This document shows, piece by piece, positions 1 to 64,000 of a DNA stretch of 64,000 bases; position 1 is the first letter of the stretch; each line of letters starts with the position of its first letter. A model generated the notes under the pieces. That model did not search any database. It was not told the DNA's origin and worked only from the letters and a program-made list of their open reading frames with translations. The position numbers were made by a program, and so were the translations under genes. Source of the DNA: Porticoccaceae bacterium (GTDB taxonomy: Bacteria > Pseudomonadota > Gammaproteobacteria > Pseudomonadales > Porticoccaceae); contig JALOAH010000011.1 in assembly GCA_023228865.1 (NCBI GenBank), forward strand, positions 1 to 64,000, in the 5' to 3' direction.

Positions 1-1
1 C

Positions 2-88
2 AACAGCCGCCGTTTGCATTCGTACTTGGGGTACAAAAGCCCGAATCAGTATGAGGCAGAAATGGCGGAAGTGAGAAAAGTTGCTTAA
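2..88 (+). CDS. IS3-family transposase (OrfB), C-terminal end only
   Basis: The window opens inside this gene. The last 28 codons are visible and read NSRRLHSYLGYKSPNQYEAE and eight more residues before TAA. The pattern N-x-R-x-H-S-x-L-G-Y-x-S-P-x-x-Y-E is the hallmark C-terminus of the IS3-family DDE transposase subunit. An inverted-repeat-like end follows directly after the stop, so this is the right side of an insertion sequence lying mostly outside the window. Whether the element is complete cannot be told from here. Confidence 0.88.
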   Translation, partial: NSRRLHSYLGYKSPNQYEAEMAEVRKVA

Positions 89-119
89 CTGAGGTGTTCA
101 GAAAATCTTGACCAGGTCA
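89..119. repeat. right terminal inverted repeat of the IS3-family element
   Basis: Read inward (minus strand) the segment starts TGACCTGGTCAAGATTTTCT and continues GAACACCTCAG. It has the TGA start and GGACACCT-like inner part typical of IS3-family ends, and it begins one base after the transposase stop. It contains the last six codons and the stop of higA. The left end and the target duplication are outside the window, so the outer boundary is an estimate. Confidence 0.6.
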
Positions 120-358
120 GTCCAAAGATCGTAAGCATTTTGCAGCCTGAGCCAGTGATCGGCCGATGGTTTTTTAAAAACCAGCTCAAGCCGTAGAGCC
201 ATTTCAGGAGTGATAGAACCTCGGCTATTTAAAACCTTGGATAATGTTTTACGGCTTATATTTAGGTGCTCAGAGGCATCAGTAATTGTTACACCCGTTG
301 GTTCAATTACTAACTCTTTGAGAATTTCACCCGGGTGAGCCGGATTATGCATACTCAT
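98..358 (-). CDS. higA: HigA-family antitoxin with IS-derived C-terminus
   Basis: This 86-residue protein is the antitoxin partner of HigB: it neutralises the toxin and, through its helix-turn-helix, represses the operon. The family opening MHNPAHPGE is present at residues 3-11, and an XRE-type helix-turn-helix follows at about residues 24-45 ([16 protein letters not shown]). The family motif [10 protein letters not shown] is near the end. The start ATG overlaps the higB stop by one base (TAATG), so the pair is translationally coupled. The last residues (DLVKIF) are encoded by the terminal repeat of the neighbouring IS3 element, so the native C-terminal tail was replaced. The core fold looks intact; function is likely but not certain. 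Confidence 0.88.
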
Positions 359-636
359 TAGTGGTAATCCTCATAGTTAACAATTTCAGCATCCTTACCA
401 GTAAAGCGAAAAGTAACCCTCCAATTGCCACTTACAGATACAGACCAAATTCCTTTTCGGTTCTCCTTCAATTCGTGCAAGCGGAGACCGGGCAAATCCA
501 TATCCTCTGGACTTTCTGCCTGGTCAAGGTTAGTGAGAATTAGCCTCAAGCGTTTGGCGTGCTTCGCGTGAATTCCTGAAGTTTTGCCGGAACGGTAGAA
601 CCGTTCGAGTCCTTTGTGTACGAAGCTAATAATCAT
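358..636 (-). CDS. higB: HigB-type toxin (RelE superfamily mRNA interferase)
   Basis: This 92-residue protein is a ribosome-dependent mRNA endonuclease toxin by family. It shows the HigB signature: F-x-x-K-G-L-E-R-F-Y at the N-terminus, [19 protein letters not shown] in the middle and [18 protein letters not shown] at the end. It precedes its antitoxin, the usual higBA order. It is the first gene of the most distal visible integron cassette, whose 5' core box lies at 685-691. The leader holds a short inverted repeat (AACC/GGTT, about 647-660) that might be the HigA operator. Toxin-antitoxin modules are common integron cassettes and favour retention of the array. Confidence 0.92.
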
Positions 637-684
637 GCAGGCATTGCAACCTTTGTGGTTACGTAGTCAAGGGCTGATTTTGAA

Positions 685-755
685 GTTTAACGCCTAGCTC
701 ACCGGAAAAATGCGAGCGCAGCGAGTATTTTGTCCGGTGGGGCTAGTTGTTAGCA
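685..755 (-). other. attC recombination site (cassette 3 / cassette 4 junction)
   Basis: This 71-bp imperfect palindrome starts GTTTAAC and ends GTTAGCA, close to the RYYYAAC...GTTRRRY core boxes. Inside, CTAGCTCACCGGA pairs with TCCGGTGGGGCTAG with an unpaired base, as in attC sites. The loop region (AAAATGCGAGCG.. CGAGTATTTT) is itself palindromic. The R'' box is the exact complement of the 5' core of cassette 3 (GTTAGCA at 1149-1155, minus strand), as expected for a cassette circle. It overlaps the stop of the gene at 743-1132. Confidence 0.88.
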
Positions 756-1132
756 CTGTTGTTACTCTCAAGGGCTCGAAAATATTCACGGATTAATGTT
801 CCACAGAACTCGCCATGCTCGGTTCTTTGTGCTTTGCCATATCCACCTTCTTCGAAGCATTGGTATTGTTCTGCTAGATGCTCTTGAGCTGTAATACCCG
901 GTTTCATTTGCCATTTACAGCCAAGTTTTTTGCCCATTTGGATACGCTTCTCCACGATACAGGATGCAAATAACCTGGCATGACTGGATGGAAGATATTT
1001 GAATTGAGGATATTCTCTAATTTCCAGAATTGATTCTTCCATAATTTGACTTCGACCATAATCCCAATCAGATTCTTGTGCCACAGCAGCCGTTGATAGC
1101 GCCAACAACGATAAAATTAAGTACGTTTTCAT
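743..1132 (-). CDS. secreted hypothetical protein, integron cassette gene
   Basis: This 129-residue protein begins with a clear signal peptide (MKTYLILSLLALSTAAVAQ, probable cleavage after AVA), so the mature part is likely periplasmic. Four cysteines follow (CIVEKR, GCKWQ, QCFEEGG, FCGTL), enough for two disulfide bonds. A ribosome binding site GAGGGAAG precedes the ATG. I do not recognise the family and assign no function. Its start lies 17 bases after a cassette core box, and its stop is inside a well-formed attC, so it is a typical single-gene cassette cargo. Confidence 0.82.
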   Translation of the reverse strand: MKTYLILSLLALSTAAVAQESDWDYGRSQIMEESILEIREYPQFKYLPSSHARLFASCIVEKRIQMGKKLGCKWQMKPGITAQEHLAEQYQCFEEGGYGKAQRTEHGEFCGTLIREYFRALESNNSANN

Positions 1133-1148
1133 TTGTGCTTCCCTCGAG

Positions 1149-1168
1149 TGCTAACGCTGGAGTTATAC
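1149..1168 (-). other. minimal or vestigial attC (cassette 2 / cassette 3 junction)
   Basis: In gene direction this reads GTATAAC TCCAGC GTTAGCA: the two core boxes are separated by only six bases. The first box is the exact complement of the 5' core of cassette 2 (GTTATAC) and the second begins cassette 3, so it sits where an attC is expected. The stem that normally lies between the boxes is absent, so folding into the recombinogenic hairpin looks impossible. A deletion within the attC is the simplest explanation. Confidence 0.6.
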
Positions 1169-1179
1169 GCGCCACTAAC

Positions 1180-1533
1180 CTATTTTAAAATGCTGTTTAT
1201 GTACTCTTTTAATGCAGTGGCATTGTTGTACGTTTGTTCTTTTGACGAGTATAAAAAACTTACACAGCCACGTTTAACATGAGGCAACAACTCAGCTACA
1301 ACCTCAACGTTTGAATCAAGCTCATAGAAATATCGCTTTTTAAACTCAAGCCATTTTTTAGTATCGTGGTTATACCATTTGCGAAGTTCATTTGAAGGCG
1401 CGACAGATTTTAGCCACAAATCTACCTTTGCATCTTCTTTGGAAAGCCCTCTTGGCCAAAGCCTATCTACCAAAATTCTAAATCCATCTTTAGAATCGGC
1501 ATGGTCATATACTCGCTTTATTTTAATATTCAT
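1180..1533 (-). CDS. DUF488 family protein (YeaO-like), integron cassette gene
   Basis: This 117-residue protein matches the DUF488/YeaO family: it starts with [20 protein letters not shown], followed by [13 protein letters not shown], then [19 protein letters not shown] and a C-terminal SS-x-x-x-x-Y-NNA-x-x-LKEY. The biochemical role of the family is unknown; the protein is small and cytosolic. It lies between a full attC (1549-1650) and a stemless attC (1149-1168), so it is cassette 2 and may now only move together with the downstream secreted protein gene. Confidence 0.9.
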
Positions 1534-1548
1534 AATCTAAATTGAAGC

Positions 1549-1650
1549 GTATAACGCCGCTGCCAAGGCGCAAAGTAAAGCTGGCGCAGCCGTTGCGCTA
1601 GCAAGGGATGTGACAGCTTTACTTTGTCGCTCTTGGGCGCTTTGTTATCT
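1549..1650 (-). other. attC recombination site (cassette 1 / cassette 2 junction)
   Basis: This 102-bp imperfect palindrome is bounded by GTATAAC and GTTATCT. The arms AACGCCGCTGCC..CAAAGTAAAGCTG and CAGCTTTACTTTG..CTTGGGCGCTTTGTT pair over most of their length, with a perfect 13-bp inner stem (CAAAGTAAAGCTG). The stop codon of the HNH-like cassette gene (1645-1647) lies inside the distal box. Size and organisation are those of chromosomal-integron attC sites. Confidence 0.9.
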
Positions 1651-2523
1651 GAAGACATCATCGCCGAACCTTTCGTAATCGCTTTGCCAAGCCTCAAATA
1701 GCTTTGAGCTAAGAACTTTATCGGGATTATTCTTAACAAACTCTTCGATCTTCTTATGGTCCCGCTCCGGCATCCTGTCGTGAGCATCCGCACTTTCTCT
1801 CGCTTTACCGGCAATGTACTCATAAAGCCCAGTTGGCCAGTAATAGTCGCGAGGACTAATCTTTGATCTAGCTAATGCAATGCGGCTGCTCCGCATTCGA
1901 CTTAGCTCATCGCAGCGAACAATTCCGAGGAGAAGGAATGAAGGCAGCTTTGTATAGATGAATATATTTCTCGCGTTTCCAACAATATCCATCGCCATTG
2001 TTCTCAAGATGTACCTATTTATATTCGTTGGCATTCCTCCGGCAGTTGTAGATTCTATTTTCTCCAATGGATATAGATGCTGTTCGTACTGATTGAGATT
2101 ATCGCGCACGCCCAAGAGGAACTCTGACAGATGCTTTTCTGCTAAATCTACAGCCAGATTGTATTGATCATCCTTGTCATCCCTATTGTTCTTGCTACGA
2201 ATGTAAGTAAGAGTTCTCCAGGAGAGAGAAGCACAAAACTTTGACATCCACGAATCATAAGACGCAATCGAGTTCCCGCCCTCAACGAACGGATAGAAAA
2301 TCTGGTCTGCAAACGCTTTTTCCCATGTTGAAAACATTCCCTCGCATTTTGAGCATAGCCAGTGCTCCTTAGCGATATCTTGAGCTCGCTTTGATACGTC
2401 GTTGTGCTCTCGTATATAGCCCGTGATTGAGGTCTTCTTTACCCACCTACCTACAAATTTTGGAATGAAGTGGCTAACCTGAAGGTCAGACTCAACATTG
2501 CACAATCTGCAAATTCCATTCAT
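1645..2523 (-). CDS. HNH-like zinc-finger protein, integron cassette gene
   Basis: This 292-residue protein has CRLC at residues 5-8, SHFIPK at about 17-22 and CSKC at about 57-60. This is the layout of a treble-clef/HNH zinc fold, where the histidine of SH-x-x-P-K would be the general base. The remainder (about 230 residues) is helical-looking with no motif I recognise. Related CxLC...SHxxPK proteins occur in accessory regions and are usually unnamed. A nuclease role, perhaps in defence, is an inference. It is the first cassette after the integrase and so the one closest to the expected cassette promoter. Confidence 0.78.
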   Translation of the reverse strand: MNGICRLCNVESDLQVSHFIPKFVGRWVKKTSITGYIREHNDVSKRAQDIAKEHWLCSKCEGMFSTWEKAFADQIFYPFVEGGNSIASYDSWMSKFCASLSWRTLTYIRSKNNRDDKDDQYNLAVDLAEKHLSEFLLGVRDNLNQYEQHLYPLEKIESTTAGGMPTNINRYILRTMAMDIVGNARNIFIYTKLPSFLLLGIVRCDELSRMRSSRIALARSKISPRDYYWPTGLYEYIAGKARESADAHDRMPERDHKKIEEFVKNNPDKVLSSKLFEAWQSDYERFGDDVFR

Positions 2524-2539
2524 ATCACTGGAGCTGCGT

Positions 2540-2600
2540 AATCAGGTAACAGTACGTTAATGTGGGCTTCGCCCCCATAACAATTATTATCAATGTGCCC
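2540..2600 (-). other. probable attI junction of the integron (tentative)
   Basis: The first recombination site must lie between the first cassette gene and intI. In cassette direction a core-like GTTATGG occurs at 2581-2575, followed by a short GC hairpin (GGGGGCGAAGCCC). The expected cassette-1 core, complementary to its own attC box, would be GTTATCT, so the match is 5 of 7. The exact attI limits cannot be fixed from sequence alone. Confidence 0.4.
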
Positions 2601-2653
2601 ATGCTAATAGGTTTCTCCTTCCAACAATAAAAATTATGCCATTGATTTTAGTG

Positions 2654-2677
2654 GATCTTTAGCGACCGCTAAAAATC
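2654..2677. promoter_or_regulatory. 24-bp palindrome in the attI-intI interval
   Basis: TTTAGCGACCGCTAAA (2658-2673) is a 16-bp perfect palindrome, extended by GAT/ATC on both sides. It lies about 60 bp upstream of the intI -35 box and about 130 bp upstream of the first cassette gene. A dimeric regulator site is plausible; no regulator is identified. Confidence 0.45.
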
Positions 2678-2713
2678 TTTTCGCATAAGAGAGGGCAAGC
2701 CTAGCTTTTTTTC

Positions 2714-2743
2714 TTGATATTCACGCAAACTGTGAAATACTGT
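2714..2743 (+). promoter_or_regulatory. predicted intI promoter
   Basis: TTGATA (2714-2719) and TACTGT (2738-2743) are spaced 18 bp apart and read towards intI. The -10 box lies inside the LexA box, so LexA binding would block transcription directly. This fits the known SOS control of integron integrases. Confidence 0.6.
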
Positions 2744-2757
2744 ATATGCAAACAGTA
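2738..2757. promoter_or_regulatory. LexA (SOS) box upstream of intI
   Basis: TACTGTATATGCAAACAGTA fits the gammaproteobacterial LexA consensus (TACTGTATATATATACAGTA) at 17 of 20 positions, with both CTGT and ACAG half-sites intact. It overlaps the predicted -10 element and lies 21 bp upstream of the assigned GTG start. Confidence 0.85.
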
Positions 2758-2778
2758 TTCTTGAAAAGGAGTTCATCC

Positions 2779-3794
2779 GTGTCTTCATCGCCATTCCTTC
2801 AATCGATTCGGGACTATATGTTGGTTCGCCGTTATAGCCTCAGAACAATAAAGTCATATTTATATTGGATCAAGTTCTTTATTCGCTTTAACGAGAAACA
2901 ACATCCGAACACTCTTGGCGCCAATGAAGTAACCACATTTCTGACATTTCTAGCGGCGGAACGGAATGTTGCTGCCGCTTCCCAAGCCATTGCTTTGAAT
3001 GCGCTGGTGTTTCTTTACAACAAATACCTTGAACGCCCCCTCGGCGATGTGAGCCATTTCAACCGTTCCAGCAGGCAGCGTAAATTGCCAGTGGTTCTCA
3101 CCAACACCGAGGTAAAAACTCTTCTGGGTCAGTTTAAGGGCACCCAAAAACTGATGATCGCATTGCTGTACGGTTCAGGTTTGAGGCGCATCGAATTGCT
3201 ACGGCTTCGAGTGAAAGACATTGACCTGGACAATTTTCAGGTGCAGGTTTGGCAGGGAAAGGGTAATAAGCACCGATTAACAACGTTGGCGGAAGTGCTT
3301 GTTGCGCCACTCAATGCACAAAAACAACTGGTTGCAAGCTTGCTTGAGAGCGACAGGCAGTGCGCAGGGTTTGGTGGTGTCTGGTTGCCCGGGGCTTTGG
3401 CAAGAAAATATCCCGGCGCCCCTTTTGAATCCGGTTGGCAGTATCTTTTCCCTTCTTCAAGGCTCAGCTTCGAGCCCGGCACCACCATATTACGCAGTCA
3501 CCATTTTGATGAATCCAGCCTTAACAAAATTATTCGAGCAGGGGCTCACAGGGCGGGGATTGAGAAACAGGTGACCAGTCACACCCTACGCCATTCATTC
3601 GCTACCCATTTATTGCAGTCGGGTGCAGATATTCGCACCGTACAGCAACAGCTTGGCCATGCCGACGTAAAAACCACCGAAATTGCCGCTTCCGGCGTCC
3701 TGCCTCTGGCGGCACTTGTGCGTCCTGCACATCGTACACGCACGTACTCAAACAAGGAGCGCATGGCGTAAAGAGTCCTCTTGGCAACCTTTAG
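2779..3794 (+). pseudogene. intI: integron integrase, disrupted before the catalytic tyrosine
   Basis: A tyrosine recombinase of the IntI class would excise and insert gene cassettes at attC/attI. Counting from the GTG at 2779 (preceded by AAAAGGAG at 2764-2771, 7-bp spacing), catalytic Arg136 (GSGLRRIE), His268/Arg271 (SHTLRHSF) and His294 (LGHADV) are present, and the IntI-specific insert motif ARKYPGAPFESGWQYLFPSS lies at about 209-228. After KTTEI a 50-bp insertion (3685-3734) shifts the frame; the current reading frame runs on to 3771 and lacks the tyrosine. Directly after the insertion, in a different frame, YTHVLKQGAHGVKSPLGNL then TAG (3735-3794) restores the expected C-terminus. An ATG at 2746 would start inside the LexA box and is less likely. 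Confidence 0.9.
3685..3734. other. 50-bp insertion inside intI
   Basis: The segment separates codons for KTTEI from codons for YTHV, which are contiguous in IntI proteins. It contains the 9-mer GCGTCCTGC twice, 25 bp apart, and a small hairpin TGTGC-GTCCT-GCACA. Its length (50) is not a multiple of three. No flanking target duplication of more than a few bases is apparent. Confidence 0.8.
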
Positions 3795-3947
3795 AGGTGT
3801 TCTTTAGTAAAGAGCTGAAATAGCCTCTATCAGCGCGGTTGATCGACTATGCGGGAAACCCCGGCTGCGATCCTATTCTGTTCAACACTGCACAGAAAAA
3901 GACTTCAGCCGGAATCTCCCCCATTACCAATGCCCAGCACGGTAGGC

Positions 3948-5780
3948 CTACAGTTGGGATAAATCCCGAACAGCGCCCTTGTCGGCACTGGTGGCGAGTT
4001 TGGCGTAGGCGCGCAGGGCTGCGGATACCTGGCGGGGGCGCTTGGCGGCGGGGTGCCAGCCGAGGGTGTTTTGTTCTTCCCGCCTTTTTGCCAGTACTTC
4101 ATCGCTGACCGCGATTTCGATGGTGCGGTTGGGAATGTCGATGCGAATTTCGTCGCCCTCTCGAACCAGGCCAATATTGCCACCGGCGGCGGCTTCCGGG
4201 GAAACGTGGCCAATGGAGAGGCCGGAGGTGCCGCCGGAGAAACGGCCATCGGTGATCAGGGCGCAGGCTTTGCCGAGGCCTTTGGATTTGAGGTAGCTGG
4301 TGGGGTAGAGCATTTCCTGCATGCCGGGGCCGCCTTTGGGGCCTTCGTAGCGAATCACAACAACGTCGCCCTCTTTGACTCTGTCGTTGAGAATGTCGTC
4401 AACGGCAGCGTCCTGGCTTTCGCAAATGTGGGCGGGGCCAGTAAAGGTGAGGTTTTCATCGTCAACGCCGGAGGTTTTAACCACGCAGCCGTCTGGCGCC
4501 AGATTGCCGTAGAGCACCGCCAGTCCGCCTTCCAGGCTGTAGGCGGATTCCAGGCTGCGAATACAGCCGCTGGTGCGGTCGGTATCCAGGGACGGCCAGC
4601 GGGTGGCCTGACTAAAGGCGGTTTGCGTGGGAATGCCCGCGGGGCCCGCTTTGAAAAAGGTGCGCACCTCTTCACTGGGTGATCTGGCGAGATCCCAGAT
4701 ATCGAGAGCCTCGCCGAGGGTTTGAGAATGGATGGTGGGCAGGTCGGTATGCAGCAGTCCGGCGCGATCCAGTTCCCCCAGAATGCTCATTACGCCACCG
4801 GCGCGGTGGACATCTTCAATATGGTAGAGGGGCGAGTTGGGGGCGACCTTGCACAACTGGGGCACTTTGCGGCTGAGGCGGTCGATATCGGCCATGGTGA
4901 AATCCACCTGGCCTTCCTGGGCGGCGGCCAGCAGGTGAAGGATGGTATTGGTGGAGCCGCCCATGGCGATATCCATGGTCATGGCATTTTCAAAGGCGCT
5001 GAAACTGGCGATGGAGCGGGGCAGAACGGAATAGTCGTCCTCCTCATAGTGGCGCTGGGTGATTTCCACAATCAACTGACCTGCGCGTTCAAACAGCGCC
5101 TTGCGGTCGGCATGGGTGGCCAGTACGGTGCCGTTGCCGGGCAGGGATAGCCCCAGGGCTTCGGTGAGACAGTTCATGGAGTTGGCGGTAAACATGCCGG
5201 AACAGGAGCCGCAGGTGGGGCAGGCGGAGCGTTCGTACTCTTCGGCCTCTTCGTCGCTGATGGCCGGGTCGGCGGCCTTGACCATGGCGTCGATAAGGTC
5301 GAGCTTGTGTTCAGAGAGCTTGGTTTTGCCCGCCTCCATGGGGCCGCCGGAAACAAAGACGACGGGGATATTGAGGCGCATTGCCGCCATCAGCATGCCC
5401 GGCGTGATTTTGTCGCAGTTGGAAATACACACCAGGGCGTCTGCGCAATGGGCGTTGACCATATATTCCACAGAATCGGCGATGATGTCCCTGGAGGGCA
5501 GGGAGTAGAGCATGCCGTCGTGACCCATGGCGATACCGTCGTCTACGGCGATGGTGTTGAATTCGCGGCCAATGCCGCCAGCTTTGGCGATTTCTCCCGC
5601 CACCAGCTGCCCCATATCCTTGAGGTGAACGTGGCCGGGGACAAACTGGGTAAAGGAGTTGGCAATGGCAATGATGGGTTTCTGGAAATCGCCATCTTTC
5701 ATGCCGGTGGCGCGCCACAGGGCTCTGGCGCCGGCCATGTTTCTGCCTTTGGTGGACGTGTGAGAACGATAAGTTGGCAT
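3948..5780 (-). CDS. ilvD: dihydroxy-acid dehydratase
   Basis: This 610-residue enzyme dehydrates 2,3-dihydroxy-isovalerate and 2,3-dihydroxy-3-methylvalerate in valine and isoleucine synthesis. Iron-sulfur cluster ligands are visible in [12 protein letters not shown] (Cys122) and [20 protein letters not shown] (Cys193). The C-terminal signature [20 protein letters not shown] is intact. Length and the [20 protein letters not shown] start match the family. It stands alone here; no other ilv gene is adjacent. High-confidence housekeeping gene. Confidence 0.98.
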
Positions 5781-5851
5781 TGGCTGTTTCCCGCGCTGTC
5801 TGGTTAATCAAGGGGCATAAGGATACCAGAGGCGGCGGCTCTGCTGTAGGG

Positions 5852-6117
5852 CTAGCCCGCATATTGCACTAGCCCGGATATTGCACCACTACGCTCCTGG
5901 ATCAGGGTTTTAAGCTTATATCGTGGCTCGGCAGTATATTTTGTCTTGGCGACACTTTGCCACTGTTTACGCTTGCCGGTTTTTGGCCGGCTCTGTGCAC
6001 ACTGGCCGCGCCCATACCCTTGAGCCTTAGACCCGCTAAACCACTGCGGGTCTGAACGCGGCCAACGCACACATTGCTCGCCCAAAATTCCGCCAACTGG
6101 TGCAATATCCGGGCTAG
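5852..6117. mobile_element. 266-bp MITE-like element with 20-bp perfect inverted ends
   Basis: CTAGCCCGGATATTGCACCA (5869-5888) and its exact reverse complement (6098-6117) bracket about 209 bp without a coding region. A degenerate second copy of the left end (CTAGCCCGCATATTGCA, 5852-5868) lies directly outside. Related ends occur at 21155, 22450, 22606 and 54621. This fills most of the 347-bp gap between ilvD and the next gene. Mobility by a transposase encoded elsewhere is inferred. Confidence 0.65.
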
Positions 6118-6127
6118 CAGGCCGTTT

Positions 6128-7777
6128 TTATGGAAATAAACCCCGCAGCAACTTGGCCTCGGTGACCCGGGAAACACCCTCGATCAGAGCCGCCGTTCTC
6201 ATGTCGAGATTTTCTTCCTGCGCCCGTTTCAATGTCCGCTGAAAGGCATCGAGAAGAATATTCTTTAAACGCGCATTGATCTCATCCAGTGACCAGGTGA
6301 TGTTCTGGGTGCCCTGCACCCACTCAAAATAGGAAACAGTGACACCTCCGGCGTTGCCGAGAATATCCGGCAGGACAAAAATACCTTTGTCGTTGAGTAT
6401 TTCATCGGCTTCCAGGGTGGTGGGGCCATTGGCACCTTCAGCAAGCATTTTGCAGTGGATTTGATCCGCATTTTCCACGGTGATCTGATTTTGCAGTGCC
6501 GCCAGTGCCAGCACATCGCAATCCAGCTCCAGTAATTCCTTGTTGCTGATGGGCTCGGCGTCGGGAAAACCTTCAAGTGCCCGATTTTTGGCGACGTAGG
6601 CGAGAAGCGCATCCAGTGACAGGCCTTGGGGGTTGTAGAGCCCCGTCGAGACATCGCTGACGCCGATAATTTTCGCGCCCGCGTCGGCCAAAAATCGCGC
6701 CGTATAGCTGCCGACGTTGCCAAATCCCTGAATTACCGCCGTGGCCTTTGACAGATCCATGGCTATATGTGCGGCTGCGGCTTCAATCAGGTATACCAGC
6801 CCGCGCCCGGTGGCTTCCTTGCGACCCTGGGAGCCGCCGAGAACAACGGGCTTGCCGGTTACTACCGTCGGTACGGTGTAGCCGCGCTGCTGGCTATAGG
6901 TATCCATTATCCAGGCCATTACGCGCTCGTCGGTGCCCATGTCGGGGGCGGGAATATCCTTGTCCGGGCCAATCATGTCGATGATCTCTGCGGTGAAGCG
7001 GCGCGTCAGGCGCTGCAGTTCACGGCTGCTCAGCAGAGTGGGGTTGATGCGCACGCCGCCCTTGGCGCCACCAAAGGGCAGTTTCATCAGGGCGCACTTC
7101 CAGGTCATCCACATGGCCAGTGCCGCCACTTCGCCAAGGTCGACATCCTGGTGATAACGGATGCCCCCTTTGGTTGGCCCCATGGTGAGCACATGCTGCA
7201 CTCGATAGCCAAAAACAGTTTCAACCTGGCTTCGGTCATCGCTGAAAAAAGGGAAGGAGACCAATTGTGTGCGCTGAGGAAACAGCAGGCGCTGGCGAAT
7301 ATTGTCGTCCAGCTCCATGATTTGCGCCGCTTTTAAAAATTGCTGCTGCGCGAGGCGAAACATCGGCCCTTCCCACTCGTGGCTGCGAGCGTGCACTCTT
7401 GCCAGGGTATAGCGAATGGCGCGCCCCAGGGATACGCTGTTGAGCTGGGTTTTGACCAGGTAGTCGTAGGCGCCGGCTTCAACGGCGCGCACGGCGATTG
7501 AGACATCATCGAGGCTGGTCAGCACCACTATGGGTATATGAGGCTGTGCCGAACGCACTCGGAATAAAGTATCAAGCTCCTGGCTGTCGGGAAGTACCAG
7601 ATCGAGCAGCAGCAAATCTATGCCGCCACGGGCAAGTCGCGCCATGCCAGCGGCCAGACAGTCGACCTTTTCGAGCTTATGGCTGAGCTGCGACTCACCT
7701 TCGAGAAGCCTCTCGATAAGACGGGCGTGGATCGGATTGTCTTCGATCAACAGTAAATGAATGGTTTGATCTTGCAT
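6128..7777 (-). CDS. receiver domain-glutamate dehydrogenase fusion
   Basis: The 549-residue protein joins two domains. Residues 1-130 are a response-regulator receiver: acidic Glu12/Asp13, phospho-acceptor Asp59 in LLLLDLVLPDS, Thr87 and Lys109. Residues 150-549 are a Glu/Leu/Phe/Val dehydrogenase: GPTKGGIRYH, WKCAL (Lys227), catalytic Lys239 in LPFGGAKGGV, PAPDMGTDERVMAW and the nucleotide fold GFGNVGSYTARF. Glutamate dehydrogenase interconverts glutamate and 2-oxoglutarate plus ammonia. I start at the ATG at 7777 because GAGGAG precedes it by 7 bp; a longer frame to 7858 runs into a repeat element. Direct control of dehydrogenase activity by phosphorylation is an inference; the hybrid kinase upstream is a candidate partner. 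Confidence 0.92.
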   Translation of the reverse strand: MQDQTIHLLLIEDNPIHARLIERLLEGESQLSHKLEKVDCLAAGMARLARGGIDLLLLDLVLPDSQELDTLFRVRSAQPHIPIVVLTSLDDVSIAVRAVEAGAYDYLVKTQLNSVSLGRAIRYTLARVHARSHEWEGPMFRLAQQQFLKAAQIMELDDNIRQRLLFPQRTQLVSFPFFSDDRSQVETVFGYRVQHVLTMGPTKGGIRYHQDVDLGEVAALAMWMTWKCALMKLPFGGAKGGVRINPTLLSSRELQRLTRRFTAEIIDMIGPDKDIPAPDMGTDERVMAWIMDTYSQQRGYTVPTVVTGKPVVLGGSQGRKEATGRGLVYLIEAAAAHIAMDLSKATAVIQGFGNVGSYTARFLADAGAKIIGVSDVSTGLYNPQGLSLDALLAYVAKNRALEGFPDAEPISNKELLELDCDVLALAALQNQITVENADQIHCKMLAEGANGPTTLEADEILNDKGIFVLPDILGNAGGVTVSYFEWVQGTQNITWSLDEINARLKNILLDAFQRTLKRAQEENLDMRTAALIEGVSRVTEAKLLRGLFP

Positions 7778-7820
7778 GGTCGGGCTCCTCATAATTATCG
7801 AATCATTGCCGCTCCAAACT

Positions 7821-8256
7821 AAGAAAACTCTGACTAATTCCGTTTTCGTCATTCCCACCTGCGCACACTAGTGTCCGGAATATTTGACGCCGTCATTCCT
7901 GCGTAGGCAGGAATCCTTAATGGCGACCAGCGGAACACCAAAACCAATGTGCGCAGTAGCCTATAAAGCTGTAAATCTGTAAATCTGTAAATCAGCGGGT
8001 TTTTCAACAGCATCAGTCGCATAAGCAACAGCACTGAAAATCTTCCTGGGTTCCTGCCTACGCAGGAAGGGCGGCTGACGTTTAAGTCTTACTGTGCCGA
8101 GCATGACTCAAGCTCCTTTATATTTCAGGATTAAGGCAAACAGCCTACATTTATTGCGGTCAGCAGTGCGCGCCGCCGTAAATCTATAATCCCTTGATTT
8201 TTATGGACTCCCGCCTACGCGGGAGTGACGAAAACAGAATGAATCAGAGTCTCCCT
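7821..8256. mobile_element. MITE-like element A (436 bp)
   Basis: The ends are AAAACTCTGACTAA and TGAATCAGAGTCTCC, imperfect inverted repeats. The interior carries several GTCATTCCTGCGTAGGCAGGAATCC-like palindromes (about 7890, 8048, 8205) and the triplicate GTAAATCT near 7973. The reverse complement of most of the element recurs at 12204-12572. It occupies almost the whole 520-bp gap between the dehydrogenase fusion and the kinase gene. No coding region is supported. Confidence 0.7.
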
Positions 8257-8297
8257 AATAAAGATGAATTTTCAGTGATTTATTGCAAGTTTGCGGA

Positions 8298-11200
8298 CTA
8301 GTTCACCATGGCGGCCTCCAGTAAAGGCTTCAACTCGGCAATTTTTGCCTGAAGGGGAGCGATCGCTTTGCCAGCGGCTGCCAACTGGTTATCGCGGGAC
8401 AGGTTTTCCAGCACCAGCGCCGCCGCGGCGGTTTTTTTGGCGCCGATAACATGGGCGGAACTTTTAAGGGTATGAGCCGCTCTGCGCAACTCCTGGGCGT
8501 CCTGCTTTGCCAGCGCCTGATCAATGGCTGCCATCAGATCAGGATATTGCTGCAGGAACATCTCAGTCAGTTCCCGCAGCAGTTGTTTGTCCCCTTCGAG
8601 CTGCTTCAGCGCTCCCTGCCAGTCGAGGTCGGCAAGCCGATCATCACTGACAGAAGCTGGCGGCGGTTGTCTTGCGTTGGCGTTGTCAGGATGGTTGTTC
8701 TCAAAAGATTCTCTGTCGGCCATGGCTTCCTCCTTCGCGGGTGCTGCCGCTGTGGGTTTTTCTGGCAGTGTTGCCGGTTTGGTGCTGGTCACTGCAGATA
8801 TTGGCGGCACGGTTTCGACGGCGCGAAAGAGCTCCGCGGCGCGAAACGGCTTGGCAACATAGTTGTCCATCCCCGCCGCCATGCAGCGTTCTCGATCCTC
8901 CGTGGTTGCCCCCGCCGTCATTGCCACTATGGGAATGTGGCCGTTGGTTTCGCGCTCAAGTTCGCGAATTTTTCTGGTGGCGGTGAGGCCGTCCATGACG
9001 GGCATTTGCACATCCATCAACACCACGTCAAAGGTGCCGCTCTTGATAGCGGCAATAGCGTCTTCACCATTTTCCGCCAGTTCAACCTGATGGCCCCGTT
9101 TGACGAGAAGATCCGTCGCCACTTTCTGATTGATCACACCATCTTCAACCAGCAATACTTTTCTTGGCTGCAAATTTTCGGGCTTGCTTGCCTGTGGCGA
9201 GGTAGGGTCTTCCGCCGTGGCAACACCCAGCGCATCAGTGATGGCCACCAGCAACTCTGAATGTTTGACAGGTTTTAGTAAGGTGCGAGAAATATCTAAC
9301 TGCCGCAAATAGTTTTCGTCCCCTGAAAATCCGGCGGAAGACAGGATCAAAATGCGTATTTTGGCGTTGTCTGGCTGGCTGCGAATTTTTTCAGCAAGCT
9401 CAAAGCCGTCCATGCCCGGCATCATGACGTCGAGAATGGCCATTGAAAATTCACTGTCTTGAGTGCGCTTTTCAGCAAGCAGCGCCAGTGCTTTCGCGGC
9501 GCTGTCCACAGTGGTTACCACCATGCCCCAGCTTGACATGATTTCCTCGAGAATCATTCGGTTGGTGCTGTTGTCATCCACAACCAGCACCCGTTTTCCC
9601 CTGAGATCCACGGAGGGTTGCGGTGTCTTCGCCCCTTGTCGAGAAAGCCTGAAGGTAATGGTAAAGGAAAAGGTGCTGCCCTTTCCGGGCTCGCTTGACA
9701 CTTCCAGCTGGCCGCCCATTTTGCCAACCAGTTCCGATGCGATGGTCAAACCCAGCCCGGTGCCGCCGTACTGGCGGGTGGTTGTCGAGTCTGCCTGGCC
9801 AAAGGCTTCGAAAATTTTCTGGCGCTGCTCTTCAGAAATGCCAATGCCGGTATCGCGAACCTCAAACGCCAGACGAACTTTTTCGTCATCAATGGCTTCA
9901 GGTTTCATGTCGACAACAATTTCGCCCTTCTCGGTAAATTTGATGGCATTGCCAACCAGATTAACCACAACCTGCCTGAGCCGAACGGGGTCACCCAGCA
10001 GGTTGTCTGGTACCTCTGGGGGAATATGAAACGCGAGCTCCAGTTTTTTGTCATTGGCGCGCAGCGCCAGGGTTTGCAGAGTGTCGCCAAGAATTTCCCG
10101 CAGATTGAAAGGAATTTCCTCCAGCTCCAGCTTGCCCGCCTCGATTTTAGAAATATCGAGAATATCGTTGATCAGGCTCAGCAGGTTGTCCGCTGATTTG
10201 AGAATTATGGCAATATATTCCAGCTGTTGCTTCGTCAGTTCTGTGCTTTGAAGCAGCTCGGCGACGCCAATCACGCCATTTAGGGGGGTGCGAATTTCGT
10301 GGCTCATGGTGGATAAAAACCGGCTTTTCGCGTCGGTCATCATCACCAGTTTTTGGTTGGCTTTTTCCAGCGCCACACTATTATTTTTCAGCTGTAAATT
10401 TAGACGGTTTTTAATGCGGTAGCTGCGAAAGATCATGGCGATCAGGGTCAGCACCACCATCAGAGCAGCCGCAGCTGCAACGAGAATATACTGCTGGTAT
10501 TCGATAGTGCTGACCTGTTTTGCGAGAATGTCATTTTTCGCGGCGATTAAATGTTCCTGTTTTTCCAGCTCTGTTTTTTGCTGGGCAATTAATGCCAGGT
10601 TTTCGGCAATTTTTTCGAAGACCTCTGCGATGGCAGCTTCTTTTTTTGCCAGTGCATCCTCGTTTTCAATGAGCCTGTTTTCGGTTTCAAGCAATTTCAT
10701 ATCCATTTCGGCCAGCTTGTTTTCCACAGCTGCCAGCTCCATTTCTTTTGCCTTCACTTGTTTGCTCTGTTGCTGAATTTTGTCCTCCTGTGCGGCAAGT
10801 AATTTTTCCTGGGTGTCCAGTTCCTCCTGCTGCTGGCGGGCAATGGCTTTTGCGTGAGCCAGTTCGGCTTCGGTTTCCCTGTAAATCAACGCCTTGTCGA
10901 CCTCGGTGCCGCCAAACAAAAGTATTTCCTTAGATAGTTGCAAACCTGCGTCAATGACATTGCTGCGGTTAACTTCAAAGGTGAGAATGTTCTTGGCCGG
11001 GTGGGTAAAATTAATCATGACATTGTCTTGATCCTTGCTGCCGTCGGTAATTATCAGGGTATGACTTTGTCGCAATCTTTGCAGGATGTCCGCCAGGTTT
11101 GAATTCTCGGAGCCGGGCAATAGCAATACATGGGGAGGGTTGGTCTGGGGCAGTGAGTTGAATTCCCTGACCACCACAGACTTGCCCCGTATTTTTAATT

Positions 11201-11450
11201 TAGGCATCTCTATTTTGAGGACTTTGAGCAGCTGCCGATCGCGTCCGTAGAGGCCGAGGATCAATTGATCAGTCTGGGCTTCCCCAGGCCAGATTGTGTG
11301 TTCGAGAATGGCGGCGAGCAGCGATGCCTTGCCCTCTTCCGGGGTTACGGGTTTCGCCATTGCCGGGGCATATACCGCCAGGATTAAGCAGCAGCACAAC
11401 AAAACCCGCAGCAGAGGGTAGAAGTGATGTAACGATGTACGGCGTCTCAT
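8298..11450 (-). CDS. YfiR-type hybrid sensor histidine kinase with two receivers and HPt
   Basis: The 1050-residue membrane sensor has, in order: signal peptide (1-32), a periplasmic YfiR/DUF4154-like domain (about 40-180), a long coiled coil (about 190-320), one transmembrane helix (near YILVAAAAALMVVLTLIAMI), HisKA with SHEIRTPLNG (His about 383), HATPase (NLVGNAIKFTEKG, DTGIGI, GTGLGL), receiver 1 (ILDVMMPGMDG, Asp about 673), receiver 2 (VLMDVQMPVMDG, Asp about 810) and a C-terminal HPt (AAHTLKSSAHVIG, His about 992). All phosphorelay residues are present. No separate regulator is adjacent except the receiver-dehydrogenase fusion, on the same strand but across a 520-bp repeat. Ligand unknown. 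Confidence 0.93.
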   Translation of the reverse strand: MRRRTSLHHFYPLLRVLLCCCLILAVYAPAMAKPVTPEEGKASLLAAILEHTIWPGEAQTDQLILGLYGRDRQLLKVLKIEMPKLKIRGKSVVVREFNSLPQTNPPHVLLLPGSENSNLADILQRLRQSHTLIITDGSKDQDNVMINFTHPAKNILTFEVNRSNVIDAGLQLSKEILLFGGTEVDKALIYRETEAELAHAKAIARQQQEELDTQEKLLAAQEDKIQQQSKQVKAKEMELAAVENKLAEMDMKLLETENRLIENEDALAKKEAAIAEVFEKIAENLALIAQQKTELEKQEHLIAAKNDILAKQVSTIEYQQYILVAAAAALMVVLTLIAMIFRSYRIKNRLNLQLKNNSVALEKANQKLVMMTDAKSRFLSTMSHEIRTPLNGVIGVAELLQSTELTKQQLEYIAIILKSADNLLSLINDILDISKIEAGKLELEEIPFNLREILGDTLQTLALRANDKKLELAFHIPPEVPDNLLGDPVRLRQVVVNLVGNAIKFTEKGEIVVDMKPEAIDDEKVRLAFEVRDTGIGISEEQRQKIFEAFGQADSTTTRQYGGTGLGLTIASELVGKMGGQLEVSSEPGKGSTFSFTITFRLSRQGAKTPQPSVDLRGKRVLVVDDNSTNRMILEEIMSSWGMVVTTVDSAAKALALLAEKRTQDSEFSMAILDVMMPGMDGFELAEKIRSQPDNAKIRILILSSAGFSGDENYLRQLDISRTLLKPVKHSELLVAITDALGVATAEDPTSPQASKPENLQPRKVLLVEDGVINQKVATDLLVKRGHQVELAENGEDAIAAIKSGTFDVVLMDVQMPVMDGLTATRKIRELERETNGHIPIVAMTAGATTEDRERCMAAGMDNYVAKPFRAAELFRAVETVPPISAVTSTKPATLPEKPTAAAPAKEEAMADRESFENNHPDNANARQPPPASVSDDRLADLDWQGALKQLEGDKQLLRELTEMFLQQYPDLMAAIDQALAKQDAQELRRAAHTLKSSAHVIGAKKTAAAALVLENLSRDNQLAAAGKAIAPLQAKIAELKPLLEAAMVN

Positions 11451-11722
11451 TGCAAATGGGACGGCTAGGGAAGGGTAGCCTCAGAATGAAAGCGACCGCA
11501 AGCCCTCCTTCCCCGCGTCATTCTCCACACCAGTTTATGTATAGAATAGTGCACCGCATCCAGTTTGTTGGAAAAGTTGCGGGGTTTATTGTCGGCACCG
11601 GCAAGACGAGTCACCCTTGAGTGCGACCGGGATCGAAATAACGGCTCTGGCTGATGTGGGTCAATACGGCGAATTGCTCCTGGGGAGATGATTAATCTGT
11701 AATCCACAACAAGGTAACCCCG

Positions 11723-12205
11723 ATGATTAATTATGTTCAAGGTGATATTTTTGAAAGCAAAGCGCAACTCATTGCCCAGGGTGTCGCGCCCAACGACAAT
11801 TTTGGCCAGGGGTTGGCGTTGGCGCTGAGGGAGCGCTGGCCGGCAATGTACAAAGATTTCAGGCATTTTTGCCAAACCCAGCATCCCAAAAGTGGCGATC
11901 TGTGGACGTGGTCCGGTGCAGAGGGCGTTCGTATTGCCCATCTTTTCACCCAGGAAGCCGCCTATGGCCACGGTGAGAAACCCGGCAAAGCCACGGTTGC
12001 CCATGTCAATCACAGCCTGCGGGCGCTGCGTAAGGAAATAGAGAGAGAAGGCATCAAAAGTGTCGCCCTTCCTCGCCTCGCCACCGGTGTTGGTGGGCTG
12101 GACTGGAGTGAGGTCAAGCCGTTGATCGAATCTCAGCTGGGGGATCTGGAGGTGACTGTGGACGTCTACGAAACCTATATCCCCGCAGCAACGGGGACGG
12201 TTTAG
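11723..12205 (+). CDS. macro-domain protein
   Basis: This 160-residue single-domain protein has the macro fold signatures: IN-Y-V-x-GDIFES at the N-terminus, an AQGVAPNDNFGQGLALALRE loop and LPRLATGVGGLDWSEV for phosphate binding. Members bind or hydrolyse ADP-ribose derivatives or related nucleotide phosphates. The usual catalytic N-x-N is replaced by AQGVAPND, as in ALC1-like or Appr-1''-p-type members, so activity is uncertain. The stop codon adjoins MITE-like element B. It is transcribed away from the sensor kinase. Confidence 0.88.
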   Translation: MINYVQGDIFESKAQLIAQGVAPNDNFGQGLALALRERWPAMYKDFRHFCQTQHPKSGDLWTWSGAEGVRIAHLFTQEAAYGHGEKPGKATVAHVNHSLRALRKEIEREGIKSVALPRLATGVGGLDWSEVKPLIESQLGDLEVTVDVYETYIPAATGTV

Positions 12206-12572
12206 GAAAACTCTGATTAACTCTGTTTTCGTCACTCCCGCATAGGCGCGCTGCTGTTTTGAATAAATGTAGGCTGTTTGCCTTACATCCTGGAATAGAA
12301 AGGAGTTTGAGTCATGTTCGGCACATTAAGACTTAAACGACAGCCGTCGTTCCTGCGTAGGCAGGAATCTGGAGAGGTTTTCAGTGCTGCCTCTTATGTT
12401 GCTAATGCTGTTGAAAAATCAGCGGATTTACAGCTTTATAGGCTACTGCGGGCATTTGTTTTGGTGTTCCGCTGGTCGCCATTAAGGATTCCTGTCTACG
12501 CAGGAATGACGGCGTGAAATATTCCGGACAGCAGTGCGCGTCGGCGGCAATGACATTAATCAGAGCTTTTTT
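12204..12572. mobile_element. MITE-like element B (369 bp), inverted copy of element A
   Basis: The ends are AGGAAAACTCTGATTAACT and ATTAATCAGAGCTTTTTT. The reverse complement follows element A closely, including GGAATCCTTAATGGCGACCA, CGGAACACCAAAAC, GTAGCCTATAAAGCTGTAAA and AAGGCAAACAGCCTACATTT. Palindromic GTAGGCAGGAAT units lie at about 12352 and 12486. It fills the gap between the macro-domain gene and osmC. A 67-codon open frame inside it is not a gene. Confidence 0.72.
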
Positions 12573-12659
12573 AGAATTGCCAGAGCCTGGCAACACTGAG
12601 TCTGAAGATTCTTGATGGCAGGCAAGATCAGATTGCAACAACACTAATGGAGGTAAACC

Positions 12660-13097
12660 ATGGAAACTCTTCCCCACAACTACAGGGTGACGGCCAAGGC
12701 CGGATTGCAGGGCGCGGTGGCGCTGCTCACCGAAGAAGGTGCCGAGCTGGCCTGCGCCGCGCCGGTGACTTTTGGCGGCGAGCCTGGCGGACAAAGCCCG
12801 GAATACCTGATTGCCGAGGCGGTGGCCGGTTGTTTTATTCTCACCTTCAGGGCAATCGCTGCCGCTTCCAAGCTGTCATGGCAAAGTCTTGACTGTGAGG
12901 TTGTCGGCACCCTCGACAAGGTTGAGCGCAAACTGCGGTTTAGCGGATTTACAGTGGCTGCGGTGCTCACCATCACAGTCCCGGACGACAAAGAGAAGGC
13001 GCTCAGTTTATTGACAAAAGCGGAGCAGAACTGTCTGATCAGCAACAGTCTGTCCTGCCCGGTTCATCTCCAGGGGCGCATTGAAATTTCACCCTAG
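12660..13097 (+). CDS. OsmC family protein
   Basis: This 145-residue protein resembles OsmC/Ohr thiol peroxidases, which reduce hydroperoxides with two cysteines. The paired cysteines are visible: EAVAGCFILTF (Cys about 58) and SNSLSCPVHLQG (Cys about 124). A strong ribosome binding site (TGGAGG) is 7 bases before the ATG. The specific substrate is not evident. The downstream ATP-grasp-like gene starts 25 bp after the stop, so the two may be co-transcribed. Confidence 0.9.
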   Translation: METLPHNYRVTAKAGLQGAVALLTEEGAELACAAPVTFGGEPGGQSPEYLIAEAVAGCFILTFRAIAAASKLSWQSLDCEVVGTLDKVERKLRFSGFTVAAVLTITVPDDKEKALSLLTKAEQNCLISNSLSCPVHLQGRIEISP

Positions 13098-13122
13098 ACG
13101 CTGTGATGAGTGCGCCCCTAAT

Positions 13123-14397
13123 ATGAATACGCCCATACACAACAGTTTGAATATTCAAACCCTTAATAATCAGTGTTTCTGTATCAGTCTCGATGACGAC
13201 GCACTGCGGGCGGCGCTGGAGTCGGAACTGGGTTCTCCTGGACTCTCCGCGCTGATCAAGGAGCGCTGTCCCTACCTGTTTTCGGCGCGGCCGCTGTTCG
13301 TCAGCGCCCAGCACAGGGATGCAATGGCGGCAATTATTGCCGCCGTCGAGTCTGTGGTGGCACTGCCCGCCTGGCGGGACATGGTACTTGCCCGGGCTGG
13401 CGCCATTGTCAGGGGGAAGCCGGGCGCCAAAGGGGTGTTTTTGGGGTATGACTTCCATGTCAATGAATCGCGGCTGGGGCTTATTGAAATCAACACCAAT
13501 GCCGGTGGCGCCATGCTCAACGCCATTCTGGCGCGAGCCCAGCGCGCCTGCTGCCCCGAGGTGGCGGATGTGGTTCCCGCCCAAGCGGCAATCACGCGAC
13601 TGGAAGAAGCGATGGTTGCCATGTTTCGCAATGAATGGCACTTGTCGGGACGGGATCGCCCCTTGGCGACTATTGCGATTGTCGATGAGGAGCCCAGGGA
13701 GCAGTATCTCTACCCCGAATTCATTCTGTTTCAACAGCTGTTCCAGCGCTGTGGCATCACGGCGGTGATTGCGGCTCCGGAAGAACTTGAGTTTGCTGGC
13801 GGCACCCTCTGGTATGGCGACAGGCAAATCGACCTGGTGTACAACCGCCTCACGGATTTCCTCCTCGAACAACCGGGCAATGCTGTGTTGCGCCAGGCGT
13901 ATCTGGAACAGGCGATAGTGCTGACGCCCCATCCTCAGGCTCATGCGCTCTATGGGGACAAGCGCAATCTGGCGGTGCTCAGCGATGCCGGTGCCCTCGA
14001 AGCCCTGGGGGTGCCAGAAAACATTCGCCACCGGTTGCTGACGGGAATTCCCCACACGGAAATTGTCGACCCCCGCCATGCCGACAGGCTTTGGGCGCAG
14101 CGGCGCCAGCTCTTTTTTAAACCCGCATCCGGGTATGGCAGTCGCGCCGCCTATCGCGGCGAAAAACTCACCAAGCGGGTTTGGCAGCAGATTCTCGAAG
14201 GGGATTATGTGGCGCAGGATCTGGTTTTGCCCGGAGAGCGCGCCATCGGCGGTGGTGTCAGTGAAATGTTGAAATTTGACTTGCGCAACTACGTTTATGA
14301 CGGCGCGGTGCAGTGGATAGCGGCGCGGTTGTACCAGGGGCAGACCACAAACTTCCGCACCCCCGGGGGTGGTTTTGCCCCTGTATATATTGCCTAG
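13123..14397 (+). CDS. ATP-grasp-like protein of unknown function
   Basis: This 424-residue protein shows ATP-grasp-like features: a glycine-rich nucleotide loop (FFKPASGYGSRAAYRGEKLT), a metal-binding type segment (GLIEINTNAGGAML) and a C-terminal QTTNFRTPGGGFAPV. The order suggests a circularly permuted ATP-grasp ligase. No substrate can be named. I use the ATG at 13123; an in-frame TTG at 13081 would overlap osmC and has no ribosome binding site, though the chosen ATG also lacks a strong one. Its position just downstream of osmC hints at a redox or thiol theme, but this is weak. Confidence 0.78.
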   Translation: MNTPIHNSLNIQTLNNQCFCISLDDDALRAALESELGSPGLSALIKERCPYLFSARPLFVSAQHRDAMAAIIAAVESVVALPAWRDMVLARAGAIVRGKPGAKGVFLGYDFHVNESRLGLIEINTNAGGAMLNAILARAQRACCPEVADVVPAQAAITRLEEAMVAMFRNEWHLSGRDRPLATIAIVDEEPREQYLYPEFILFQQLFQRCGITAVIAAPEELEFAGGTLWYGDRQIDLVYNRLTDFLLEQPGNAVLRQAYLEQAIVLTPHPQAHALYGDKRNLAVLSDAGALEALGVPENIRHRLLTGIPHTEIVDPRHADRLWAQRRQLFFKPASGYGSRAAYRGEKLTKRVWQQILEGDYVAQDLVLPGERAIGGGVSEMLKFDLRNYVYDGAVQWIAARLYQGQTTNFRTPGGGFAPVYIA

Positions 14398-14445
14398 TCC
14401 GAATACTGTCCCCGCATTTCAGCCTGTACGGCGGCAATTTGAGCG

Positions 14446-15042
14446 TTAGCACCCCCTGAACACCAGGAGCTGGTTGTTGGCGGGCATGGCGTTGTCTGCT
14501 TGGAGGTTGAAGCCGATATCCTCGGCCAGGCGAATAATAGCCTCGCTGTCGCGAATGCCCTGGTGGGGAGCCTGGGATTTTAACCAGCCATCGAAAGCTG
14601 CATTGCTGGCGGTGGTAAATTTTCCGCCGTATTTGAACGGGCCGTAAATAACCAGGGTCGCCGGTTGCTGGGCGATGCGGCCAATGCCTTCAAACATGGC
14701 CACCACTGCACTCCAGGGCATGATATGGCAGGTATTGGCGGTGAAAAAACCGTCAAAGGTGGACGTGGGCCAGCGCCCGGTGACATCCAGGGTCAGTGGG
14801 CTGCGCAGGTTGTCAGCGGGGTATTCCTCGAGCCAGGCGTGGATGCCGGCGATATTTTCGCTTCGGTCGCTGGGCTGCCAGATGAGGTGGCTGAGGGCGG
14901 GGGCAAAAAACACGGCGTGTTGACCGGTGCCGCTGCCAATTTCCAGCACTTTGGTGGTGTTGGCAAAGACTGGCTCAAGAATTGTCAGGATGGGCTGGCA
15001 ATTGTTGGCGCAGGCTTGGGAAAAAGGTTTGATGGCGGCCAT
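14446..15042 (-). CDS. DUF938 SAM-dependent methyltransferase-like protein
   Basis: The 198-residue protein matches the DUF938 family. A SAM-binding loop VLEIGSGTGQHAVFFA lies near residue 33, followed by the conserved WQPSDRSENIAGI and the motif FFTANTCHIMPWSAV. The substrate is unknown. Its start codon directly abuts the yaaA stop, so the two genes form an operon. It may be part of the same stress response as YaaA, but nothing in the sequence proves it. Confidence 0.9.
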   Translation of the reverse strand: MAAIKPFSQACANNCQPILTILEPVFANTTKVLEIGSGTGQHAVFFAPALSHLIWQPSDRSENIAGIHAWLEEYPADNLRSPLTLDVTGRWPTSTFDGFFTANTCHIMPWSAVVAMFEGIGRIAQQPATLVIYGPFKYGGKFTTASNAAFDGWLKSQAPHQGIRDSEAIIRLAEDIGFNLQADNAMPANNQLLVFRGC

Positions 15043-15819
15043 TCAGTTGCTCGAATCCCGAGTAAAAACCCATTCGTTATAGCTGGACATGGCGGGGTTA
15101 TAGCGGTAACCACCGTCGTCAAATTGTTTAAGATCTTCCGGGTTTTTGAGGCGGTGGCGAATAATATAGCCCGCCATCATGCCCCTGGCCTTTTTGGCAT
15201 AGAAGCTGACGATTTTGTATTTGCCGCTTTTCCAGTCCTTGAATACCGGGGTAATCACCTCTGCCTGCAATTTTTTGACTTGAACCGCTTTGAAATATTC
15301 GTTGGAGGCCAGGTTGATGAGGGTGGCTTTTTTGTCATTGGCGAGAAGCGCATTGAGGGCGCTGGTAATCTGCTCCCCCCAGAATTCGTAGAGATTGCGA
15401 CCTCTGCTGTTGGCAAATTGCGTGCCCATTTCCAGGCGGTAGGGTTGCATCAAATCCAGCGGCCGCAGCAGGCCGTAAAGTCCGGAGAGAATGCGCAGGT
15501 GATCCTGCGCCCATTCCAGTTCCTTCCGGGAGAGTGTCTCAGCTTCCAGCCCTGTATACACATCGCCTTTAAAGGCCAGCACAGCCTGTTTGGCGTTGCT
15601 CGGGGTAAAGGGCTGCGACCATTCCAGGTAGCGGCCAAAATTGAGGTCGCCGAGTTTGGCGCTGATGCCCATCAATTCCGACACCTGTGGCGGCGTCAGC
15701 TCGCGGAGTTCGTCGATGAGGGTTTGTGCCGCGTCGAGAAAATCCGGCATGGAAAACGCCGCCGTGGTTGGCGGCGTTTCATAGTCCAGGGTTTTGGCTG
15801 GCGAAATAACAATAATCAT
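15043..15819 (-). CDS. yaaA: YaaA peroxide-stress protein
   Basis: This 258-residue cytosolic protein belongs to the YaaA/DUF328 family, which lowers intracellular iron and protects DNA during hydrogen peroxide stress. Diagnostic segments are visible: [14 protein letters not shown] at the start, the [20 protein letters not shown] block, [12 protein letters not shown] and the basic [11 protein letters not shown]. Length is typical. It is the first gene of a two-gene operon with the DUF938 methyltransferase. Confidence 0.96.
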
Positions 15820-15854
15820 CGATAACCTCGCCGGCTTGGCCGGCGGTCATTGGC

Positions 15855-17903
15855 TTACCAGGTGAATTCCGCGCCAATATAGACGCCCCGTGGCTCGCCG
15901 GGAAAATAACGATCGCCGCCAAAGCTGGTGTAGTCCGCCCGTTCGGCATAGCGGCGATCAAACAGGTTGGTAATTCTGGCGCTGAGGGTCAGGTTCGCTG
16001 AAACAGCGGCGCGACCGCGCAGGTGAACAATATCGTGACCGGAATAGGCATTGAGGTTTTCCGGGTCGGTGTAATAGCTTCCCACATGCTGCCACTCCAG
16101 CTCAATACGGCTGGCTTCCAGGGGGTTCCAGCCCAGCAGCACTGTGCCGAAATGCCTGGGGGCGGTGTCGACATCATTGCCGTCAATATTGATTCCCGAC
16201 AGAATTTCCCGGTAGGCGTATTCGTGGCGGGCTTCAGTGGCGGTCAGGGTCATATCCAGGGTTGGCGAGATCTGGTAATTGAGTGCCAGTTCGACGCCGT
16301 AGTGGCGGGTTTTGCCATCGCTGACGGTAAAGAAATCGACGTCGCGGAAAATCAGGTTGTCCTTTTCCATGGCATAGGCAACCAGTTCGTAGCGAAAATC
16401 GCCGCTGGTATTGCGCAAGCCGACTTCAATACTGTCGAGACGCTCGGAATCCAGATCCGCCACCTGCTGTTCCCGTTGCAGGCGGTAGAGCTCCACCGCC
16501 TGGGGTGCTCTGAAGCCCCTGGCGATATTGGCGAACACCAGGTCGGTTTCTGTGAGCTGGTATTGAATGCCCAGTTTGGGACTCCAGTTATGAAAATAGT
16601 CGACACTGTCCGCAGGTCTGGTGTAGCGGCAGCCGCCAAAACCGCAGGCTGTGCCATCCTCCCGGGTGCGGCCGTCGGGCATGCGGTTGTCGTAATCGTA
16701 GCGAACCATTTCATAGCGCAAGCCCAGGGATACATCCCAGCGCGGCTGTGGCTGCCAGTCCCACTGGACAAAGGGGCTGGCCTGAATGGCGTCGACATCG
16801 TAATCGTAGTGGTAGCCGAGGGGAATGGTTTCCCGCAGAAAGGCGGAGCCAGGGGTTGGTTGAGTCTGATACTGCTGCAGCCAGCCCCGCACCAGCTCCA
16901 CATCGACGCCACTGGTGAGGCGGCTGGTGTCGGAATACTGATAAAAGGCCGTTTGCACGCCAGCACTGCGCTGACCATTTTCCTCAATAGGGGTGCCCGG
17001 TAAAAAGTGCTGGAAAAAAATCATGCTGCTGACGCGGGCATAGGGGGTTATGACCCAGCCCGGCTGTTCGCTGTTATCTTCAAAGCGACTCCACAGGCGC
17101 AGCGACCAGGCGTCTCTGTAGGCTTCCGGGTTGGCGTTGGTTTTGCTGAGGACGCGGTCTTTGTAGCTGTCGGAACCCTCAATGTAGCCTGCGGTTTCCT
17201 GGTTCAGGTTGGTCAGGGTCATGCCGGAGGTGATGGCCATGGCCGCGGTTTCCATGCGGTGGCGAAGGCTGAGTTTTTGTTGATCGACACCGGCATCGTT
17301 GCGGTAGCCGCCCTCGCTGCTGCCGGTAAAGGCCACAGCCAGGGTTTCGCTGCCGGAACTGAAGCCGAGGCGGCCATAATTGTTGGCGCCGCCTTCAAGG
17401 CTGAGGCGGGGGGCACTGTTAAAGGAGGCCGGTTCGAGAATATTGATGACCCCGTGAAGGGCGTTGGAACCAAAAAGGGCGCTGCCGGGGCCGCGTATTA
17501 CTTCAATGCCTGCCGCCTGCTCGCTGTGGCTTTCAAAGAGTTCATTGACATTGCAAAAACCCGCCGGGCGCAGCGGAATACCGTCTTCCGCGATAAGAAA
17601 ACTGCCGCAGGCGCCAGCGCCGGAGAGCACCGGCGAGCGAATGGCGGGAAGGTATTCCTGGCCGTTGTTGCGGTGGAGATTGACGCCGGGAAGACGGGAC
17701 AGCGCCTCTTGAATATGAACGGCGCTAACCATATCGAGCTGGGAGGATTTGAGGGCGGAAATACTGCCGATAACGCTGTCTGAGGCCACGGGGATACGCA
17801 GTGCGGTAATGTTGATTTCCTGCAACTCTTCCCCGTTGACGCAAGCTGAAAAATATCCCGCCAGCACAGCGGCTATAAACTTGGGCGAACTGACTTTAGC
17901 CAT
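15855..17903 (-). CDS. TonB-dependent outer-membrane receptor
   Basis: This 682-residue protein has a signal sequence (1-24), a short N-terminal segment (EINITALRIPVA, TonB-box-like), a plug domain (IQEALSRLPGVNLHRNNGQE, then VIRGPGSALFGSNALHGVINI) and a beta barrel ending in GVYIGAEFTW with terminal aromatic residue. The plug carries a close cysteine pair (GAGACGSFLI and RPAGFCNVNEL) and the barrel another (TACGFGGCRY). Ligand is unknown. It is transcribed divergently from the M48 protease, with no substrate-specific genes next to it. Confidence 0.93.
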   Translation of the reverse strand: MAKVSSPKFIAAVLAGYFSACVNGEELQEINITALRIPVASDSVIGSISALKSSQLDMVSAVHIQEALSRLPGVNLHRNNGQEYLPAIRSPVLSGAGACGSFLIAEDGIPLRPAGFCNVNELFESHSEQAAGIEVIRGPGSALFGSNALHGVINILEPASFNSAPRLSLEGGANNYGRLGFSSGSETLAVAFTGSSEGGYRNDAGVDQQKLSLRHRMETAAMAITSGMTLTNLNQETAGYIEGSDSYKDRVLSKTNANPEAYRDAWSLRLWSRFEDNSEQPGWVITPYARVSSMIFFQHFLPGTPIEENGQRSAGVQTAFYQYSDTSRLTSGVDVELVRGWLQQYQTQPTPGSAFLRETIPLGYHYDYDVDAIQASPFVQWDWQPQPRWDVSLGLRYEMVRYDYDNRMPDGRTREDGTACGFGGCRYTRPADSVDYFHNWSPKLGIQYQLTETDLVFANIARGFRAPQAVELYRLQREQQVADLDSERLDSIEVGLRNTSGDFRYELVAYAMEKDNLIFRDVDFFTVSDGKTRHYGVELALNYQISPTLDMTLTATEARHEYAYREILSGINIDGNDVDTAPRHFGTVLLGWNPLEASRIELEWQHVGSYYTDPENLNAYSGHDIVHLRGRAAVSANLTLSARITNLFDRRYAERADYTSFGGDRYFPGEPRGVYIGAEFTW

Positions 17904-18141
17904 GAAAATGCTTTAACTCCTTGCAGTCGATCTGTTTGTGGGGAATGTCCTGTTATTTTTGCGGTCAATTGTATAGATTGAAGGTCTGTGCCAAAACCTA
18001 TTGTATTCTTGCTGCAGACGGGGATGGCGGCAGGCGATAGCAGCAATATGTACGGGCGGCGCGGCCTGGTTTTATATACCCCGGCGGATAAACTATGAAC
18101 CCGAGTCGAAATTATACCCCAGAGCCAAAGGAGCTACAGCC

Positions 18142-19704
18142 ATGTGGACGATCATAAAAAAACAAAAAATGCTTATTGTTGCCTGTATTGCCGTGCTGCT
18201 GTCCGGTTGTGCGGTCAATCCGGTGACCGGCAAGAAAGAATTATCCCTGATCTCTGCCGACCAGGAAGTCGCCATAGGCGCCAAAAATTATCAGCCCTCC
18301 CAGCAGGCGCAGGGCGGACGCTATTATATAGATCCGGAAATTCAGGCCTATGTCTCCCAGGTGGGAGGCAAGCTGGCGGCGGTCAGCGACCGCACCGGCC
18401 TGCCCTATGAATTTGTCGTGCTCAACAATCCTGTGCCTAATGCCTGGGCGCTGCCCGGCGGCAAAATTGCCATTAACTCGGGGCTGTTGGTGCATCTGGA
18501 TGATGAAGCTCAGCTGGCCGCAGTGCTCGCCCACGAAATTGTTCACGCTGCGGCTCGCCATGGCGCCAGCCAGATGACCAAGGGAACCCTTTTTAATGTG
18601 GGCACCCAGATTGCCGGTATTGCCTCCCAGCAGGCCGGTTATGGCAGTCTTGGCGGCGTCGCCGCCCAGTTGGGTTCGGCAGCCTGGATGGCGCGCTATG
18701 GCCGCGATGACGAGTTGGAATCCGACGCCTACGGTATGGTTTATATGAGTCGGGCGGGCTATGACCCCTACGCGGCGGTTGAGCTGCAGGAAACCTTTGT
18801 CAAACTCAACAGCAATCGCCAGCAGGATTTTATCAGCGGTCTCTTTGCCAGCCACCCGCCCTCCCAGGAGCGGGTCAATCGCAATCGGGAAAAAGCGGCG
18901 GCGCTGGGCACGGGGGGCATTCGCAACAGGGATGTTTACCAGAAAAAAATTGCCCAGCTGAAAAAGGATCAACCCGCCTATGAGGCGGAACAAAACGCCG
19001 TCAAGGCGTTGAACGACAAAAAGCCCGATGAGGCTCTGGGTTATCTCGATGAGGCTGTGCGTGTACAGCCGCGGGATGCTTACGCCTGGGAGTTGCGCGG
19101 CCATGCCTGGGAAATGAAAGGGGACGAAGACAAGGCGCAGCAGGCGTTTACCACCGCCATCAGCAAAAATCCCGATTATTTCAGCCACTACCTCGCCAGG
19201 GGTGTGCTGCTTTACAAAAATGGCAAAAAAACTGCAGCCCGTCCCGATCTGCAAAAAAGCTATGACTTGCTGCCCACCAATACGGCGAGCTACTATCTGG
19301 GAGAAATGGCGTATAGCGCTGGCGACAACCAGAAAGCTCTGGGTTTTTACCAGCAGGCTGCTCGGTCTGACACCGCTCTGGGCAAAGACGCCCAACAGAA
19401 GATGGTACGTCTGGAACTTTCCCAGTCCCCCCACAAATATATTCCGGGGCAGGCCTATCTGGGCAAGGATGGTTATTTAAGAGTGGTTATTCAGAATCAA
19501 AGCGGCGTTGACGTCGGCGATGTGGTTATTGAGCTGGTTGAAATGCGCAGCGCCTTTGCCGTTGCTGGCAAACGTCAGATTCAAGGGCCGGCAATACTGG
19601 GCGCCGGGCAAAAGTGGACGGTCAATACGGGGATTGGCCCCTTTGCCGATGTTAACGATGCCAACCGATTCCGTGTCCAGGTTATTTCTGCCAAGGTGCG
19701 CTAA
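18142..19704 (+). CDS. M48-family metalloprotease lipoprotein with TPR region
   Basis: This 520-residue protein starts at ATG 18142, with AAGGAG 8 bases upstream. A lipoprotein signal ends in LLSGCAVNPVTGKKEL, so it is an outer-membrane-anchored periplasmic protein. The zinc protease site LAHEIVHAAARHGASQM (HEXXH, about residue 131) and the third ligand region DELESDAYGMVYM are intact. About four TPR-like repeats follow (residues 270-430), then a C-terminal domain ending RVQVISAKVR. The architecture resembles BepA-type outer-membrane quality-control proteases, with an extra C-terminal domain. A longer frame from TTG 18001 lacks a start signal. Confidence 0.93.
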   Translation: MWTIIKKQKMLIVACIAVLLSGCAVNPVTGKKELSLISADQEVAIGAKNYQPSQQAQGGRYYIDPEIQAYVSQVGGKLAAVSDRTGLPYEFVVLNNPVPNAWALPGGKIAINSGLLVHLDDEAQLAAVLAHEIVHAAARHGASQMTKGTLFNVGTQIAGIASQQAGYGSLGGVAAQLGSAAWMARYGRDDELESDAYGMVYMSRAGYDPYAAVELQETFVKLNSNRQQDFISGLFASHPPSQERVNRNREKAAALGTGGIRNRDVYQKKIAQLKKDQPAYEAEQNAVKALNDKKPDEALGYLDEAVRVQPRDAYAWELRGHAWEMKGDEDKAQQAFTTAISKNPDYFSHYLARGVLLYKNGKKTAARPDLQKSYDLLPTNTASYYLGEMAYSAGDNQKALGFYQQAARSDTALGKDAQQKMVRLELSQSPHKYIPGQAYLGKDGYLRVVIQNQSGVDVGDVVIELVEMRSAFAVAGKRQIQGPAILGAGQKWTVNTGIGPFADVNDANRFRVQVISAKVR

Positions 19705-19737
19705 GGCTTCAATTATTGCTGTTTAGGGGGCAGAAAC

Positions 19738-20400
19738 GTGTCCGTTGCCGAAATATTAAAACAGAGGGTTTCAATCAGAGCTTTTTTGCCAGAACCCGTG
19801 CCCAAAAGCATACTCGAAGAAATTCTTGTTCTGGCGCTAAAGGCGCCGTCAAATTGCAATGTGCAGCCGTGGAATGTTTATGTGGTGTCTGGTCAGGCAT
19901 GCAAAAATCTTGCTCGGGAACTGGTTGCAGTGGCGGACAGCGGGCAGGCGCCGAATCCGGATTTTCCATGGCAGGGTGTTTATGAGGGCGCGCTTCGCGA
20001 GCGTCAAATCGGCGCTGCTCAGGCCCTCTATGGCGTTCTTGGCATCGACCGCAAGGATCGGGAGGCGAGAAAGCAGGCGATGCTGAAGAATTATGAATTT
20101 TTCGGCGCCCCCCACGCCATGTTTTTTGTCATGGAAAAATCCCTGCAGATAAATGGTGCTGTGGATTTGGGTATCTTTGCCCAGACAGTCGCCTTGTTGA
20201 TGGCGGAGTGTGGCATTGATAGCTGCATGCAGGGCGCGCTGGGTCAGTTTCCCGATCCGGTACACGCTTATTTAGGGATACCAGAGAGCCAGGGAGTGCT
20301 TTTTGGTATGAGCTTTGGCTACAGTGATAATGATCATCCCGCCAATGCAACCAGAACCCTGAGAGAGCCCCTGGGTGCATTGGTTAAATTCGTCGATTAA
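19738..20400 (+). CDS. nitroreductase-family flavoprotein
   Basis: The 220-residue protein belongs to the FMN-dependent nitroreductase fold. The FMN-binding start (RVSIRAFLPEPVPKSILEEI) is followed by ALKAPSNCNVQPWNVYVVSG, and the C-terminal half has GIFAQTVALLMAECGIDSCM and FGYSDNDHPAN. The start is GTG, 5 bases after AGGGGG. The natural substrate is not predictable. It follows the M48 gene by 33 bp on the same strand and may be co-transcribed. Confidence 0.92.
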   Translation: MSVAEILKQRVSIRAFLPEPVPKSILEEILVLALKAPSNCNVQPWNVYVVSGQACKNLARELVAVADSGQAPNPDFPWQGVYEGALRERQIGAAQALYGVLGIDRKDREARKQAMLKNYEFFGAPHAMFFVMEKSLQINGAVDLGIFAQTVALLMAECGIDSCMQGALGQFPDPVHAYLGIPESQGVLFGMSFGYSDNDHPANATRTLREPLGALVKFVD

Positions 20401-20556
20401 CTGTTGTCGGAAAAAACAGCTTCGGGGAAGGTGTAACCCGTGACAAGCTGCTACCGAGAATTATCGACACGCCTTTTATGGCGTTACAAAATCTGGATTT
20501 CAGCGTACTTTGCTGCAATCTGTGTGTGACACATACTTTGGAGAGTCGGTCGTCCA

Positions 20557-20976
20557 TTATCCTTTTGTGGGTATTGAGCAGTGCATCACTTCCACCCGCA
20601 GTGCCTTTAGCACATCGTTGCGAGTCACCAATCCCACCAGCTTGCCCTCTTCCACCACGGGATAGACCTTGGGTTTGTCGCGCCCCATGGTGCGAGCCAG
20701 GTCTATCACTGAATCTTTTGGAGTCAAACACAGGGGGTTGCGGCTCATGACCTCATCCACGGAGGGGTTGCCTTCGCAGAAGTAACTGGTTTCCAGCATG
20801 CTGTGAATACAATCCTGTTCGGAGATAAAACCCACCACATGGCGGTTGTCGTCGATAACGGGCATCCCCGTGGTTTTGTGCTTGGTGAGCATTTCCACCA
20901 CATCAATCAGCAGCTGGCCTGCGCGAGCATACACCGGTTCGTGTTGCATGATTTCTTCAATCGTATGTTTGGGCAT
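20557..20976 (-). CDS. CBS-domain pair protein
   Basis: The 139-residue protein is made of two CBS domains (about 5-60 and 75-133): VEMLTKHKTTGMPVIDDNRHVVGFISEQD and KVYPVVEEGKLVGLVTRNDVL. Stand-alone CBS pairs bind adenine nucleotides and act as energy or redox sensors for partner proteins. I choose ATG 20976, preceded by GAGGT; an upstream frame to 21048 lacks a ribosome binding site. No partner is apparent among neighbours. Confidence 0.9.
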   Translation of the reverse strand: MPKHTIEEIMQHEPVYARAGQLLIDVVEMLTKHKTTGMPVIDDNRHVVGFISEQDCIHSMLETSYFCEGNPSVDEVMSRNPLCLTPKDSVIDLARTMGRDKPKVYPVVEEGKLVGLVTRNDVLKALRVEVMHCSIPTKG

Positions 20977-21154
20977 TGTGACTACCTCTGCGGCAATTGC
21001 GGCCGTGATACCTGTTAATGTCTTGAAGATAGCTCCTTTAACGGGCAATTGCTAACGGAAAATAGGGTTTTGCCGCAGTGTTCCTGTCACTACCTCTTTA
21101 AGGGTATGCAAAGAAGAATATTGACCGGTTTTGGTGTTGCATTTGGTGACATTG

Positions 21155-21175
21155 TTAGCCAGGAAATTGCACCAG
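21155..21175. repeat. isolated copy of the CTAGCCCGGA-type element end
   Basis: TTAGCCAGGAAATTGCACCAG matches the consensus end CTAGCCCGGAWATTGCACCAG with two or three changes. No partner in opposite orientation is visible nearby, so it may be a solo remnant. Confidence 0.4.
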
Positions 21176-21192
21176 TTGCGGGATTTTTCACG

Positions 21193-21244
21193 CCGAGAGC
21201 GGGCGCTTTGAGCTCGGCTGGGTGTTCAAGGCGCCCGCTCTCGG
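21193..21244 (-). terminator. large inverted repeat downstream of ppnP
   Basis: CCGAGAGCGGGCGC (21193-21206) and its perfect complement (21231-21244) form a 14-bp GC-rich stem with a 24-base loop, 7 bases after the ppnP stop. No U-tract follows, only GTGAAAAATCCC, so termination is plausible but not canonical. Confidence 0.45.
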
Positions 21245-21251
21245 GTATTGG

Positions 21252-21563
21252 CTAGAGGTAGGAACAGATGTAATCAGTCACCTGGTGAACTGCCAATTGG
21301 AATTTGGCATTGCCGGGAACGTTGAAAGACTGGCCGCCGCGAATTTCCTGCCACTCGTCAGCGCCTGGAAGTTTCACCAGCAGATAGCCGGCGGTGATTT
21401 CCATCAGTTCCGGCTGGGCGGTGCCAAATTCATATTCCCCCGGCAGCATAATGCCCAGGGTCTTAATGGCGCCGTCGCTAAATTCCACAGTGCGGCTGGT
21501 GACCTTGCCATCAAAATAAACATTGGCGGCTTTGGTGATGCTGACGTTGGTAAACTTGTCCAT
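21252..21563 (-). CDS. ppnP: pyrimidine/purine nucleoside phosphorylase (DUF1255)
   Basis: The 103-residue cupin-like protein phosphorolyses several nucleosides to free base and ribose-1-phosphate, by analogy with E. coli PpnP (YaiE). Diagnostic motifs are ANVYFDGKVTSRTVEFSDG, LGIMLPGEYEFGTAQPELME and FNVPGNAKFQLAV. The ATG at 21563 has AGGAG five bases upstream; the longer frame to 21608 is unlikely. Typical length (about 94-105). Confidence 0.93.
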   Translation of the reverse strand: MDKFTNVSITKAANVYFDGKVTSRTVEFSDGAIKTLGIMLPGEYEFGTAQPELMEITAGYLLVKLPGADEWQEIRGGQSFNVPGNAKFQLAVHQVTDYICSYL

Positions 21564-21622
21564 GGTTCTCCTGGGTGATGGTTGAATGATAAAAACGGAT
21601 TGCGGCAAGCAGATTCTAGCCT

Positions 21623-21704
21623 GAATGGCACTGACTTAGGCAGTTATTCCCGCGTAGGCGGGAATAACGAAAATCCTGGCTTTGGCGCTAACTCAGCGCC
21701 ATTC
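21623..21704. repeat. 82-bp MITE-like palindromic element
   Basis: The ends GAATGGCACTGACTTAG and CTAACTCAGCGCCATTC are inverted repeats (15 of 17). The centre carries ATTCCCGCGTAGGCGGGAAT, a perfect palindrome. The reverse complement of the right half recurs at 63916 onwards, and the central palindrome relates it to elements A and B. Confidence 0.6.
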
Positions 21705-21751
21705 GATTCCAGTCTGAATTTTTGTGCTGGAATTCTGAGTTCGCCAGCCCC

Positions 21752-22402
21752 CTAGGGTTTGGTGTCTGCAAACAGACCCTGAACGGCGTGTTTGTACTGG
21801 CGATAGATCTCCTCACCGTTGCTGACGGTAATGCCGAGATCCCGCAGCAGGCCGTCCTCGAGGCCGTAAATCCAGCCGTGAACGGAGAGTTTCTGACCCC
21901 GATCCCAGGCGTCCTGAACCACTGTGGTCTGGCAGACGCTAAACGCCTGCTCAACCACATTGATTTCGCAAACCTTGTCGCAGAGGGCGTGGTGGTCGCT
22001 GATATGTTCCAGCTGTTTGTAGTGTTTGTTCTGGGCGTCCTGAACATGGCGCAACCAGTTGTCGATGAGGCCAAGCTTGTCATTGCGCACAGCGGCGTGG
22101 ACGCCGCCACAGCCGTAGTGGCCGACGACGAAAATATGTTTTACTTTCAGATAATCAACGGCAAACTGGAGAACTGACAGGCAATTGAGGTCTGAGTGCA
22201 CGACAACATTGGCGACATTGCGGTGAACAAAGAGCTCGCCGGGAAGCATGCCGAGAATCTCGTTGGCGGGAACCCGACTGTCGGCACAGCCTATCCACAG
22301 ATACTCTGGGCTTTGTTGCTCGGAAAGTTTTTGGAAAAAGTCGGGGATTTTGTCGGTAATCGACGCAACCCAGGCGCGGTTTTTGGCAAAAAGCTCGTCC
22401 AT
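21752..22402 (-). CDS. can: beta-class carbonic anhydrase
   Basis: The 216-residue enzyme hydrates carbon dioxide to bicarbonate. Zinc ligands are visible: Cys and Asp in WIGCADSRVPANE, His and Cys in VVGHYGCGGVHA. The family stretch ELFVHRNVANVVVHSDLNCL and the C-terminal HGWIYGLEDGLLRDLGI match E. coli Can closely. I choose ATG 22402, with AGGAG seven bases before; the longer frame to 22567 runs through a repeat. Confidence 0.96.
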   Translation of the reverse strand: MDELFAKNRAWVASITDKIPDFFQKLSEQQSPEYLWIGCADSRVPANEILGMLPGELFVHRNVANVVVHSDLNCLSVLQFAVDYLKVKHIFVVGHYGCGGVHAAVRNDKLGLIDNWLRHVQDAQNKHYKQLEHISDHHALCDKVCEINVVEQAFSVCQTTVVQDAWDRGQKLSVHGWIYGLEDGLLRDLGITVSNGEEIYRQYKHAVQGLFADTKP

Positions 22403-22449
22403 TCTCTGCTCCTGCTGACATTGTTGTTGCGAACCCAGAACCTGGGCGA

Positions 22450-22625
22450 CTAACCCAGAGTTGCACCAGTACACTCTCAGGTTCGAGTTTTGTACTGGCA
22501 GAGCAGGCGTAAAGGTAATTGCAGTTTGGTAACAGTTTACGACCAGCGACATTTGCCTGTTTTTCACTGGCTCTCGCCCGATTTGAGCGCGAAAATTCCG
22601 GCAGCTGGTGTAATTTCCGGGCTAA
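22450..22625. mobile_element. 176-bp MITE-like element, CTAGCCCGGA family
   Basis: The left end CTAACCCAGAGTTGCACCAG (22450-22469) and right end CTGGTGTAATTTCCGGGCTA (22605-22624) are diverged inverted copies of the ends seen at 5869 and 6098. The segment AAAATTCCGGCAGCTGGTG near the right end also matches the 6085-6100 copy. It lies in the 377-bp gap between can and dctQ. Confidence 0.5.
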
Positions 22626-22779
22626 GAGTAAAAGGCTTTTCTGAAAATATCAATTGCAATATTCAGTCTAGCCCTTCCATGAGTGTTGACAGGCTCTCGC
22701 CTCAATCTGACCCGGTTTCGAATTGTTCCCCTTGCCCTTTATAATGCGCCCCTAACCAACAACAACCAAGCGCGACCCC

Positions 22780-23322
22780 ATGGCATTTCTTCACTGTTTC
22801 AGCAGGAGTATCGACCGAATTACCGAACTCAGCGGCACCCTGGTTTCCTGGCTCTCCCTGGTGCTTATTATCAATACGGTGATTGTGGTGGCGATGCGCT
22901 ATTTTTTCGGCGGTGGCTCCATTGCCTTGCAGGAGACGATGACCTACATCCACGCGTCCCTGTTTATGCTGGCGATGGCCTTTACCCTGAAGCGGGGAGG
23001 TCATGTGCGGGTGGATGTTTTCTATCGACAGTTCAGTCCAAAAACCCAGGCTCTTGTCGACGCCGCGGGCACCCTGGTTTTTCTCCTCCCGGTGAGTGTG
23101 CTGATTTTCGCCATGTCCCTCGATTATGTGGTTAGCAGTTGGGAAATTCGTGAAGTTTCTACCGAAAGCACGGGGTTGCAGCTGGTTTACCTGCTCAAGT
23201 CGCTGCTACTGGTGCTGCCCCTTGCTCTGATTTTTCAGGGGTTGGCCGAATTCATCAAAAACCTGCTGTTTTTTCTCGGCAGAGGTGATTCCCACAGCGA
23301 AGACAAGGTGGAGTTGCTCTGA
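22780..23322 (+). CDS. dctQ: TRAP transporter small permease (DctQ)
   Basis: This 180-residue inner-membrane protein has four predicted transmembrane segments (about 24-45, 60-80, 97-118, 140-165) and the DctQ-type LQETMTYIHASLFMLAMAFTL and GGHVRVDVFYRQFSP motifs. It couples the large permease to a periplasmic binding protein in sodium-driven uptake of carboxylates or similar solutes. The stop overlaps the dctM start (TGATG). No dctP gene is next to it, so the substrate cannot be suggested. Confidence 0.88.
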   Translation: MAFLHCFSRSIDRITELSGTLVSWLSLVLIINTVIVVAMRYFFGGGSIALQETMTYIHASLFMLAMAFTLKRGGHVRVDVFYRQFSPKTQALVDAAGTLVFLLPVSVLIFAMSLDYVVSSWEIREVSTESTGLQLVYLLKSLLLVLPLALIFQGLAEFIKNLLFFLGRGDSHSEDKVELL

Positions 23323-24689
23323 TGGCCGAGTTTATTCCCCTGTTGATGTTTGCCGCTGTCTGCCTGTGTCTGCTGGCAGGTTATCCCGTTGCCTTTACCC
23401 TGAGCGGTGTCGCCCTCGCATTTGCCGGTATCGGCATGGCAACCGGCCACTTTGATATGGCTTTTCTCCACGCCCTGCCCAACCGGCTCTATGGCACCAT
23501 GGTCAATACCACGCTAATTGCTGTGCCCCTGTTCGTTTTTATGGGCGTGATGCTTGAAAAATCACGGCTGGCGGAAGAGCTGCTGGAAAACATGAGCAAG
23601 CTGTTCGGTGCTCTCAGAGGCGGCCTAGGGATGTCCGTTGTTCTGGTGGGAGCCCTGCTGGCGGCGAGTACCGGCATTGTCGGTGCAACGGTGGTCACCA
23701 TGGGGTTGATGTCTCTGCCCAGTTTAATCAGAAAAGGGTACTCCCCGGCATTGGCGACGGGAACCATTTGTGCCACTGGCACTCTCGGGCAGATTATTCC
23801 GCCCTCCATTGTGCTTGTGCTGTTGGGAGATATTCTTTCCACCGCCTACCAGCAAGCCCAGCTCGGTATGGGCATTTTCACCCCAGATACGGTTTCCATT
23901 GGCGATCTTTTTGTCGGCGCCATAGTGCCCGGGCTGCTGCTGGTGGTGTTTTATCTCCTCTATATTTACGGCTATGCCCTGTTTCGCCCTGACAAGGCTC
24001 CGGCAGAACCGTCGGGGGAAAAACCGCCTCTTGGGAAAATATTGGCGCCGTTGCTGCCCCCCATTGTGTTAATTTTCGCCGTACTTGGCTCCATCATTTC
24101 CGGGGTGGCCACTCCCACCGAGGCTGCAGGGGTGGGAGCCCTGGGAGCAATCCTGCTCGCTCTGGTGAAGCGCCAGCTCAACCTGGAGCGTTTGCGCGAA
24201 GTGATGTCTTCCACCACCGAAGTCACCGCCATGGTGTTTATGATTCTTATCGGCGCCGCTGTTTTTTCCCTGGTATTTCGCGGCTTTGGTGGCGAAGAAC
24301 TGGTTTCCGATCTGTTGACGCAAATTCCCGGCGGCATCGTTGGTGCAACCCTGGCGGTGATGCTGATTATTTTTGTGCTGGGGTTTATTCTCGACTTTAT
24401 TGAGATCACCTTTGTGGTGGTGCCTATAGTGGCACCGGCGCTGCTGGCAATGGGTGTGGATCCGGTGTGGCTGGGTATTATGATTGCCATCAACCTGCAG
24501 ACATCTTTTCTGACACCACCCTTTGGCTTCGCCCTGTTTTATTTGCGTGGTGTTGCGCCACCCACGGTGCTGACTTCGGATATTTATCGCGGAGTAGTAC
24601 CCTTTATCGCCCTGCAGCTGGCATTATTGGCGCTTCTGGCGCTGTGGCCGGAGCTGGTCACCTGGCTACCCGAAAAACTCTTGGCGTGA
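23322..24689 (+). CDS. dctM: TRAP transporter large permease (DctM)
   Basis: The 455-residue polytopic membrane protein carries the DctM signature: PLFVFMGVMLEKSRLAEELL, ATVVTMGLMSLPSLIRKGYSP, TGTICATGTLGQIIPPSIVLV and the C-terminal NLQTSFLTPPFGFALFYLRG. It is the sodium-coupled translocating subunit. It overlaps dctQ by one base. The central region (residues 170-240) is longer than in the best-known members, which includes a hydrophilic loop with FRPDKAPAEPSG. Confidence 0.95.
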   Translation: MAEFIPLLMFAAVCLCLLAGYPVAFTLSGVALAFAGIGMATGHFDMAFLHALPNRLYGTMVNTTLIAVPLFVFMGVMLEKSRLAEELLENMSKLFGALRGGLGMSVVLVGALLAASTGIVGATVVTMGLMSLPSLIRKGYSPALATGTICATGTLGQIIPPSIVLVLLGDILSTAYQQAQLGMGIFTPDTVSIGDLFVGAIVPGLLLVVFYLLYIYGYALFRPDKAPAEPSGEKPPLGKILAPLLPPIVLIFAVLGSIISGVATPTEAAGVGALGAILLALVKRQLNLERLREVMSSTTEVTAMVFMILIGAAVFSLVFRGFGGEELVSDLLTQIPGGIVGATLAVMLIIFVLGFILDFIEITFVVVPIVAPALLAMGVDPVWLGIMIAINLQTSFLTPPFGFALFYLRGVAPPTVLTSDIYRGVVPFIALQLALLALLALWPELVTWLPEKLLA

Positions 24690-24722
24690 ACAGACCCAGT
24701 ACACTAGATTAAGGATGCAAAC

Positions 24723-25121
24723 GTGACTTCATCAATACATATGCGAGCGGCGCCCAACGGTGATCTGGCCTTACAGGTTCTCGCCCTGCCCAAGGACACC
24801 AACGCCTACGGTGATATTTACGGCGGCTGGGTGCTGTCGCAAATGGATCTGGCGGGCATGGTTCTGGCCAGGAGAACCTCTGGCGGCAAGGTGGCCACCG
24901 TCGCTGTCGGCGGCATGGGTTTCCTGAGACCGGTGCCTGTGGGCGCGGTGGTCAGCTGCTACGCCAGCCTTATCGAAACAGGCCGCACATCCATGCATAT
25001 CGCTGTAGAGGTGTGGATTGAGTCCGAGGTTCTCGACGAGCCGGCAAAGGTTTCTGAGGGGGATTTCTGGTATGTGGCCATTACTGAGGATGGCAAAACC
25101 AGACCCCTGAAAAAAAGCTGA
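24723..25121 (+). CDS. acyl-CoA thioesterase, YciA-like
   Basis: This 132-residue hot-dog fold protein hydrolyses acyl-CoA thioesters by family. NAYGDIYGGWVLSQMDLAG contains the catalytic Asp/Gly region; VAVGGMGFLRPVPVGAVVSCY and TSMHIAVEVWIE complete the family pattern. The start is GTG at 24723 after AAGGA; ATG 24741 is an alternative. It follows dctM by 33 bp on the same strand; a functional link is not evident. Confidence 0.92.
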   Translation: MTSSIHMRAAPNGDLALQVLALPKDTNAYGDIYGGWVLSQMDLAGMVLARRTSGGKVATVAVGGMGFLRPVPVGAVVSCYASLIETGRTSMHIAVEVWIESEVLDEPAKVSEGDFWYVAITEDGKTRPLKKS

Positions 25122-25159
25122 TCTCCTGCGACTTTCTTTGCAGTTTGTTGCGGCGGCGG

Positions 25160-26245
25160 TTACTCCGAAACGTAGAGTCGGAATGAAACCGCTTCCCTGC
25201 CCGGATCGATAATTTCCAGCTCCAGTTTTACCGGTTGGTTGCTGGGCATCATGGCGGCGCCGCGGAGTTCGCCGTGAAGATATTCTCGGGGTTGAAAGCT
25301 GCGTTTCGCCACGGTGGTGCCCTGAAGATCTTCAAAGAGCAGTGTCAGATTTGGGAAGGGTTGCGCGAAGCTGGCATTGTTAATAATTACAGCGTCAACG
25401 AACAGGGCGTTAGCTACCCTGGGGTGGGTGCGCACAACCAGATCGCTACTGGCGATTTTGCTCAGATCACGGTTGGCTTTGAGAGGGCAATTGAGGGTGG
25501 CGCACAGCCATTTTGTCATCGGCCACAGGGTCGACCTCGAGTCTATCAGCGAGCTGTTGAAATAGAGCAGCTGTCCTCCTAAAAACAACAGTGCCAGGGC
25601 TGATGCCCCGTACCAGAGCCAGCCAGAGGGTTTTGGCGACGTCCTTGAATGTGAGCCGCTGCCGGATTGTTGTTCCGTGTCCTCGCCGATGAGCGCGCCA
25701 ATGGCTGGCTGCCAGCGCGCCATGTCTTCTGTGTTGACGGCGAGAATGTTGTCGTCCTGATGTTGGTCAGCCTCAATGCCGCGGGAGTCGGGAGCCGCTG
25801 ATTTTTTGCCTGGCGTGGCGGCAGCGGACGGTTGCCGGGAGGTGACAGGTTCTGATGCCCCATTCGCTGTTTGCGCCGCAGTGCTCTGGGGTGAGGACTT
25901 TTTTATTTCCGGTGCGGGCGGCTCTTTAACGATGGAAAGTTTTGGCGAAGGGGGCTTTTCTTGCGGAGTTTCTTCAAGGAGGGCAAGGTCAAAATTGTCA
26001 TCTATGTAGAAATCGTCGCCATCTTTCCAGCTGCTGACGCTGGCGGCATCTGGCTGTGGCTTGTTGTGGTCTTTCCCCGCAGGCGGGGTGGGATTGTCCA
26101 GGAACTCTTCGAGATTTGCCTGGCCGTTAAACGCCTTGAAACAGAGGCCGCAACGCACCATGCCTTTGGCCGCGCCGAGCTGGCTTGCGGATACCCTGAA
26201 AGCCACTCGGCAATGGGGGCAGCGGGTTTTAAGTGCGGTTGTCAC
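25160..26245 (-). CDS. zinc-ribbon and DUF3426 membrane protein
   Basis: The 361-residue protein opens with an MJ0042-type zinc ribbon (TRCPHCRVAFRVS, then VRCGLCFKAFNG), has a long low-complexity acidic and Ser/Ala-rich linker (about 50-210), one transmembrane helix (WLWYGASALALLFLGGQLLY) and a C-terminal DUF3426 domain (HPRVANALFVDAVIINNASF, FQPREYLHGELR). The role is unknown. Start is GTG. It follows prmA, as in related gammaproteobacteria. Confidence 0.88.
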   Translation of the reverse strand: MTTALKTRCPHCRVAFRVSASQLGAAKGMVRCGLCFKAFNGQANLEEFLDNPTPPAGKDHNKPQPDAASVSSWKDGDDFYIDDNFDLALLEETPQEKPPSPKLSIVKEPPAPEIKKSSPQSTAAQTANGASEPVTSRQPSAAATPGKKSAAPDSRGIEADQHQDDNILAVNTEDMARWQPAIGALIGEDTEQQSGSGSHSRTSPKPSGWLWYGASALALLFLGGQLLYFNSSLIDSRSTLWPMTKWLCATLNCPLKANRDLSKIASSDLVVRTHPRVANALFVDAVIINNASFAQPFPNLTLLFEDLQGTTVAKRSFQPREYLHGELRGAAMMPSNQPVKLELEIIDPGREAVSFRLYVSE

Positions 26246-26280
26246 AAAATGGCCTTCCCCAGCGCTGTATTGACGGGATA

Positions 26281-27159
26281 TTACACCAGCTTGGTGGCAT
26301 TTAACCGTGCCCAGTCCTCAATCAGGGTGACAGGGGAAAATTCGAAACTGGGATAAGCGGCGCTGACAGCCCCTGTCTGCGCCCCCATGATGCCGGAAAG
26401 GCACAGCTGGCCGCCGACTTTGGTGAGGCCGCCAATGGTGCCGGCGAGGGTGATCAGCGGTGCGGCGAGGATGTTGGCGACCACAATATCTGCGCTGGTT
26501 TCTGGCGTATCCTGCGGCAGGCAGGTGATCAGGCGGTCATCGCTGAGGCCGTTGCGGGCGAGATTGTCCCTGGTGGCGAGCAGCGCCTGGGGGTCGTTGT
26601 CAATGGCGACAACTCGGTCTGCACCCAGGAGCAAAGCGGCAATGCCGAGAATGCCCGAGCCGCAGCCGTAATCCACCACAGCTTTGCCGTTCAGATCCAT
26701 GCTGTCGAGCCATTGCAGGCAGAGAAAGGTGGTGGGGTGGGTGCCGGAGCCAAAGGCGAGCCCCGGATCCAGCGCCAGGTTGATGGCGTTGGGGTTCGGC
26801 GGTTCGCGCCAGCTCGGGCATATCCACAAGCGCTCGCCGCAGCGAATGGGTTCAAAGTGCTCCATCCACAGACGCTCCCAGGGCTGGTCTTCGAGGACTT
26901 CCCAGTGCAGTTGCTGGTGCGAAATGCCCTGGGAAGCCGCAAGCTGGCTGTTGACAGCCTGTTGATCGACATCGACGTCGTAAAGCGCCGTTACGCGAAC
27001 CCTGTCCCAAAGTGGCGTTTCGCCGACCCCCGGCTCGAGAATGGGGGTGTCGGCGTCGTCGCTGAGGGTGACAGACACCGCGCCGCTGGCGAGCATGGCG
27101 TCTTCAAGGCTCTCTGCGGAGGCGCGCTGGGTGACCGTGTGAAGTTGCAGCCAGGGCAT
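26281..27159 (-). CDS. prmA: ribosomal protein L11 methyltransferase
   Basis: The 292-residue SAM-dependent enzyme trimethylates ribosomal protein L11. The family pattern is complete: LDPGLAFGSGTHPTTFLCLQ, the SAM loop VVDYGCGSGILGIAA, AIDNDPQALLATRDN and VVANILAAPLITL. Its ATG overlaps the accC stop by one base, so it is translated with the biotin carboxylase operon. Confidence 0.97.
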   Translation of the reverse strand: MPWLQLHTVTQRASAESLEDAMLASGAVSVTLSDDADTPILEPGVGETPLWDRVRVTALYDVDVDQQAVNSQLAASQGISHQQLHWEVLEDQPWERLWMEHFEPIRCGERLWICPSWREPPNPNAINLALDPGLAFGSGTHPTTFLCLQWLDSMDLNGKAVVDYGCGSGILGIAALLLGADRVVAIDNDPQALLATRDNLARNGLSDDRLITCLPQDTPETSADIVVANILAAPLITLAGTIGGLTKVGGQLCLSGIMGAQTGAVSAAYPSFEFSPVTLIEDWARLNATKLV

Positions 27160-28499
27160 CAGAGACCTAATTTTTTCTCGAGGTAGTGAATATTGACACC
27201 GCCCCGCTTGAAGCCTTCATCGATGACCAGATCCCGCTGCATGTCCGTGTTGGTTTTGATACCTTCGATAAAAAGCTCGTCGAGGGCGTTGCGCATGCGG
27301 GTGAGTGCGGCTTCCCGGTTGATGCCATAGGTAATGATTTTCGCGATCAGGGAGTCGTAGTAGGGCGGTACCGAGTAGCCGGAATACAGGTGGGAGTCCA
27401 CGCGCACACCATTGCCGCCGGGGGGGTGGTAATTGGTGACCTTGCCGGGGCAGGGCATAAAGGTGCGCGGGTCTTCCGCGTTGATGCGGCATTCAAAGGC
27501 GTGGCCGCGGAAAATAATGTCTTCCTGCTTGAAGCTCAGGGGTTTGCCGCTGGCGATAAGCAACTGTTCCTTGACGATATCCACGCCGGTAATCATTTCC
27601 GACACCGGATGTTCCACCTGAACACGGGTATTCATTTCAATAAAATAAAAATTGCCATCTTCATAGAGAAACTCAAAGGTGCCGGCGCCGCGATAGCCTA
27701 TGTCGATGCAGGCTTTGACGCAGGAGTCAAAGACGCCCTGGCGAACATCGTCGGGAATTCCAGGGGCTGGCGCCTCTTCAAGCACCTTTTGGTGGCGGCG
27801 CTGCAGGGAGCAGTCGCGGTCGCCGAGATGAATGGCATGACCCTGGCCGTCGGCGAGCACCTGAACTTCCACGTGGCGGGGGTTTTCGAGGAATTTTTCC
27901 ATGTAAACCGTGGCGTCGCCAAAGGCAGCCTTGGCCTCAGATTGGGTAATACTGATGGATTTGAGAAGGTGAGCCTCGCTGTGCACCACCCGCATACCGC
28001 GCCCGCCGCCGCCGGCTGCGGCCTTGATGATCACCGGATAGCCGATTTGCTTGGCAATTTTCCTGGTCTGGTCGGCGTCGTCGGTGATGGGGCCGTTGGA
28101 GCCGGGTACCGTGGGAACCCCGGCCTTGCGCATGGCGTCAATGGCGCAGACTTTGTCACCCATCATGCGAATGACCTCGGGGGTGGGGCCGATAAAGGTA
28201 AAACCGCTGCGTTCCACCATTTCGGCAAAATCGGCATTTTCAGCCAGAAAGCCGTAGCCGGGGTGTACACCCACAGAGTCGGTAATCTCCATGGCGCTGA
28301 TAATGGCGGGAATGTTGAGGTAGCTTTCTGTGGATGAATTCGGGCCGATGCAGATGCTTTCGTCGGCGAGGCGCACATGTTTGAGATCGGCATCCGCTTT
28401 TGAATGTACGGCAACCGTGCGAATGCCCAGCTCTTTACAGGCGCGGAGAATTCGCAGGGCAATTTCGCCCCTGTTTGCGATAAGAACTTTGTCCAGCAT
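27159..28499 (-). CDS. accC: acetyl-CoA carboxylase, biotin carboxylase subunit
   Basis: The 446-residue ATP-grasp enzyme carboxylates the biotin on AccB, the first step of fatty-acid synthesis. [20 protein letters not shown], the ATP-binding loop [13 protein letters not shown], the catalytic [20 protein letters not shown] and the C-terminal [17 protein letters not shown] are all present. Order accB-accC-prmA on the minus strand is the conserved gammaproteobacterial arrangement. Confidence 0.98.
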
Positions 28500-28529
28500 G
28501 GTAAATGCCTGTTGTTGTAGGTTTGAGGA

Positions 28530-28997
28530 CTAAATAATGGTAACCATGGGTTGGTCGAATTCCACCGGTTCACCGTCGTTGACAAGAATGGCGCCGATGG
28601 TGCCGGACTTGTCCGCTTCGATTTGGTTCATCATCTTCATGGCTTCAACAATGCAGAGGACATCGCCCACGTTGACCTTTTGGCCGACCTCAATAAAGGT
28701 GGGGGAGCCCGGCGATGGCGACCTGTAGAAGGTGCCGACCATGGGGGATCTGACAATATGGCCGGCGGGTTCTGCCGGGGCGCTGGCTTCCGTGGGTGCC
28801 GGCGCTGGCGCAGCCGTTGGCGCCGGAGCTGGAGCCTGGGCGTACTGCTGGGGCGCTGCCATATACATGGGTTGCGGGCTGTTGCTGAAGCCGGCGCGGC
28901 TGATGCGCACAGACTCTTCGCCCTCCTTGATTTCGATTTCGCCGATATTGGACTCTTCGAGCAATTCAATGAGTTTCTTTATTTTGCGGATATCCAT
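28530..28997 (-). CDS. accB: acetyl-CoA carboxylase, biotin carboxyl carrier protein
   Basis: The 155-residue carrier has an N-terminal domain ([20 protein letters not shown]), a Pro/Ala-rich flexible linker (about 45-80, [13 protein letters not shown]) and a C-terminal biotinyl domain with the acceptor lysine in [15 protein letters not shown]. It receives carboxyl from AccC. It is 30 bp upstream of accC and follows aroQ. Confidence 0.98.
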
Positions 28998-29056
28998 GAG
29001 CTGATTCCTGGGTAATAGGTGATAGTGACGTTAAAAAATTCCGGGTTTGTCAGGGT

Positions 29057-29500
29057 TCAATGGTGTTTAAGCTGTTTCAGCGCTGCCGTCAGCGCCAGCT
29101 CGTAACCTAGGGCGCCAAGTCCGCAAATAACGCCTTGGGCGATATCGGAAAAGTAGGACTTGTGGCGAAAACTCTCGCGGGCGTGAACATTTGACAAGTG
29201 AACTTCAATAAAGGGTATATCGCTGGCGAGAATGGCGTCGCGAAGGGCGATGCTGGTGTGGGTAAACGCCGCAGGATTAAAAATAATAAAATTGACGCCT
29301 TCGCGGCGGGCATCGTGGATGCGTTCGATAAGTTCGTATTCGGCATTGCTTTGCAGGGACAGAAAATGGTGCCCCGCCGCCATGCAGATTTCCTGAAGGT
29401 TCTGGTCTATATCGCCGAGGGTGGTGCTGCCGTAGATGCCGGGCTCCCGGCTGCCGAGCAGGTTCAGGTTGGGGCCGTGTAAAACGAGAATAGTAGCCAT
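29057..29500 (-). CDS. aroQ: 3-dehydroquinate dehydratase, type II
   Basis: The 147-residue enzyme converts 3-dehydroquinate to 3-dehydroshikimate in the shikimate pathway. [19 protein letters not shown] carries the catalytic tyrosine, and [20 protein letters not shown] (here [16 protein letters not shown]), [18 protein letters not shown] and [11 protein letters not shown] complete the fold. ATG 29500 follows an AAGG; the longer frame to 29644 has no family homology. Conserved neighbour of accB. Confidence 0.97.
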
Positions 29501-29769
29501 AGCCTTGGGGTCGCTGTTGATCGATGGTTGGAGTCTGCCGCAAAAATACAATGATGTCCAACAGAATAGTCTTTTTGGCGACGTTGCCCACACAATGCCT
29601 GTATTTGGTTGGATTTTCCGGGCAAAAACAAATTTTGGCAGCACTCGTTTTTAACGTATTGGCGACGTTGGCGGCCAGTTGCTGTTGCAATGGCCGCTGT
29701 TTTGCTGGAGTTGGGCAAAAATGAGAAATTTTGCAGCTATCTTGGCGGTATTTGGCGGTTATATGCCGA

Positions 29770-31536
29770 CTAATTCAGGGTTTCCTGCTGTTGTTCTCTA
29801 TTGAGAGCTCGAATTACCGTTTGCGTGCTGAGTATTTGTGGCAGCACCTGCGGCTGGCGTGCGCCGGCCGGGTAGTAGAGATAAAGGGGCACCCCGTTGC
29901 GGCCGTTGGCATTGAGCAGCGCGGTGATTTCCCCGTCGTAATTTGTCCAGTCGCCCTTGAGGTAGACGATATTGCGGTTGCGCAGGGTTTCCGCAAACTC
30001 CTTCGAACTCAGGGCGATTTTTTCATTGGCCAGGCAGGTCAGGCACCAGTCGGCGGTGAGGTTGATAAACACGGAACGATTATTTTCAAGCAATTCGGAC
30101 AGCCTCTTTTCGCTGTAGGGCTCCCAGAGTTGCGGCGATTTTTCCCTGGACAACTGCTGCGCGGGAAGAAGCAGGGCGGCAATGGCAGTTGCCACGGCGA
30201 TGCCTTTGAGCACAGGGCGCGCCCTGTGGCGGGTCTGATTGCCAAGCCAGATGGCAAAACTCAGCAATACTAGCCCCGCCAGCACCGCAACCAGGGTGTC
30301 GGCATCGGTCTGGTGACCCAGTATCCACAGCAGCCACAGGCAGGTGAGGTAGAGGGGGAAGGCGAGAAATTCCTTGAGTGTTTCCATCCAGGCGCCGGGT
30401 TTGGGCAGTTTTTTCAATAATCCGGGCGCCCAGGTGAGCACCACAAAGGGCAATGCCATGCCGAGGCCGAGAAAGGCAAAGATGAGCAGGGCGATGGCGG
30501 TGGGCTGGGTGAGGGCAAAGCCCAATGCCGTGCCCATGAACGGGGCGGAGCAGGGGCTGGCGACAACGGTTGCGAGCACGCCGGTGAGAAAAGAGTGCTG
30601 CAACCCGCTGCCGCCGGATGCGGCTTGCCCCAGGTTCATCAGCCGGGAACCGGCGGTAAAAAAACCGGAAAAACTCAGACCCATAATAAAAAACAGGTAG
30701 GTGAGGGCGATAATAAATGCCGGGGACTGGAGTTGGAATCCCCAGCCCAGGGCTTCGCCGCCAGCGCGCAAAACCGTCAACAACAGGGCGACGGCGACAA
30801 AGGTGATAACAACGCCGAGGGTATAGGCAAAACCGTGAATATGACGGCGGTGGGGAGACAGCTGGGAGCTTGTCAGGCTCAGCACCTTGATGGACAAAAC
30901 CGGAAAAACACAGGGCATGAGGTTGAGCAGAAGGCCGCCAAGGGCGGCAAACAGTAAAATCAATGGCAGTGCACTGGCCTGGGTTTGAGTTTTGGAATTT
31001 GTCGCCGTTGCCAGGGGTTGGTCGCTGATTTCAGGGGTGCCGCCCTGGGCGCTGAACTTGATGTACTGGCTTCGCGGTGGATAACAGAGTCCGGCGTCGG
31101 CGCAGGCCTGGGACTCCACAGTGACAATAAGATCGCCCGTCAGCCCGGGCAGTTCGGCGCTGACGGTGGTGGCGTCATAGTAAACCACCAGCTCTTTTTC
31201 GTAGTAGTCGTCGTAGCGCAGGGTGCCTGGCAGAAAGTGTTGTGAAAGGCTGATGTCCATGCCCTGGGGATTGGCAAGGCGGGTTTTAAATTGTTGTTGG
31301 TAGAGGTAGTAACCTGGGGCAATCAACCATTCCAGCACCAGGGTATTGCCCTCGATGCGGGGGTGGAGCTGGTAGGCCTGGGCGACGGGCAGAAAATCGT
31401 TGTCATTGGTGGCGGTGAGCGGTGCTGAATTGCCAAACTTCAGGGTGTCGGCCGCAGTGGTGGCGGCAAAAAAGGCGAGAAAGCCGCTAAGCAACCAGCT
31501 GGCCAGCCAGGGGGAAAGATGTTTCACCAGGGTCAT
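29770..31536 (-). CDS. dsbD: thiol:disulfide interchange protein DsbD
   Basis: The 588-residue inner-membrane protein transfers electrons from cytosolic thioredoxin to the periplasm. In order: signal peptide, N-terminal immunoglobulin-like domain (YLYQQQFKTRL, CADAGLCYPP redox pair), eight-helix membrane core (LLLNLMPCVFPVLSIKVL and VASPCSAPFMGTALGFAL, the transmembrane cysteines) and a C-terminal thioredoxin domain with ADWCLTCLANEK (about residue 497). The three redox pairs are complete. It lies upstream of aroQ on the same strand, as in Pseudomonas. Confidence 0.96.
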   Translation of the reverse strand: MTLVKHLSPWLASWLLSGFLAFFAATTAADTLKFGNSAPLTATNDNDFLPVAQAYQLHPRIEGNTLVLEWLIAPGYYLYQQQFKTRLANPQGMDISLSQHFLPGTLRYDDYYEKELVVYYDATTVSAELPGLTGDLIVTVESQACADAGLCYPPRSQYIKFSAQGGTPEISDQPLATATNSKTQTQASALPLILLFAALGGLLLNLMPCVFPVLSIKVLSLTSSQLSPHRRHIHGFAYTLGVVITFVAVALLLTVLRAGGEALGWGFQLQSPAFIIALTYLFFIMGLSFSGFFTAGSRLMNLGQAASGGSGLQHSFLTGVLATVVASPCSAPFMGTALGFALTQPTAIALLIFAFLGLGMALPFVVLTWAPGLLKKLPKPGAWMETLKEFLAFPLYLTCLWLLWILGHQTDADTLVAVLAGLVLLSFAIWLGNQTRHRARPVLKGIAVATAIAALLLPAQQLSREKSPQLWEPYSEKRLSELLENNRSVFINLTADWCLTCLANEKIALSSKEFAETLRNRNIVYLKGDWTNYDGEITALLNANGRNGVPLYLYYPAGARQPQVLPQILSTQTVIRALNREQQQETLN

Positions 31537-31712
31537 TCCTTATTTCAGTGCCGGGGAGGAAGCGATAGCCATTGTAAAGGTTCCTGCGGCTCCCTGCAGA
31601 GTCCATCAACCCCGATAGAGGGAGAAAGCGCCACTTTTTTGAGCTTTTTTCCATGTTATAGTTCCTGCTGATGATTGACTTCGCCCCCCATGTTTTTGCC
31701 GTGAGACCTGTT

Positions 31713-32138
31713 ATGAAACTGCCAAGGGTTTTTTTTCTGATGTCGCTGCTGAGTGCTGGCACTGTTGCCGCTGATATCACCATTAGTGATGGCCGCATAC
31801 GGGAGACCATTCCAGGGCAGAATGTGGGTGTCGGTTATCTCCGTATAGTCAACGGCGGCGAGCAAAACTGCGTGCTGGGCGCGGTCAGCTCTGCCGCCGC
31901 GGCAAAGGTCGAGGTTCACGAACACCGGCATGAGGGCGGCAAGATGTCGATGCGCGAGGTTGTCAATCTCCAGGTGGATGCCTCAGCCACAGTGGTGTTT
32001 GAACCTGGTGGCTATCACCTTATGCTGTTGAACCTGGCGCAGCCACTGACCAGGGGTGGCTCGGTAACGGTGGCTTTTGATTTTGGTGACTGCGGCCTGA
32101 TCACAGAGGTCTTTCCCGTTGTCGCCATTGGCAATTAG
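31713..32138 (+). CDS. PCu(A)C-type periplasmic copper chaperone
   Basis: The 141-residue protein has a signal peptide (MKLPRVFFLMSLLSAGTVAA) and the DUF461/PCu(A)C copper site H-(M)-x10-M-x21-H-x-M, seen here as VEVHEHRHEGGKMSMREV and PGGYHLMLLN. It delivers Cu(I) to cytochrome oxidase or buffers periplasmic copper. I choose the ATG at 31713, since the longer frame adds a hydrophilic leader before the signal peptide. It is divergent from dsbD, which could share a periplasmic redox/copper theme. Confidence 0.92.
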   Translation: MKLPRVFFLMSLLSAGTVAADITISDGRIRETIPGQNVGVGYLRIVNGGEQNCVLGAVSSAAAAKVEVHEHRHEGGKMSMREVVNLQVDASATVVFEPGGYHLMLLNLAQPLTRGGSVTVAFDFGDCGLITEVFPVVAIGN

Positions 32139-32203
32139 TTTGGCGCATACAACGGGCGGCGTGTTTTTTTGATATAAGAGTGCAATCAATTCGGGATGAA
32201 AAT

Positions 32204-33220
32204 ATGATGGAATCTGACGTTGGCATGAATCGGGGCGCTGGCAAAAACCGCATCCTGTTGGGGTTGGCTCTGGCGTTGGCGGCGGTCTTATTGATTACCC
32301 TTGTCGTCGGCTGGCTGTGGAGCGCAGAGCCCGAGCTGGTGGATACCGAAAGCCAGGTTGTCAGCGAGGGGCGCGGCGCCAGAATTGTCGGCGTGACAAC
32401 CACGGTCTCCCTTATCAATGTCGCCGAGACACTGCTCGACAAGCGCGGCGGCTACCTGAGCAACGATATGCTGCCTCCGGGAGCATGGCTGGACAATATT
32501 CCCAACTGGGAGTACGGCGTCCTTATTCAGGTGCGCGACCTGTCCAAGGCGATGCGCGATCGTTTCAGTCGCTCCCAGTCCCAGTCCACCGAAGATCCTG
32601 ACCTCTCCCTGGCGGAACCCAGATTTAACTTTGATAACGACAGCTGGATACTGCCGGATACGGAATCCGAGTACCGCCAGGGCATCAAGTATCTCAACGC
32701 TTACCTAACTCGCCTCGCCGACGACGACGAATACAACGCCCAGTTCTACGCCCGCGCCGACAACCTGCGCTACTGGTTGCAGACCGTGGAATCCCGCCTC
32801 GGCAGCCTGTCCCAGCGCCTCAGCGCCAGTGTCGGCCAGCGCCGTCTGAACACGGATCTCGCCGGAGAAATGGGTAGTCAACAGTCCACGTCAACGCCCC
32901 AGGAAGTGATCGTCAAAACCCCGTGGACAGAGCTGGACGACGTTTTTTACGAAGCCCGCGGCACCACCTGGGCACTGATCCATTTCCTTCGCGCCATTGA
33001 AAAAGACTTTGATTCTGTGCTTGAAAAGAAAAACGCCAAAGTCAGTTTGCAACAGATTATCAGAGAGCTGGAGGCCACCCAGGAACCCCTGGGCAGCCCC
33101 CTGATTCTCAATGGTTCGGGGTTTGGCTTTCTCGCCAACCATTCATTGACCATGGCGTCCTATATCAGCAGAGCCAATGCCGCGATTATCGACATGCGCG
33201 AGTTATTGTCACAGGGGTAA
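32204..33220 (+). CDS. DUF2333 family membrane-anchored protein
   Basis: The 338-residue protein has a short cytosolic N-terminus and one transmembrane helix (ILLGLALALAAVLLITLVVG); the rest is periplasmic and mostly helical. The segments DKRGGYLSNDMLPPGAWLDN, WEYGVLIQVRDLSKAMRDRF and FYEARGTTWALIHFLRAIE are family signatures. Function is unknown. I use ATG 32204 rather than GTG 32180 on start-site context; this is a modest preference. Confidence 0.88.
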   Translation: MMESDVGMNRGAGKNRILLGLALALAAVLLITLVVGWLWSAEPELVDTESQVVSEGRGARIVGVTTTVSLINVAETLLDKRGGYLSNDMLPPGAWLDNIPNWEYGVLIQVRDLSKAMRDRFSRSQSQSTEDPDLSLAEPRFNFDNDSWILPDTESEYRQGIKYLNAYLTRLADDDEYNAQFYARADNLRYWLQTVESRLGSLSQRLSASVGQRRLNTDLAGEMGSQQSTSTPQEVIVKTPWTELDDVFYEARGTTWALIHFLRAIEKDFDSVLEKKNAKVSLQQIIRELEATQEPLGSPLILNGSGFGFLANHSLTMASYISRANAAIIDMRELLSQG

Positions 33221-33322
33221 GAATTCTGTCAATGAATGGTGCTGACCTAAGTCCGACAGGCGCCAGGGGTCGAGGCAATAACATGAGATACTGTGGCATT
33301 TCCTGTGTTACGGAGGCGTTGC

Positions 33323-35845
33323 ATGGCCACAGATAACCCCGTCGCTGTGGTTGCGCCGGCATTTTCCGCAGAGCACCTGCACGCCATGGCAAATAGCCTG
33401 GATTACGGCGTCGCCATTATCAGTGCCGATTTCACCATCAACTTTGTCAATAACTGGCTGGCGAAAAAAACCGGTATTTTGCCCGCCGAGGCAGTGACCA
33501 AAAACCTCTTCGAGCTTTTTCCAAGCATCAGGCAAACCACCTTTTTACGGCAGTTCAACAAATGCCTGCAAGGGCAGGGAGAGGGGTTTCAATGGAGCAA
33601 GGCACTATTTCCTAGCGCGATTGCCCTGGTTGAAAAGATTTTCGAGCAGACCGCGCCAGGGTCGCACATCGATCGCGTCATTTGCAGGCTCGGCGGCGGC
33701 GACCAGGTTTACGGCTGGCTGGAAGTGTTCCCCGAAGAGCGCGGCCAGCGACTGGCGCCGACCGGTGACAATGGCCGCGGTGTTGCGCCAGCTGCGAGTG
33801 CCGCTTTCCAGAAAACCTTTGTGGCGCGTCTGTCCAGTGAGCGCCTGGGGTTGATCAGCGTCGACAGTTACGGCTTTATAACCCTGATCAATGAGGCCCT
33901 GCTTGAACTGGTGGGATTTGACGAGTCTGATCTCATTAACAAACCGCTGCGTGTTCTGTTTCCCCAGATTGCCGATCTTGTCAGCGGTGAAAACTACCGC
34001 ACCGCCATTGAGGCCGTCATGGCCAGCAACAGCGACAGCTATCTGGAGGCGGTTTCCGTCGATGGCGCACAAATTAAATTTGAGATTGCTGTTTTTGACA
34101 GCATCGCCGCAAAGAACCATCTGATTCTCTGCTGTCAGGATGTCACCCGCGCCAATGGCTTGTTCGACGCCCTTCAGCGCCAGCGGGAATTGCTCAGCAC
34201 CATCTTCAGCCATGTCGCCGACGCCATTCTCGTCGTCGACAGTCGCGGTTGCATCGAAAACCTCAATCCCGTCGCCGAGCAGATGTTGGGGCTTGGCCAT
34301 CGCCGCCACGCCAATACCTATATAGACGATGTCCTCAGGCTCAGGGACGACAACGATAATGATGTTTTTCCCTTCGTAGAAGCCATTAACCGCGAGCGCA
34401 CCATCAATATCATTAGCGGCGTGCACCTGCGCTTGCTCACCGGCGTCGATGTTCCGGTGATGGTGTCTGCCACACCCAGCCGGGACAAGAACAACCATGT
34501 TATCGGCTGCGTCATTGTGATGCGCGCTGTCAGCGAGTCCCGGCAGATTTCCAACCGCCTGAGCTGGCATGAAAGCCACGACCCTCTAACACAGCTTGCC
34601 AACCGTCGGCAGATGGAAAATGAGGTGATTCGCGCTATCGACAACGTTCGTGTGGAGGACGCCAGTCATGGCTTTCTCTATATCGACCTCTACAATTTTT
34701 CCATGATCAACGATACCTGTGGCCACGCTGCAGGGGATGAGTTGCTGCGCCAGTTTTCCCGCTTATTGACCCAGACCGTTGGCGACTTTGATATTGCCGG
34801 GCGCACGGGCAATGACGAATTTGCCGTTCTCCTCTGGCACCGCTCTGCCGAGGAAGTGCGCGAGGAGGCGGAAAAAATCCTCAGCGCCGTCACCAGCTTC
34901 AGCCTTCCCTGGGAGGAGCGCCGCCTCAAGGTTCCAGTGAGCATAGGGGTTGAAATGATCACCAGAGACAGCGCCTCCGATGTGGATGTGATGCTCGCCG
35001 CCATCGCCTCCTGTGCCATTGCCCGCGAGAGCGGTCGCAACCGCATTCATTTTCCCCACAAGGGTAAAAGTGTCAAATCCCGGCACAGCCTGTCGAGCTG
35101 GGCGGCTCGAATCAGCGACGCCCTGGATGAAGACCGCTTCGTGGTTTATTGCCAGCCCATCGTCCCTTTGCAGGAGCGCAAGGAAGCCAAGCACTACGAA
35201 GCCCTGGTGCGCATGCTCGACAAGGAGGGCAATATCATTCCCCCCGGCAATTTCATTGCAGCCGCAGAGGCCTCGGGGTTTATTGACGACATCGACAAGT
35301 GGGTGTTTGAGAAAATACTCGCCACCCTCGACAGCCTTCCCCTTGCAAAACGCAGGCAGTACGCCTTTTCGGTGAACCTGTCAGGGCACACCATCAGCGA
35401 TGAAAAGTTTCTCAAGCATGTGGTGGGGCGCGTCAAGGAAATCGGCCTGGAGCCCGGCATTCTCAACTTTGAAATTACCGAAACCGCAGCGGTCAAACAC
35501 TTTGACCGCGCCGTTCATTTTATTAATGTGCTGCGGGATCTGGGTTGCCTTTTTGCCCTCGATGACTTCGGCAGTGGCCTGTCTTCCTTTGGCTATCTCA
35601 AACAACTGCCGGTGAATTTTCTTAAAATCGACGGCAGTTTTGTCCGCAAAATGGAGCTTGAGGATGTGGAGTACTCTATGGTCAGCACCATCAATCACCT
35701 CGCCCATATCATGGGGCTTGGCACCATCGCCGAGTGCGTCGAAAACCAGGCGCAGATGTCCATGCTTCAGGATATGGGCGTCGATTACGGTCAGGGGTTT
35801 TTCTTTTCGGTTCCCGAACCTGTCGAGCGGATTATTGGCGGTTAG
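33323..35845 (+). CDS. PAS/GGDEF/EAL cyclic-di-GMP regulator, degenerate GGDEF
   Basis: The 840-residue cytosolic protein has PAS-like sensor regions (about 15-120, 170-270, 285-405), a GGDEF domain (about 415-580) and an EAL domain (about 595-840). The GGDEF motif is replaced by RTGNDEFAV, so cyclase activity is doubtful. The EAL domain keeps YEALVRM, FEITETAAV, DDFGSGLSSFGYLKQLPVNF and KIDGSFVR, so phosphodiesterase activity is likely. ATG 33323 has GGAGG seven bases upstream. No transmembrane segment is evident. Confidence 0.93.
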   Translation: MATDNPVAVVAPAFSAEHLHAMANSLDYGVAIISADFTINFVNNWLAKKTGILPAEAVTKNLFELFPSIRQTTFLRQFNKCLQGQGEGFQWSKALFPSAIALVEKIFEQTAPGSHIDRVICRLGGGDQVYGWLEVFPEERGQRLAPTGDNGRGVAPAASAAFQKTFVARLSSERLGLISVDSYGFITLINEALLELVGFDESDLINKPLRVLFPQIADLVSGENYRTAIEAVMASNSDSYLEAVSVDGAQIKFEIAVFDSIAAKNHLILCCQDVTRANGLFDALQRQRELLSTIFSHVADAILVVDSRGCIENLNPVAEQMLGLGHRRHANTYIDDVLRLRDDNDNDVFPFVEAINRERTINIISGVHLRLLTGVDVPVMVSATPSRDKNNHVIGCVIVMRAVSESRQISNRLSWHESHDPLTQLANRRQMENEVIRAIDNVRVEDASHGFLYIDLYNFSMINDTCGHAAGDELLRQFSRLLTQTVGDFDIAGRTGNDEFAVLLWHRSAEEVREEAEKILSAVTSFSLPWEERRLKVPVSIGVEMITRDSASDVDVMLAAIASCAIARESGRNRIHFPHKGKSVKSRHSLSSWAARISDALDEDRFVVYCQPIVPLQERKEAKHYEALVRMLDKEGNIIPPGNFIAAAEASGFIDDIDKWVFEKILATLDSLPLAKRRQYAFSVNLSGHTISDEKFLKHVVGRVKEIGLEPGILNFEITETAAVKHFDRAVHFINVLRDLGCLFALDDFGSGLSSFGYLKQLPVNFLKIDGSFVRKMELEDVEYSMVSTINHLAHIMGLGTIAECVENQAQMSMLQDMGVDYGQGFFFSVPEPVERIIGG

Positions 35846-35861
35846 GTTGGCTATTCGCCCG

Positions 35862-36072
35862 GCAATAAAATAGATTTCCCATCTATTTTATTGCGCACTC
35901 TTAAAGTAACGGGCGGGCATAGACGTTGCCCCGTTATTAACCCGGCAATCCAATAGACATCCATACCTATTGGATTGCACACCTCGGAAACACTGGCGGA
36001 AATACGCGAATTCCCTTGTGTTTCCGAGGCTTGCATTGGCCTTCGGCCAATGGCGGCACATCCTTGTGCCGC
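35862..36072. repeat. array of six consecutive hairpins
   Basis: Six inverted repeats fill 211 bp with almost no spacing. Stems: GCAATAAAATAGAT (35862-35894, 14 bp), TAACGGG (35907-35936), GCAATCCAATAG (35945-35978, 12 bp), CCTCGGAAACAC (35982-36029, 12 bp), CATTGGCC (36034-36052) and GCGGCACA (36053-36072). The stems differ in sequence, but most loops carry TCC-containing words. It separates two convergent genes, so a bidirectional terminator role is possible. Confidence 0.8.
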
Positions 36073-36075
36073 GTA

Positions 36076-37074
36076 TTAACCGAGACTCTCAACAATGCCG
36101 CGATATTGTCCCAGGGGCAGCCGCGGGCCAAACTGGCCGACCACGGCGGCTGCCGCCAGGCAGCCCAGTTCTGCCGCCTTGCGAAAATCCATGCCCTGAT
36201 TGATACCGTAAAGAAATGCGCCGGCAAACATGTCCCCGGCGCCGTTGGTGTCCACCGCAGTGATGGCGCGGCCGGGAATCTCCATGGCTTCAACGCCGTC
36301 ATAGGCCAGCACGCCTTCAGCGCCAAGAGTAATGACATACTGTTCGGCGAACCGGGACATTTCTTCGCTGGCGTCGCTGAGATTGTCCGTATTGGTCCAC
36401 ACCTGGGCTTCTTCGCGGTTGCAAAAGAGCAGATCGACCTTGCGCCCGCTCATTTCTGCCAGCTGGTCGCGGAAGTGGGTGACAATGCCGGGGTCGGAAA
36501 GGCTGATTGCCACTTTGGTGCCGTTGGCCTGGGCGTGCTTTCTGGCGGCAATGGCCGCCGCCCTGCCGGTGGTCGAGGTTGACAGATAACCTTCAATATA
36601 AAGGTATTGGGAGGCGGCAATGGCGTCAAAATCGAGATCCGCCTCGCTGAGCGCCTCGCTGGCGCCCAGGTAGGTGTTCATGGTTCTCTCGGCATCCGGG
36701 GTGATCAGAACCAGGCATTTTCCCGTTGTGCCCTCGGGGAGTGGCTCGACCTTGGTAAAGCTGACACCGGCTTCGCGAAGGTCGTTGAGGTAAAACTGGC
36801 CATTGTCGTCTGCGGCGACGCGGCCACAAAAAAAACCGCTGCCGCCAAAAGCGCTCACCGCAATGACGGTATTGGCGGCAGAGCCGCCGCTGGCGCGACG
36901 AGACGCCGTCAGGTGGCCGCTGAGATAGTCGATCAGTTCCTGCTGCCGGGCTTCATCCACCAGGGTCATTAAACCCTTGTCAATATTCAGCTGCCTGAGA
37001 TCCTCATCGCTGACCTCGATTTCTGTATCCACGAGTGCTGCACCCATGGCAAAGACATGATATTTCTTGCTCAT
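36076..37074 (-). CDS. PfkB-family kinase, probable adenosine kinase
   Basis: The 332-residue enzyme belongs to the PfkB/ribokinase fold. The N-terminal MGAALVDTEIEV, the GGSAANTVIAVSAFGG loop and the catalytic AVDTNGAGDMFAGAFLYG (aspartate base and anion hole) are present. Sequence of this type is usually annotated adenosine kinase in gammaproteobacteria, but sugar kinase cannot be excluded. It faces the EAL gene across the hairpin array. Confidence 0.88.
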   Translation of the reverse strand: MSKKYHVFAMGAALVDTEIEVSDEDLRQLNIDKGLMTLVDEARQQELIDYLSGHLTASRRASGGSAANTVIAVSAFGGSGFFCGRVAADDNGQFYLNDLREAGVSFTKVEPLPEGTTGKCLVLITPDAERTMNTYLGASEALSEADLDFDAIAASQYLYIEGYLSTSTTGRAAAIAARKHAQANGTKVAISLSDPGIVTHFRDQLAEMSGRKVDLLFCNREEAQVWTNTDNLSDASEEMSRFAEQYVITLGAEGVLAYDGVEAMEIPGRAITAVDTNGAGDMFAGAFLYGINQGMDFRKAAELGCLAAAAVVGQFGPRLPLGQYRGIVESLG

Positions 37075-37206
37075 TAAGACACCTGTTTTGTTGTTCCGCC
37101 ATTATCACCTGAATTGGTTCACAGAGAAAATGCGTCCCGGTTGTTTTGGCCGCCGTCTAGGGGGAGAATGGCGGCCTTGACATAGATACCATGACGGAGT
37201 TTGGGA

Positions 37207-39528
37207 TTGGCCAGGCACAAAAGAAGTAACGCAACCACTAAGTCAGCCCCCAGGGGGCGGGTTTTTTTGCGCCGCTTGGCGCTGTGGCTGGCGTTCTGGG
37301 CGGTGATTGGTGGTGCCGTTGCCGTGATTGTTCTCGACAGTATTGTTCGCGCCAAATTTGAAGGCGCCAAATGGGCTCTGCCCGCCCACGTTTATGGCCG
37401 CGCGCTGGATCTCTACGCCGGGCAGTCCCTTTCCCCCAGCCGCCTGCGCTGGGAGCTGGATCAGCTGGGCTATCGCCCCGTTGCCTCTGTTTCCAGCCCG
37501 GGGCAGTACAGGGTCAGCGGCAGCCAGGTTGAGCTTTACACCAGACCCTTTGAATTCTGGGACGGCTACGAATCCGCCAAACAGCTCAGTATCAGTTTCA
37601 GTGGCAACAGTATTCAATCCCTGAAGGGGCAGCAGGAGGCTCTGGACGTGGTGCGTCTGGAGCCCATGATGATTGGCGGTATCTACCCCGATCATCAGGA
37701 GGATCGCGTGCTGGTCACCCTGACGGAGTTGCCGCCCTACCTGGTGGACGGGCTGCTGGCGGTGGAAGACCAGCAGTTTTATCGCCATTTCGGCATTTCC
37801 TTTACCGGCATCGCCAGGGCATTGCTGTCCAACATTGTCGCCGGTAGTACGGTGCAGGGGGGCAGTACCGTCACCCAGCAACTGGTCAAAAACTTCTACC
37901 TCAGCAAGGAGCGCAGTCTGGTGCGCAAAGGCATCGAGGCGGTGATGGCGGTCATGCTCGAGGTTCATTACAGCAAGGAAGCCATTCTCGAAACTTATCT
38001 CAACGAAGTCTTTCTTGGCCAGTCTGGCAAGCGCGCCATTCACGGTTTTGGTCTCGCCAGCCGGCATTATTTCCGCCAACCCATAGGCGAGCTGGAAGTT
38101 CACAAGGCGGCGCTGTTGATCGGCATGGTAAAAGGGGCGTCTTTCTATGATCCCTGGCGCAACCCCGAGCGCGCCAAAAATCGCCGCAACCTGGTGCTCG
38201 ACGTGATGGCGCAGGAAGGGGTTATCAGTGAGGAAGAGGCGGGCTTCGCCAAAGCTAAACCCCTGGAAGTGGCGGCAAAACCGGGCACCAGCACCAACCC
38301 CTATCCCGCGTACCTGCAGTTGGTGCGGGAGCAGCTGAACCGGGATTATCGCGAGGAGGATCTCAAATCCGCCGGTCTGCGTATCTTCACCCACTTCGAC
38401 CCCCAGGTTCAGCATCAGGTGGAAAACAGTATTACGGCCGTGGTGGATAACCTGGAAAAAGGTTACCGCATTCCCGGCGGCGCCCTCGAAACCGCCGCAG
38501 TGATGGTGCGAATTGGCACGGCGGACGTTCTCGCCCTTGCCGGCAGCAGAAAGCCCGGCTACGCGGGATACAACCGCGCCGTTGATGCCCGCCGGCAAGT
38601 GGGTTCCACCATCAAGCCCGCCGTTTATCTCACCGCCCTTGAGCGCTCGCGACAATACACTCTGGCCACTCTGGTGGACGACGAACCCGTCAGTGTCAAA
38701 TCCTCAAATGGCACTGTATGGCGCCCGCAGAACTACGAAAAACAGAGTAACGGCGTAGTGCCCCTCTTTCGCGCCCTCGGTAACTCCCTCAACCAGGCCA
38801 CCGCGCGGCTTGGTATGCAGCTGGGGCTGCCCAATGTCACCGAAACCATCCGCCGTCTCGGCTACGAGGGCGCAATGGATGAATATCCCTCCATGCTGCT
38901 GGGTTCCATGCAGATGTCGCCCATGGACGTGGCCAGCCTCTATCACACCATTGCCGCTGAAGGTTTTTACACGCAACTGCGAACAATCAGCGCTATTTAT
39001 ACCGCAGACAACCAGCCGCTGAAGCGATATCCCTTTCAAACCGAACAGCGCTTCAGCCCCCAGGTGATGCACCTCCTCCAGTACGGCCTGCAAGTGGTGA
39101 TGCGCGAGGGCACCGGCAAAGGCGCCTACCGCCGCCTGCCAGAAAATCTCACGGTCGCCGGAAAAACCGGCACCACCAATGATCAGCGCGACAGCTGGTT
39201 TGCCGGTTTCAGTGACGAATATGTGGGCGTGGTCTGGCTGGGGCGCGACGACAACGGCAAAATGCCCCTGACCGGCGCCAGTGGCTCCTTGCAAGTTTGG
39301 GCGGATATCATGGCGGGGTTGGGCACCAGATCCATGGCCTTTCAGAAACCCCAGGGGGTGACCTATCACTGGGTTGAAACCGCAACAGGCCTGCTCAGCA
39401 GCGAAGGCTGTGCCGGAGCCCGCTACCTGCCATTTATCGACGGCAGCGAACCCACGCAAAAAAGTAGCTGTTACCGCACAACCGGTGGTGACGTCATGGA
39501 CTGGATCAAGGGCAGGCTCGGATTATGA
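37207..39528 (+). CDS. mrcB: penicillin-binding protein 1B (bifunctional)
   Basis: The 773-residue murein synthase has a short cytosolic tail, a transmembrane helix (ALWLAFWAVIGGAVAVIVL), a glycosyltransferase domain (VEDQQFYRHFGISFTGIARA, GGSTVTQQLVKNFYLS) and a transpeptidase domain with GSTIKP (catalytic serine), the SLN-like SLNQATA and KTGTTND. It polymerises and cross-links peptidoglycan in the periplasm. The start is probably TTG 37207, seven bases after GGAG; TTG 37201 is too close to it. Its stop overlaps the next gene by 4 bases. Confidence 0.95.
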   Translation: MARHKRSNATTKSAPRGRVFLRRLALWLAFWAVIGGAVAVIVLDSIVRAKFEGAKWALPAHVYGRALDLYAGQSLSPSRLRWELDQLGYRPVASVSSPGQYRVSGSQVELYTRPFEFWDGYESAKQLSISFSGNSIQSLKGQQEALDVVRLEPMMIGGIYPDHQEDRVLVTLTELPPYLVDGLLAVEDQQFYRHFGISFTGIARALLSNIVAGSTVQGGSTVTQQLVKNFYLSKERSLVRKGIEAVMAVMLEVHYSKEAILETYLNEVFLGQSGKRAIHGFGLASRHYFRQPIGELEVHKAALLIGMVKGASFYDPWRNPERAKNRRNLVLDVMAQEGVISEEEAGFAKAKPLEVAAKPGTSTNPYPAYLQLVREQLNRDYREEDLKSAGLRIFTHFDPQVQHQVENSITAVVDNLEKGYRIPGGALETAAVMVRIGTADVLALAGSRKPGYAGYNRAVDARRQVGSTIKPAVYLTALERSRQYTLATLVDDEPVSVKSSNGTVWRPQNYEKQSNGVVPLFRALGNSLNQATARLGMQLGLPNVTETIRRLGYEGAMDEYPSMLLGSMQMSPMDVASLYHTIAAEGFYTQLRTISAIYTADNQPLKRYPFQTEQRFSPQVMHLLQYGLQVVMREGTGKGAYRRLPENLTVAGKTGTTNDQRDSWFAGFSDEYVGVVWLGRDDNGKMPLTGASGSLQVWADIMAGLGTRSMAFQKPQGVTYHWVETATGLLSSEGCAGARYLPFIDGSEPTQKSSCYRTTGGDVMDWIKGRLGL

Positions 39529-39998
39529 ACAGATTGACCGCAACAGGGCAGTATGGGGGCAGGCTGGCGCTTGCAGCGCTGCTGCTTATCGCCCTGGCAG
39601 CCTGTGCGCCCATGGCGCCAGTGCCCACAGAAACCCTGCCGCCGCCACCAGCGCCAGCACCGGCGCCAAAAGACGATACCTCTGACGATAGCATCCGCTC
39701 CGACGCTGAGCCTGTATCAAAGCCGACAAACCCGGCGGTAATGTCCCTGGTCAATCAGGGCTGGACATACTACCGTCAAAATAACTATGAAGCCGCCCTG
39801 GGCGCCGCAGGCAGAGCCCAGCGCATCGATCCCCGCAGTCCGGAAGTCTATCTGCTGATGGCCAGTGCCCGCTTTTCCCTCTATCAGCTCGCCGTTGCCG
39901 AACAGCTGGCGCGCAAAGGATTGGCGCTGGCGCAAAGCGGGTCGGCGGTAAACCGCCAGCTCCAGGCGTTGCTGGCAAAAATTGCTGCATCACAATAA
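39525..39998 (+). CDS. lpoP: TPR lipoprotein, likely PBP1B activator LpoP
   Basis: The 157-residue protein has a lipoprotein signal with LIALAACAPMAP, a Pro/Ala-rich linker (residues 32-50) able to span the periplasm, and TPR-like helices (MSLVNQGWTYYRQNNYEAAL, AQRIDPRSPEVYLLMASARF). It overlaps mrcB by 4 bp (ATGA). Pseudomonas LpoP, the outer-membrane activator of PBP1B, has the same layout and the same position. Assignment rests on architecture plus context, not on strict sequence identity. Confidence 0.72.
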   Translation: MNRLTATGQYGGRLALAALLLIALAACAPMAPVPTETLPPPPAPAPAPKDDTSDDSIRSDAEPVSKPTNPAVMSLVNQGWTYYRQNNYEAALGAAGRAQRIDPRSPEVYLLMASARFSLYQLAVAEQLARKGLALAQSGSAVNRQLQALLAKIAASQ

Positions 39999-40053
39999 AT
40001 TGCTTGGCCAAATATCAGGTGGTAAAAATCCGGGCATGGCTCCTTAAGCGCCA

Positions 40054-40521
40054 ATGAACATCTTTGTCCTCGATACCAATATCGCCAAATGCGCTCGCTA
40101 TCACTGCGATCAGCATGTGGTCAAAATGATTCTCGAAAGTGTTCAGTTGCTGTGCACCGCCCTCAATAAAAAAGGCTTTGTCACCCCCTATAAATCCACC
40201 CATCAAAATCACCCCTGTGTGCTCTGGGTGGAGGAGTCCTACAGTAATTTTGTCTGGCTGCAAAAACTCACCGTCGCCCTCAACAAAGAGTATCAATACA
40301 GATACCAAACCCGCAAAGACCACAAATCCATGGTTGTGCTGGCAGACATAGCGGCCTGGGTTTATGAAGATATTGGCCTTACCCCGTTCGCCCAGGCGAT
40401 GCCTGAACAGTACAAAATACCCGGCGATGCCGTGGCTGCCTACAGAGCGTTTTACCGCGGCGAGAAAATGCACTTTGCCCGCTGGACAAGGCGCAGAATT
40501 CCCCGCTGGTTAACACAGTGA
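40054..40521 (+). CDS. conserved hypothetical protein
   Basis: The 155-residue cytosolic protein starts MNIFVLDTNIAKCARYHCDQ and has HVVKMILESVQLLCTAL, YKSTHQNHPCVLWVEES, WLQKLTVALNKEYQYRY and KDHKSMVVL, with conserved-looking His, Cys and Tyr residues. I recall similar proteins in bacteria and phages without a proven function. It ends 10 bp before the convergent trxC. No function is assigned. Confidence 0.85.
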   Translation: MNIFVLDTNIAKCARYHCDQHVVKMILESVQLLCTALNKKGFVTPYKSTHQNHPCVLWVEESYSNFVWLQKLTVALNKEYQYRYQTRKDHKSMVVLADIAAWVYEDIGLTPFAQAMPEQYKIPGDAVAAYRAFYRGEKMHFARWTRRRIPRWLTQ

Positions 40522-40530
40522 GATAACCAC

Positions 40531-40965
40531 TTATCCGCCATTGCTGCTGATCCAGAGATTAAGCTGGTTCAGTGGCATTGCCCCGGCCTGGCTGGCCACC
40601 ACTTTCCCGTCGCGAAAAATCATCAGCGTGGGAATGCTGCGAATCTGGAAACGGGATGCGGTCTGGCGTGCCTGTTCAGTGTCCACTTTGAGAAAGCGAA
40701 ATTTGCCGCGCCATTGCTCCGCAGCCTGGGCAAACACCGGCACCATCATTTTGCAGGGGCCACACCAGTCCGCCCAGAAATCCACCACCAGAGGCAGTTG
40801 TTCCCGTGTCAGATAGCGTTCGAAACCAGAGTCGTCAGCCGCCACCGGCGCGTTGTCGAGGAGTAACTGGTGACATCTACCACACTTGGGGTTGTCGCCG
40901 ACGCGATCTGTATCGAGGCGGTTGATTGTACGGCAGGAAGGGCAAAGGGTTTGCAATGTAGGCAT
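40531..40965 (-). CDS. trxC: thioredoxin 2
   Basis: The 144-residue protein has the TrxC-specific N-terminal zinc finger (CPSCRTINRL and CGRCHQLL) and a thioredoxin domain with DFWADWCGPCKMMVPVF (catalytic CGPC). TrxC reduces cytosolic disulfides and in several bacteria is induced by oxidative stress. No OxyR site was identified by eye upstream. Confidence 0.96.
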   Translation of the reverse strand: MPTLQTLCPSCRTINRLDTDRVGDNPKCGRCHQLLLDNAPVAADDSGFERYLTREQLPLVVDFWADWCGPCKMMVPVFAQAAEQWRGKFRFLKVDTEQARQTASRFQIRSIPTLMIFRDGKVVASQAGAMPLNQLNLWISSNGG

Positions 40966-41225
40966 TGTTGTTCTCCATTGTCGATGTTATTTGCTTTTTG
41001 GTACCTAAGGTAGCCAGCTCCAGGGTGCCAAGCGATGAGTCCGAATATATCTTACCTATTGATCTGCACGTAATTAAGTACCGCCGCTATCCGCATGCAA
41101 TGCGTTTTTCTTGCGAAGACAGATTTGTGTCCGCAATTTTTGGACTTTTATTGAATTTTGGTCTAGTATCATTTTCATATTAGAAAAAAAATCGAGTTTT
41201 CAGGTAGTTTTTGCGGGGGCTAAAA

Positions 41226-42299
41226 ATGAAAATTTCTTATATGCCCGACACCCATTTTGGTGTTTATGATCAGCAGCCGCCTGCGCCCGATCAGGCAGCG
41301 GCAGCTTTTGATCAGATAATTGCGGAAGCAGTGCTTGCCGAAGAGCTTGGCTTTGATGGCATCTTCCTTCCTGAGCGCCATGCTCGCGGAGAAACTTTTG
41401 TGCCATCCCCGCTGATCGCAGCTACGGCTATAGCGGCAAGAACGTCTCGAATAAAAATCGCTACGACGGTGCTGATGCCGACGCTGTACAATCCCATGCA
41501 CCTTGCTGAACAGATCGCCATGATCGACAACCTTTCTCGAGGAAGGTTTATATTGGGCGTGGGGGTTGGCTATCACCAGGATTATCACCGTTTTTTTGGT
41601 GTGCCCTGGGAAAACCGCGGTAAACGGTTTGAAGAAGTGATGGCCATTTTACATCTTGCTTTTGCTGGCGACAGGTTTAGTTTTTCCGGAGATTATTATT
41701 CCTTCGATAACGTTCAATTGACGCCCTTGACGTATCAGCGGCCGCGAATTCCGATTTGGGTTGGCACTCATAGCAAGAAAAAGCCTTTAGATAGGGCTCT
41801 TGATCACGATGGCTGGGTGCTATGGACTCAGACAGATTGGAATGAAAATGAACTCTGGATAAACGAAACCCGCCAGCGCGCTAAAGCTAAAGGCAAGAAT
41901 GACTGGACGGTTGTGCTTAACCAGGATGGCTGGATTGGCGACGACCCTGAAAAAGTGCGACAGCTTCATGCGCCGCGGTGGTTGCGTGAGGCCAACTTTT
42001 ACGCGGAGCATGACTTTGATGCCGATATTGATCCCCATGCAGACCATAAATCGCGCGATGATGAGTTAAACCAAGCCATAAAAGATTTTGAATCCCGGCA
42101 ATGGCACTTTGGCACCCCTGATTCCTGGGTTGAGCGCATAAAAACAATTGAAAACAGATTCGCTCCTGACTGGTTGAATATCAGGCTGCGTACGCCAAAT
42201 CCTGGAACTAATGCCCATTATCCCGATAAAGATGAAACCTTGACCGCAATTCGGCGGTTTGGAGAGGAAGTGTTGCCGGCATTGCGAAGAGCAAACTGA
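41226..42299 (+). CDS. LLM-class flavin-dependent oxidoreductase
   Basis: The 357-residue protein is a bacterial-luciferase-like monooxygenase: MKISYMPDTHFGVYD, ELGFDGIFLPERHARGETF, TSRIKIATTVLMPTLYNPMH, NLSRGRFILGVGVGYHQDYHRFFGV and RPRIPIWVGTHSKK. Such enzymes use FMNH2 or F420 to oxidise small organic compounds. It is first in a same-strand cluster with a TonB receptor and hydantoinase-type subunits, suggesting a catabolic pathway. The ATG at 41226 is preferred over TTG 41211. Codon use is more A/T-rich than in neighbouring housekeeping genes. Confidence 0.92.
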   Translation: MKISYMPDTHFGVYDQQPPAPDQAAAAFDQIIAEAVLAEELGFDGIFLPERHARGETFVPSPLIAATAIAARTSRIKIATTVLMPTLYNPMHLAEQIAMIDNLSRGRFILGVGVGYHQDYHRFFGVPWENRGKRFEEVMAILHLAFAGDRFSFSGDYYSFDNVQLTPLTYQRPRIPIWVGTHSKKKPLDRALDHDGWVLWTQTDWNENELWINETRQRAKAKGKNDWTVVLNQDGWIGDDPEKVRQLHAPRWLREANFYAEHDFDADIDPHADHKSRDDELNQAIKDFESRQWHFGTPDSWVERIKTIENRFAPDWLNIRLRTPNPGTNAHYPDKDETLTAIRRFGEEVLPALRRAN

Positions 42300-42369
42300 T
42301 TGTAATTTTTGCGAATGTTTTAGCTCAGGGAGACTTTGCAACGATTCTTTTTAGTTGAAATAATGTCGA

Positions 42370-42385
42370 ATATTATTAGTAATAT
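42370..42385. promoter_or_regulatory. AT-rich palindrome upstream of the TonB receptor
   Basis: ATATTATTAGTAATAT is a perfect inverted repeat (six-base arms around TTAG) in the 227-bp gap between the monooxygenase and receptor genes. It is a candidate operator for the receptor promoter; nothing identifies the regulator. Confidence 0.35.
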
Positions 42386-42526
42386 GATTTATATCAAAAA
42401 CTTTGTAGTCACTTTTCTGTGCCTTAAAAATGCAGTTGATTTATGTTGATAGTGCGACTAGGTTTCGGATTAGGGTCTCCAAAGAGGCTGGCTGAAAAAT
42501 AACTAATTGATAACCAGGAGTCGAAT

Positions 42527-44881
42527 ATGCGCTACTTTGACCACAAAAAATTGCCATTATCAATCGCTGGCATCCTGCTCGTTGCTTCGGCCTCTACTGT
42601 GCTGGCGCAAACTGAGGAACAAGGTGTTCGCCTAGAGGAGATCATCGTTACCGCCCAAAAACGGCAGCAGTCAGTAAATGACATTGGTCTTTCCGTACAG
42701 GTAATGGATGCAAATTTCCTCAAGTCGCGCAATATTACCAGTCTTGAAAGCCTGACCCAGGCTGTGCCCTCAATGACCTATGCCGAGACACAGTCTGGCG
42801 CGCCAACCATTACCCTTCGCGGTATCGGCTTCAACGAAACCTCCCTGGCCGCGTTTCCTGCTGTGAGTATGTATCTTGATGAGGTTCCTCTTACTTTTCC
42901 GGTGATGGCCAATCATACCAATTACGATTTGGAGCGTGTCGAAGTGCTTCAGGGGCCGCAGGGGACAGTATTTGGCCAAAATGTCACCGGTGGAGCCGTC
43001 AATTTTATTGCGGCAAAACCTACTCAAGAATTTGAAGCTGGGGTGATGGCAGGATATGGCCGTTTTGATACTTTTGAGGCAGAAGGTTATGTCTCCGGGG
43101 CAGTATCAGATACGGTGGCGGTGCGGTTGTCCGGTCGTGCAGAAAATGCCGATGGCTGGCAACAGAGTATGACCAGATCGGAAAAGAACGGAGAAAAAGA
43201 CTCATTTGCAGGCAGGCTGATCCTAGACTTTACCCCTAGCGACGATACGTTTTTTCGCCTCAATATCAATGGCTGGAAGGATGAAGGCGAATCCATTGCG
43301 CCACAGTTGATTGGCACCAATGTGCAATCGCCAGGCTTTCTTTACCCCGAAGTCGCCAATGCGCCTTTAGCGCCGTCTGACCCAAGAGCCGCAGACTGGA
43401 CGCCAGGGCTGCCGGCCAAGGACAATACCTTTTTTCAGGTTTCCCTTCGCGGCGAATTTGAGCTGATGGACTCCTACACACTGACATCGCTGACGTCCTA
43501 TTCAGATTATGACCAGAAGGAGCGCAATGATTTTGATGGCGTTCCTGTGGCCTCCGAAGACTTCGCCGCCAACAACGGCCAGATCGAGGACTTTGCTCAG
43601 GAAGTGCGCCTGGAAAGTGCTCAGGATCAAAAGCTGCGGTGGATGGTGGGCGCTAATTATCAGAAGAGCAGTGTCGACCAGCAATTCCGCTATGTTTGGG
43701 ACTATGCATCAACCTCAGCCTTTGTCGAAACGTTGGGTTACCCCGCTATTGAAAACTGGTTTGGCACTGATCAAGAAATGGAAACCTGGGCGGTATTTGC
43801 CAACACCGAGTTTGATGTGTCTGAGACGGTTACCCTTAAGGCGGGAATACGCTATACCGACTTTGAAAACGAAACATCCAACTGCGGTACTGATTTGCTG
43901 CCCCCTTACTATGTGGGCAATCTTTTTTACAATGTTTTTGCCGGTGGCGCAGCTGGACCCTATTCCCCTGGCCTTTGCTTTTCCATCAATGATCTGGGTG
44001 AAACTGTCAATGGCGTGCCGCCATTTTTCCCCGGACGCTTTGAAGGCAAGTTTAAAGAAGACAATACGCCTTGGCGTATTGGTATTGACTGGACGCCCAA
44101 CAGTGACACCCTTGTCTACGCAAATATCACCAAGGGCTATAAAGCGGGTAATTTCCCCACCATTGGTGGTTCGGTATGGTCACAGTATGCTCCTGTGACT
44201 CAGGAGTCGGTGCTGTCCTATGAAATTGGTTCCAAGTTGACGGCACTGGATCAAAGGCTGCAGCTCAATGGCGCAGTTTTCTATTACGAATACGATGACA
44301 AGCAGCTCCGTTCCCGCACCATCGATCCCGTGTGGGGCAATCTGGATGTGGTTCAAAACATTCCGGAATCCAGCGCCACGGGTGTTGAACTATCGCTACT
44401 GGCAGTGCCTGCCGATTATCTCACCGTTGGCATTAATGCCACTTATATTGATGCCACCATCGACGAGTTTACTGGCATTAGTGCATCAGGCGTAGTCGCC
44501 GATTTCGGTGACACCGATATGCCCTTTACGCCGGAGTTTTCAATGGGGGCTAATGCCGACCTTGTGATTCCGATGAATTCTGGGTTCAATTTTATCGCCG
44601 GTGCTTCGGTTTATTACACCTCTTCTACGTACTCGATTATTGGTGGCAAAACCAATCCGCCGTTAGCTCAGCCACAGGACAAAGAGCTGTTCAAAATTGA
44701 CAGTTACACCCTTGTGGATATGTATGCTGGCGTGGAGTCCGAAAATTGGCGACTTACCGCATGGGCGAAAAATTTGACCGACGAGTACTATTGGAGCAAT
44801 GTGGTGCCAGCCTTTGATACCTTGATTCGCTACGCTGGTATGACCAGAACCTACGGCGTTCGCGTAAGTTACGATTTTTGA
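42527..44881 (+). CDS. TonB-dependent receptor
   Basis: The 784-residue outer-membrane protein has a signal peptide (cleavage after VLAQ), a TonB-box-like EEIIVTAQKR, a plug domain (SLESLTQAVPSMTYAETQSG, LERVEVLQGPQGTVFGQNVT) and a barrel ending in TYGVRVSYDF. It is of the class frequent in marine and sphingomonad degraders of complex organics. It likely imports the substrate, or a related compound, for the enzymes on either side. The preceding gap has an AT-rich palindrome. Confidence 0.95.
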   Translation: MRYFDHKKLPLSIAGILLVASASTVLAQTEEQGVRLEEIIVTAQKRQQSVNDIGLSVQVMDANFLKSRNITSLESLTQAVPSMTYAETQSGAPTITLRGIGFNETSLAAFPAVSMYLDEVPLTFPVMANHTNYDLERVEVLQGPQGTVFGQNVTGGAVNFIAAKPTQEFEAGVMAGYGRFDTFEAEGYVSGAVSDTVAVRLSGRAENADGWQQSMTRSEKNGEKDSFAGRLILDFTPSDDTFFRLNINGWKDEGESIAPQLIGTNVQSPGFLYPEVANAPLAPSDPRAADWTPGLPAKDNTFFQVSLRGEFELMDSYTLTSLTSYSDYDQKERNDFDGVPVASEDFAANNGQIEDFAQEVRLESAQDQKLRWMVGANYQKSSVDQQFRYVWDYASTSAFVETLGYPAIENWFGTDQEMETWAVFANTEFDVSETVTLKAGIRYTDFENETSNCGTDLLPPYYVGNLFYNVFAGGAAGPYSPGLCFSINDLGETVNGVPPFFPGRFEGKFKEDNTPWRIGIDWTPNSDTLVYANITKGYKAGNFPTIGGSVWSQYAPVTQESVLSYEIGSKLTALDQRLQLNGAVFYYEYDDKQLRSRTIDPVWGNLDVVQNIPESSATGVELSLLAVPADYLTVGINATYIDATIDEFTGISASGVVADFGDTDMPFTPEFSMGANADLVIPMNSGFNFIAGASVYYTSSTYSIIGGKTNPPLAQPQDKELFKIDSYTLVDMYAGVESENWRLTAWAKNLTDEYYWSNVVPAFDTLIRYAGMTRTYGVRVSYDF

Positions 44882-44951
44882 TTGATCGATGGTTGTCTGG
44901 CTATAGCGGTTAAAAAATTCAGCGAACTAACATGCGGGTGAGGTTGAGCAC

Positions 44952-45200
44952 GTGACAAAGAGCGCCATCGTCCAACAAAGAGAATCTGTAACGGAGGAAG
45001 AACTGAAAAAAGTCGGCGTAGAGCTTGCGCGCGATTTTCCCGGCTGTTCCGTTGATGATTTTAAAAAATATCCGGTACTCTCTGAGGGGGGCTGGTTTAT
45101 GGTCATAAAAAACCAGAAAACGCTGGAGTCGATCAGCCGCGAGCCGTGGCGTCTTCTCGGTCCGGTGCCGTTGGTGTCTGACAATATGGATCTTGAATAA
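44952..45200 (+). CDS. small hypothetical protein of the hydantoinase cluster
   Basis: The 82-residue protein has no membrane segment or signal. It starts at GTG 44952 and contains ESVTEEELKKVGVELARDFP, CSVDDFKKYPVLSEGGWFMV and EPWRLLGPVPLVSD. I do not recognise it. It lies 50 bp before the hyuA-type gene. Multi-subunit acetone and acetophenone carboxylases have a small extra subunit beside HyuA/HyuB-like chains, which is one possible role, but no sequence motif supports it. Confidence 0.68.
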   Translation: MTKSAIVQQRESVTEEELKKVGVELARDFPGCSVDDFKKYPVLSEGGWFMVIKNQKTLESISREPWRLLGPVPLVSDNMDLE

Positions 45201-45250
45201 TCATTGCTGAGCTTTTCACTTGGCTCGGCTGTTCTGGTGGAGAAAATATA

Positions 45251-47284
45251 ATGCTTATAGGTGTAGATGTCGGTGGTACGTTCACAGATGTTGTTGCAGT
45301 ATCTGAGTCGGGAATTGCTACCGTCAAAGTATCCACCGATTATATTCAGACAGAGCGAGGGGTGCTCGCTGGTGCCAAGGAAATGGGCGTTGAGGGCGCC
45401 AGTATTTTCAGCCATGCAAGTACCCACGGCCTTAATGCCATTATTACCCGGCGCTTACCGAAAATAGGTTTTCTAACCACGGAGGGTCATCGTGACATTC
45501 TGGATGCGGGTAGAACCTGGCGTCCGGCGAAGGACCTGACCAACCCCCATTGGCGGCGCTCTTTTGGGGATGCCTCCCAGCCATTGGTGCCCCGCTATCT
45601 GCGCCGCGGTGTTCGTGAGCGGATTACTGCGGATGGCAATGTTCTTATTCCCCTGGATGAATCTCAGCTGCGTGAGCAGCTTGCCGTCTTTCGTGAATGC
45701 GAAGTCCAGGGTATAGCTATTTGCCTATTGAATGCCTATATCAATCCAGAGCATGAACAGCGTGTCCGTGATATCGTTACGGAAGAAATGGGGGGGATAC
45801 CCTGCTCCGTTTCCAGTGAACTGTCTCCGCTTGCCAAAGAATATGCCCGCGCTTCTACGGCAGTTGTCGATGTCTTTATGCGCATTATTTATGGTGACTA
45901 CACCAAAAGGCTCAGCAATGGCTTGCAGCAGCTGGGGTTTGGCGGCGAACTCAATTACGCCAACTGTGCAGCCCACTTGCTTTCCGCCGATATTGCGATG
46001 CAGAAACCTTTTGAGATCGTCTTTGCCGGCCCCGCTGCGGGCACCAACGCCAGCGCTCATTTCGGCTCTCTGATTGACCGCAAAAACCTCCTTTGCGCCG
46101 ATGTGGGTGGAACTTCCTGTGATATCAGCCTTGTTGCCAACGGCGAACCTTTCGTCAACACCACCTTTGAGTTAGAGCACGATCTGATTGTCAACGCCTT
46201 ATCCGTTGAAGTTATCAGCATTGGTGCGGGTGGTGGAAGCTTGGTAACAATCAGCCAAGTCGGCGAATTGAAAGTGGGGCCTGGCAGTGCAGGCTCGGAT
46301 CCTGGCCCCGCCTGTTATGGCAGAGGTGGCACGCAGCCGACCATGACAGATACCTGCTTGTTGATGGGGGTTGTCGATCCTGGTGGCCTTGCGGGGGGGC
46401 GAATGACTCTGGATAAAAAGCTCGCCCTCGAAGCCTTCGAAGGACTCGATTGTCAGCTCAGTCTGGATGACAGAGTTCGTTTCGCCTTCAATATCGGCGC
46501 CAACAATATTGCTGAAGGTCTCACCAATGTGGCCATTCAACACGGGGTGGATCCCCGGGACTACAGCATTGTCGCCTTTGGCGCCGCAGGCCCCATGCTG
46601 TTGCCGGCTGTGTTGGATAAGTTCCAGGCAGCAGAAGTCATAGTGCCCCCGCATCCGGGACTGTTCTCTGCACTCGGTTTGGTGAGTTCTGAACAAACCT
46701 ACAGTGATAGCCGCAGTGCCTACAGGGTGCTGGATGCGTCTGCCGCCGCTGAAATCGATGCTGTCTTTAATGAGATGGAGGAAAAGTTGCGAGCGCGTTT
46801 CCAGGGCAGGCACGAACAGCCAGCGTTCGTCAGAACGTTTGATGGTCGCCTCCTTGGTCAGAGTTGGGAGACCCCTTTTATTCCCATACCCGAGGGAACC
46901 ATAACCGCTGCATCCATCGATGCCATGATCGCCAATTTCCACGAGGTTTATGAGACGCGCTTTGGCAATCAATTTCCGGGGATGCCTGTTCAGGGCGTCA
47001 CTTACCGCGTCTCAACGGTGATTCCGACGGCAAAAGTGGAATATCCGCAAATACCTACCCGCGAATCAGGTGAGCCCCCGGTGAGGCGGACAATCGCTTT
47101 GCACTACCTCGAAAGCAAGCCCATCCCTGTTGCCGAATATCAACGGGAAGACCTGCGCCAGGGAGACACTATTGCAGGTCCGGCCATTGTTCGCGAGCCC
47201 ATGTCGACAACCTTTATGCTGCCTGGCCAGATCTTGAGGGTGGGTAAATTTGGTGAGCTTTACATACGTAGGGCTGATGCGTAA
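45251..47284 (+). CDS. hydantoinase/oxoprolinase family protein, subunit A
   Basis: The 677-residue protein is an actin-like ATPase subunit: MLIGVDVGGTFTDVVAVSES (phosphate 1 loop), SHASTHGLNAIITRRLPKIG, LLCADVGGTSCDISLVANGE (phosphate 2) and SIGAGGGSLVTISQVGELKV. With subunit B it would use ATP for hydrolysis of a cyclic amide (hydantoin, 5-oxoproline) or for carboxylation of a ketone. Substrate cannot be read from sequence. It is 17 bp upstream of subunit B. Confidence 0.94.
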   Translation: MLIGVDVGGTFTDVVAVSESGIATVKVSTDYIQTERGVLAGAKEMGVEGASIFSHASTHGLNAIITRRLPKIGFLTTEGHRDILDAGRTWRPAKDLTNPHWRRSFGDASQPLVPRYLRRGVRERITADGNVLIPLDESQLREQLAVFRECEVQGIAICLLNAYINPEHEQRVRDIVTEEMGGIPCSVSSELSPLAKEYARASTAVVDVFMRIIYGDYTKRLSNGLQQLGFGGELNYANCAAHLLSADIAMQKPFEIVFAGPAAGTNASAHFGSLIDRKNLLCADVGGTSCDISLVANGEPFVNTTFELEHDLIVNALSVEVISIGAGGGSLVTISQVGELKVGPGSAGSDPGPACYGRGGTQPTMTDTCLLMGVVDPGGLAGGRMTLDKKLALEAFEGLDCQLSLDDRVRFAFNIGANNIAEGLTNVAIQHGVDPRDYSIVAFGAAGPMLLPAVLDKFQAAEVIVPPHPGLFSALGLVSSEQTYSDSRSAYRVLDASAAAEIDAVFNEMEEKLRARFQGRHEQPAFVRTFDGRLLGQSWETPFIPIPEGTITAASIDAMIANFHEVYETRFGNQFPGMPVQGVTYRVSTVIPTAKVEYPQIPTRESGEPPVRRTIALHYLESKPIPVAEYQREDLRQGDTIAGPAIVREPMSTTFMLPGQILRVGKFGELYIRRADA

Positions 47285-47301
47285 GACGGGAGATATTAAC
47301 T

Positions 47302-49311
47302 ATGAATGCGAGTACACAAACATCTTCTGCAGATAATGGCACAACCTATCAATACGATACCAGTTATGACCATATCCCGTTGCGCTCACTGACCGATGAA
47401 CAGTTCCTCGCCCGCTACGGCACAGATCGCTTTACTGCCTCCATTTTGTCGAGCCGTATGCGCTATGTGGTCAAGCATATGAGCACCGGCTTGATGACAA
47501 CAGCCTTTTCCATCATTTTGCGGGATTGGTATGATTTTGCCGCCACCATCTCCGGTCCCCGTGAGCTTAACTACGCGATGAGTACGGGCTCCGACAGCTT
47601 GTCCATTTTTATTCTCGCCATGCCCGAGGCCGTGCGCAATCTCATAGAGGAATTCGGCTACGACAATATTCGCCCAGGTGATGTCATCATCGCCAACGAT
47701 CCCTATCGCGCGGGGCTTCATGTCAATGATGTGGCCTTTATTCTGCCTTTGTTTGTGGAAGGCAAAATAGTTTCGTTCGTTTCTTTGCGGGCTCACCAGC
47801 TTGATATGGGTGGCACGGTGGCGGGTGGATTTAGTGGTTCCAAGACCGAAATCTGTGAGACGGGCCTGGTCATTCCGCCAACGCTCTTATATCGGGAAGG
47901 GAAGCCGGTGCGCGAAGCGTTCAATTTGATCTTCGAAAATACTCGCTACGGCTCGCTGCTTTTGCCCGATATAAAGTCTGTTTATCAATGCTTGCTTCTC
48001 GGTGAACGTTTGTTGCGGGAGAGTATCGAGCGTTATGGCATTGACGCCTATCTGGGAGCCATCCGTTACAACTGCGATGTTTCTGCAGACGCCATGCGCG
48101 ACGCCATTCAAAGCCAGATTCCCGATGGTGTTTACGAGGGTAGCGATGCTCTTGATGCCGACGGCATCGATGACTCCAGGGAATACCGCGTTAATGTCAG
48201 GCTGACAAAATACGGCGAGAATATAGAGCTGGATTTCAGCGGTTCTTCGCCCCAGGCGAGAACATCCATTAATTGCGGGCCGATCGATGTTAAGGCGGCG
48301 GTAGGTGTTGCGCTCAAATTGCTGATAGAGCAAAAAACACCGCTGTCATCCGGCTGTTACCGCAATATCGATATCGTTCTACCGCCAGGCACCTTTTGCA
48401 GTGCAATTCCGCCGTCTGGCCCCATTTTTATGTACTGGGAACCTGCAATAGCCATTTTGTGCGCTCTTTACAAAGCTCTTGAACCCGCCCTTGGCGAAAA
48501 CGCTATCGCCGGCGATTACGGGTCGATGATGATTCACAATGGTCACGGGGTTCTCAACGATGGCACGCCCTGGTTGACGGTAGCCCTTTGCGGTGGTGAG
48601 CACGGCCCCTGGGGTGCAACCAAAGCCGGAGATGGCGACAGCTACACCGTGGTGCCAACCGGTAACAATATTGACCCGGCCACGGAGGCCGTAGAATCCG
48701 AAACTCCTGTTATTTTCCTCAGAAAAGACTACGTCATCGACAGTGGCGGCGCCGGATTTAATCGAGGCGGCGCTGCAGTCAGAAAAGACACGCTGTGGCT
48801 AACTGAAGGCAATCATATTCCGACGCCATTGCATGCCAAAACCCCCGCAGGGATTGGTGTTAACGGCGGCAAGTCTGGAACCACTCAGGCGTGCTGGATG
48901 TTTCTTCCGGAGGCGCACAGTGTTAGCGACAAAAAAGAGCTCCTGCCAATTGATGACAGCATTTTCCAAAAGTCGTCAATCGCTGCCGGAATGCTCAATG
49001 CCACCAGCAAGACACTGGATCCAAAGGGGCAGTATTTTTATTTTGCTCAGCAAAAATCCTGGCATGCGACACCGGGTACAACCATGAGATTTATCACTGG
49101 TGGCGGTGGCGGCTGGGGTGATCCCCTCGCCCGGGATCCGGAGCGTGTCAAGCAGGATGTTCGCGACGAATATGTCAGCATCGAAAAAGCGCGGGAGGAT
49201 TATGGTGTGGTCATCAGCGGTGATCCCCTGAGACACCCCGAAAAATTAACTGTAGACATGGAAAAAACAACAGTTTTGCGCGAGAAATTGCGCGCTGGGT
49301 TGTCCTCCTAG
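47302..49311 (+). CDS. hydantoinase/oxoprolinase family protein, subunit B
   Basis: The 669-residue protein belongs to the HyuB family: SSRMRYVVKHMSTGLMTTAF, GDVIIANDPYRAGLHVNDVA, FVSLRAHQLDMGGTVAGGFS and the C-terminal FITGGGGGWGDPLARDPERV. It carries the metal-dependent catalytic part that pairs with subunit A. It is at the long end for hydantoinase B proteins, closer to acetone or acetophenone carboxylase-type large subunits. A strong terminator follows. Confidence 0.94.
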   Translation: MNASTQTSSADNGTTYQYDTSYDHIPLRSLTDEQFLARYGTDRFTASILSSRMRYVVKHMSTGLMTTAFSIILRDWYDFAATISGPRELNYAMSTGSDSLSIFILAMPEAVRNLIEEFGYDNIRPGDVIIANDPYRAGLHVNDVAFILPLFVEGKIVSFVSLRAHQLDMGGTVAGGFSGSKTEICETGLVIPPTLLYREGKPVREAFNLIFENTRYGSLLLPDIKSVYQCLLLGERLLRESIERYGIDAYLGAIRYNCDVSADAMRDAIQSQIPDGVYEGSDALDADGIDDSREYRVNVRLTKYGENIELDFSGSSPQARTSINCGPIDVKAAVGVALKLLIEQKTPLSSGCYRNIDIVLPPGTFCSAIPPSGPIFMYWEPAIAILCALYKALEPALGENAIAGDYGSMMIHNGHGVLNDGTPWLTVALCGGEHGPWGATKAGDGDSYTVVPTGNNIDPATEAVESETPVIFLRKDYVIDSGGAGFNRGGAAVRKDTLWLTEGNHIPTPLHAKTPAGIGVNGGKSGTTQACWMFLPEAHSVSDKKELLPIDDSIFQKSSIAAGMLNATSKTLDPKGQYFYFAQQKSWHATPGTTMRFITGGGGGWGDPLARDPERVKQDVRDEYVSIEKAREDYGVVISGDPLRHPEKLTVDMEKTTVLREKLRAGLSS

Positions 49312-49331
49312 AGGGTTTTATTAGCCCCTAG

Positions 49332-49380
49332 AAAACCGCCCTTCGTTATCCTGTTAGCGATGATTAAGGGCGGTTTTTTT
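49332..49380 (+). terminator. rho-independent terminator after the hydantoinase operon
   Basis: AAAACCGCCCTT pairs with AAGGGCGGTTTT around a 22-base loop, and a run of T follows. It ends 20-70 bp after the subunit B stop. Confidence 0.88.
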
Positions 49381-49444
49381 GTGATCTGATTGTTCAGGGG
49401 GGCAAGGAGTGAAAAATAATTTGCTGCCCGTTCCTCCATTTTTA

Positions 49445-50287
49445 TCAGTCCATTCGGTAGCCGCCATCCACATTTAATGTTTGCCCGGTAATGTAGCTGG
49501 CGTCGGGGCCGATCAAAAAAGCTACGGCGGAAGCCTGCTCCGAGGGTTGGCCGCGGCGCTCCATGGGAATGATTTTCTGGTTATAGGAAGCCTTGTATTC
49601 GGCAAAGGGCATGCCCGCCAGCTTGGCTTTTCGCGCCATGGTGCCGTCGAGCATATCGGTTTCGATGGAGCCGGGGCAGATGCAGTTGACACGAATGTCT
49701 TTGGTGGCGAGTTCCGCCGCCATTTGCTGGGTGAGGCCGATAACGCCGAATTTGCTGGCGCAATAGCCGCCGTAATTGGCAAAACCGAAGCGACCTGCCA
49801 GGGACGAAATATTGACGATGGCGCTGGGTTTGCCGTGGGCGAGCATGGCGCGGGCGGCGGCCTTCGACATGTAATAGACACCGTTGAGGTTGATATCGAT
49901 GGTGGATAGCCAGAGCTCGTCGGCCATGTCGACAATGGGGGCTGCGGCCGCTTCGCTGGCGACACCGGCATTATTGACCAGCCCCGTGAGTGGCCCCAGT
50001 TCCTGCTCAACCGCAGCGATACAGGCGGCAATCTGGTCTGGTTGGGTGACATCGCAGTCCATGGCCAACGCTTTGCGACCCAGGGCGCGAATTTCGTCGG
50101 CAACGGATTCGGCGCCGCGCCAGCCCTCCGCCTGTTCGTGCTCGGGAAATGTTGATGGGTCGCGCCGAATGGCGGTGACCATGACATCGGCGCCTTCTTC
50201 CGCGAGCCTCAGGGCGATGGCACGGCCAATCCCCCGCTTGCGACCCGCTCCTGTGACCAAGGCAACCATTCCGGTTAATTTGCCCAT
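49445..50287 (-). CDS. short-chain dehydrogenase/reductase
   Basis: The 280-residue Rossmann enzyme has the nucleotide motif [24 protein letters not shown], the catalytic Ser ([10 protein letters not shown]) and Y-x-x-x-K ([11 protein letters not shown]), and the C-terminal [18 protein letters not shown]. It oxidises or reduces an alcohol/ketone with NAD(P)(H). It is convergent with the hydantoinase operon, so a pathway link is possible but unsupported. Confidence 0.94.
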
Positions 50288-50391
50288 TGTTTAAATCTCT
50301 TGTTATTGACCTACGGGAGGATAGTACCTATAGCCTGCCTGTTTACAACAATTGAGCTATAGGGCTTTGTTCTAGGGTTAACAGATAGGCG

Positions 50392-50721
50392 TCAAAAATA
50401 CACTGACCAGGCGTGCTCGCTGCCGACAAACAGGCTGAGACTGTCGCGGCTGGGTTTGCCGCAGGGGGTAGCGCCAAGCTCCTCAGCCAAGCTTGCGGTT
50501 GATGGAGTAAAGTACAGTTTGACGTCGCAATGGAGTTGCCCTTCGGATTCATGGCGCAGAAAAAGCGCCGGAGCACTGTCCTCGAGATTGCTCTCTTCGT
50601 TTTGGCAGTCAGTTGATTTTTCAAGCGGCGGATGTTGAGCCAGAAAAAGGGTCTTGATGTGGTGGAGAGCTTCCCCCGCCAGCATGGCGTCGCCGAGATT
50701 TTTGCTAAACCAAGTGGCCAT
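50392..50721 (-). CDS. conserved hypothetical protein
   Basis: The 109-residue protein begins MATWFSKNLGDAMLAGEALH and contains LFLRHESEGQLHCDVKLYFT and ATPCGKPSRDSLSLFVGSE. I recall similar uncharacterised proteins in Pseudomonas and relatives (MxxWFxKNLGDAMLAG..). No transmembrane segment or signal. It lies just downstream of rsmC on the same strand. Function unknown. Confidence 0.78.
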   Translation of the reverse strand: MATWFSKNLGDAMLAGEALHHIKTLFLAQHPPLEKSTDCQNEESNLEDSAPALFLRHESEGQLHCDVKLYFTPSTASLAEELGATPCGKPSRDSLSLFVGSEHAWSVYF

Positions 50722-50755
50722 CGCTTGTGTTTGCTCCTGTTGGCAATCGTCTCAG

Positions 50756-51814
50756 TTAGTGACCCAAAACCACCAGTTTAAAGCTGCCATTGTTCACCGG
50801 CGTCGCTATTTTTCGAAACTTGCCCGCCGCCAGGGTTTCCAGGGGCACAAACTGGTTGACGACAAAAAGGGCGCGGCCATCGGCAGCCAGCAGTCTTTTG
50901 GTGGCGCTGAGAAATTTTTCGCTGAGGGCACGATCCTGCTGAAAGCCCTGATGAAATGGGGGGTTGCAGAGAATGACATCGAATTTGGCGCTGATAGTGT
51001 CGGCGCAGTCGGCGGCAATCACCGTGCCGTCAATGGTGTGAGCAGCAAAATTTTTTGTGCAGGCAAGGAGTGCCGCTGCGCAGTTATCGGTGGCGGTGAT
51101 GGTGAAGTGATTCAGCGGCGCGGCCACTAGGCTGAGGTAGCCATAACCGCAGCCCAGGTCGAGCAACGCAGGCGCGCAGTCCGCTCTTAGCGGGCAGTGA
51201 CGGCTGAAAAATTCCGGCAGAAATTGCCCCAGCAGGGCGCTACCGCTATCCATCTTGTCCCAGCCAAAAACTCCGGGCTTGCTGTAAACAGGTTTGTCGC
51301 CAATGGCGCCGATTTCCCGCAGCTGGCTATAGTTTTTATCGTCCAGTGGTGCGCCCAGTGCGCCACCATTTTTTTGCAGTCGAACCTGATAGTTGGCGCC
51401 GTGCTTTTCCATGTGAGGGCTGCAACCAAAGCGCTGGCCAAGGGTTTTGGCGAAGGTTTTTACGCCTTCCTGCTTGGCGCCCCAAAAAATGAAATCGCCG
51501 CCCTCGGGAAGCAGTTCAGACACGCGATTGGCAATATGGTGAACCACGGGCTTCTCTTTGGAGAGGCGGTAGACAACCCGCTGGGGTTGCAGCGCCTGGT
51601 TGTCGCAAAAAGGGCTGAAATCGAAATCGGAAAAAAACGTCGTCAATCCTGCTTCGCTTGCCTTGGCGGCCACATCAACGCGATTGCTCAGCACACAAAC
51701 CTGGTGACCTAGAGCCGGAAAGGGTAGATCGAGGCAGTTTTCGTCGGCAATCAGCAATGCCTTGTGACCGCTGTCGTCAAGGGCATCGAGCATCAGGGCG
51801 TGAATGTTCGCCAC
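50756..51814 (-). CDS. rsmC: 16S rRNA (guanine1207-N2)-methyltransferase RsmC
   Basis: The 352-residue protein has a degenerate N-terminal methyltransferase-like half (FIFWGAKQEGVKTFAKTLGQ) and a catalytic C-terminal half with LLDLGCGYGYLSLVA (SAM loop) and VILCNPPFHQGFQQDRAL (N-x-x-P-F-H target-base motif). RsmC methylates G1207 of 16S rRNA; the related RlmG cannot be excluded. It is 20 bp downstream of hemB. Confidence 0.88.
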   Translation of the reverse strand: MANIHALMLDALDDSGHKALLIADENCLDLPFPALGHQVCVLSNRVDVAAKASEAGLTTFFSDFDFSPFCDNQALQPQRVVYRLSKEKPVVHHIANRVSELLPEGGDFIFWGAKQEGVKTFAKTLGQRFGCSPHMEKHGANYQVRLQKNGGALGAPLDDKNYSQLREIGAIGDKPVYSKPGVFGWDKMDSGSALLGQFLPEFFSRHCPLRADCAPALLDLGCGYGYLSLVAAPLNHFTITATDNCAAALLACTKNFAAHTIDGTVIAADCADTISAKFDVILCNPPFHQGFQQDRALSEKFLSATKRLLAADGRALFVVNQFVPLETLAAGKFRKIATPVNNGSFKLVVLGH

Positions 51815-51834
51815 GGTCGGTTGTTAGAAGGGGG

Positions 51835-52881
<1,047 letters not shown>

Positions 52882-52975
52882 TCATACGGAAAAATGCGCG
52901 AAGATGCAGGGTCGCCAACACTGAAAACCACAAGCAGGCCAGGCGAATCATTCAACGACGACAGAGGATAACCCC

Positions 52976-53359
52976 ATGACACTGGCCTACAGCTGTGTTC
53001 TGCTAGCCATTATTCTGCCCTATGTGTGGGCGGGCTACGCCAAAAAGAGCCTGATTAAAAGCGGCACCTACGACAACAACGCCTCGCGGCCTTTGCTGGA
53101 AAGCCTGTGCGGCGCAGAACAGCGCGCGAACTGGGCGCAGGCCAATTCCTATGAATCCCTGCCCGGCTTTATCGGCGCGGTGATTATCGCCCATCTGGCG
53201 GGCGCTCCGCAGGCGGCGGTGGATGTTCTCGCTGTCGTTCATGTCGCCTGTCGAGTTGGCTACGGAGTTTGCTATATTCGCGATCTCGCCACCGCCAGAA
53301 GCCTGTTCTGGGCCGGTGGTTTTTTCGCCATCATCGGGCTGTTTGTGGCCGCCTTTTGA
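52976..53359 (+). CDS. MAPEG-family membrane protein
   Basis: The 127-residue protein has four predicted transmembrane helices and the MAPEG pattern: RANWAQANSYESLPGFIGAV followed by DVLAVVHVACRVGYGVCYIR. Eukaryotic members act in eicosanoid and glutathione metabolism; bacterial members are largely uncharacterised. It is divergent from hemB with its own promoter region. Confidence 0.92.
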   Translation: MTLAYSCVLLAIILPYVWAGYAKKSLIKSGTYDNNASRPLLESLCGAEQRANWAQANSYESLPGFIGAVIIAHLAGAPQAAVDVLAVVHVACRVGYGVCYIRDLATARSLFWAGGFFAIIGLFVAAF

Positions 53360-53431
53360 TGATGACGGGGCTCTTCTCGCGCCGGCAAATCGAAGCTATA
53401 AGCTGCATTTTGCCAGCGAGGGTCGACAACC

Positions 53432-53475
53432 TGTAGGAGCGAACCCTGCTTGCGATTGCTATACGCTCCCCCTTG
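53432..53475. repeat. REP-like repeat (GTAGGAGC family)
   Basis: TGTAGGAGCGAACCCTGCTTGCGATTG is followed by a partial inverted arm (ACGCTCCC). It resembles Pseudomonas-type REP sequences and is related to copies at 56656 and 61084. It lies in the 347-bp gap after the MAPEG gene. Confidence 0.6.
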
Positions 53476-53510
53476 CCGCCAGCCGCCACGGCGCTGGCTG
53501 CGACAGCGCC

Positions 53511-53633
53511 TCAACGCTTTTGGTTTTGATGATCGCGCATGTCCTTTTTGATGAAAAGGTAGAGGCCGCCGAAAAACAGACAGACCAGTGCCACCGTTGC
53601 CAGGCCTGCAAAAACAACCGTATCCATATACAT
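53511..53633 (-). CDS. small single-pass membrane protein (40 aa)
   Basis: A short reading frame encodes MYMDTVVFAGLATVALVCLF then FGGLYLFIKKDMRDHQNQKR. The first 28 residues form a strong transmembrane helix followed by a positively charged tail, like small accessory subunits of membrane complexes. An internal ATG (53627) gives a 38-residue form. A good ribosome binding site is not evident. I do not know the family. Confidence 0.5.
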   Translation of the reverse strand: MYMDTVVFAGLATVALVCLFFGGLYLFIKKDMRDHQNQKR

Positions 53634-53706
53634 AAAAACACTCACCGTGATGAAGAAATCTCGGCTTCAGATTATTCCCTTACAGTTTTTATGGTATTGA
53701 CGCAGA

Positions 53707-54384
53707 TCAGGGTTTGGCGCTGAAATTGAAACGGAAGTCTGTGCGCCGCCACAAATCGGCGGTGAGCATAATGTGAAGGCAGAGCAACAGGGTAAAGTTC
53801 CAGGCCACGGCATTGTCGATTTGGCTGTAGAGATCGGGAATGACAAAACCGGCAATCACCGTTGCCAGGCCGAGCACCATGTCCAGGCTGAGCAGGATCT
53901 TTAACCAGCGCAGGTGGCCGCTGTAATGGCTGCCCATTGGCGGGCGCTGGTCGATTAGCCAGGTAATCAGCAACTGGGCAAAAAAGCTAAAACCAAAAAA
54001 GGCGATAACCCCGGTGTGCCTGGGAACGCGATACTCCGGCGGTATGGATCCCAGCAGGACAGCGTAGACAATCAGTCCAGAGCCAGCGGCGATGCCGAGC
54101 AGGGTCAGGGCGCGCTGCCAGTTTTTGTGGCAGCAACCCAGCTGTTTTAGCCAGTGAACATTGAGCAGCCAGTAGGCCATCAAGATAACGGCGGCGGGAA
54201 TCATGGCGCCCTTGAAAACAAAATAGGCCGGGGGGTAACGCCCCGTTGCGCTGATGGATGTGCAGCTGTCGAGATAGGGAATGCACCAGGCCACATGGCC
54301 GAAGCTGGCGGACAATAAATAGGTGGCGTTGATGGTTGCCAGGGGCAACAGCCCGGCCACCAGGGCAAGGGGATAGAGGTGCAT
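53707..54384 (-). CDS. six-helix integral membrane protein (Frag1/DRAM/Sfk1-like)
   Basis: The 225-residue protein has six hydrophobic segments. After the first come conserved-looking residues WCIPYLDSCTSISATGRYPP and YFVFKGAMIPAAVIL, which recall Frag1/DRAM/Sfk1-type proteins. Function in bacteria is unknown. I use ATG 54384, nine bases after GGAGG; frames extending to 54570 include repeat-rich sequence. The family call is tentative. Confidence 0.72.
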   Translation of the reverse strand: MHLYPLALVAGLLPLATINATYLLSASFGHVAWCIPYLDSCTSISATGRYPPAYFVFKGAMIPAAVILMAYWLLNVHWLKQLGCCHKNWQRALTLLGIAAGSGLIVYAVLLGSIPPEYRVPRHTGVIAFFGFSFFAQLLITWLIDQRPPMGSHYSGHLRWLKILLSLDMVLGLATVIAGFVIPDLYSQIDNAVAWNFTLLLCLHIMLTADLWRRTDFRFNFSAKP

Positions 54385-54620
54385 GGGCGATTTCCTCCTC
54401 GTCGATAGGGGCATGTACCGGTCTTTAAGGTTAACACCAGGGGCGCGAATAAACGCCGCCACTCTTCTTAGGGTATGCGCAAAATTTGCAAAGGCAAGAC
54501 AGCCTTGCCCTATACCTTCGAAAGGGTTGCAGGCAAACGTAGCCGGTAGCAAACTGTTACCGAGCTGCAATGACGTTTAAGTCTGTTATACCCGCGCAAA
54601 ACTCAGATTTCAGCGGGTAC

Positions 54621-54640
54621 TGGTGCAATTTCCGGGCTAG
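54621..54640. repeat. isolated CTAGCCCGGA-family end
   Basis: TGGTGCAATTTCCGGGCTAG matches the right end at 6098-6117 with one change. It lies 28 bp upstream of the YejM-like start codon. No matching left end is visible within 250 bp. Confidence 0.5.
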
Positions 54641-54668
54641 GGGTTGTAACGGCTGGTATACTGCGGCG

Positions 54669-56522
54669 ATGAAATTGCGACTCTTATCCCACTTTACGCT
54701 GACATTTTACGCCGTTCTGGTGACCTGGGCTTTTGTACTGCTGTACCTGGCAAAAGCGCCGTTGCCAACTGCGCCTGTGCCGGGCATTTACCTGGCGACC
54801 CTGCTGGGTTATCACGGCCTTTTGGTAACTCTGGTCAGTGCCCTGCTTTTGCCCTTGGCGCTGTTTGCGATGACCCGCTGGCTGGTGCCGGTGGCACTGT
54901 GGCTGTGGGTCATTTTTCTGCTGATTGATGCCGCTGTTTTTGATCTCTACCACTTTCATGTCGAATGGTTGATGATCGAAATGTTTTTTTTCGATTTTCG
55001 CGGCATGGGCATTCCCCTGTTTTTACTGCTGATTGCCGGATTGGCTGGGGTTGCCCTGTTGCTACTCAGTTTTTGGCTGCAGCGTTTCAGCGCGCGGGTT
55101 TCCCCCGGGCATGGCGTGGCGGCGCGCCGGGTTCTGCTTGCGATTATTCCGGTGTTTGTCGTCAATACGCTCATTGGTTTTTGGGCGTACCGTTACGATC
55201 GTGAAGAAATTACCCGCTACGCCCCATTTCTGCCGGCCTTTTCCCCCATTACCAGTTATGACAATGGCGAGCGCCTTGCCACCCTGTTGCCGGCGCTATT
55301 TCCTCCGGTGGCCGGTCAGGCTGCCAGCGGTAGCGGTGCGGACGGAATGGTCAACTATCCCCTCGAGGCGCCTCATTGCCGTGCCGACAGCCAGGCGTCT
55401 ATCTTGATGATTGTGCTGGAAAGCTGGCAGGCGGAAATGCTCAACCCCGAAACCATGCCAAACCTGTGGAATTTTTCCCAGGGGGCAACCCGCTACCAGC
55501 GGCATCTATCCAGTGGCTCGGCCACGGTTCCCGGATTGTTTGGCTTGCTGTACGGACTGCACCCAACCTATTACGACAAGTTCAAGGCGGTGCCCCTCAG
55601 CCACCCCTCCCTGTTTACCAAAACCCTCCATGAGCTTGGCTATCGTCAGCGGGTATTTACCAGTGGCGACCTGGATCGTTTTGCCCTGCGCTCCCTGTTC
55701 TTTTCCTCCGTGGCCGCAGAGGATTACCATGAAAGCAAAAAGGATGGCGACATCGTCGACCGATTTATTGCCAGTTTTGCCGGTGTCGAGCGCCACAAGA
55801 GCGCAAATTTTGACTTTCTTTTTCTGACATCATCCCATTCCACCTATATCTATCCCCCGGAATTCACCCACTTTCAGCCGGTGCCAAAAATTGAAGGCAG
55901 TTATGCCCTTAACAAAATGGCCGACAACACCACCTTCAAAAACGATTATCGCAACAGCCTCTTTTATATCGACAATCTCCTTGGCCGCGTCTTTGCAACC
56001 TTGGACAGCTCAGGGGCACTGGCAAATACCTGGGTGATTATCACTGGCGATCACGGCGAAGAATTCAATGAAAACGGCATGGGGTTCTGGGGGCACGGCA
56101 GCAATTTCTCGCGCTGGCAAACCCAGGTGCCCCTGGTGGTGAAGGCGCCGGGGGTGACAGCGGGAGCGATTGAAAATCGCGTCTCCATGCACCAGGATCT
56201 TGTGCCGACCCTCATGGAGAGCGCCCTGGGCTGTGTTGGCGAACGCACCGATTACAGCAACGGTGAGCACCTGGCTGAGCTGCCCGACACCCGCGCCTCG
56301 GTGCTATCGTCCTATGTGGTTAACGCCTACTGGGTGGACGGCGTCGTCTATGAGCGCACCACGGGGAAAAAATACGCCTGGAGCGATATGGCGGAGATCA
56401 ATTCATTGAACAACCCCGCGCTGCTGAAAAACCTGATGGCGGAAGAGAGCCGCTTTATTTCCCCGCGCCCCGGCGGCGAAGTGCCGACAATTACCGCTCG
56501 GGAGGCTGACAGTGGTCATTGA
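54669..56522 (+). CDS. YejM/PbgA-like membrane sulfatase-fold protein
   Basis: The 617-residue protein has five N-terminal transmembrane helices (about 8-30, 48-70, 75-95, 115-135, 160-180) and a periplasmic sulfatase-fold domain (about 255-590) with ILMIVLESWQAEMLNPETMP, YQRHLSSGSATVPGLFGLLY and IITGDHGEEFNENGMGFWGH. The architecture matches YejM (PbgA), which senses periplasmic LPS and regulates its synthesis. The residue aligned to the sulfatase nucleophile region (TVPGLF) suggests limited or no hydrolase activity. An upstream frame to 54570 passes through a repeat. Confidence 0.9.
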   Translation: MKLRLLSHFTLTFYAVLVTWAFVLLYLAKAPLPTAPVPGIYLATLLGYHGLLVTLVSALLLPLALFAMTRWLVPVALWLWVIFLLIDAAVFDLYHFHVEWLMIEMFFFDFRGMGIPLFLLLIAGLAGVALLLLSFWLQRFSARVSPGHGVAARRVLLAIIPVFVVNTLIGFWAYRYDREEITRYAPFLPAFSPITSYDNGERLATLLPALFPPVAGQAASGSGADGMVNYPLEAPHCRADSQASILMIVLESWQAEMLNPETMPNLWNFSQGATRYQRHLSSGSATVPGLFGLLYGLHPTYYDKFKAVPLSHPSLFTKTLHELGYRQRVFTSGDLDRFALRSLFFSSVAAEDYHESKKDGDIVDRFIASFAGVERHKSANFDFLFLTSSHSTYIYPPEFTHFQPVPKIEGSYALNKMADNTTFKNDYRNSLFYIDNLLGRVFATLDSSGALANTWVIITGDHGEEFNENGMGFWGHGSNFSRWQTQVPLVVKAPGVTAGAIENRVSMHQDLVPTLMESALGCVGERTDYSNGEHLAELPDTRASVLSSYVVNAYWVDGVVYERTTGKKYAWSDMAEINSLNNPALLKNLMAEESRFISPRPGGEVPTITAREADSGH

Positions 56523-56655
56523 CGAGGCTTGCGAGGATTCGGCGATTCCCGGCGTCAGCGCCGCTTGCCTCAGCAGTTCCAGATAATGTTATTCCGCCCA
56601 GCCGATCGTTGGTGATTGTTTGCAAACAGTCTCCTGCGGGTAAGGCTTTGTTTTG

Positions 56656-56720
56656 GTAGGAGCCAGCCTTGCTGGCGATGACATGGCCAACAATCTATCC
56701 CTTGCAGGGCAAGCTCCTAC
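56656..56720. repeat. inverted pair of REP repeats (GTAGGAGC family)
   Basis: GTAGGAGCCAGCCTTGCTGG and, inverted 40 bp on, TGCAGGGCAAGCTCCTAC make a REP pair (BIME-like). It lies between convergent YejM-like and hemL genes, with a further half-copy near 56740. Confidence 0.75.
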
Positions 56721-56763
56721 AGATGGAGAATTTTCGGTCGGAGCCTGTCCCGCAGGCGGTGCC

Positions 56764-58050
56764 TCAGTTGCCCAGTTGGGCAAACACCTTTTCCGCTGCC
56801 GCCAGGGTGAAGTCAATATCGGCGTCACTGTGGGCGGCGGACATAAATCCCGCCTCGTAGGCGGCGGGCGCCAGGTAGACGCCCTCGTCGAGCATGGCGT
56901 GAAAAAATTTGCCAAAGCGTGCGCTGTCGCAGGCCATCACCTGTTGATAATTGCTGACGGTTTCTTCTTCAGTGAAAAAGACGCCAAACATCGAACCCAC
57001 ATGGTTGCTGGTCATGGCAATGCCGGCGGCATTAGCGCGCTCCCTCAAGCCTTTCACCAGGGTCTCGGTTTTGGCAAAAAGGGCATCGTGAAAACCCGGT
57101 TGCGACAACAGATTCAATGTGGTCAGTCCGGCAGTCATGGCCACAGGGTTGCCGGACAGGGTGCCCGCCTGATACACAGGCCCCAGCGGCGCCAGTTGTT
57201 CCATAACCTTGCGCTTGCCGCCAAAAGCCCCGACCGGCATACCGCCACCAATGACCTTGCCGAGACAGATCAGATCCGCGTCTATGCCGTAGTGGCCAAC
57301 GGCACAATGGGGGTCAACGCGAAAGCCGGTCATCACTTCGTCGATAATCAAGAGGGCGCCGGCATTGCTGCAGCACTCGCGCAGGGTTTCCAAAAAGCCC
57401 GGCGCTGGAGGAATGCAGCTCATGTTGCCCGCCACCGGTTCGACAATAATGCAGGCGATCTTCGCGCCAATGGCAGCAAACACCTCGCGCACCGAAGCGC
57501 TGTCGTTGTAGGTGAGGGTAACCGTGTGATCCGCCAACGCCGCCGGTACACCGGGGGAACTAGGAATGCCCAGGGTCAGCGCGCCCGATCCGGCCTTTAC
57601 CAGCAGTGAATCGGAATGGCCATGATAACAGCCTTCGAACTTGACGATTTTGTCCCGCCCGGTGAAACCCCTAGCGAGGCGAATGGCGCTCATGGTGGCT
57701 TCGGTGCCGGAATTGACCATGCGCACCATGTCGAGGCCGGGCACCAGCTCGCAGAGCCTGTCAGCCAGCAGTGTTTCCAGTTCGGTGGGTGCCCCGAAGG
57801 TGAGCCCCTTGTCGAGCTGCTGGCGAATGGCTGCGAGCACTTGCGGGTGGCCGTGGCCGAGAATCATGGGACCCCAGGACTGGACATAGTCCACGTAGCG
57901 TTTGCCGTCGGCATCAAACAGGTAGGCGCCACTGGCGCTGTCAAAAAACACCGGAGTGCCTCCGACGGCGCGAAAGGCGCGCACCGGTGAATTGACGCCG
58001 CCGGGGATATGCCGTTGGGCGGCGGTGAAAAGAGACTCGGATTTACTCAT
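56764..58050 (-). CDS. hemL: glutamate-1-semialdehyde 2,1-aminomutase
   Basis: The 428-residue PLP enzyme makes 5-aminolevulinate from glutamate-1-semialdehyde. [40 protein letters not shown], the PLP-binding [10 protein letters not shown] and the Schiff-base lysine in [19 protein letters not shown] are intact. ATG 58050 gives the typical length; GTG 58062 is possible. HemL feeds HemB, also encoded here. Confidence 0.97.
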
Positions 58051-58298
58051 GGCAGGACTCACGACAGGGATTGCCCGCTATTATCCAGACAATCGGCCTT
58101 TGAGGCTATCCCGGTTTGTGGGGGCAGTGCCAATGGCGAGGGGCAATCTGCGGCAACCATGAAGAGCCAAGCCAGAAAAAGGGAAATTTTTTAGGGTTTT
58201 TCTACGATCACGGCTTCCTTCTCGGTAGCTGTCCGCATACTATCCCGTTCTCGCTAAAAATACTCAAAAGTAGTTACTCAAAATAAGAGATAGGATTT

Positions 58299-59560
58299 AT
58301 GGTCGTAGCTCTGGTGGTGATTTTTGTGGTCGGTTATGCGGCGATCGTTTTTGAGCATTCCGTCAAAATCAATAAAACCGTTCCCGCGCTCTTTGCCGGG
58401 GTTTTGATGTGGGCGCTGTGGGCGATTCTCGGCAATACCGCAACCGTATCAGAGGAACTCGAACACCATCTCTACGATATTGCCCAGATTCTCTTCTTTC
58501 TGATGGGAGCCATGACCATCGTCGAATTGGTAGACGCTCACCAGGGCTTTAAAATCATTACCAACCGCATCACCACCCGCAATTCCCGCAAACTCATGTG
58601 GATCATCTGCCTGGTGACCTTTTTTATGTCTGCGGCGCTCGACAACCTCACCACCGCCATCGTTATGGTGTCCTGCTGCGCCGCCTGGTTCACGACGACA
58701 AGCAGCGCCTCCTGTTTGTGGGCATGGTGGTGGTGGCGGCCAATGCCGGAGGCGCCTGGTCGCCCATTGGCGACGTTACCACCACCATGCTGTGGATTGG
58801 CGGCCAGATTTCCACCGGCGGTATCATTCACGCCGTGTTCCTGCCCAGCCTGGTTTGCCTGTTGGTGCCCCTCAGTCTGGTGATGTTTAAACTCAAGGGC
58901 GAAATCATTCGCAATAAATACGACACCCAGCACGCCCTTGAGGAAGAAAAAATTCGCGGTAGTAAAATCATGTTTTTTGTCGGCACCGGCATGCTGCTGT
59001 TTGTGCCCGTGTTCAAGACAATCACCCACTTGCCGCCCTTTATGGGCATCATGCTCGCCCTCGCCGTGGTCTGGGCGCTGTCGGAAATTCTCCATGTCGA
59101 CAAAACCGAAGAAGAGAAAAAGCCCTACACCGCCATTCATGCGTTGTCGAAAATTGACTCTTCCGCGATTTTGTTTTTCCTTGGCATTCTGCTGGCGGTG
59201 AGCACCTTGCAGGGCACCGGCGTGCTTCGCGACCTGGCCAGTGCCATGGATGAAAAAATCGGCAATATGGAAGCCATTGCCCTGGCCATAGGCCTGCTGT
59301 CGGCCATTGTGGATAACGTGCCCCTGGTTGCCGCCGTGCAGAAAATGTACAGCTTTCCCATGGATCACGAAATGTGGTCGCTGATCGCCTACACGGCGGG
59401 CACCGGCGGAAGCTGTCTGATCATTGGTTCCGCCGCCGGTGTTGCCCTGATGGGCATGGAGAGAATCAACTTTTTCTGGTATCTGAAAAATATCGCCTGG
59501 CTGGCACTGTTGGGTTATTTTGCCGGTGCTGGTGTCTATATGCTGGTGGCGGCGCTGTAG
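58299..59560 (+). pseudogene. nhaD: NhaD-type sodium/proton antiporter with a -1 frameshift
   Basis: The gene would encode about 420 residues of an ArsB/NhaD-superfamily antiporter exporting Na+. The first part (58299 to about 58671) ends normally with FFMSAALDNLTTAIVMVS. A missing C in a CC run at 58672-58673 shifts the frame: one additional C gives ..MVS-LLRRLVHDDKQRLLFVG, the normal continuation, which runs to 59560 with NAGGAWSPIGDVTTTMLWIG and AGTGGSCLIIGSAAGVALMG. As written, translation ends at 58883. A sequencing error is as likely as a real mutation. Confidence 0.88.
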
Positions 59561-59581
59561 CGCCGCCGCGATGGCATTTGG

Positions 59582-60007
59582 TTAAAAAGGTTTGACGATC
59601 ACCAGAATTACAATGCCCACCAGCATAAACACCGGTATTTCGTTAAACCAGCGGAAAAAAACATGGCTTTTGGTGTTGGTGTCGTTGCGGAATTGTTTCA
59701 GATAATAGAGGCAAAAATGGTGGTAAATCAGCAGTAACACCACCAGCGTAATCTTGGCGTGAAACCAGCCAGCGCTGAAATAATACTGGGGCGACAAGGC
59801 CACCAGCCAGCCGCCAAAGAACAGGGTTGCAATTGACGATGGCGTGGCGATACCCCTGGAGAGCTTGCGCTCCATCACCTTAAAGCGCTCCTTGCCGAGC
59901 TCGTCTTCCGCCATGGCGTGATAAACAAACAGCCTTGGCAGGTAAAACAGCGCCGCAAACCAGCAGACAACGCTGATAATGTGAAAGGCTTCAACCCATG
60001 CAAACAT
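59582..60007 (-). CDS. hemJ: protoporphyrinogen IX oxidase HemJ
   Basis: The 141-residue membrane protein of the UPF0093/HemJ family oxidises protoporphyrinogen IX near the end of haem synthesis. EAFHIISVVCWFAALFYLPR carries the essential histidine; KLSRGIATPSSIATLFFGG, WFHAKITLVVLLLIYH and FRWFNEIPVFMLVGIVILVI complete the pattern. ATG 60007 follows GAGGAG. It lies near a coiled-coil membrane protein gene and erpA, as in Pseudomonas. Confidence 0.93.
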   Translation of the reverse strand: MFAWVEAFHIISVVCWFAALFYLPRLFVYHAMAEDELGKERFKVMERKLSRGIATPSSIATLFFGGWLVALSPQYYFSAGWFHAKITLVVLLLIYHHFCLYYLKQFRNDTNTKSHVFFRWFNEIPVFMLVGIVILVIVKPF

Positions 60008-60285
60008 TGTATTTCTCCTCGTGGCGCCCACCAGCAGCGGTGAAGCTCGACCCTCTGTTTCAGGGCTGCATTGTTTCAGACCTGATAGAAAGCCTCAATA
60101 TCTACCATGGGGATTGTTGCGCCGCCGCCAATCCAGACAGCGGCGAACGGCGATTGCGCGCAGAAACCAAATAGCAGATTGGCGCACTAGCTGGGTTATG
60201 ATAGGGAGCCGGTGGGCTTGGAGAGGATAAAGAGTTATGCATGTTGAAAACAGTATCGCGGTGAGCAAGCCCAGGGGCGGTCGCT

Positions 60286-60969
60286 GTGATTAGCATCCAC
60301 CATCGCCGCCAGCTCGCCATACTGCTGGTTAGCGCTCTGGTGATTGGACTGCTGCTCGGCTTTGCCTTTGGCGGCCGCATTTTCAGTGACGCCATGCTCG
60401 ACTACCGGCGCATGGAGAAACAGCTGGCCGACACAGAAACCCTGCTGAATCAGCGGGATCAGGAACTGGCCAACCTCACCATCGCCGACAAGGTCAACCA
60501 GTTAACCCAGGAAAAATTGCGGGAAAAAGTCACCGAATTGCGCACCGAGCTGGTCAGCCTGGAGGGCGAGCTCTATCTCTATAAAAACCTCGTTGAAGAC
60601 GATGAGGGGCAATTGGGTTTAAGCCTCGAAAATATCACCCTGCGCAAAACCGGGGATGACAACAGCTTTCTCTATCAAATTGTGGTGCGTCGCAAAGAAG
60701 TGCTCAGTCAGACCATCGACGCCACCCTCGCCCTTTCCATCGAGGGCTCGCTGCTGAAAATACCGGATACCATTGCGTTCAGCGAAGCGGATCCCGCCAT
60801 GGACGAAGACAACATCAGCTTTCGCTTCAAATACTTCAAGGTCATTCAGGGCACCTTTGTACTGCCCGAGCATTTTGTGCCGGAAAAACTCGTGGTGTCC
60901 CTCTATGAAACCGGACGGCCAAACTCCCTGGTGATCAAGGAATACCCCTGGCGTGTCTCTGAATTCTAG
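60286..60969 (+). CDS. DUF6776-like membrane-anchored coiled-coil protein
   Basis: The 227-residue protein has an N-terminal transmembrane helix (LAILLVSALVIGLLLGFAFG), a coiled coil (about 40-105, rich in Leu/Gln/Glu) and a C-terminal beta-rich domain (YQIVVRRKEVLSQTIDATLA, KYFKVIQGTFVLPEHFVPEK). Similar proteins lie between hemJ and erpA in pseudomonads, where a bactofilin gene is usually also present; none is seen here. Start is GTG 60286. Function unknown, perhaps cell-envelope related. Confidence 0.82.
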   Translation: MISIHHRRQLAILLVSALVIGLLLGFAFGGRIFSDAMLDYRRMEKQLADTETLLNQRDQELANLTIADKVNQLTQEKLREKVTELRTELVSLEGELYLYKNLVEDDEGQLGLSLENITLRKTGDDNSFLYQIVVRRKEVLSQTIDATLALSIEGSLLKIPDTIAFSEADPAMDEDNISFRFKYFKVIQGTFVLPEHFVPEKLVVSLYETGRPNSLVIKEYPWRVSEF

Positions 60970-61083
60970 GCGTCGAACAGGCTCCAAACAGCCCTGTGGG
61001 AGCCGGGCGCCCCGGCGATGGATTTCTGGCCTCGTAAACCCTCACCTGCCGGGCAGGGTTACAAAGCATAGTGCTGTTTTTTT

Positions 61084-61144
61084 GTAGGAGGTTGCCCTGC
61101 AGCCGATGGTTGGCAATGGTTTATCGCCAGCAGGGCTGGCTCCC
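61084..61144. repeat. inverted pair of REP repeats (GTAGGAGC family)
   Basis: GTAGGAGGTTGCCCTGCAGC and, inverted, ATCGCCAGCAGGGCTGGCTC form a REP pair in the 287-bp gap before erpA. A diverged half-copy (TGGGAGCCGGGCGCCCCGGC) lies near 61000. Confidence 0.68.
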
Positions 61145-61256
61145 AACTGAGCCAGGGTTGAAGCGGGCGGGCAATGGCAGTTGAATTCGGCGGTGAAATC
61201 CATGCTAGAATACCCGACCTTAACAGTTGGTTATTGGTATATCCTCAAGGAGACCC

Positions 61257-61610
61257 ATGTCTGTCGTTGAATCCTTTATGCCCACGGCGCTGCAAATTAC
61301 ACCCGCCGCCGTTGCAAAAGTTAAATCCCTAGTGGCGGAGGATGGCAACTCCGGCCTCAAACTGCGTGTTTTTGTCACCGGCGGTGGCTGCTCCGGTTTT
61401 CAGTACGGTTTTTCCTTTGACGAACAGGTGGCGGAAGACGACACCATTATTGAGCTCAACGGCGCCACCGTCGTTGTCGACGCCCTCAGTATTCAGTACC
61501 TTCAAGGCTCCCAGGTGGACTACGAAGAAGGTCTGCAAGGCTCCAAGTTTTCAATATCCAACCCCAACGCGAAAACCACCTGCGGCTGCGGCGCGTCCTT
61601 TTCCCTGTAG
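61257..61610 (+). CDS. erpA: iron-sulfur cluster insertion protein ErpA
   Basis: The 117-residue A-type carrier donates [4Fe-4S] or [2Fe-2S] clusters to apo-enzymes. The three cysteines are intact: [14 protein letters not shown] and the C-terminal TTCGCGASF. The ATG at 61257 has AAGGAG at five bases; the longer frame from 61227 lacks a start signal. Clients such as IlvD, also in this window, may depend on A-type carriers, but this is family knowledge. Confidence 0.97.
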
Positions 61611-61632
61611 CTTTTTCCTGAGGCCTCACCCT

Positions 61633-62709
61633 TCAAGGGGCTTTTTTGTAGGGCAACAGTGTGGCTGCCTGCTGTACATGATGTTCAATCTGTCTGTCTT
61701 CCTCCCGTAAAAACCGCGCTACTGCTGCAGCAAAGGCCGGTTCCGCAAGCCAGTGCAACGAGTGGGTAACCACAGGCTCAAAGCCGCGCAGAATCTTGTG
61801 CTCGCCCTGTGCCCCGGCATCAAATTTTTTCAACTTGCGCGCAATGGCGAACTCGATGCCCTGGTAATAACAGAGTTCAAAGTGCAAAAAATCGAACTCT
61901 TTAAGACAGCCCCAATAGCGGCCAAACAGGGTATCGTCGTCAAACAGATAAAACGCCGCAGCCACCACCTGATCGCCCTGGCGGGCGGTGATCAGCAGGC
62001 AGTGTTCGGGCATTGTGGCGCCGACAAGGGCAAAAAATTCCGGTGTCAGATAACCGCGGGAACCGCTGCGTTTCAAATAGGTGCGCTGGTAAAAAAGCGC
62101 AAACAGGCGCCATAAATCCGCCGTAATCTCCGCGCCGGTAAAGCGTTCAATCACCAGTTGCTGTTCTGCCACCTGGCGGCGTTCCTTAGCCACCATCTTG
62201 CGCTTGCGGGAGTTAAAGTGACCTAGAAAATCGTCGAAACTGTGGTAATTGCGGTTAAACCAGTGGTATTGCACACCCTTGCGGTGCATAAGCCTGGGGT
62301 CGCTAAAAAGCGCTAAATGTTCGGCATCGGGAAACAGCAAATGCCAGCCGGAGGCCTGGGTCTCGGCGGCAAAATCCAGGGTGCGCTCAATCAACTCCGC
62401 CGCCAGCGCTTCCCGTTTTGCCCCTGAGCCAAATCGCACTCTGGACCCGGTCGCCGGCGTAAAGGGAATGGCGGTGAGCAGCTTGGGGTAGTAATTGAGG
62501 CCGTTGCGCTGGTAGGCGTCCGCCCACGCCCAGTCAAACACGTACTCGCCATAGGAATGCTGCTTCACATAAAGGGGCATAAACGCCTGGGGCGCGCCAT
62601 TTTCCACAAGGGTTTGATGGCAGGGCTGCCAGCCGGTAGCCGCAACCGCACTGCCGCTGTCTTCAAGGGCGGCGAAAAATTCGGGGCGAAGAAAAGGATA
62701 ACTGCTCAT
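61633..62709 (-). CDS. DUF482 (GNAT-fold) protein
   Basis: The 358-residue protein has an acyltransferase-like double GNAT layout with FMPLYVKQHSYGEYVFDWAW near the start, then FNSRKRKMVAKERRQV and FLHFELCYYQGIEFAIARKL. These are DUF482/PF04339 signatures (sometimes called peptidogalycan biosynthesis). The biochemical reaction is unknown. It is convergent with erpA. Start chosen at the second ATG (62709). Confidence 0.9.
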   Translation of the reverse strand: MSSYPFLRPEFFAALEDSGSAVAATGWQPCHQTLVENGAPQAFMPLYVKQHSYGEYVFDWAWADAYQRNGLNYYPKLLTAIPFTPATGSRVRFGSGAKREALAAELIERTLDFAAETQASGWHLLFPDAEHLALFSDPRLMHRKGVQYHWFNRNYHSFDDFLGHFNSRKRKMVAKERRQVAEQQLVIERFTGAEITADLWRLFALFYQRTYLKRSGSRGYLTPEFFALVGATMPEHCLLITARQGDQVVAAAFYLFDDDTLFGRYWGCLKEFDFLHFELCYYQGIEFAIARKLKKFDAGAQGEHKILRGFEPVVTHSLHWLAEPAFAAAVARFLREEDRQIEHHVQQAATLLPYKKAP

Positions 62710-62946
62710 AACCAACCAGACTATTGAGCCGTTATAGTGCCGGTTTACCGGTGGTACAGCAAGAAGTGCCGATCAGCGGGCGATTCGGGACAGCTTGCGC
62801 TGATTTGAGGTTGTCGCGCCATCAAGTTTGTCCTATTCTCCGCCAGGGTTAAGGGGTGGTATCGAATATTTATCGGTTAACCGCCTCTGGTTTGGCCAAA
62901 TATTCGAGAGATCCTTTTATTTTCTACCTATGGAGTAAAAAGCATC

Positions 62947-63876
62947 ATGATAAAAATTAGCGAAGATTTCGCCTCGTTTCCCGCCGAGCACGCCAATCGC
63001 CACAAGCTTGGCAAGGACGGGGGTCGGGAATCCCTGGCTCACATGATTATGTTGCCGGAGTACGGTATAGCGGGCTGGATGTATCCCACCATAACTTGGG
63101 ATGGCGAGGCAAAGGGAGCGGCTTGCCTGTTTGGACCCGCTCTCGACGAGCTGATTGCGGAGAAGTCCGAGGGTCGGGTTGCCGACGATATGGACTTTTA
63201 TGACTTTCGTATAGGCGGCTTCAATATGGCCATCAGGGCGCCTCACAAAAAAGTTGATCTGGGCTGGCGAGGCGAGCGTCTCAGCATGGATCTTCGCTAT
63301 GAAGCCCTCCACCCGGCCTACAGTTTCAGTACCCGCCAGCCAGGGATTCCCGATTTTTTTGGCAATGATCGCACAGAGCAGCACGGAACCCTCAAAGGCA
63401 CCATTGTCGTGGATGGCAAGACTTATGCCGTGAATTCCATGATGGTGAGGGATCACTCCTGGGGTGCTCGTATCTGGAAGCTCAATCAGCACTACAAGTG
63501 GTTTCACGCCGTTACCGAAGATATTTGTGTTCATGTTTTTGAACTTCAGTTTTATGGCCGCATACATCAGCAGGGCTTTCTTTTTAAAGATGGGCTGATG
63601 CGCCAGATTGTGGCGGTTGAACACGACTACAGTTTCGACAGCAATATGATGCACCAGGCGATTCAAATGCGAGTCAAGGATAGCGAAGGCCGCCAAGTGA
63701 CCATCGATAGCAAAACATTTGCTGTGTTGCCGGTGGACTACGACCCAGTGGTCGTTCTTCACGAGGCTGCGCAAAGCTGTACTATCGAAGGCAAAACCGG
63801 TGTGGGGTGGTGCTCCTTCTGCTGGAATCGGGACTACCTGGCCCACGCCAAGGAGTACGTTCAGCAGTACGGCTAA
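62947..63876 (+). CDS. lipocalin-like/DUF7064-type protein of unknown function
   Basis: The 309-residue protein has no signal peptide. It contains HMIMLPEYGIAGWMYPTITW, a central QHGTLKGTIVVDGKTYAVNS and MMVRDHSWGARIWKLNQHYK, a DHSWG-R motif seen in DUF7064/DUF7065 and hydroxyneurosporene-synthase-like lipocalin domains. Such genes are frequent next to steroid or terpenoid pathways; no such neighbour is visible here. The family call is moderate. Confidence 0.75.
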   Translation: MIKISEDFASFPAEHANRHKLGKDGGRESLAHMIMLPEYGIAGWMYPTITWDGEAKGAACLFGPALDELIAEKSEGRVADDMDFYDFRIGGFNMAIRAPHKKVDLGWRGERLSMDLRYEALHPAYSFSTRQPGIPDFFGNDRTEQHGTLKGTIVVDGKTYAVNSMMVRDHSWGARIWKLNQHYKWFHAVTEDICVHVFELQFYGRIHQQGFLFKDGLMRQIVAVEHDYSFDSNMMHQAIQMRVKDSEGRQVTIDSKTFAVLPVDYDPVVVLHEAAQSCTIEGKTGVGWCSFCWNRDYLAHAKEYVQQYG

Positions 63877-63915
63877 CCTGCAGCAAATAATGGGCGTTAA
63901 CGGATCGTATTAGAA

Positions 63916-64000
63916 AGGCACTGACTTAGCGCCAAAGTCAGGATTTTCGTCACTCCCGCGGAGGCGCACTACTGTCCGGAATATATCACGCAGTCATTCC
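63916..64000. repeat. MITE-like element, cut by the window end
   Basis: AGGCACTGACTTAGCGCCAA matches the reversed end of the element at 21623-21704, and the following TGTCCGGAATATATCACGCA matches the inner part of elements A (about 7872) and B. It therefore joins the two repeat groups into one mosaic family. Confidence 0.6.

Follow-up and report, generated by a model that had tools for sequence, protein, structure and literature searches.

The integron integrase gene intI in the 64,000-nucleotide stretch of Porticoccaceae DNA analysed here (the window) is broken by a 50-nt copy of a dispersed two-hairpin repeat, which lies directly 5' of the codon for the catalytic tyrosine (3685..3734, + strand). 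The copy was delimited by the tblastn borders and recognised by alignment, fold, covariation and a covariance model, with matching repeats in other genomes. Besides the window, 28 integrase genes or protein clusters carried the repeat at the same codon boundary and in the same orientation: 25 protein clusters, two genes of genome G133 and one of genome G287. The identity of the insert, its recurrence, its position and its orientation were directly established. The best reading of the whole, to which we give a probability of about 0.7, is a recurrent insertion, fixed in position and orientation, of a REP/RPE-like mini-element before the Tyr codon of intI, by which the nucleophile is removed or displaced.

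The interrupted gene was called as an ORF at 2746..3771 (+), with an alternative start at 2779. Its N-terminal and catalytic part (2779..3684, +; start possibly 2746) was supported by the ORF, tblastn, Pfam PF13495 and PF00589 and NCBIfam TIGR02249, and ends one codon before the catalytic Tyr. The TIGR02249 model 'integron integrase' matched with 391 bits (cut-off 265), identifying the product as IntI, and was covered at positions 1-297 of 315, the catalytic Tyr and the C-terminus being absent. In the uninterrupted relative P0002, which is partial and 90% identical, the same match reached position 315. When uninterrupted P0021 was used as tblastn query, the window matched in two pieces in different frames, the first (residues 5-302) at 2791-3684 and the second, the C-terminus, at 3711-3791, where YTHVLKQGAHGVKSPL could still be read. 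The gap between the two integrase parts is 50 nt (3685-3734) and starts right behind the pre-Tyr codon. As 50 is not a multiple of three, the protein ends in a repeat-encoded tail without the Tyr nucleophile. The codons from Tyr onward with their own stop (3735..3794, +; from the tblastn piece 3711-3791 and the sequence) are out of frame with the gene start, and the present ORF runs through an unrelated tail to an early stop (3735..3771, +; ORF call). Judging from the integrase family, loss of strand cleavage is expected, and the product should still bind but should not cut attI or attC. Among the closest matches listed, the named integrases were from a Porticoccaceae MAG (65%) and Methylophaga lonarensis (70%).

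A preliminary description of this DNA had already placed a 50-bp insertion at 3685-3734 before the Tyr codon, and the two-frame tblastn result and the end of the TIGR02249 match at 297/315 bore this out; the ORF call, tblastn and TIGR02249 likewise agreed with its view of a product without the nucleophile and with an unrelated tail. The uninterrupted relatives that it had suggested looking for exist, as P0002 illustrates. Its end coordinate, 3794, is correct for the stop of the old C-terminal frame but not for the frame as now read, which stops at 3771. It had missed that the insert is no one-off but a widespread repeat that sits at the same site in the 28 other integrase genes or clusters.

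The surroundings of intI contain small genes on the opposite strand and one inverted repeat that resembles attC. This inverted repeat (1571..1626, -), located by an inverted-repeat search between cassette genes, has arms of 26 nt that are 85% complementary, and its likeness to the attC motif makes it a putative attC site. The genes include a HigA/HigB-like toxin-antitoxin pair (98..636, -; Pfam PF01381 and PF05015), probably one or more cassette genes, and toxin-antitoxin pairs of this kind are usual stabilisers of chromosomal integrons. A DUF488-type cassette gene belonging to the Pfam subclade 'inactive DUF488-N3' lies at 1180-1533 (-). Adjoining intI is a cassette-type ORF of 292 aa with paired Cys motifs (1645-2523, -), for which profile searches of Pfam and NCBIfam gave nothing at E<=0.01. 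Farther away, Rfam matched the PhrS sRNA at 53509-53675 (-) with 39.8 bits (gathering 37).

Folded as DNA, the repeat unit formed two hairpins at -12.8 kcal/mol, with z-scores of -3.5 (top strand) and -2.4 (bottom strand). In the insert, hairpin 1 (3685..3713, +; fold and covariation) consists of an outer 5-bp stem, an inner 3-bp stem and the loop GTCCT, and hairpin 2 (3717..3731, +; fold and conserved pairing) has a 5-bp stem with the loop GTCCT. The arms of hairpin 2 were kept in 56 of 66 BLAST-chosen copies, while shuffled copies gave a mean of 23.3 and a maximum of 30. At the second pair of the outer stem, the 59 copies of this set that were scored had T-A 35 times, C-G 22 times and a mismatch twice. 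An earlier covariation set had been made up mostly of script-picked copies in which hairpin 2 was required, and the analysis was repeated on the BLAST-picked copies. The 9-mer GCGTCCTGC occurs three times in the window, against 0.77 expected (3 was reached in 4 of 100 shuffles). Both copies inside the insert are the loops of the two hairpins plus their closing pairs, so that the duplicated 9-mer, taken in the preliminary description as a possible pointer to the origin of the insert, is a repeated hairpin loop and not a duplication scar.

Dispersed copies of the repeat were found in a survey set of 369 genomes from the class of Alteromonas marina. BLAST with window:3640-3760 gave matches in 35 of the 369 at E<=1e-3, many of them bounded by the insert borders, although part of these 35 genomes match the IntI portion only and not the repeat. 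A covariance model built from 43 copies had matches in at least 81 of the 369 genomes at E<=1e-3, and its copy numbers per genome are lower bounds, since no more than 16 candidates were scored in each; in G133, at least 16 copies, the ceiling, were detected, where BLAST had found 3-4. The insert itself scored 71.8 bits (E 5.8e-14, window) and is among the 43 training sequences of the model. Neither BLAST nor the covariance model found a clear further copy in the window, a 14-bit match at 36046 being at chance level. The consensus of the repeat unit starts with G[CT]CGCT and ends mostly with CG. In 121 distinct covariance-model matches from 100 sources, the length was 51 nt in 88, 52 nt in 12 and 50 nt in six, and the window and G133 account for three of these six with their intI copies. 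Thus the intI copies for which DNA was available were 50 nt long in three of four cases, whereas ordinary copies are mostly 51 nt. Units of 51-52 nt stood in tandem at the loci L018, L023 and L049; at L023, six repeat matches fell within 1.7 kb, four of them inside one 2331-nt open stretch.

As a dispersed two-hairpin repeat with many copies and compensated stems, the repeat can be classed as REP/RPE-like, and it is apparently a non-coding, small, dispersed mini-element with a usual unit of 51 bp. No match to the repeat in the window was obtained from Rfam at gathering thresholds, and neither this repeat nor a palindrome hotspot in intI turned up in the open-licence literature; this family of 50-51 nt with two compensated hairpins may therefore be uncatalogued. 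Searches of viral contigs with the repeat pattern and with the junction pattern gave no hit each, and those of plasmids and phages gave just one weak partial repeat match per search.

The recurrence at the Tyr boundary was first visible among the best 120 of 7996 homologues, six of which (P0001, P0005, P0008, P0019, P0026 and P0057) had a repeat-type tail after KTTE[IM]. With the addition of tail searches, 25 of the 223 proteins fetched were insert-bearing. The tails of 16 of these 25 clusters were consistent with a 50-nt insert that is out of frame, five (P0131, P0134, P0136, P0138 and P0139) had 17 in-frame residues before YTH, corresponding to 51 nt, and four (P0132, P0133, P0135 and P0137) had a stop inside the insert. 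At the DNA level, the insert was seen in the window, in the two G133 genes (50 nt each) and in G287 (51 nt). Its orientation was identical in 29 of 29 cases including the window; four of these were read from DNA and the others from the encoded tail. These integrases belong to separate lineages: before the insert, 24 clusters were 44-68% identical to the window IntI, P0001 99% and the G133 pair 46-47%, and no two of the 25 insert-bearing clusters were more than 91% identical. G287 is a weak case, a remnant, because only residues 280-321 align and the sequence upstream is not integrase. At this locus (L061), a C-terminal integrase remnant holds the 51-nt insert in frame, and upstream of the last ~40 codons the sequence is non-integrase with stops.

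All protein searches were biased towards this site, since two used insert-bearing tails and the query for homologues was the window product including its tail; the listing of the best 120 of 7996 homologues also favours late insertions. The evidence that is blind to position is smaller: in a genome search with the covariance model, done without any intI sequence, the only listed matches inside a listed integrase were the two of G133, both at the Tyr boundary (compared by eye). When 34 integrase loci were searched by BLAST with two versions of the repeat, no copy was found. Interior insertions of at least nine residues among the 223 proteins comprised the five in-frame ones at the Tyr boundary, one repeat-like insertion elsewhere in P0130 and an unrelated one at the N-terminus of P0132. 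Besides the usual insert, P0130 has another element-like one, in frame and ~16-17 residues long, after LENGY. Separately, the conserved GKGGK loop of P0122 is lengthened by extra GGK repeats, probably a small tandem expansion.

In genomes, insertion at this site is rare. An integrase was present at E<=1e-50 in 137 of the 369 genomes, and among the 150 matches listed only the two of G133 end at the insert. The junction pattern, with up to three mismatches, occurred in 19 of the 369 genomes and was exact only twice, both times in G133; of the other 18 junction-pattern loci, L107 alone has a copy of the repeat, with a flank that does not encode YTHV. With up to two mismatches, the pattern was absent from 151 genomes of the order of G346 and from three of the order of G287. 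An integrase in G328, considered as a further case, was rejected, as its early end has another cause. The in-frame carriers retain Tyr, with 17 extra residues before it. The helix at 299-309 around Tyr in the AlphaFold model of uninterrupted P0021 is absent from that of P0136, one of these carriers, but with a pLDDT below 50 for the region in both models this is no more than a hint that the helix is lost.

The distribution of the insert on integrase trees called for repeated changes. In a 219-row FastTree (27 rows with and 192 without insert, built from the columns before the insert; P0020, P0030, P0127 and P0156 omitted as having no cut point and P0079, P0108 and P0119 for other lesions), presence and absence needed at least 12 changes, nine of them forced by supported branches. 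A 69-row tree (25 with, 44 without), which omits the short P0126, P0128 and P0131 and whose uninterrupted rows are a chosen and sampled part, needed 10 changes, at least six of them forced, and a single clade was rejected (p-AU 6.6e-40). G287 is in neither tree, some rows sit on long branches, and the changes counted are gains or losses alike. Close relatives also differ at the site: P0019, with the insert, is 88% identical to P0082, without it, and G342, a relative of G133, has an empty site. The two G133 integrases share 550 of 903 nt upstream (61%) and 48 of 50 in the insert (96%; insert counted by eye). Similarly, the window and P0122 are identical at 134 of 229 residues upstream (59%) and differ at one of 29 tail residues, and P0019 (64%) carries the insert version of the window except for one residue. 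These comparisons show some integrases to be much older than the inserts within them.

A 5' G preceded 97 of the 121 dispersed copies, together with a weaker CG, and there was otherwise no clear target. A target duplication was sought through shared flanks, and none was seen beyond the 5' G and the weaker CG, a pattern that the intI copies do not follow; of the four for which DNA was available, three lack the 5' G. Long open stretches contained 47 of the 121 copies, compared with 296 of 605 random positions, so copies are not enriched in coding sequence. One orientation and phase was shared by 33 of the 47, as if a tolerable peptide had been selected, and the intI copies have an orientation that differs from that of these 33. 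Either the intI copies form a targeted subfamily, or they are what has survived at a special site. At one locus (L041, ~1481-1552), the opposite strand carries a repeat copy in frame in a copper-oxidase-like gene (named by eye). A flank there that resembles YTHV codons was considered as a second recombinase target and discarded, given the copper-oxidase-like reading of the opposite strand.

In the preferred reading of recurrent insertion, the two-hairpin repeat would insert in a fixed orientation exactly between the pre-Tyr codon and the Tyr codon. An out-of-frame copy would yield a repeat-encoded tail, with which the nucleophile and the cutting of attI and attC would be lost. The site may be recognised by a recombinase or transposase acting on a folded single strand, and insertion, not transfer from one intI gene to another, would have brought the copies in. 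The Tyr boundary is regarded as an insertion hotspot because separate lineages were struck repeatedly and in the same orientation. We put forward more tentatively, at below even odds, that the Tyr-coding stretch is the specific homing site, in one fixed orientation, of a minimal non-autonomous hairpin element. The element would probably move as a folded single strand, perhaps aided in trans by a recombinase that could even be an integron integrase, and would form a natural recurrent integron off-switch across Gammaproteobacteria.

The main rival to a hotspot is exchange, in which one or a few insertions were followed by short-tract recombination between intI genes, or alternatively an old insertion by repeated precise loss. 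The change counts on the trees cannot separate gain from loss, and near-identical tails in distant genes are also compatible with exchange. In the window and P0122, for example, the insert and the codons that follow it are near-identical despite 59% identity upstream, and the sister of P0122, P0121 (91%), differs there. However, the two G133 inserts are 96% alike and their immediate left flanks differ (CAGATG and ATGATT), therefore a homologous tract would need to end exactly at the insert. In addition, several versions of the insert occupy the site: the arms of hairpin 2 differ between the window and G133 yet still pair, and there are copies of 50 nt, copies of 51 nt and stop-bearing kinds. 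We hold the hotspot to be most likely and exchange or loss to be rather unlikely. A reversible DNA switch, where precise excision by the host or the integrase turns the integrase on in part of the population, could be compatible with the intact downstream codons and with related genes with and without insert (P0019 and P0082, G133 and G342). However, inspection by eye revealed no direct repeats beside the intI copies that could guide precise excision, and such a switch is very unlikely. An assembly artefact or a chance one-off insertion can practically be dismissed. P0001 is 99% identical to the window IntI over 330/330 residues, comes from another source ('ena') with six member sequences and has the same tail, which makes an assembly slip very unlikely, and the insert recurs in other genomes.

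Another possibility, which the preliminary description had named as its alternative, is that ribosomal bypassing or frameshifting restores a Tyr-containing integrase. The reason to consider it was the length of the gap, which equals that in T4 gene 60; there, according to the available excerpts of PMC11194080, a 50-nt gap with stem-loops is accompanied by matching GGA take-off and landing codons and a UAG after take-off. The interrupted intI resembles this in having a 50-nt gap with hairpins inside a coding region. Both G133 genes and the window have also kept the codons downstream of the gap intact, and the tails of P0121 and P0122 are compatible with purely silent changes in the Tyr frame past the insert (bases inferred from protein). 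The last point is weakened if the insert postdates the split of P0121 and P0122, which it may, and intact downstream codons are expected of young insertions, which the searches favour. The GGA pair and the UAG described in these excerpts have no counterpart in the three 50-nt cases known from DNA. All three genes, that of the window and the two of G133, have TCG as the pre-Tyr triplet, and none of their inserts has an in-frame TCG (two have TCC), therefore identical take-off and landing codons are missing; the frame is open through the insert, with no stop after take-off. Furthermore, 51-nt and stop-bearing copies occupy the same site, and elsewhere in genomes the repeat occurs at scattered places that offer no such context. 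Bypassing is therefore very improbable, and recurrent insertion remains the reading that we prefer.

The presence of the repeat at the Tyr codon in many integrases suggests a natural, recurring way to switch integrons off. Whether it serves as a dedicated integron parasite or silencer, and what recognises the Tyr-boundary site, can now be tested, as can the way in which REP-like repeats are mobilised when no transposase is known for them.

Among known systems, REPs tagged GTAG or CGTC are small dispersed stem-loop repeats, some of which lie within ORFs, and the CGTC class has no adjacent transposase in the excerpted text of Di Nocera et al. (2013, PMC3733652). The present repeat is likewise small, dispersed and formed of stem-loops, with some copies in ORFs. 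However, CGTC REPs are described there as having one stem of 8-9 bp, a terminal tag and a CCA tail, whereas this repeat has two unlike hairpins in 50-51 nt. It thus lacks the terminal unpaired tag on one stem-loop that marks the GTAG and CGTC families, a separation drawn from the excerpted family descriptions in PMC3733652 and not from alignments. The same excerpts mention no recurrent REP target in one gene family. Rickettsia palindromic elements (RPE) are found in frame inside genes, which recalls the 47 of 121 copies in long open stretches, but they are about 150 bp long in the excerpts of PMC10969869 and PMC3733652 and not about 50 bp, and the intI copies, in comparison with RPEs so described, lie mostly out of frame and in another orientation. 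MITEs are similarly short, repeated and gene-inactivating, but they have terminal inverted repeats and a target-site duplication, whereas no terminal inverted repeat was seen here by eye and the flanks show mainly the 5' G bias; no parent transposon was found in the flanks of the copies. Integrase loss itself is common. Stops, frameshifts or indels had disrupted nearly one third of the intI genes in the part of Nemergut et al. (2008, PMC2426708) available, where the loss is reported as scattered decay with mostly separate lesions, whereas here one mini-repeat family breaks one codon boundary many times.
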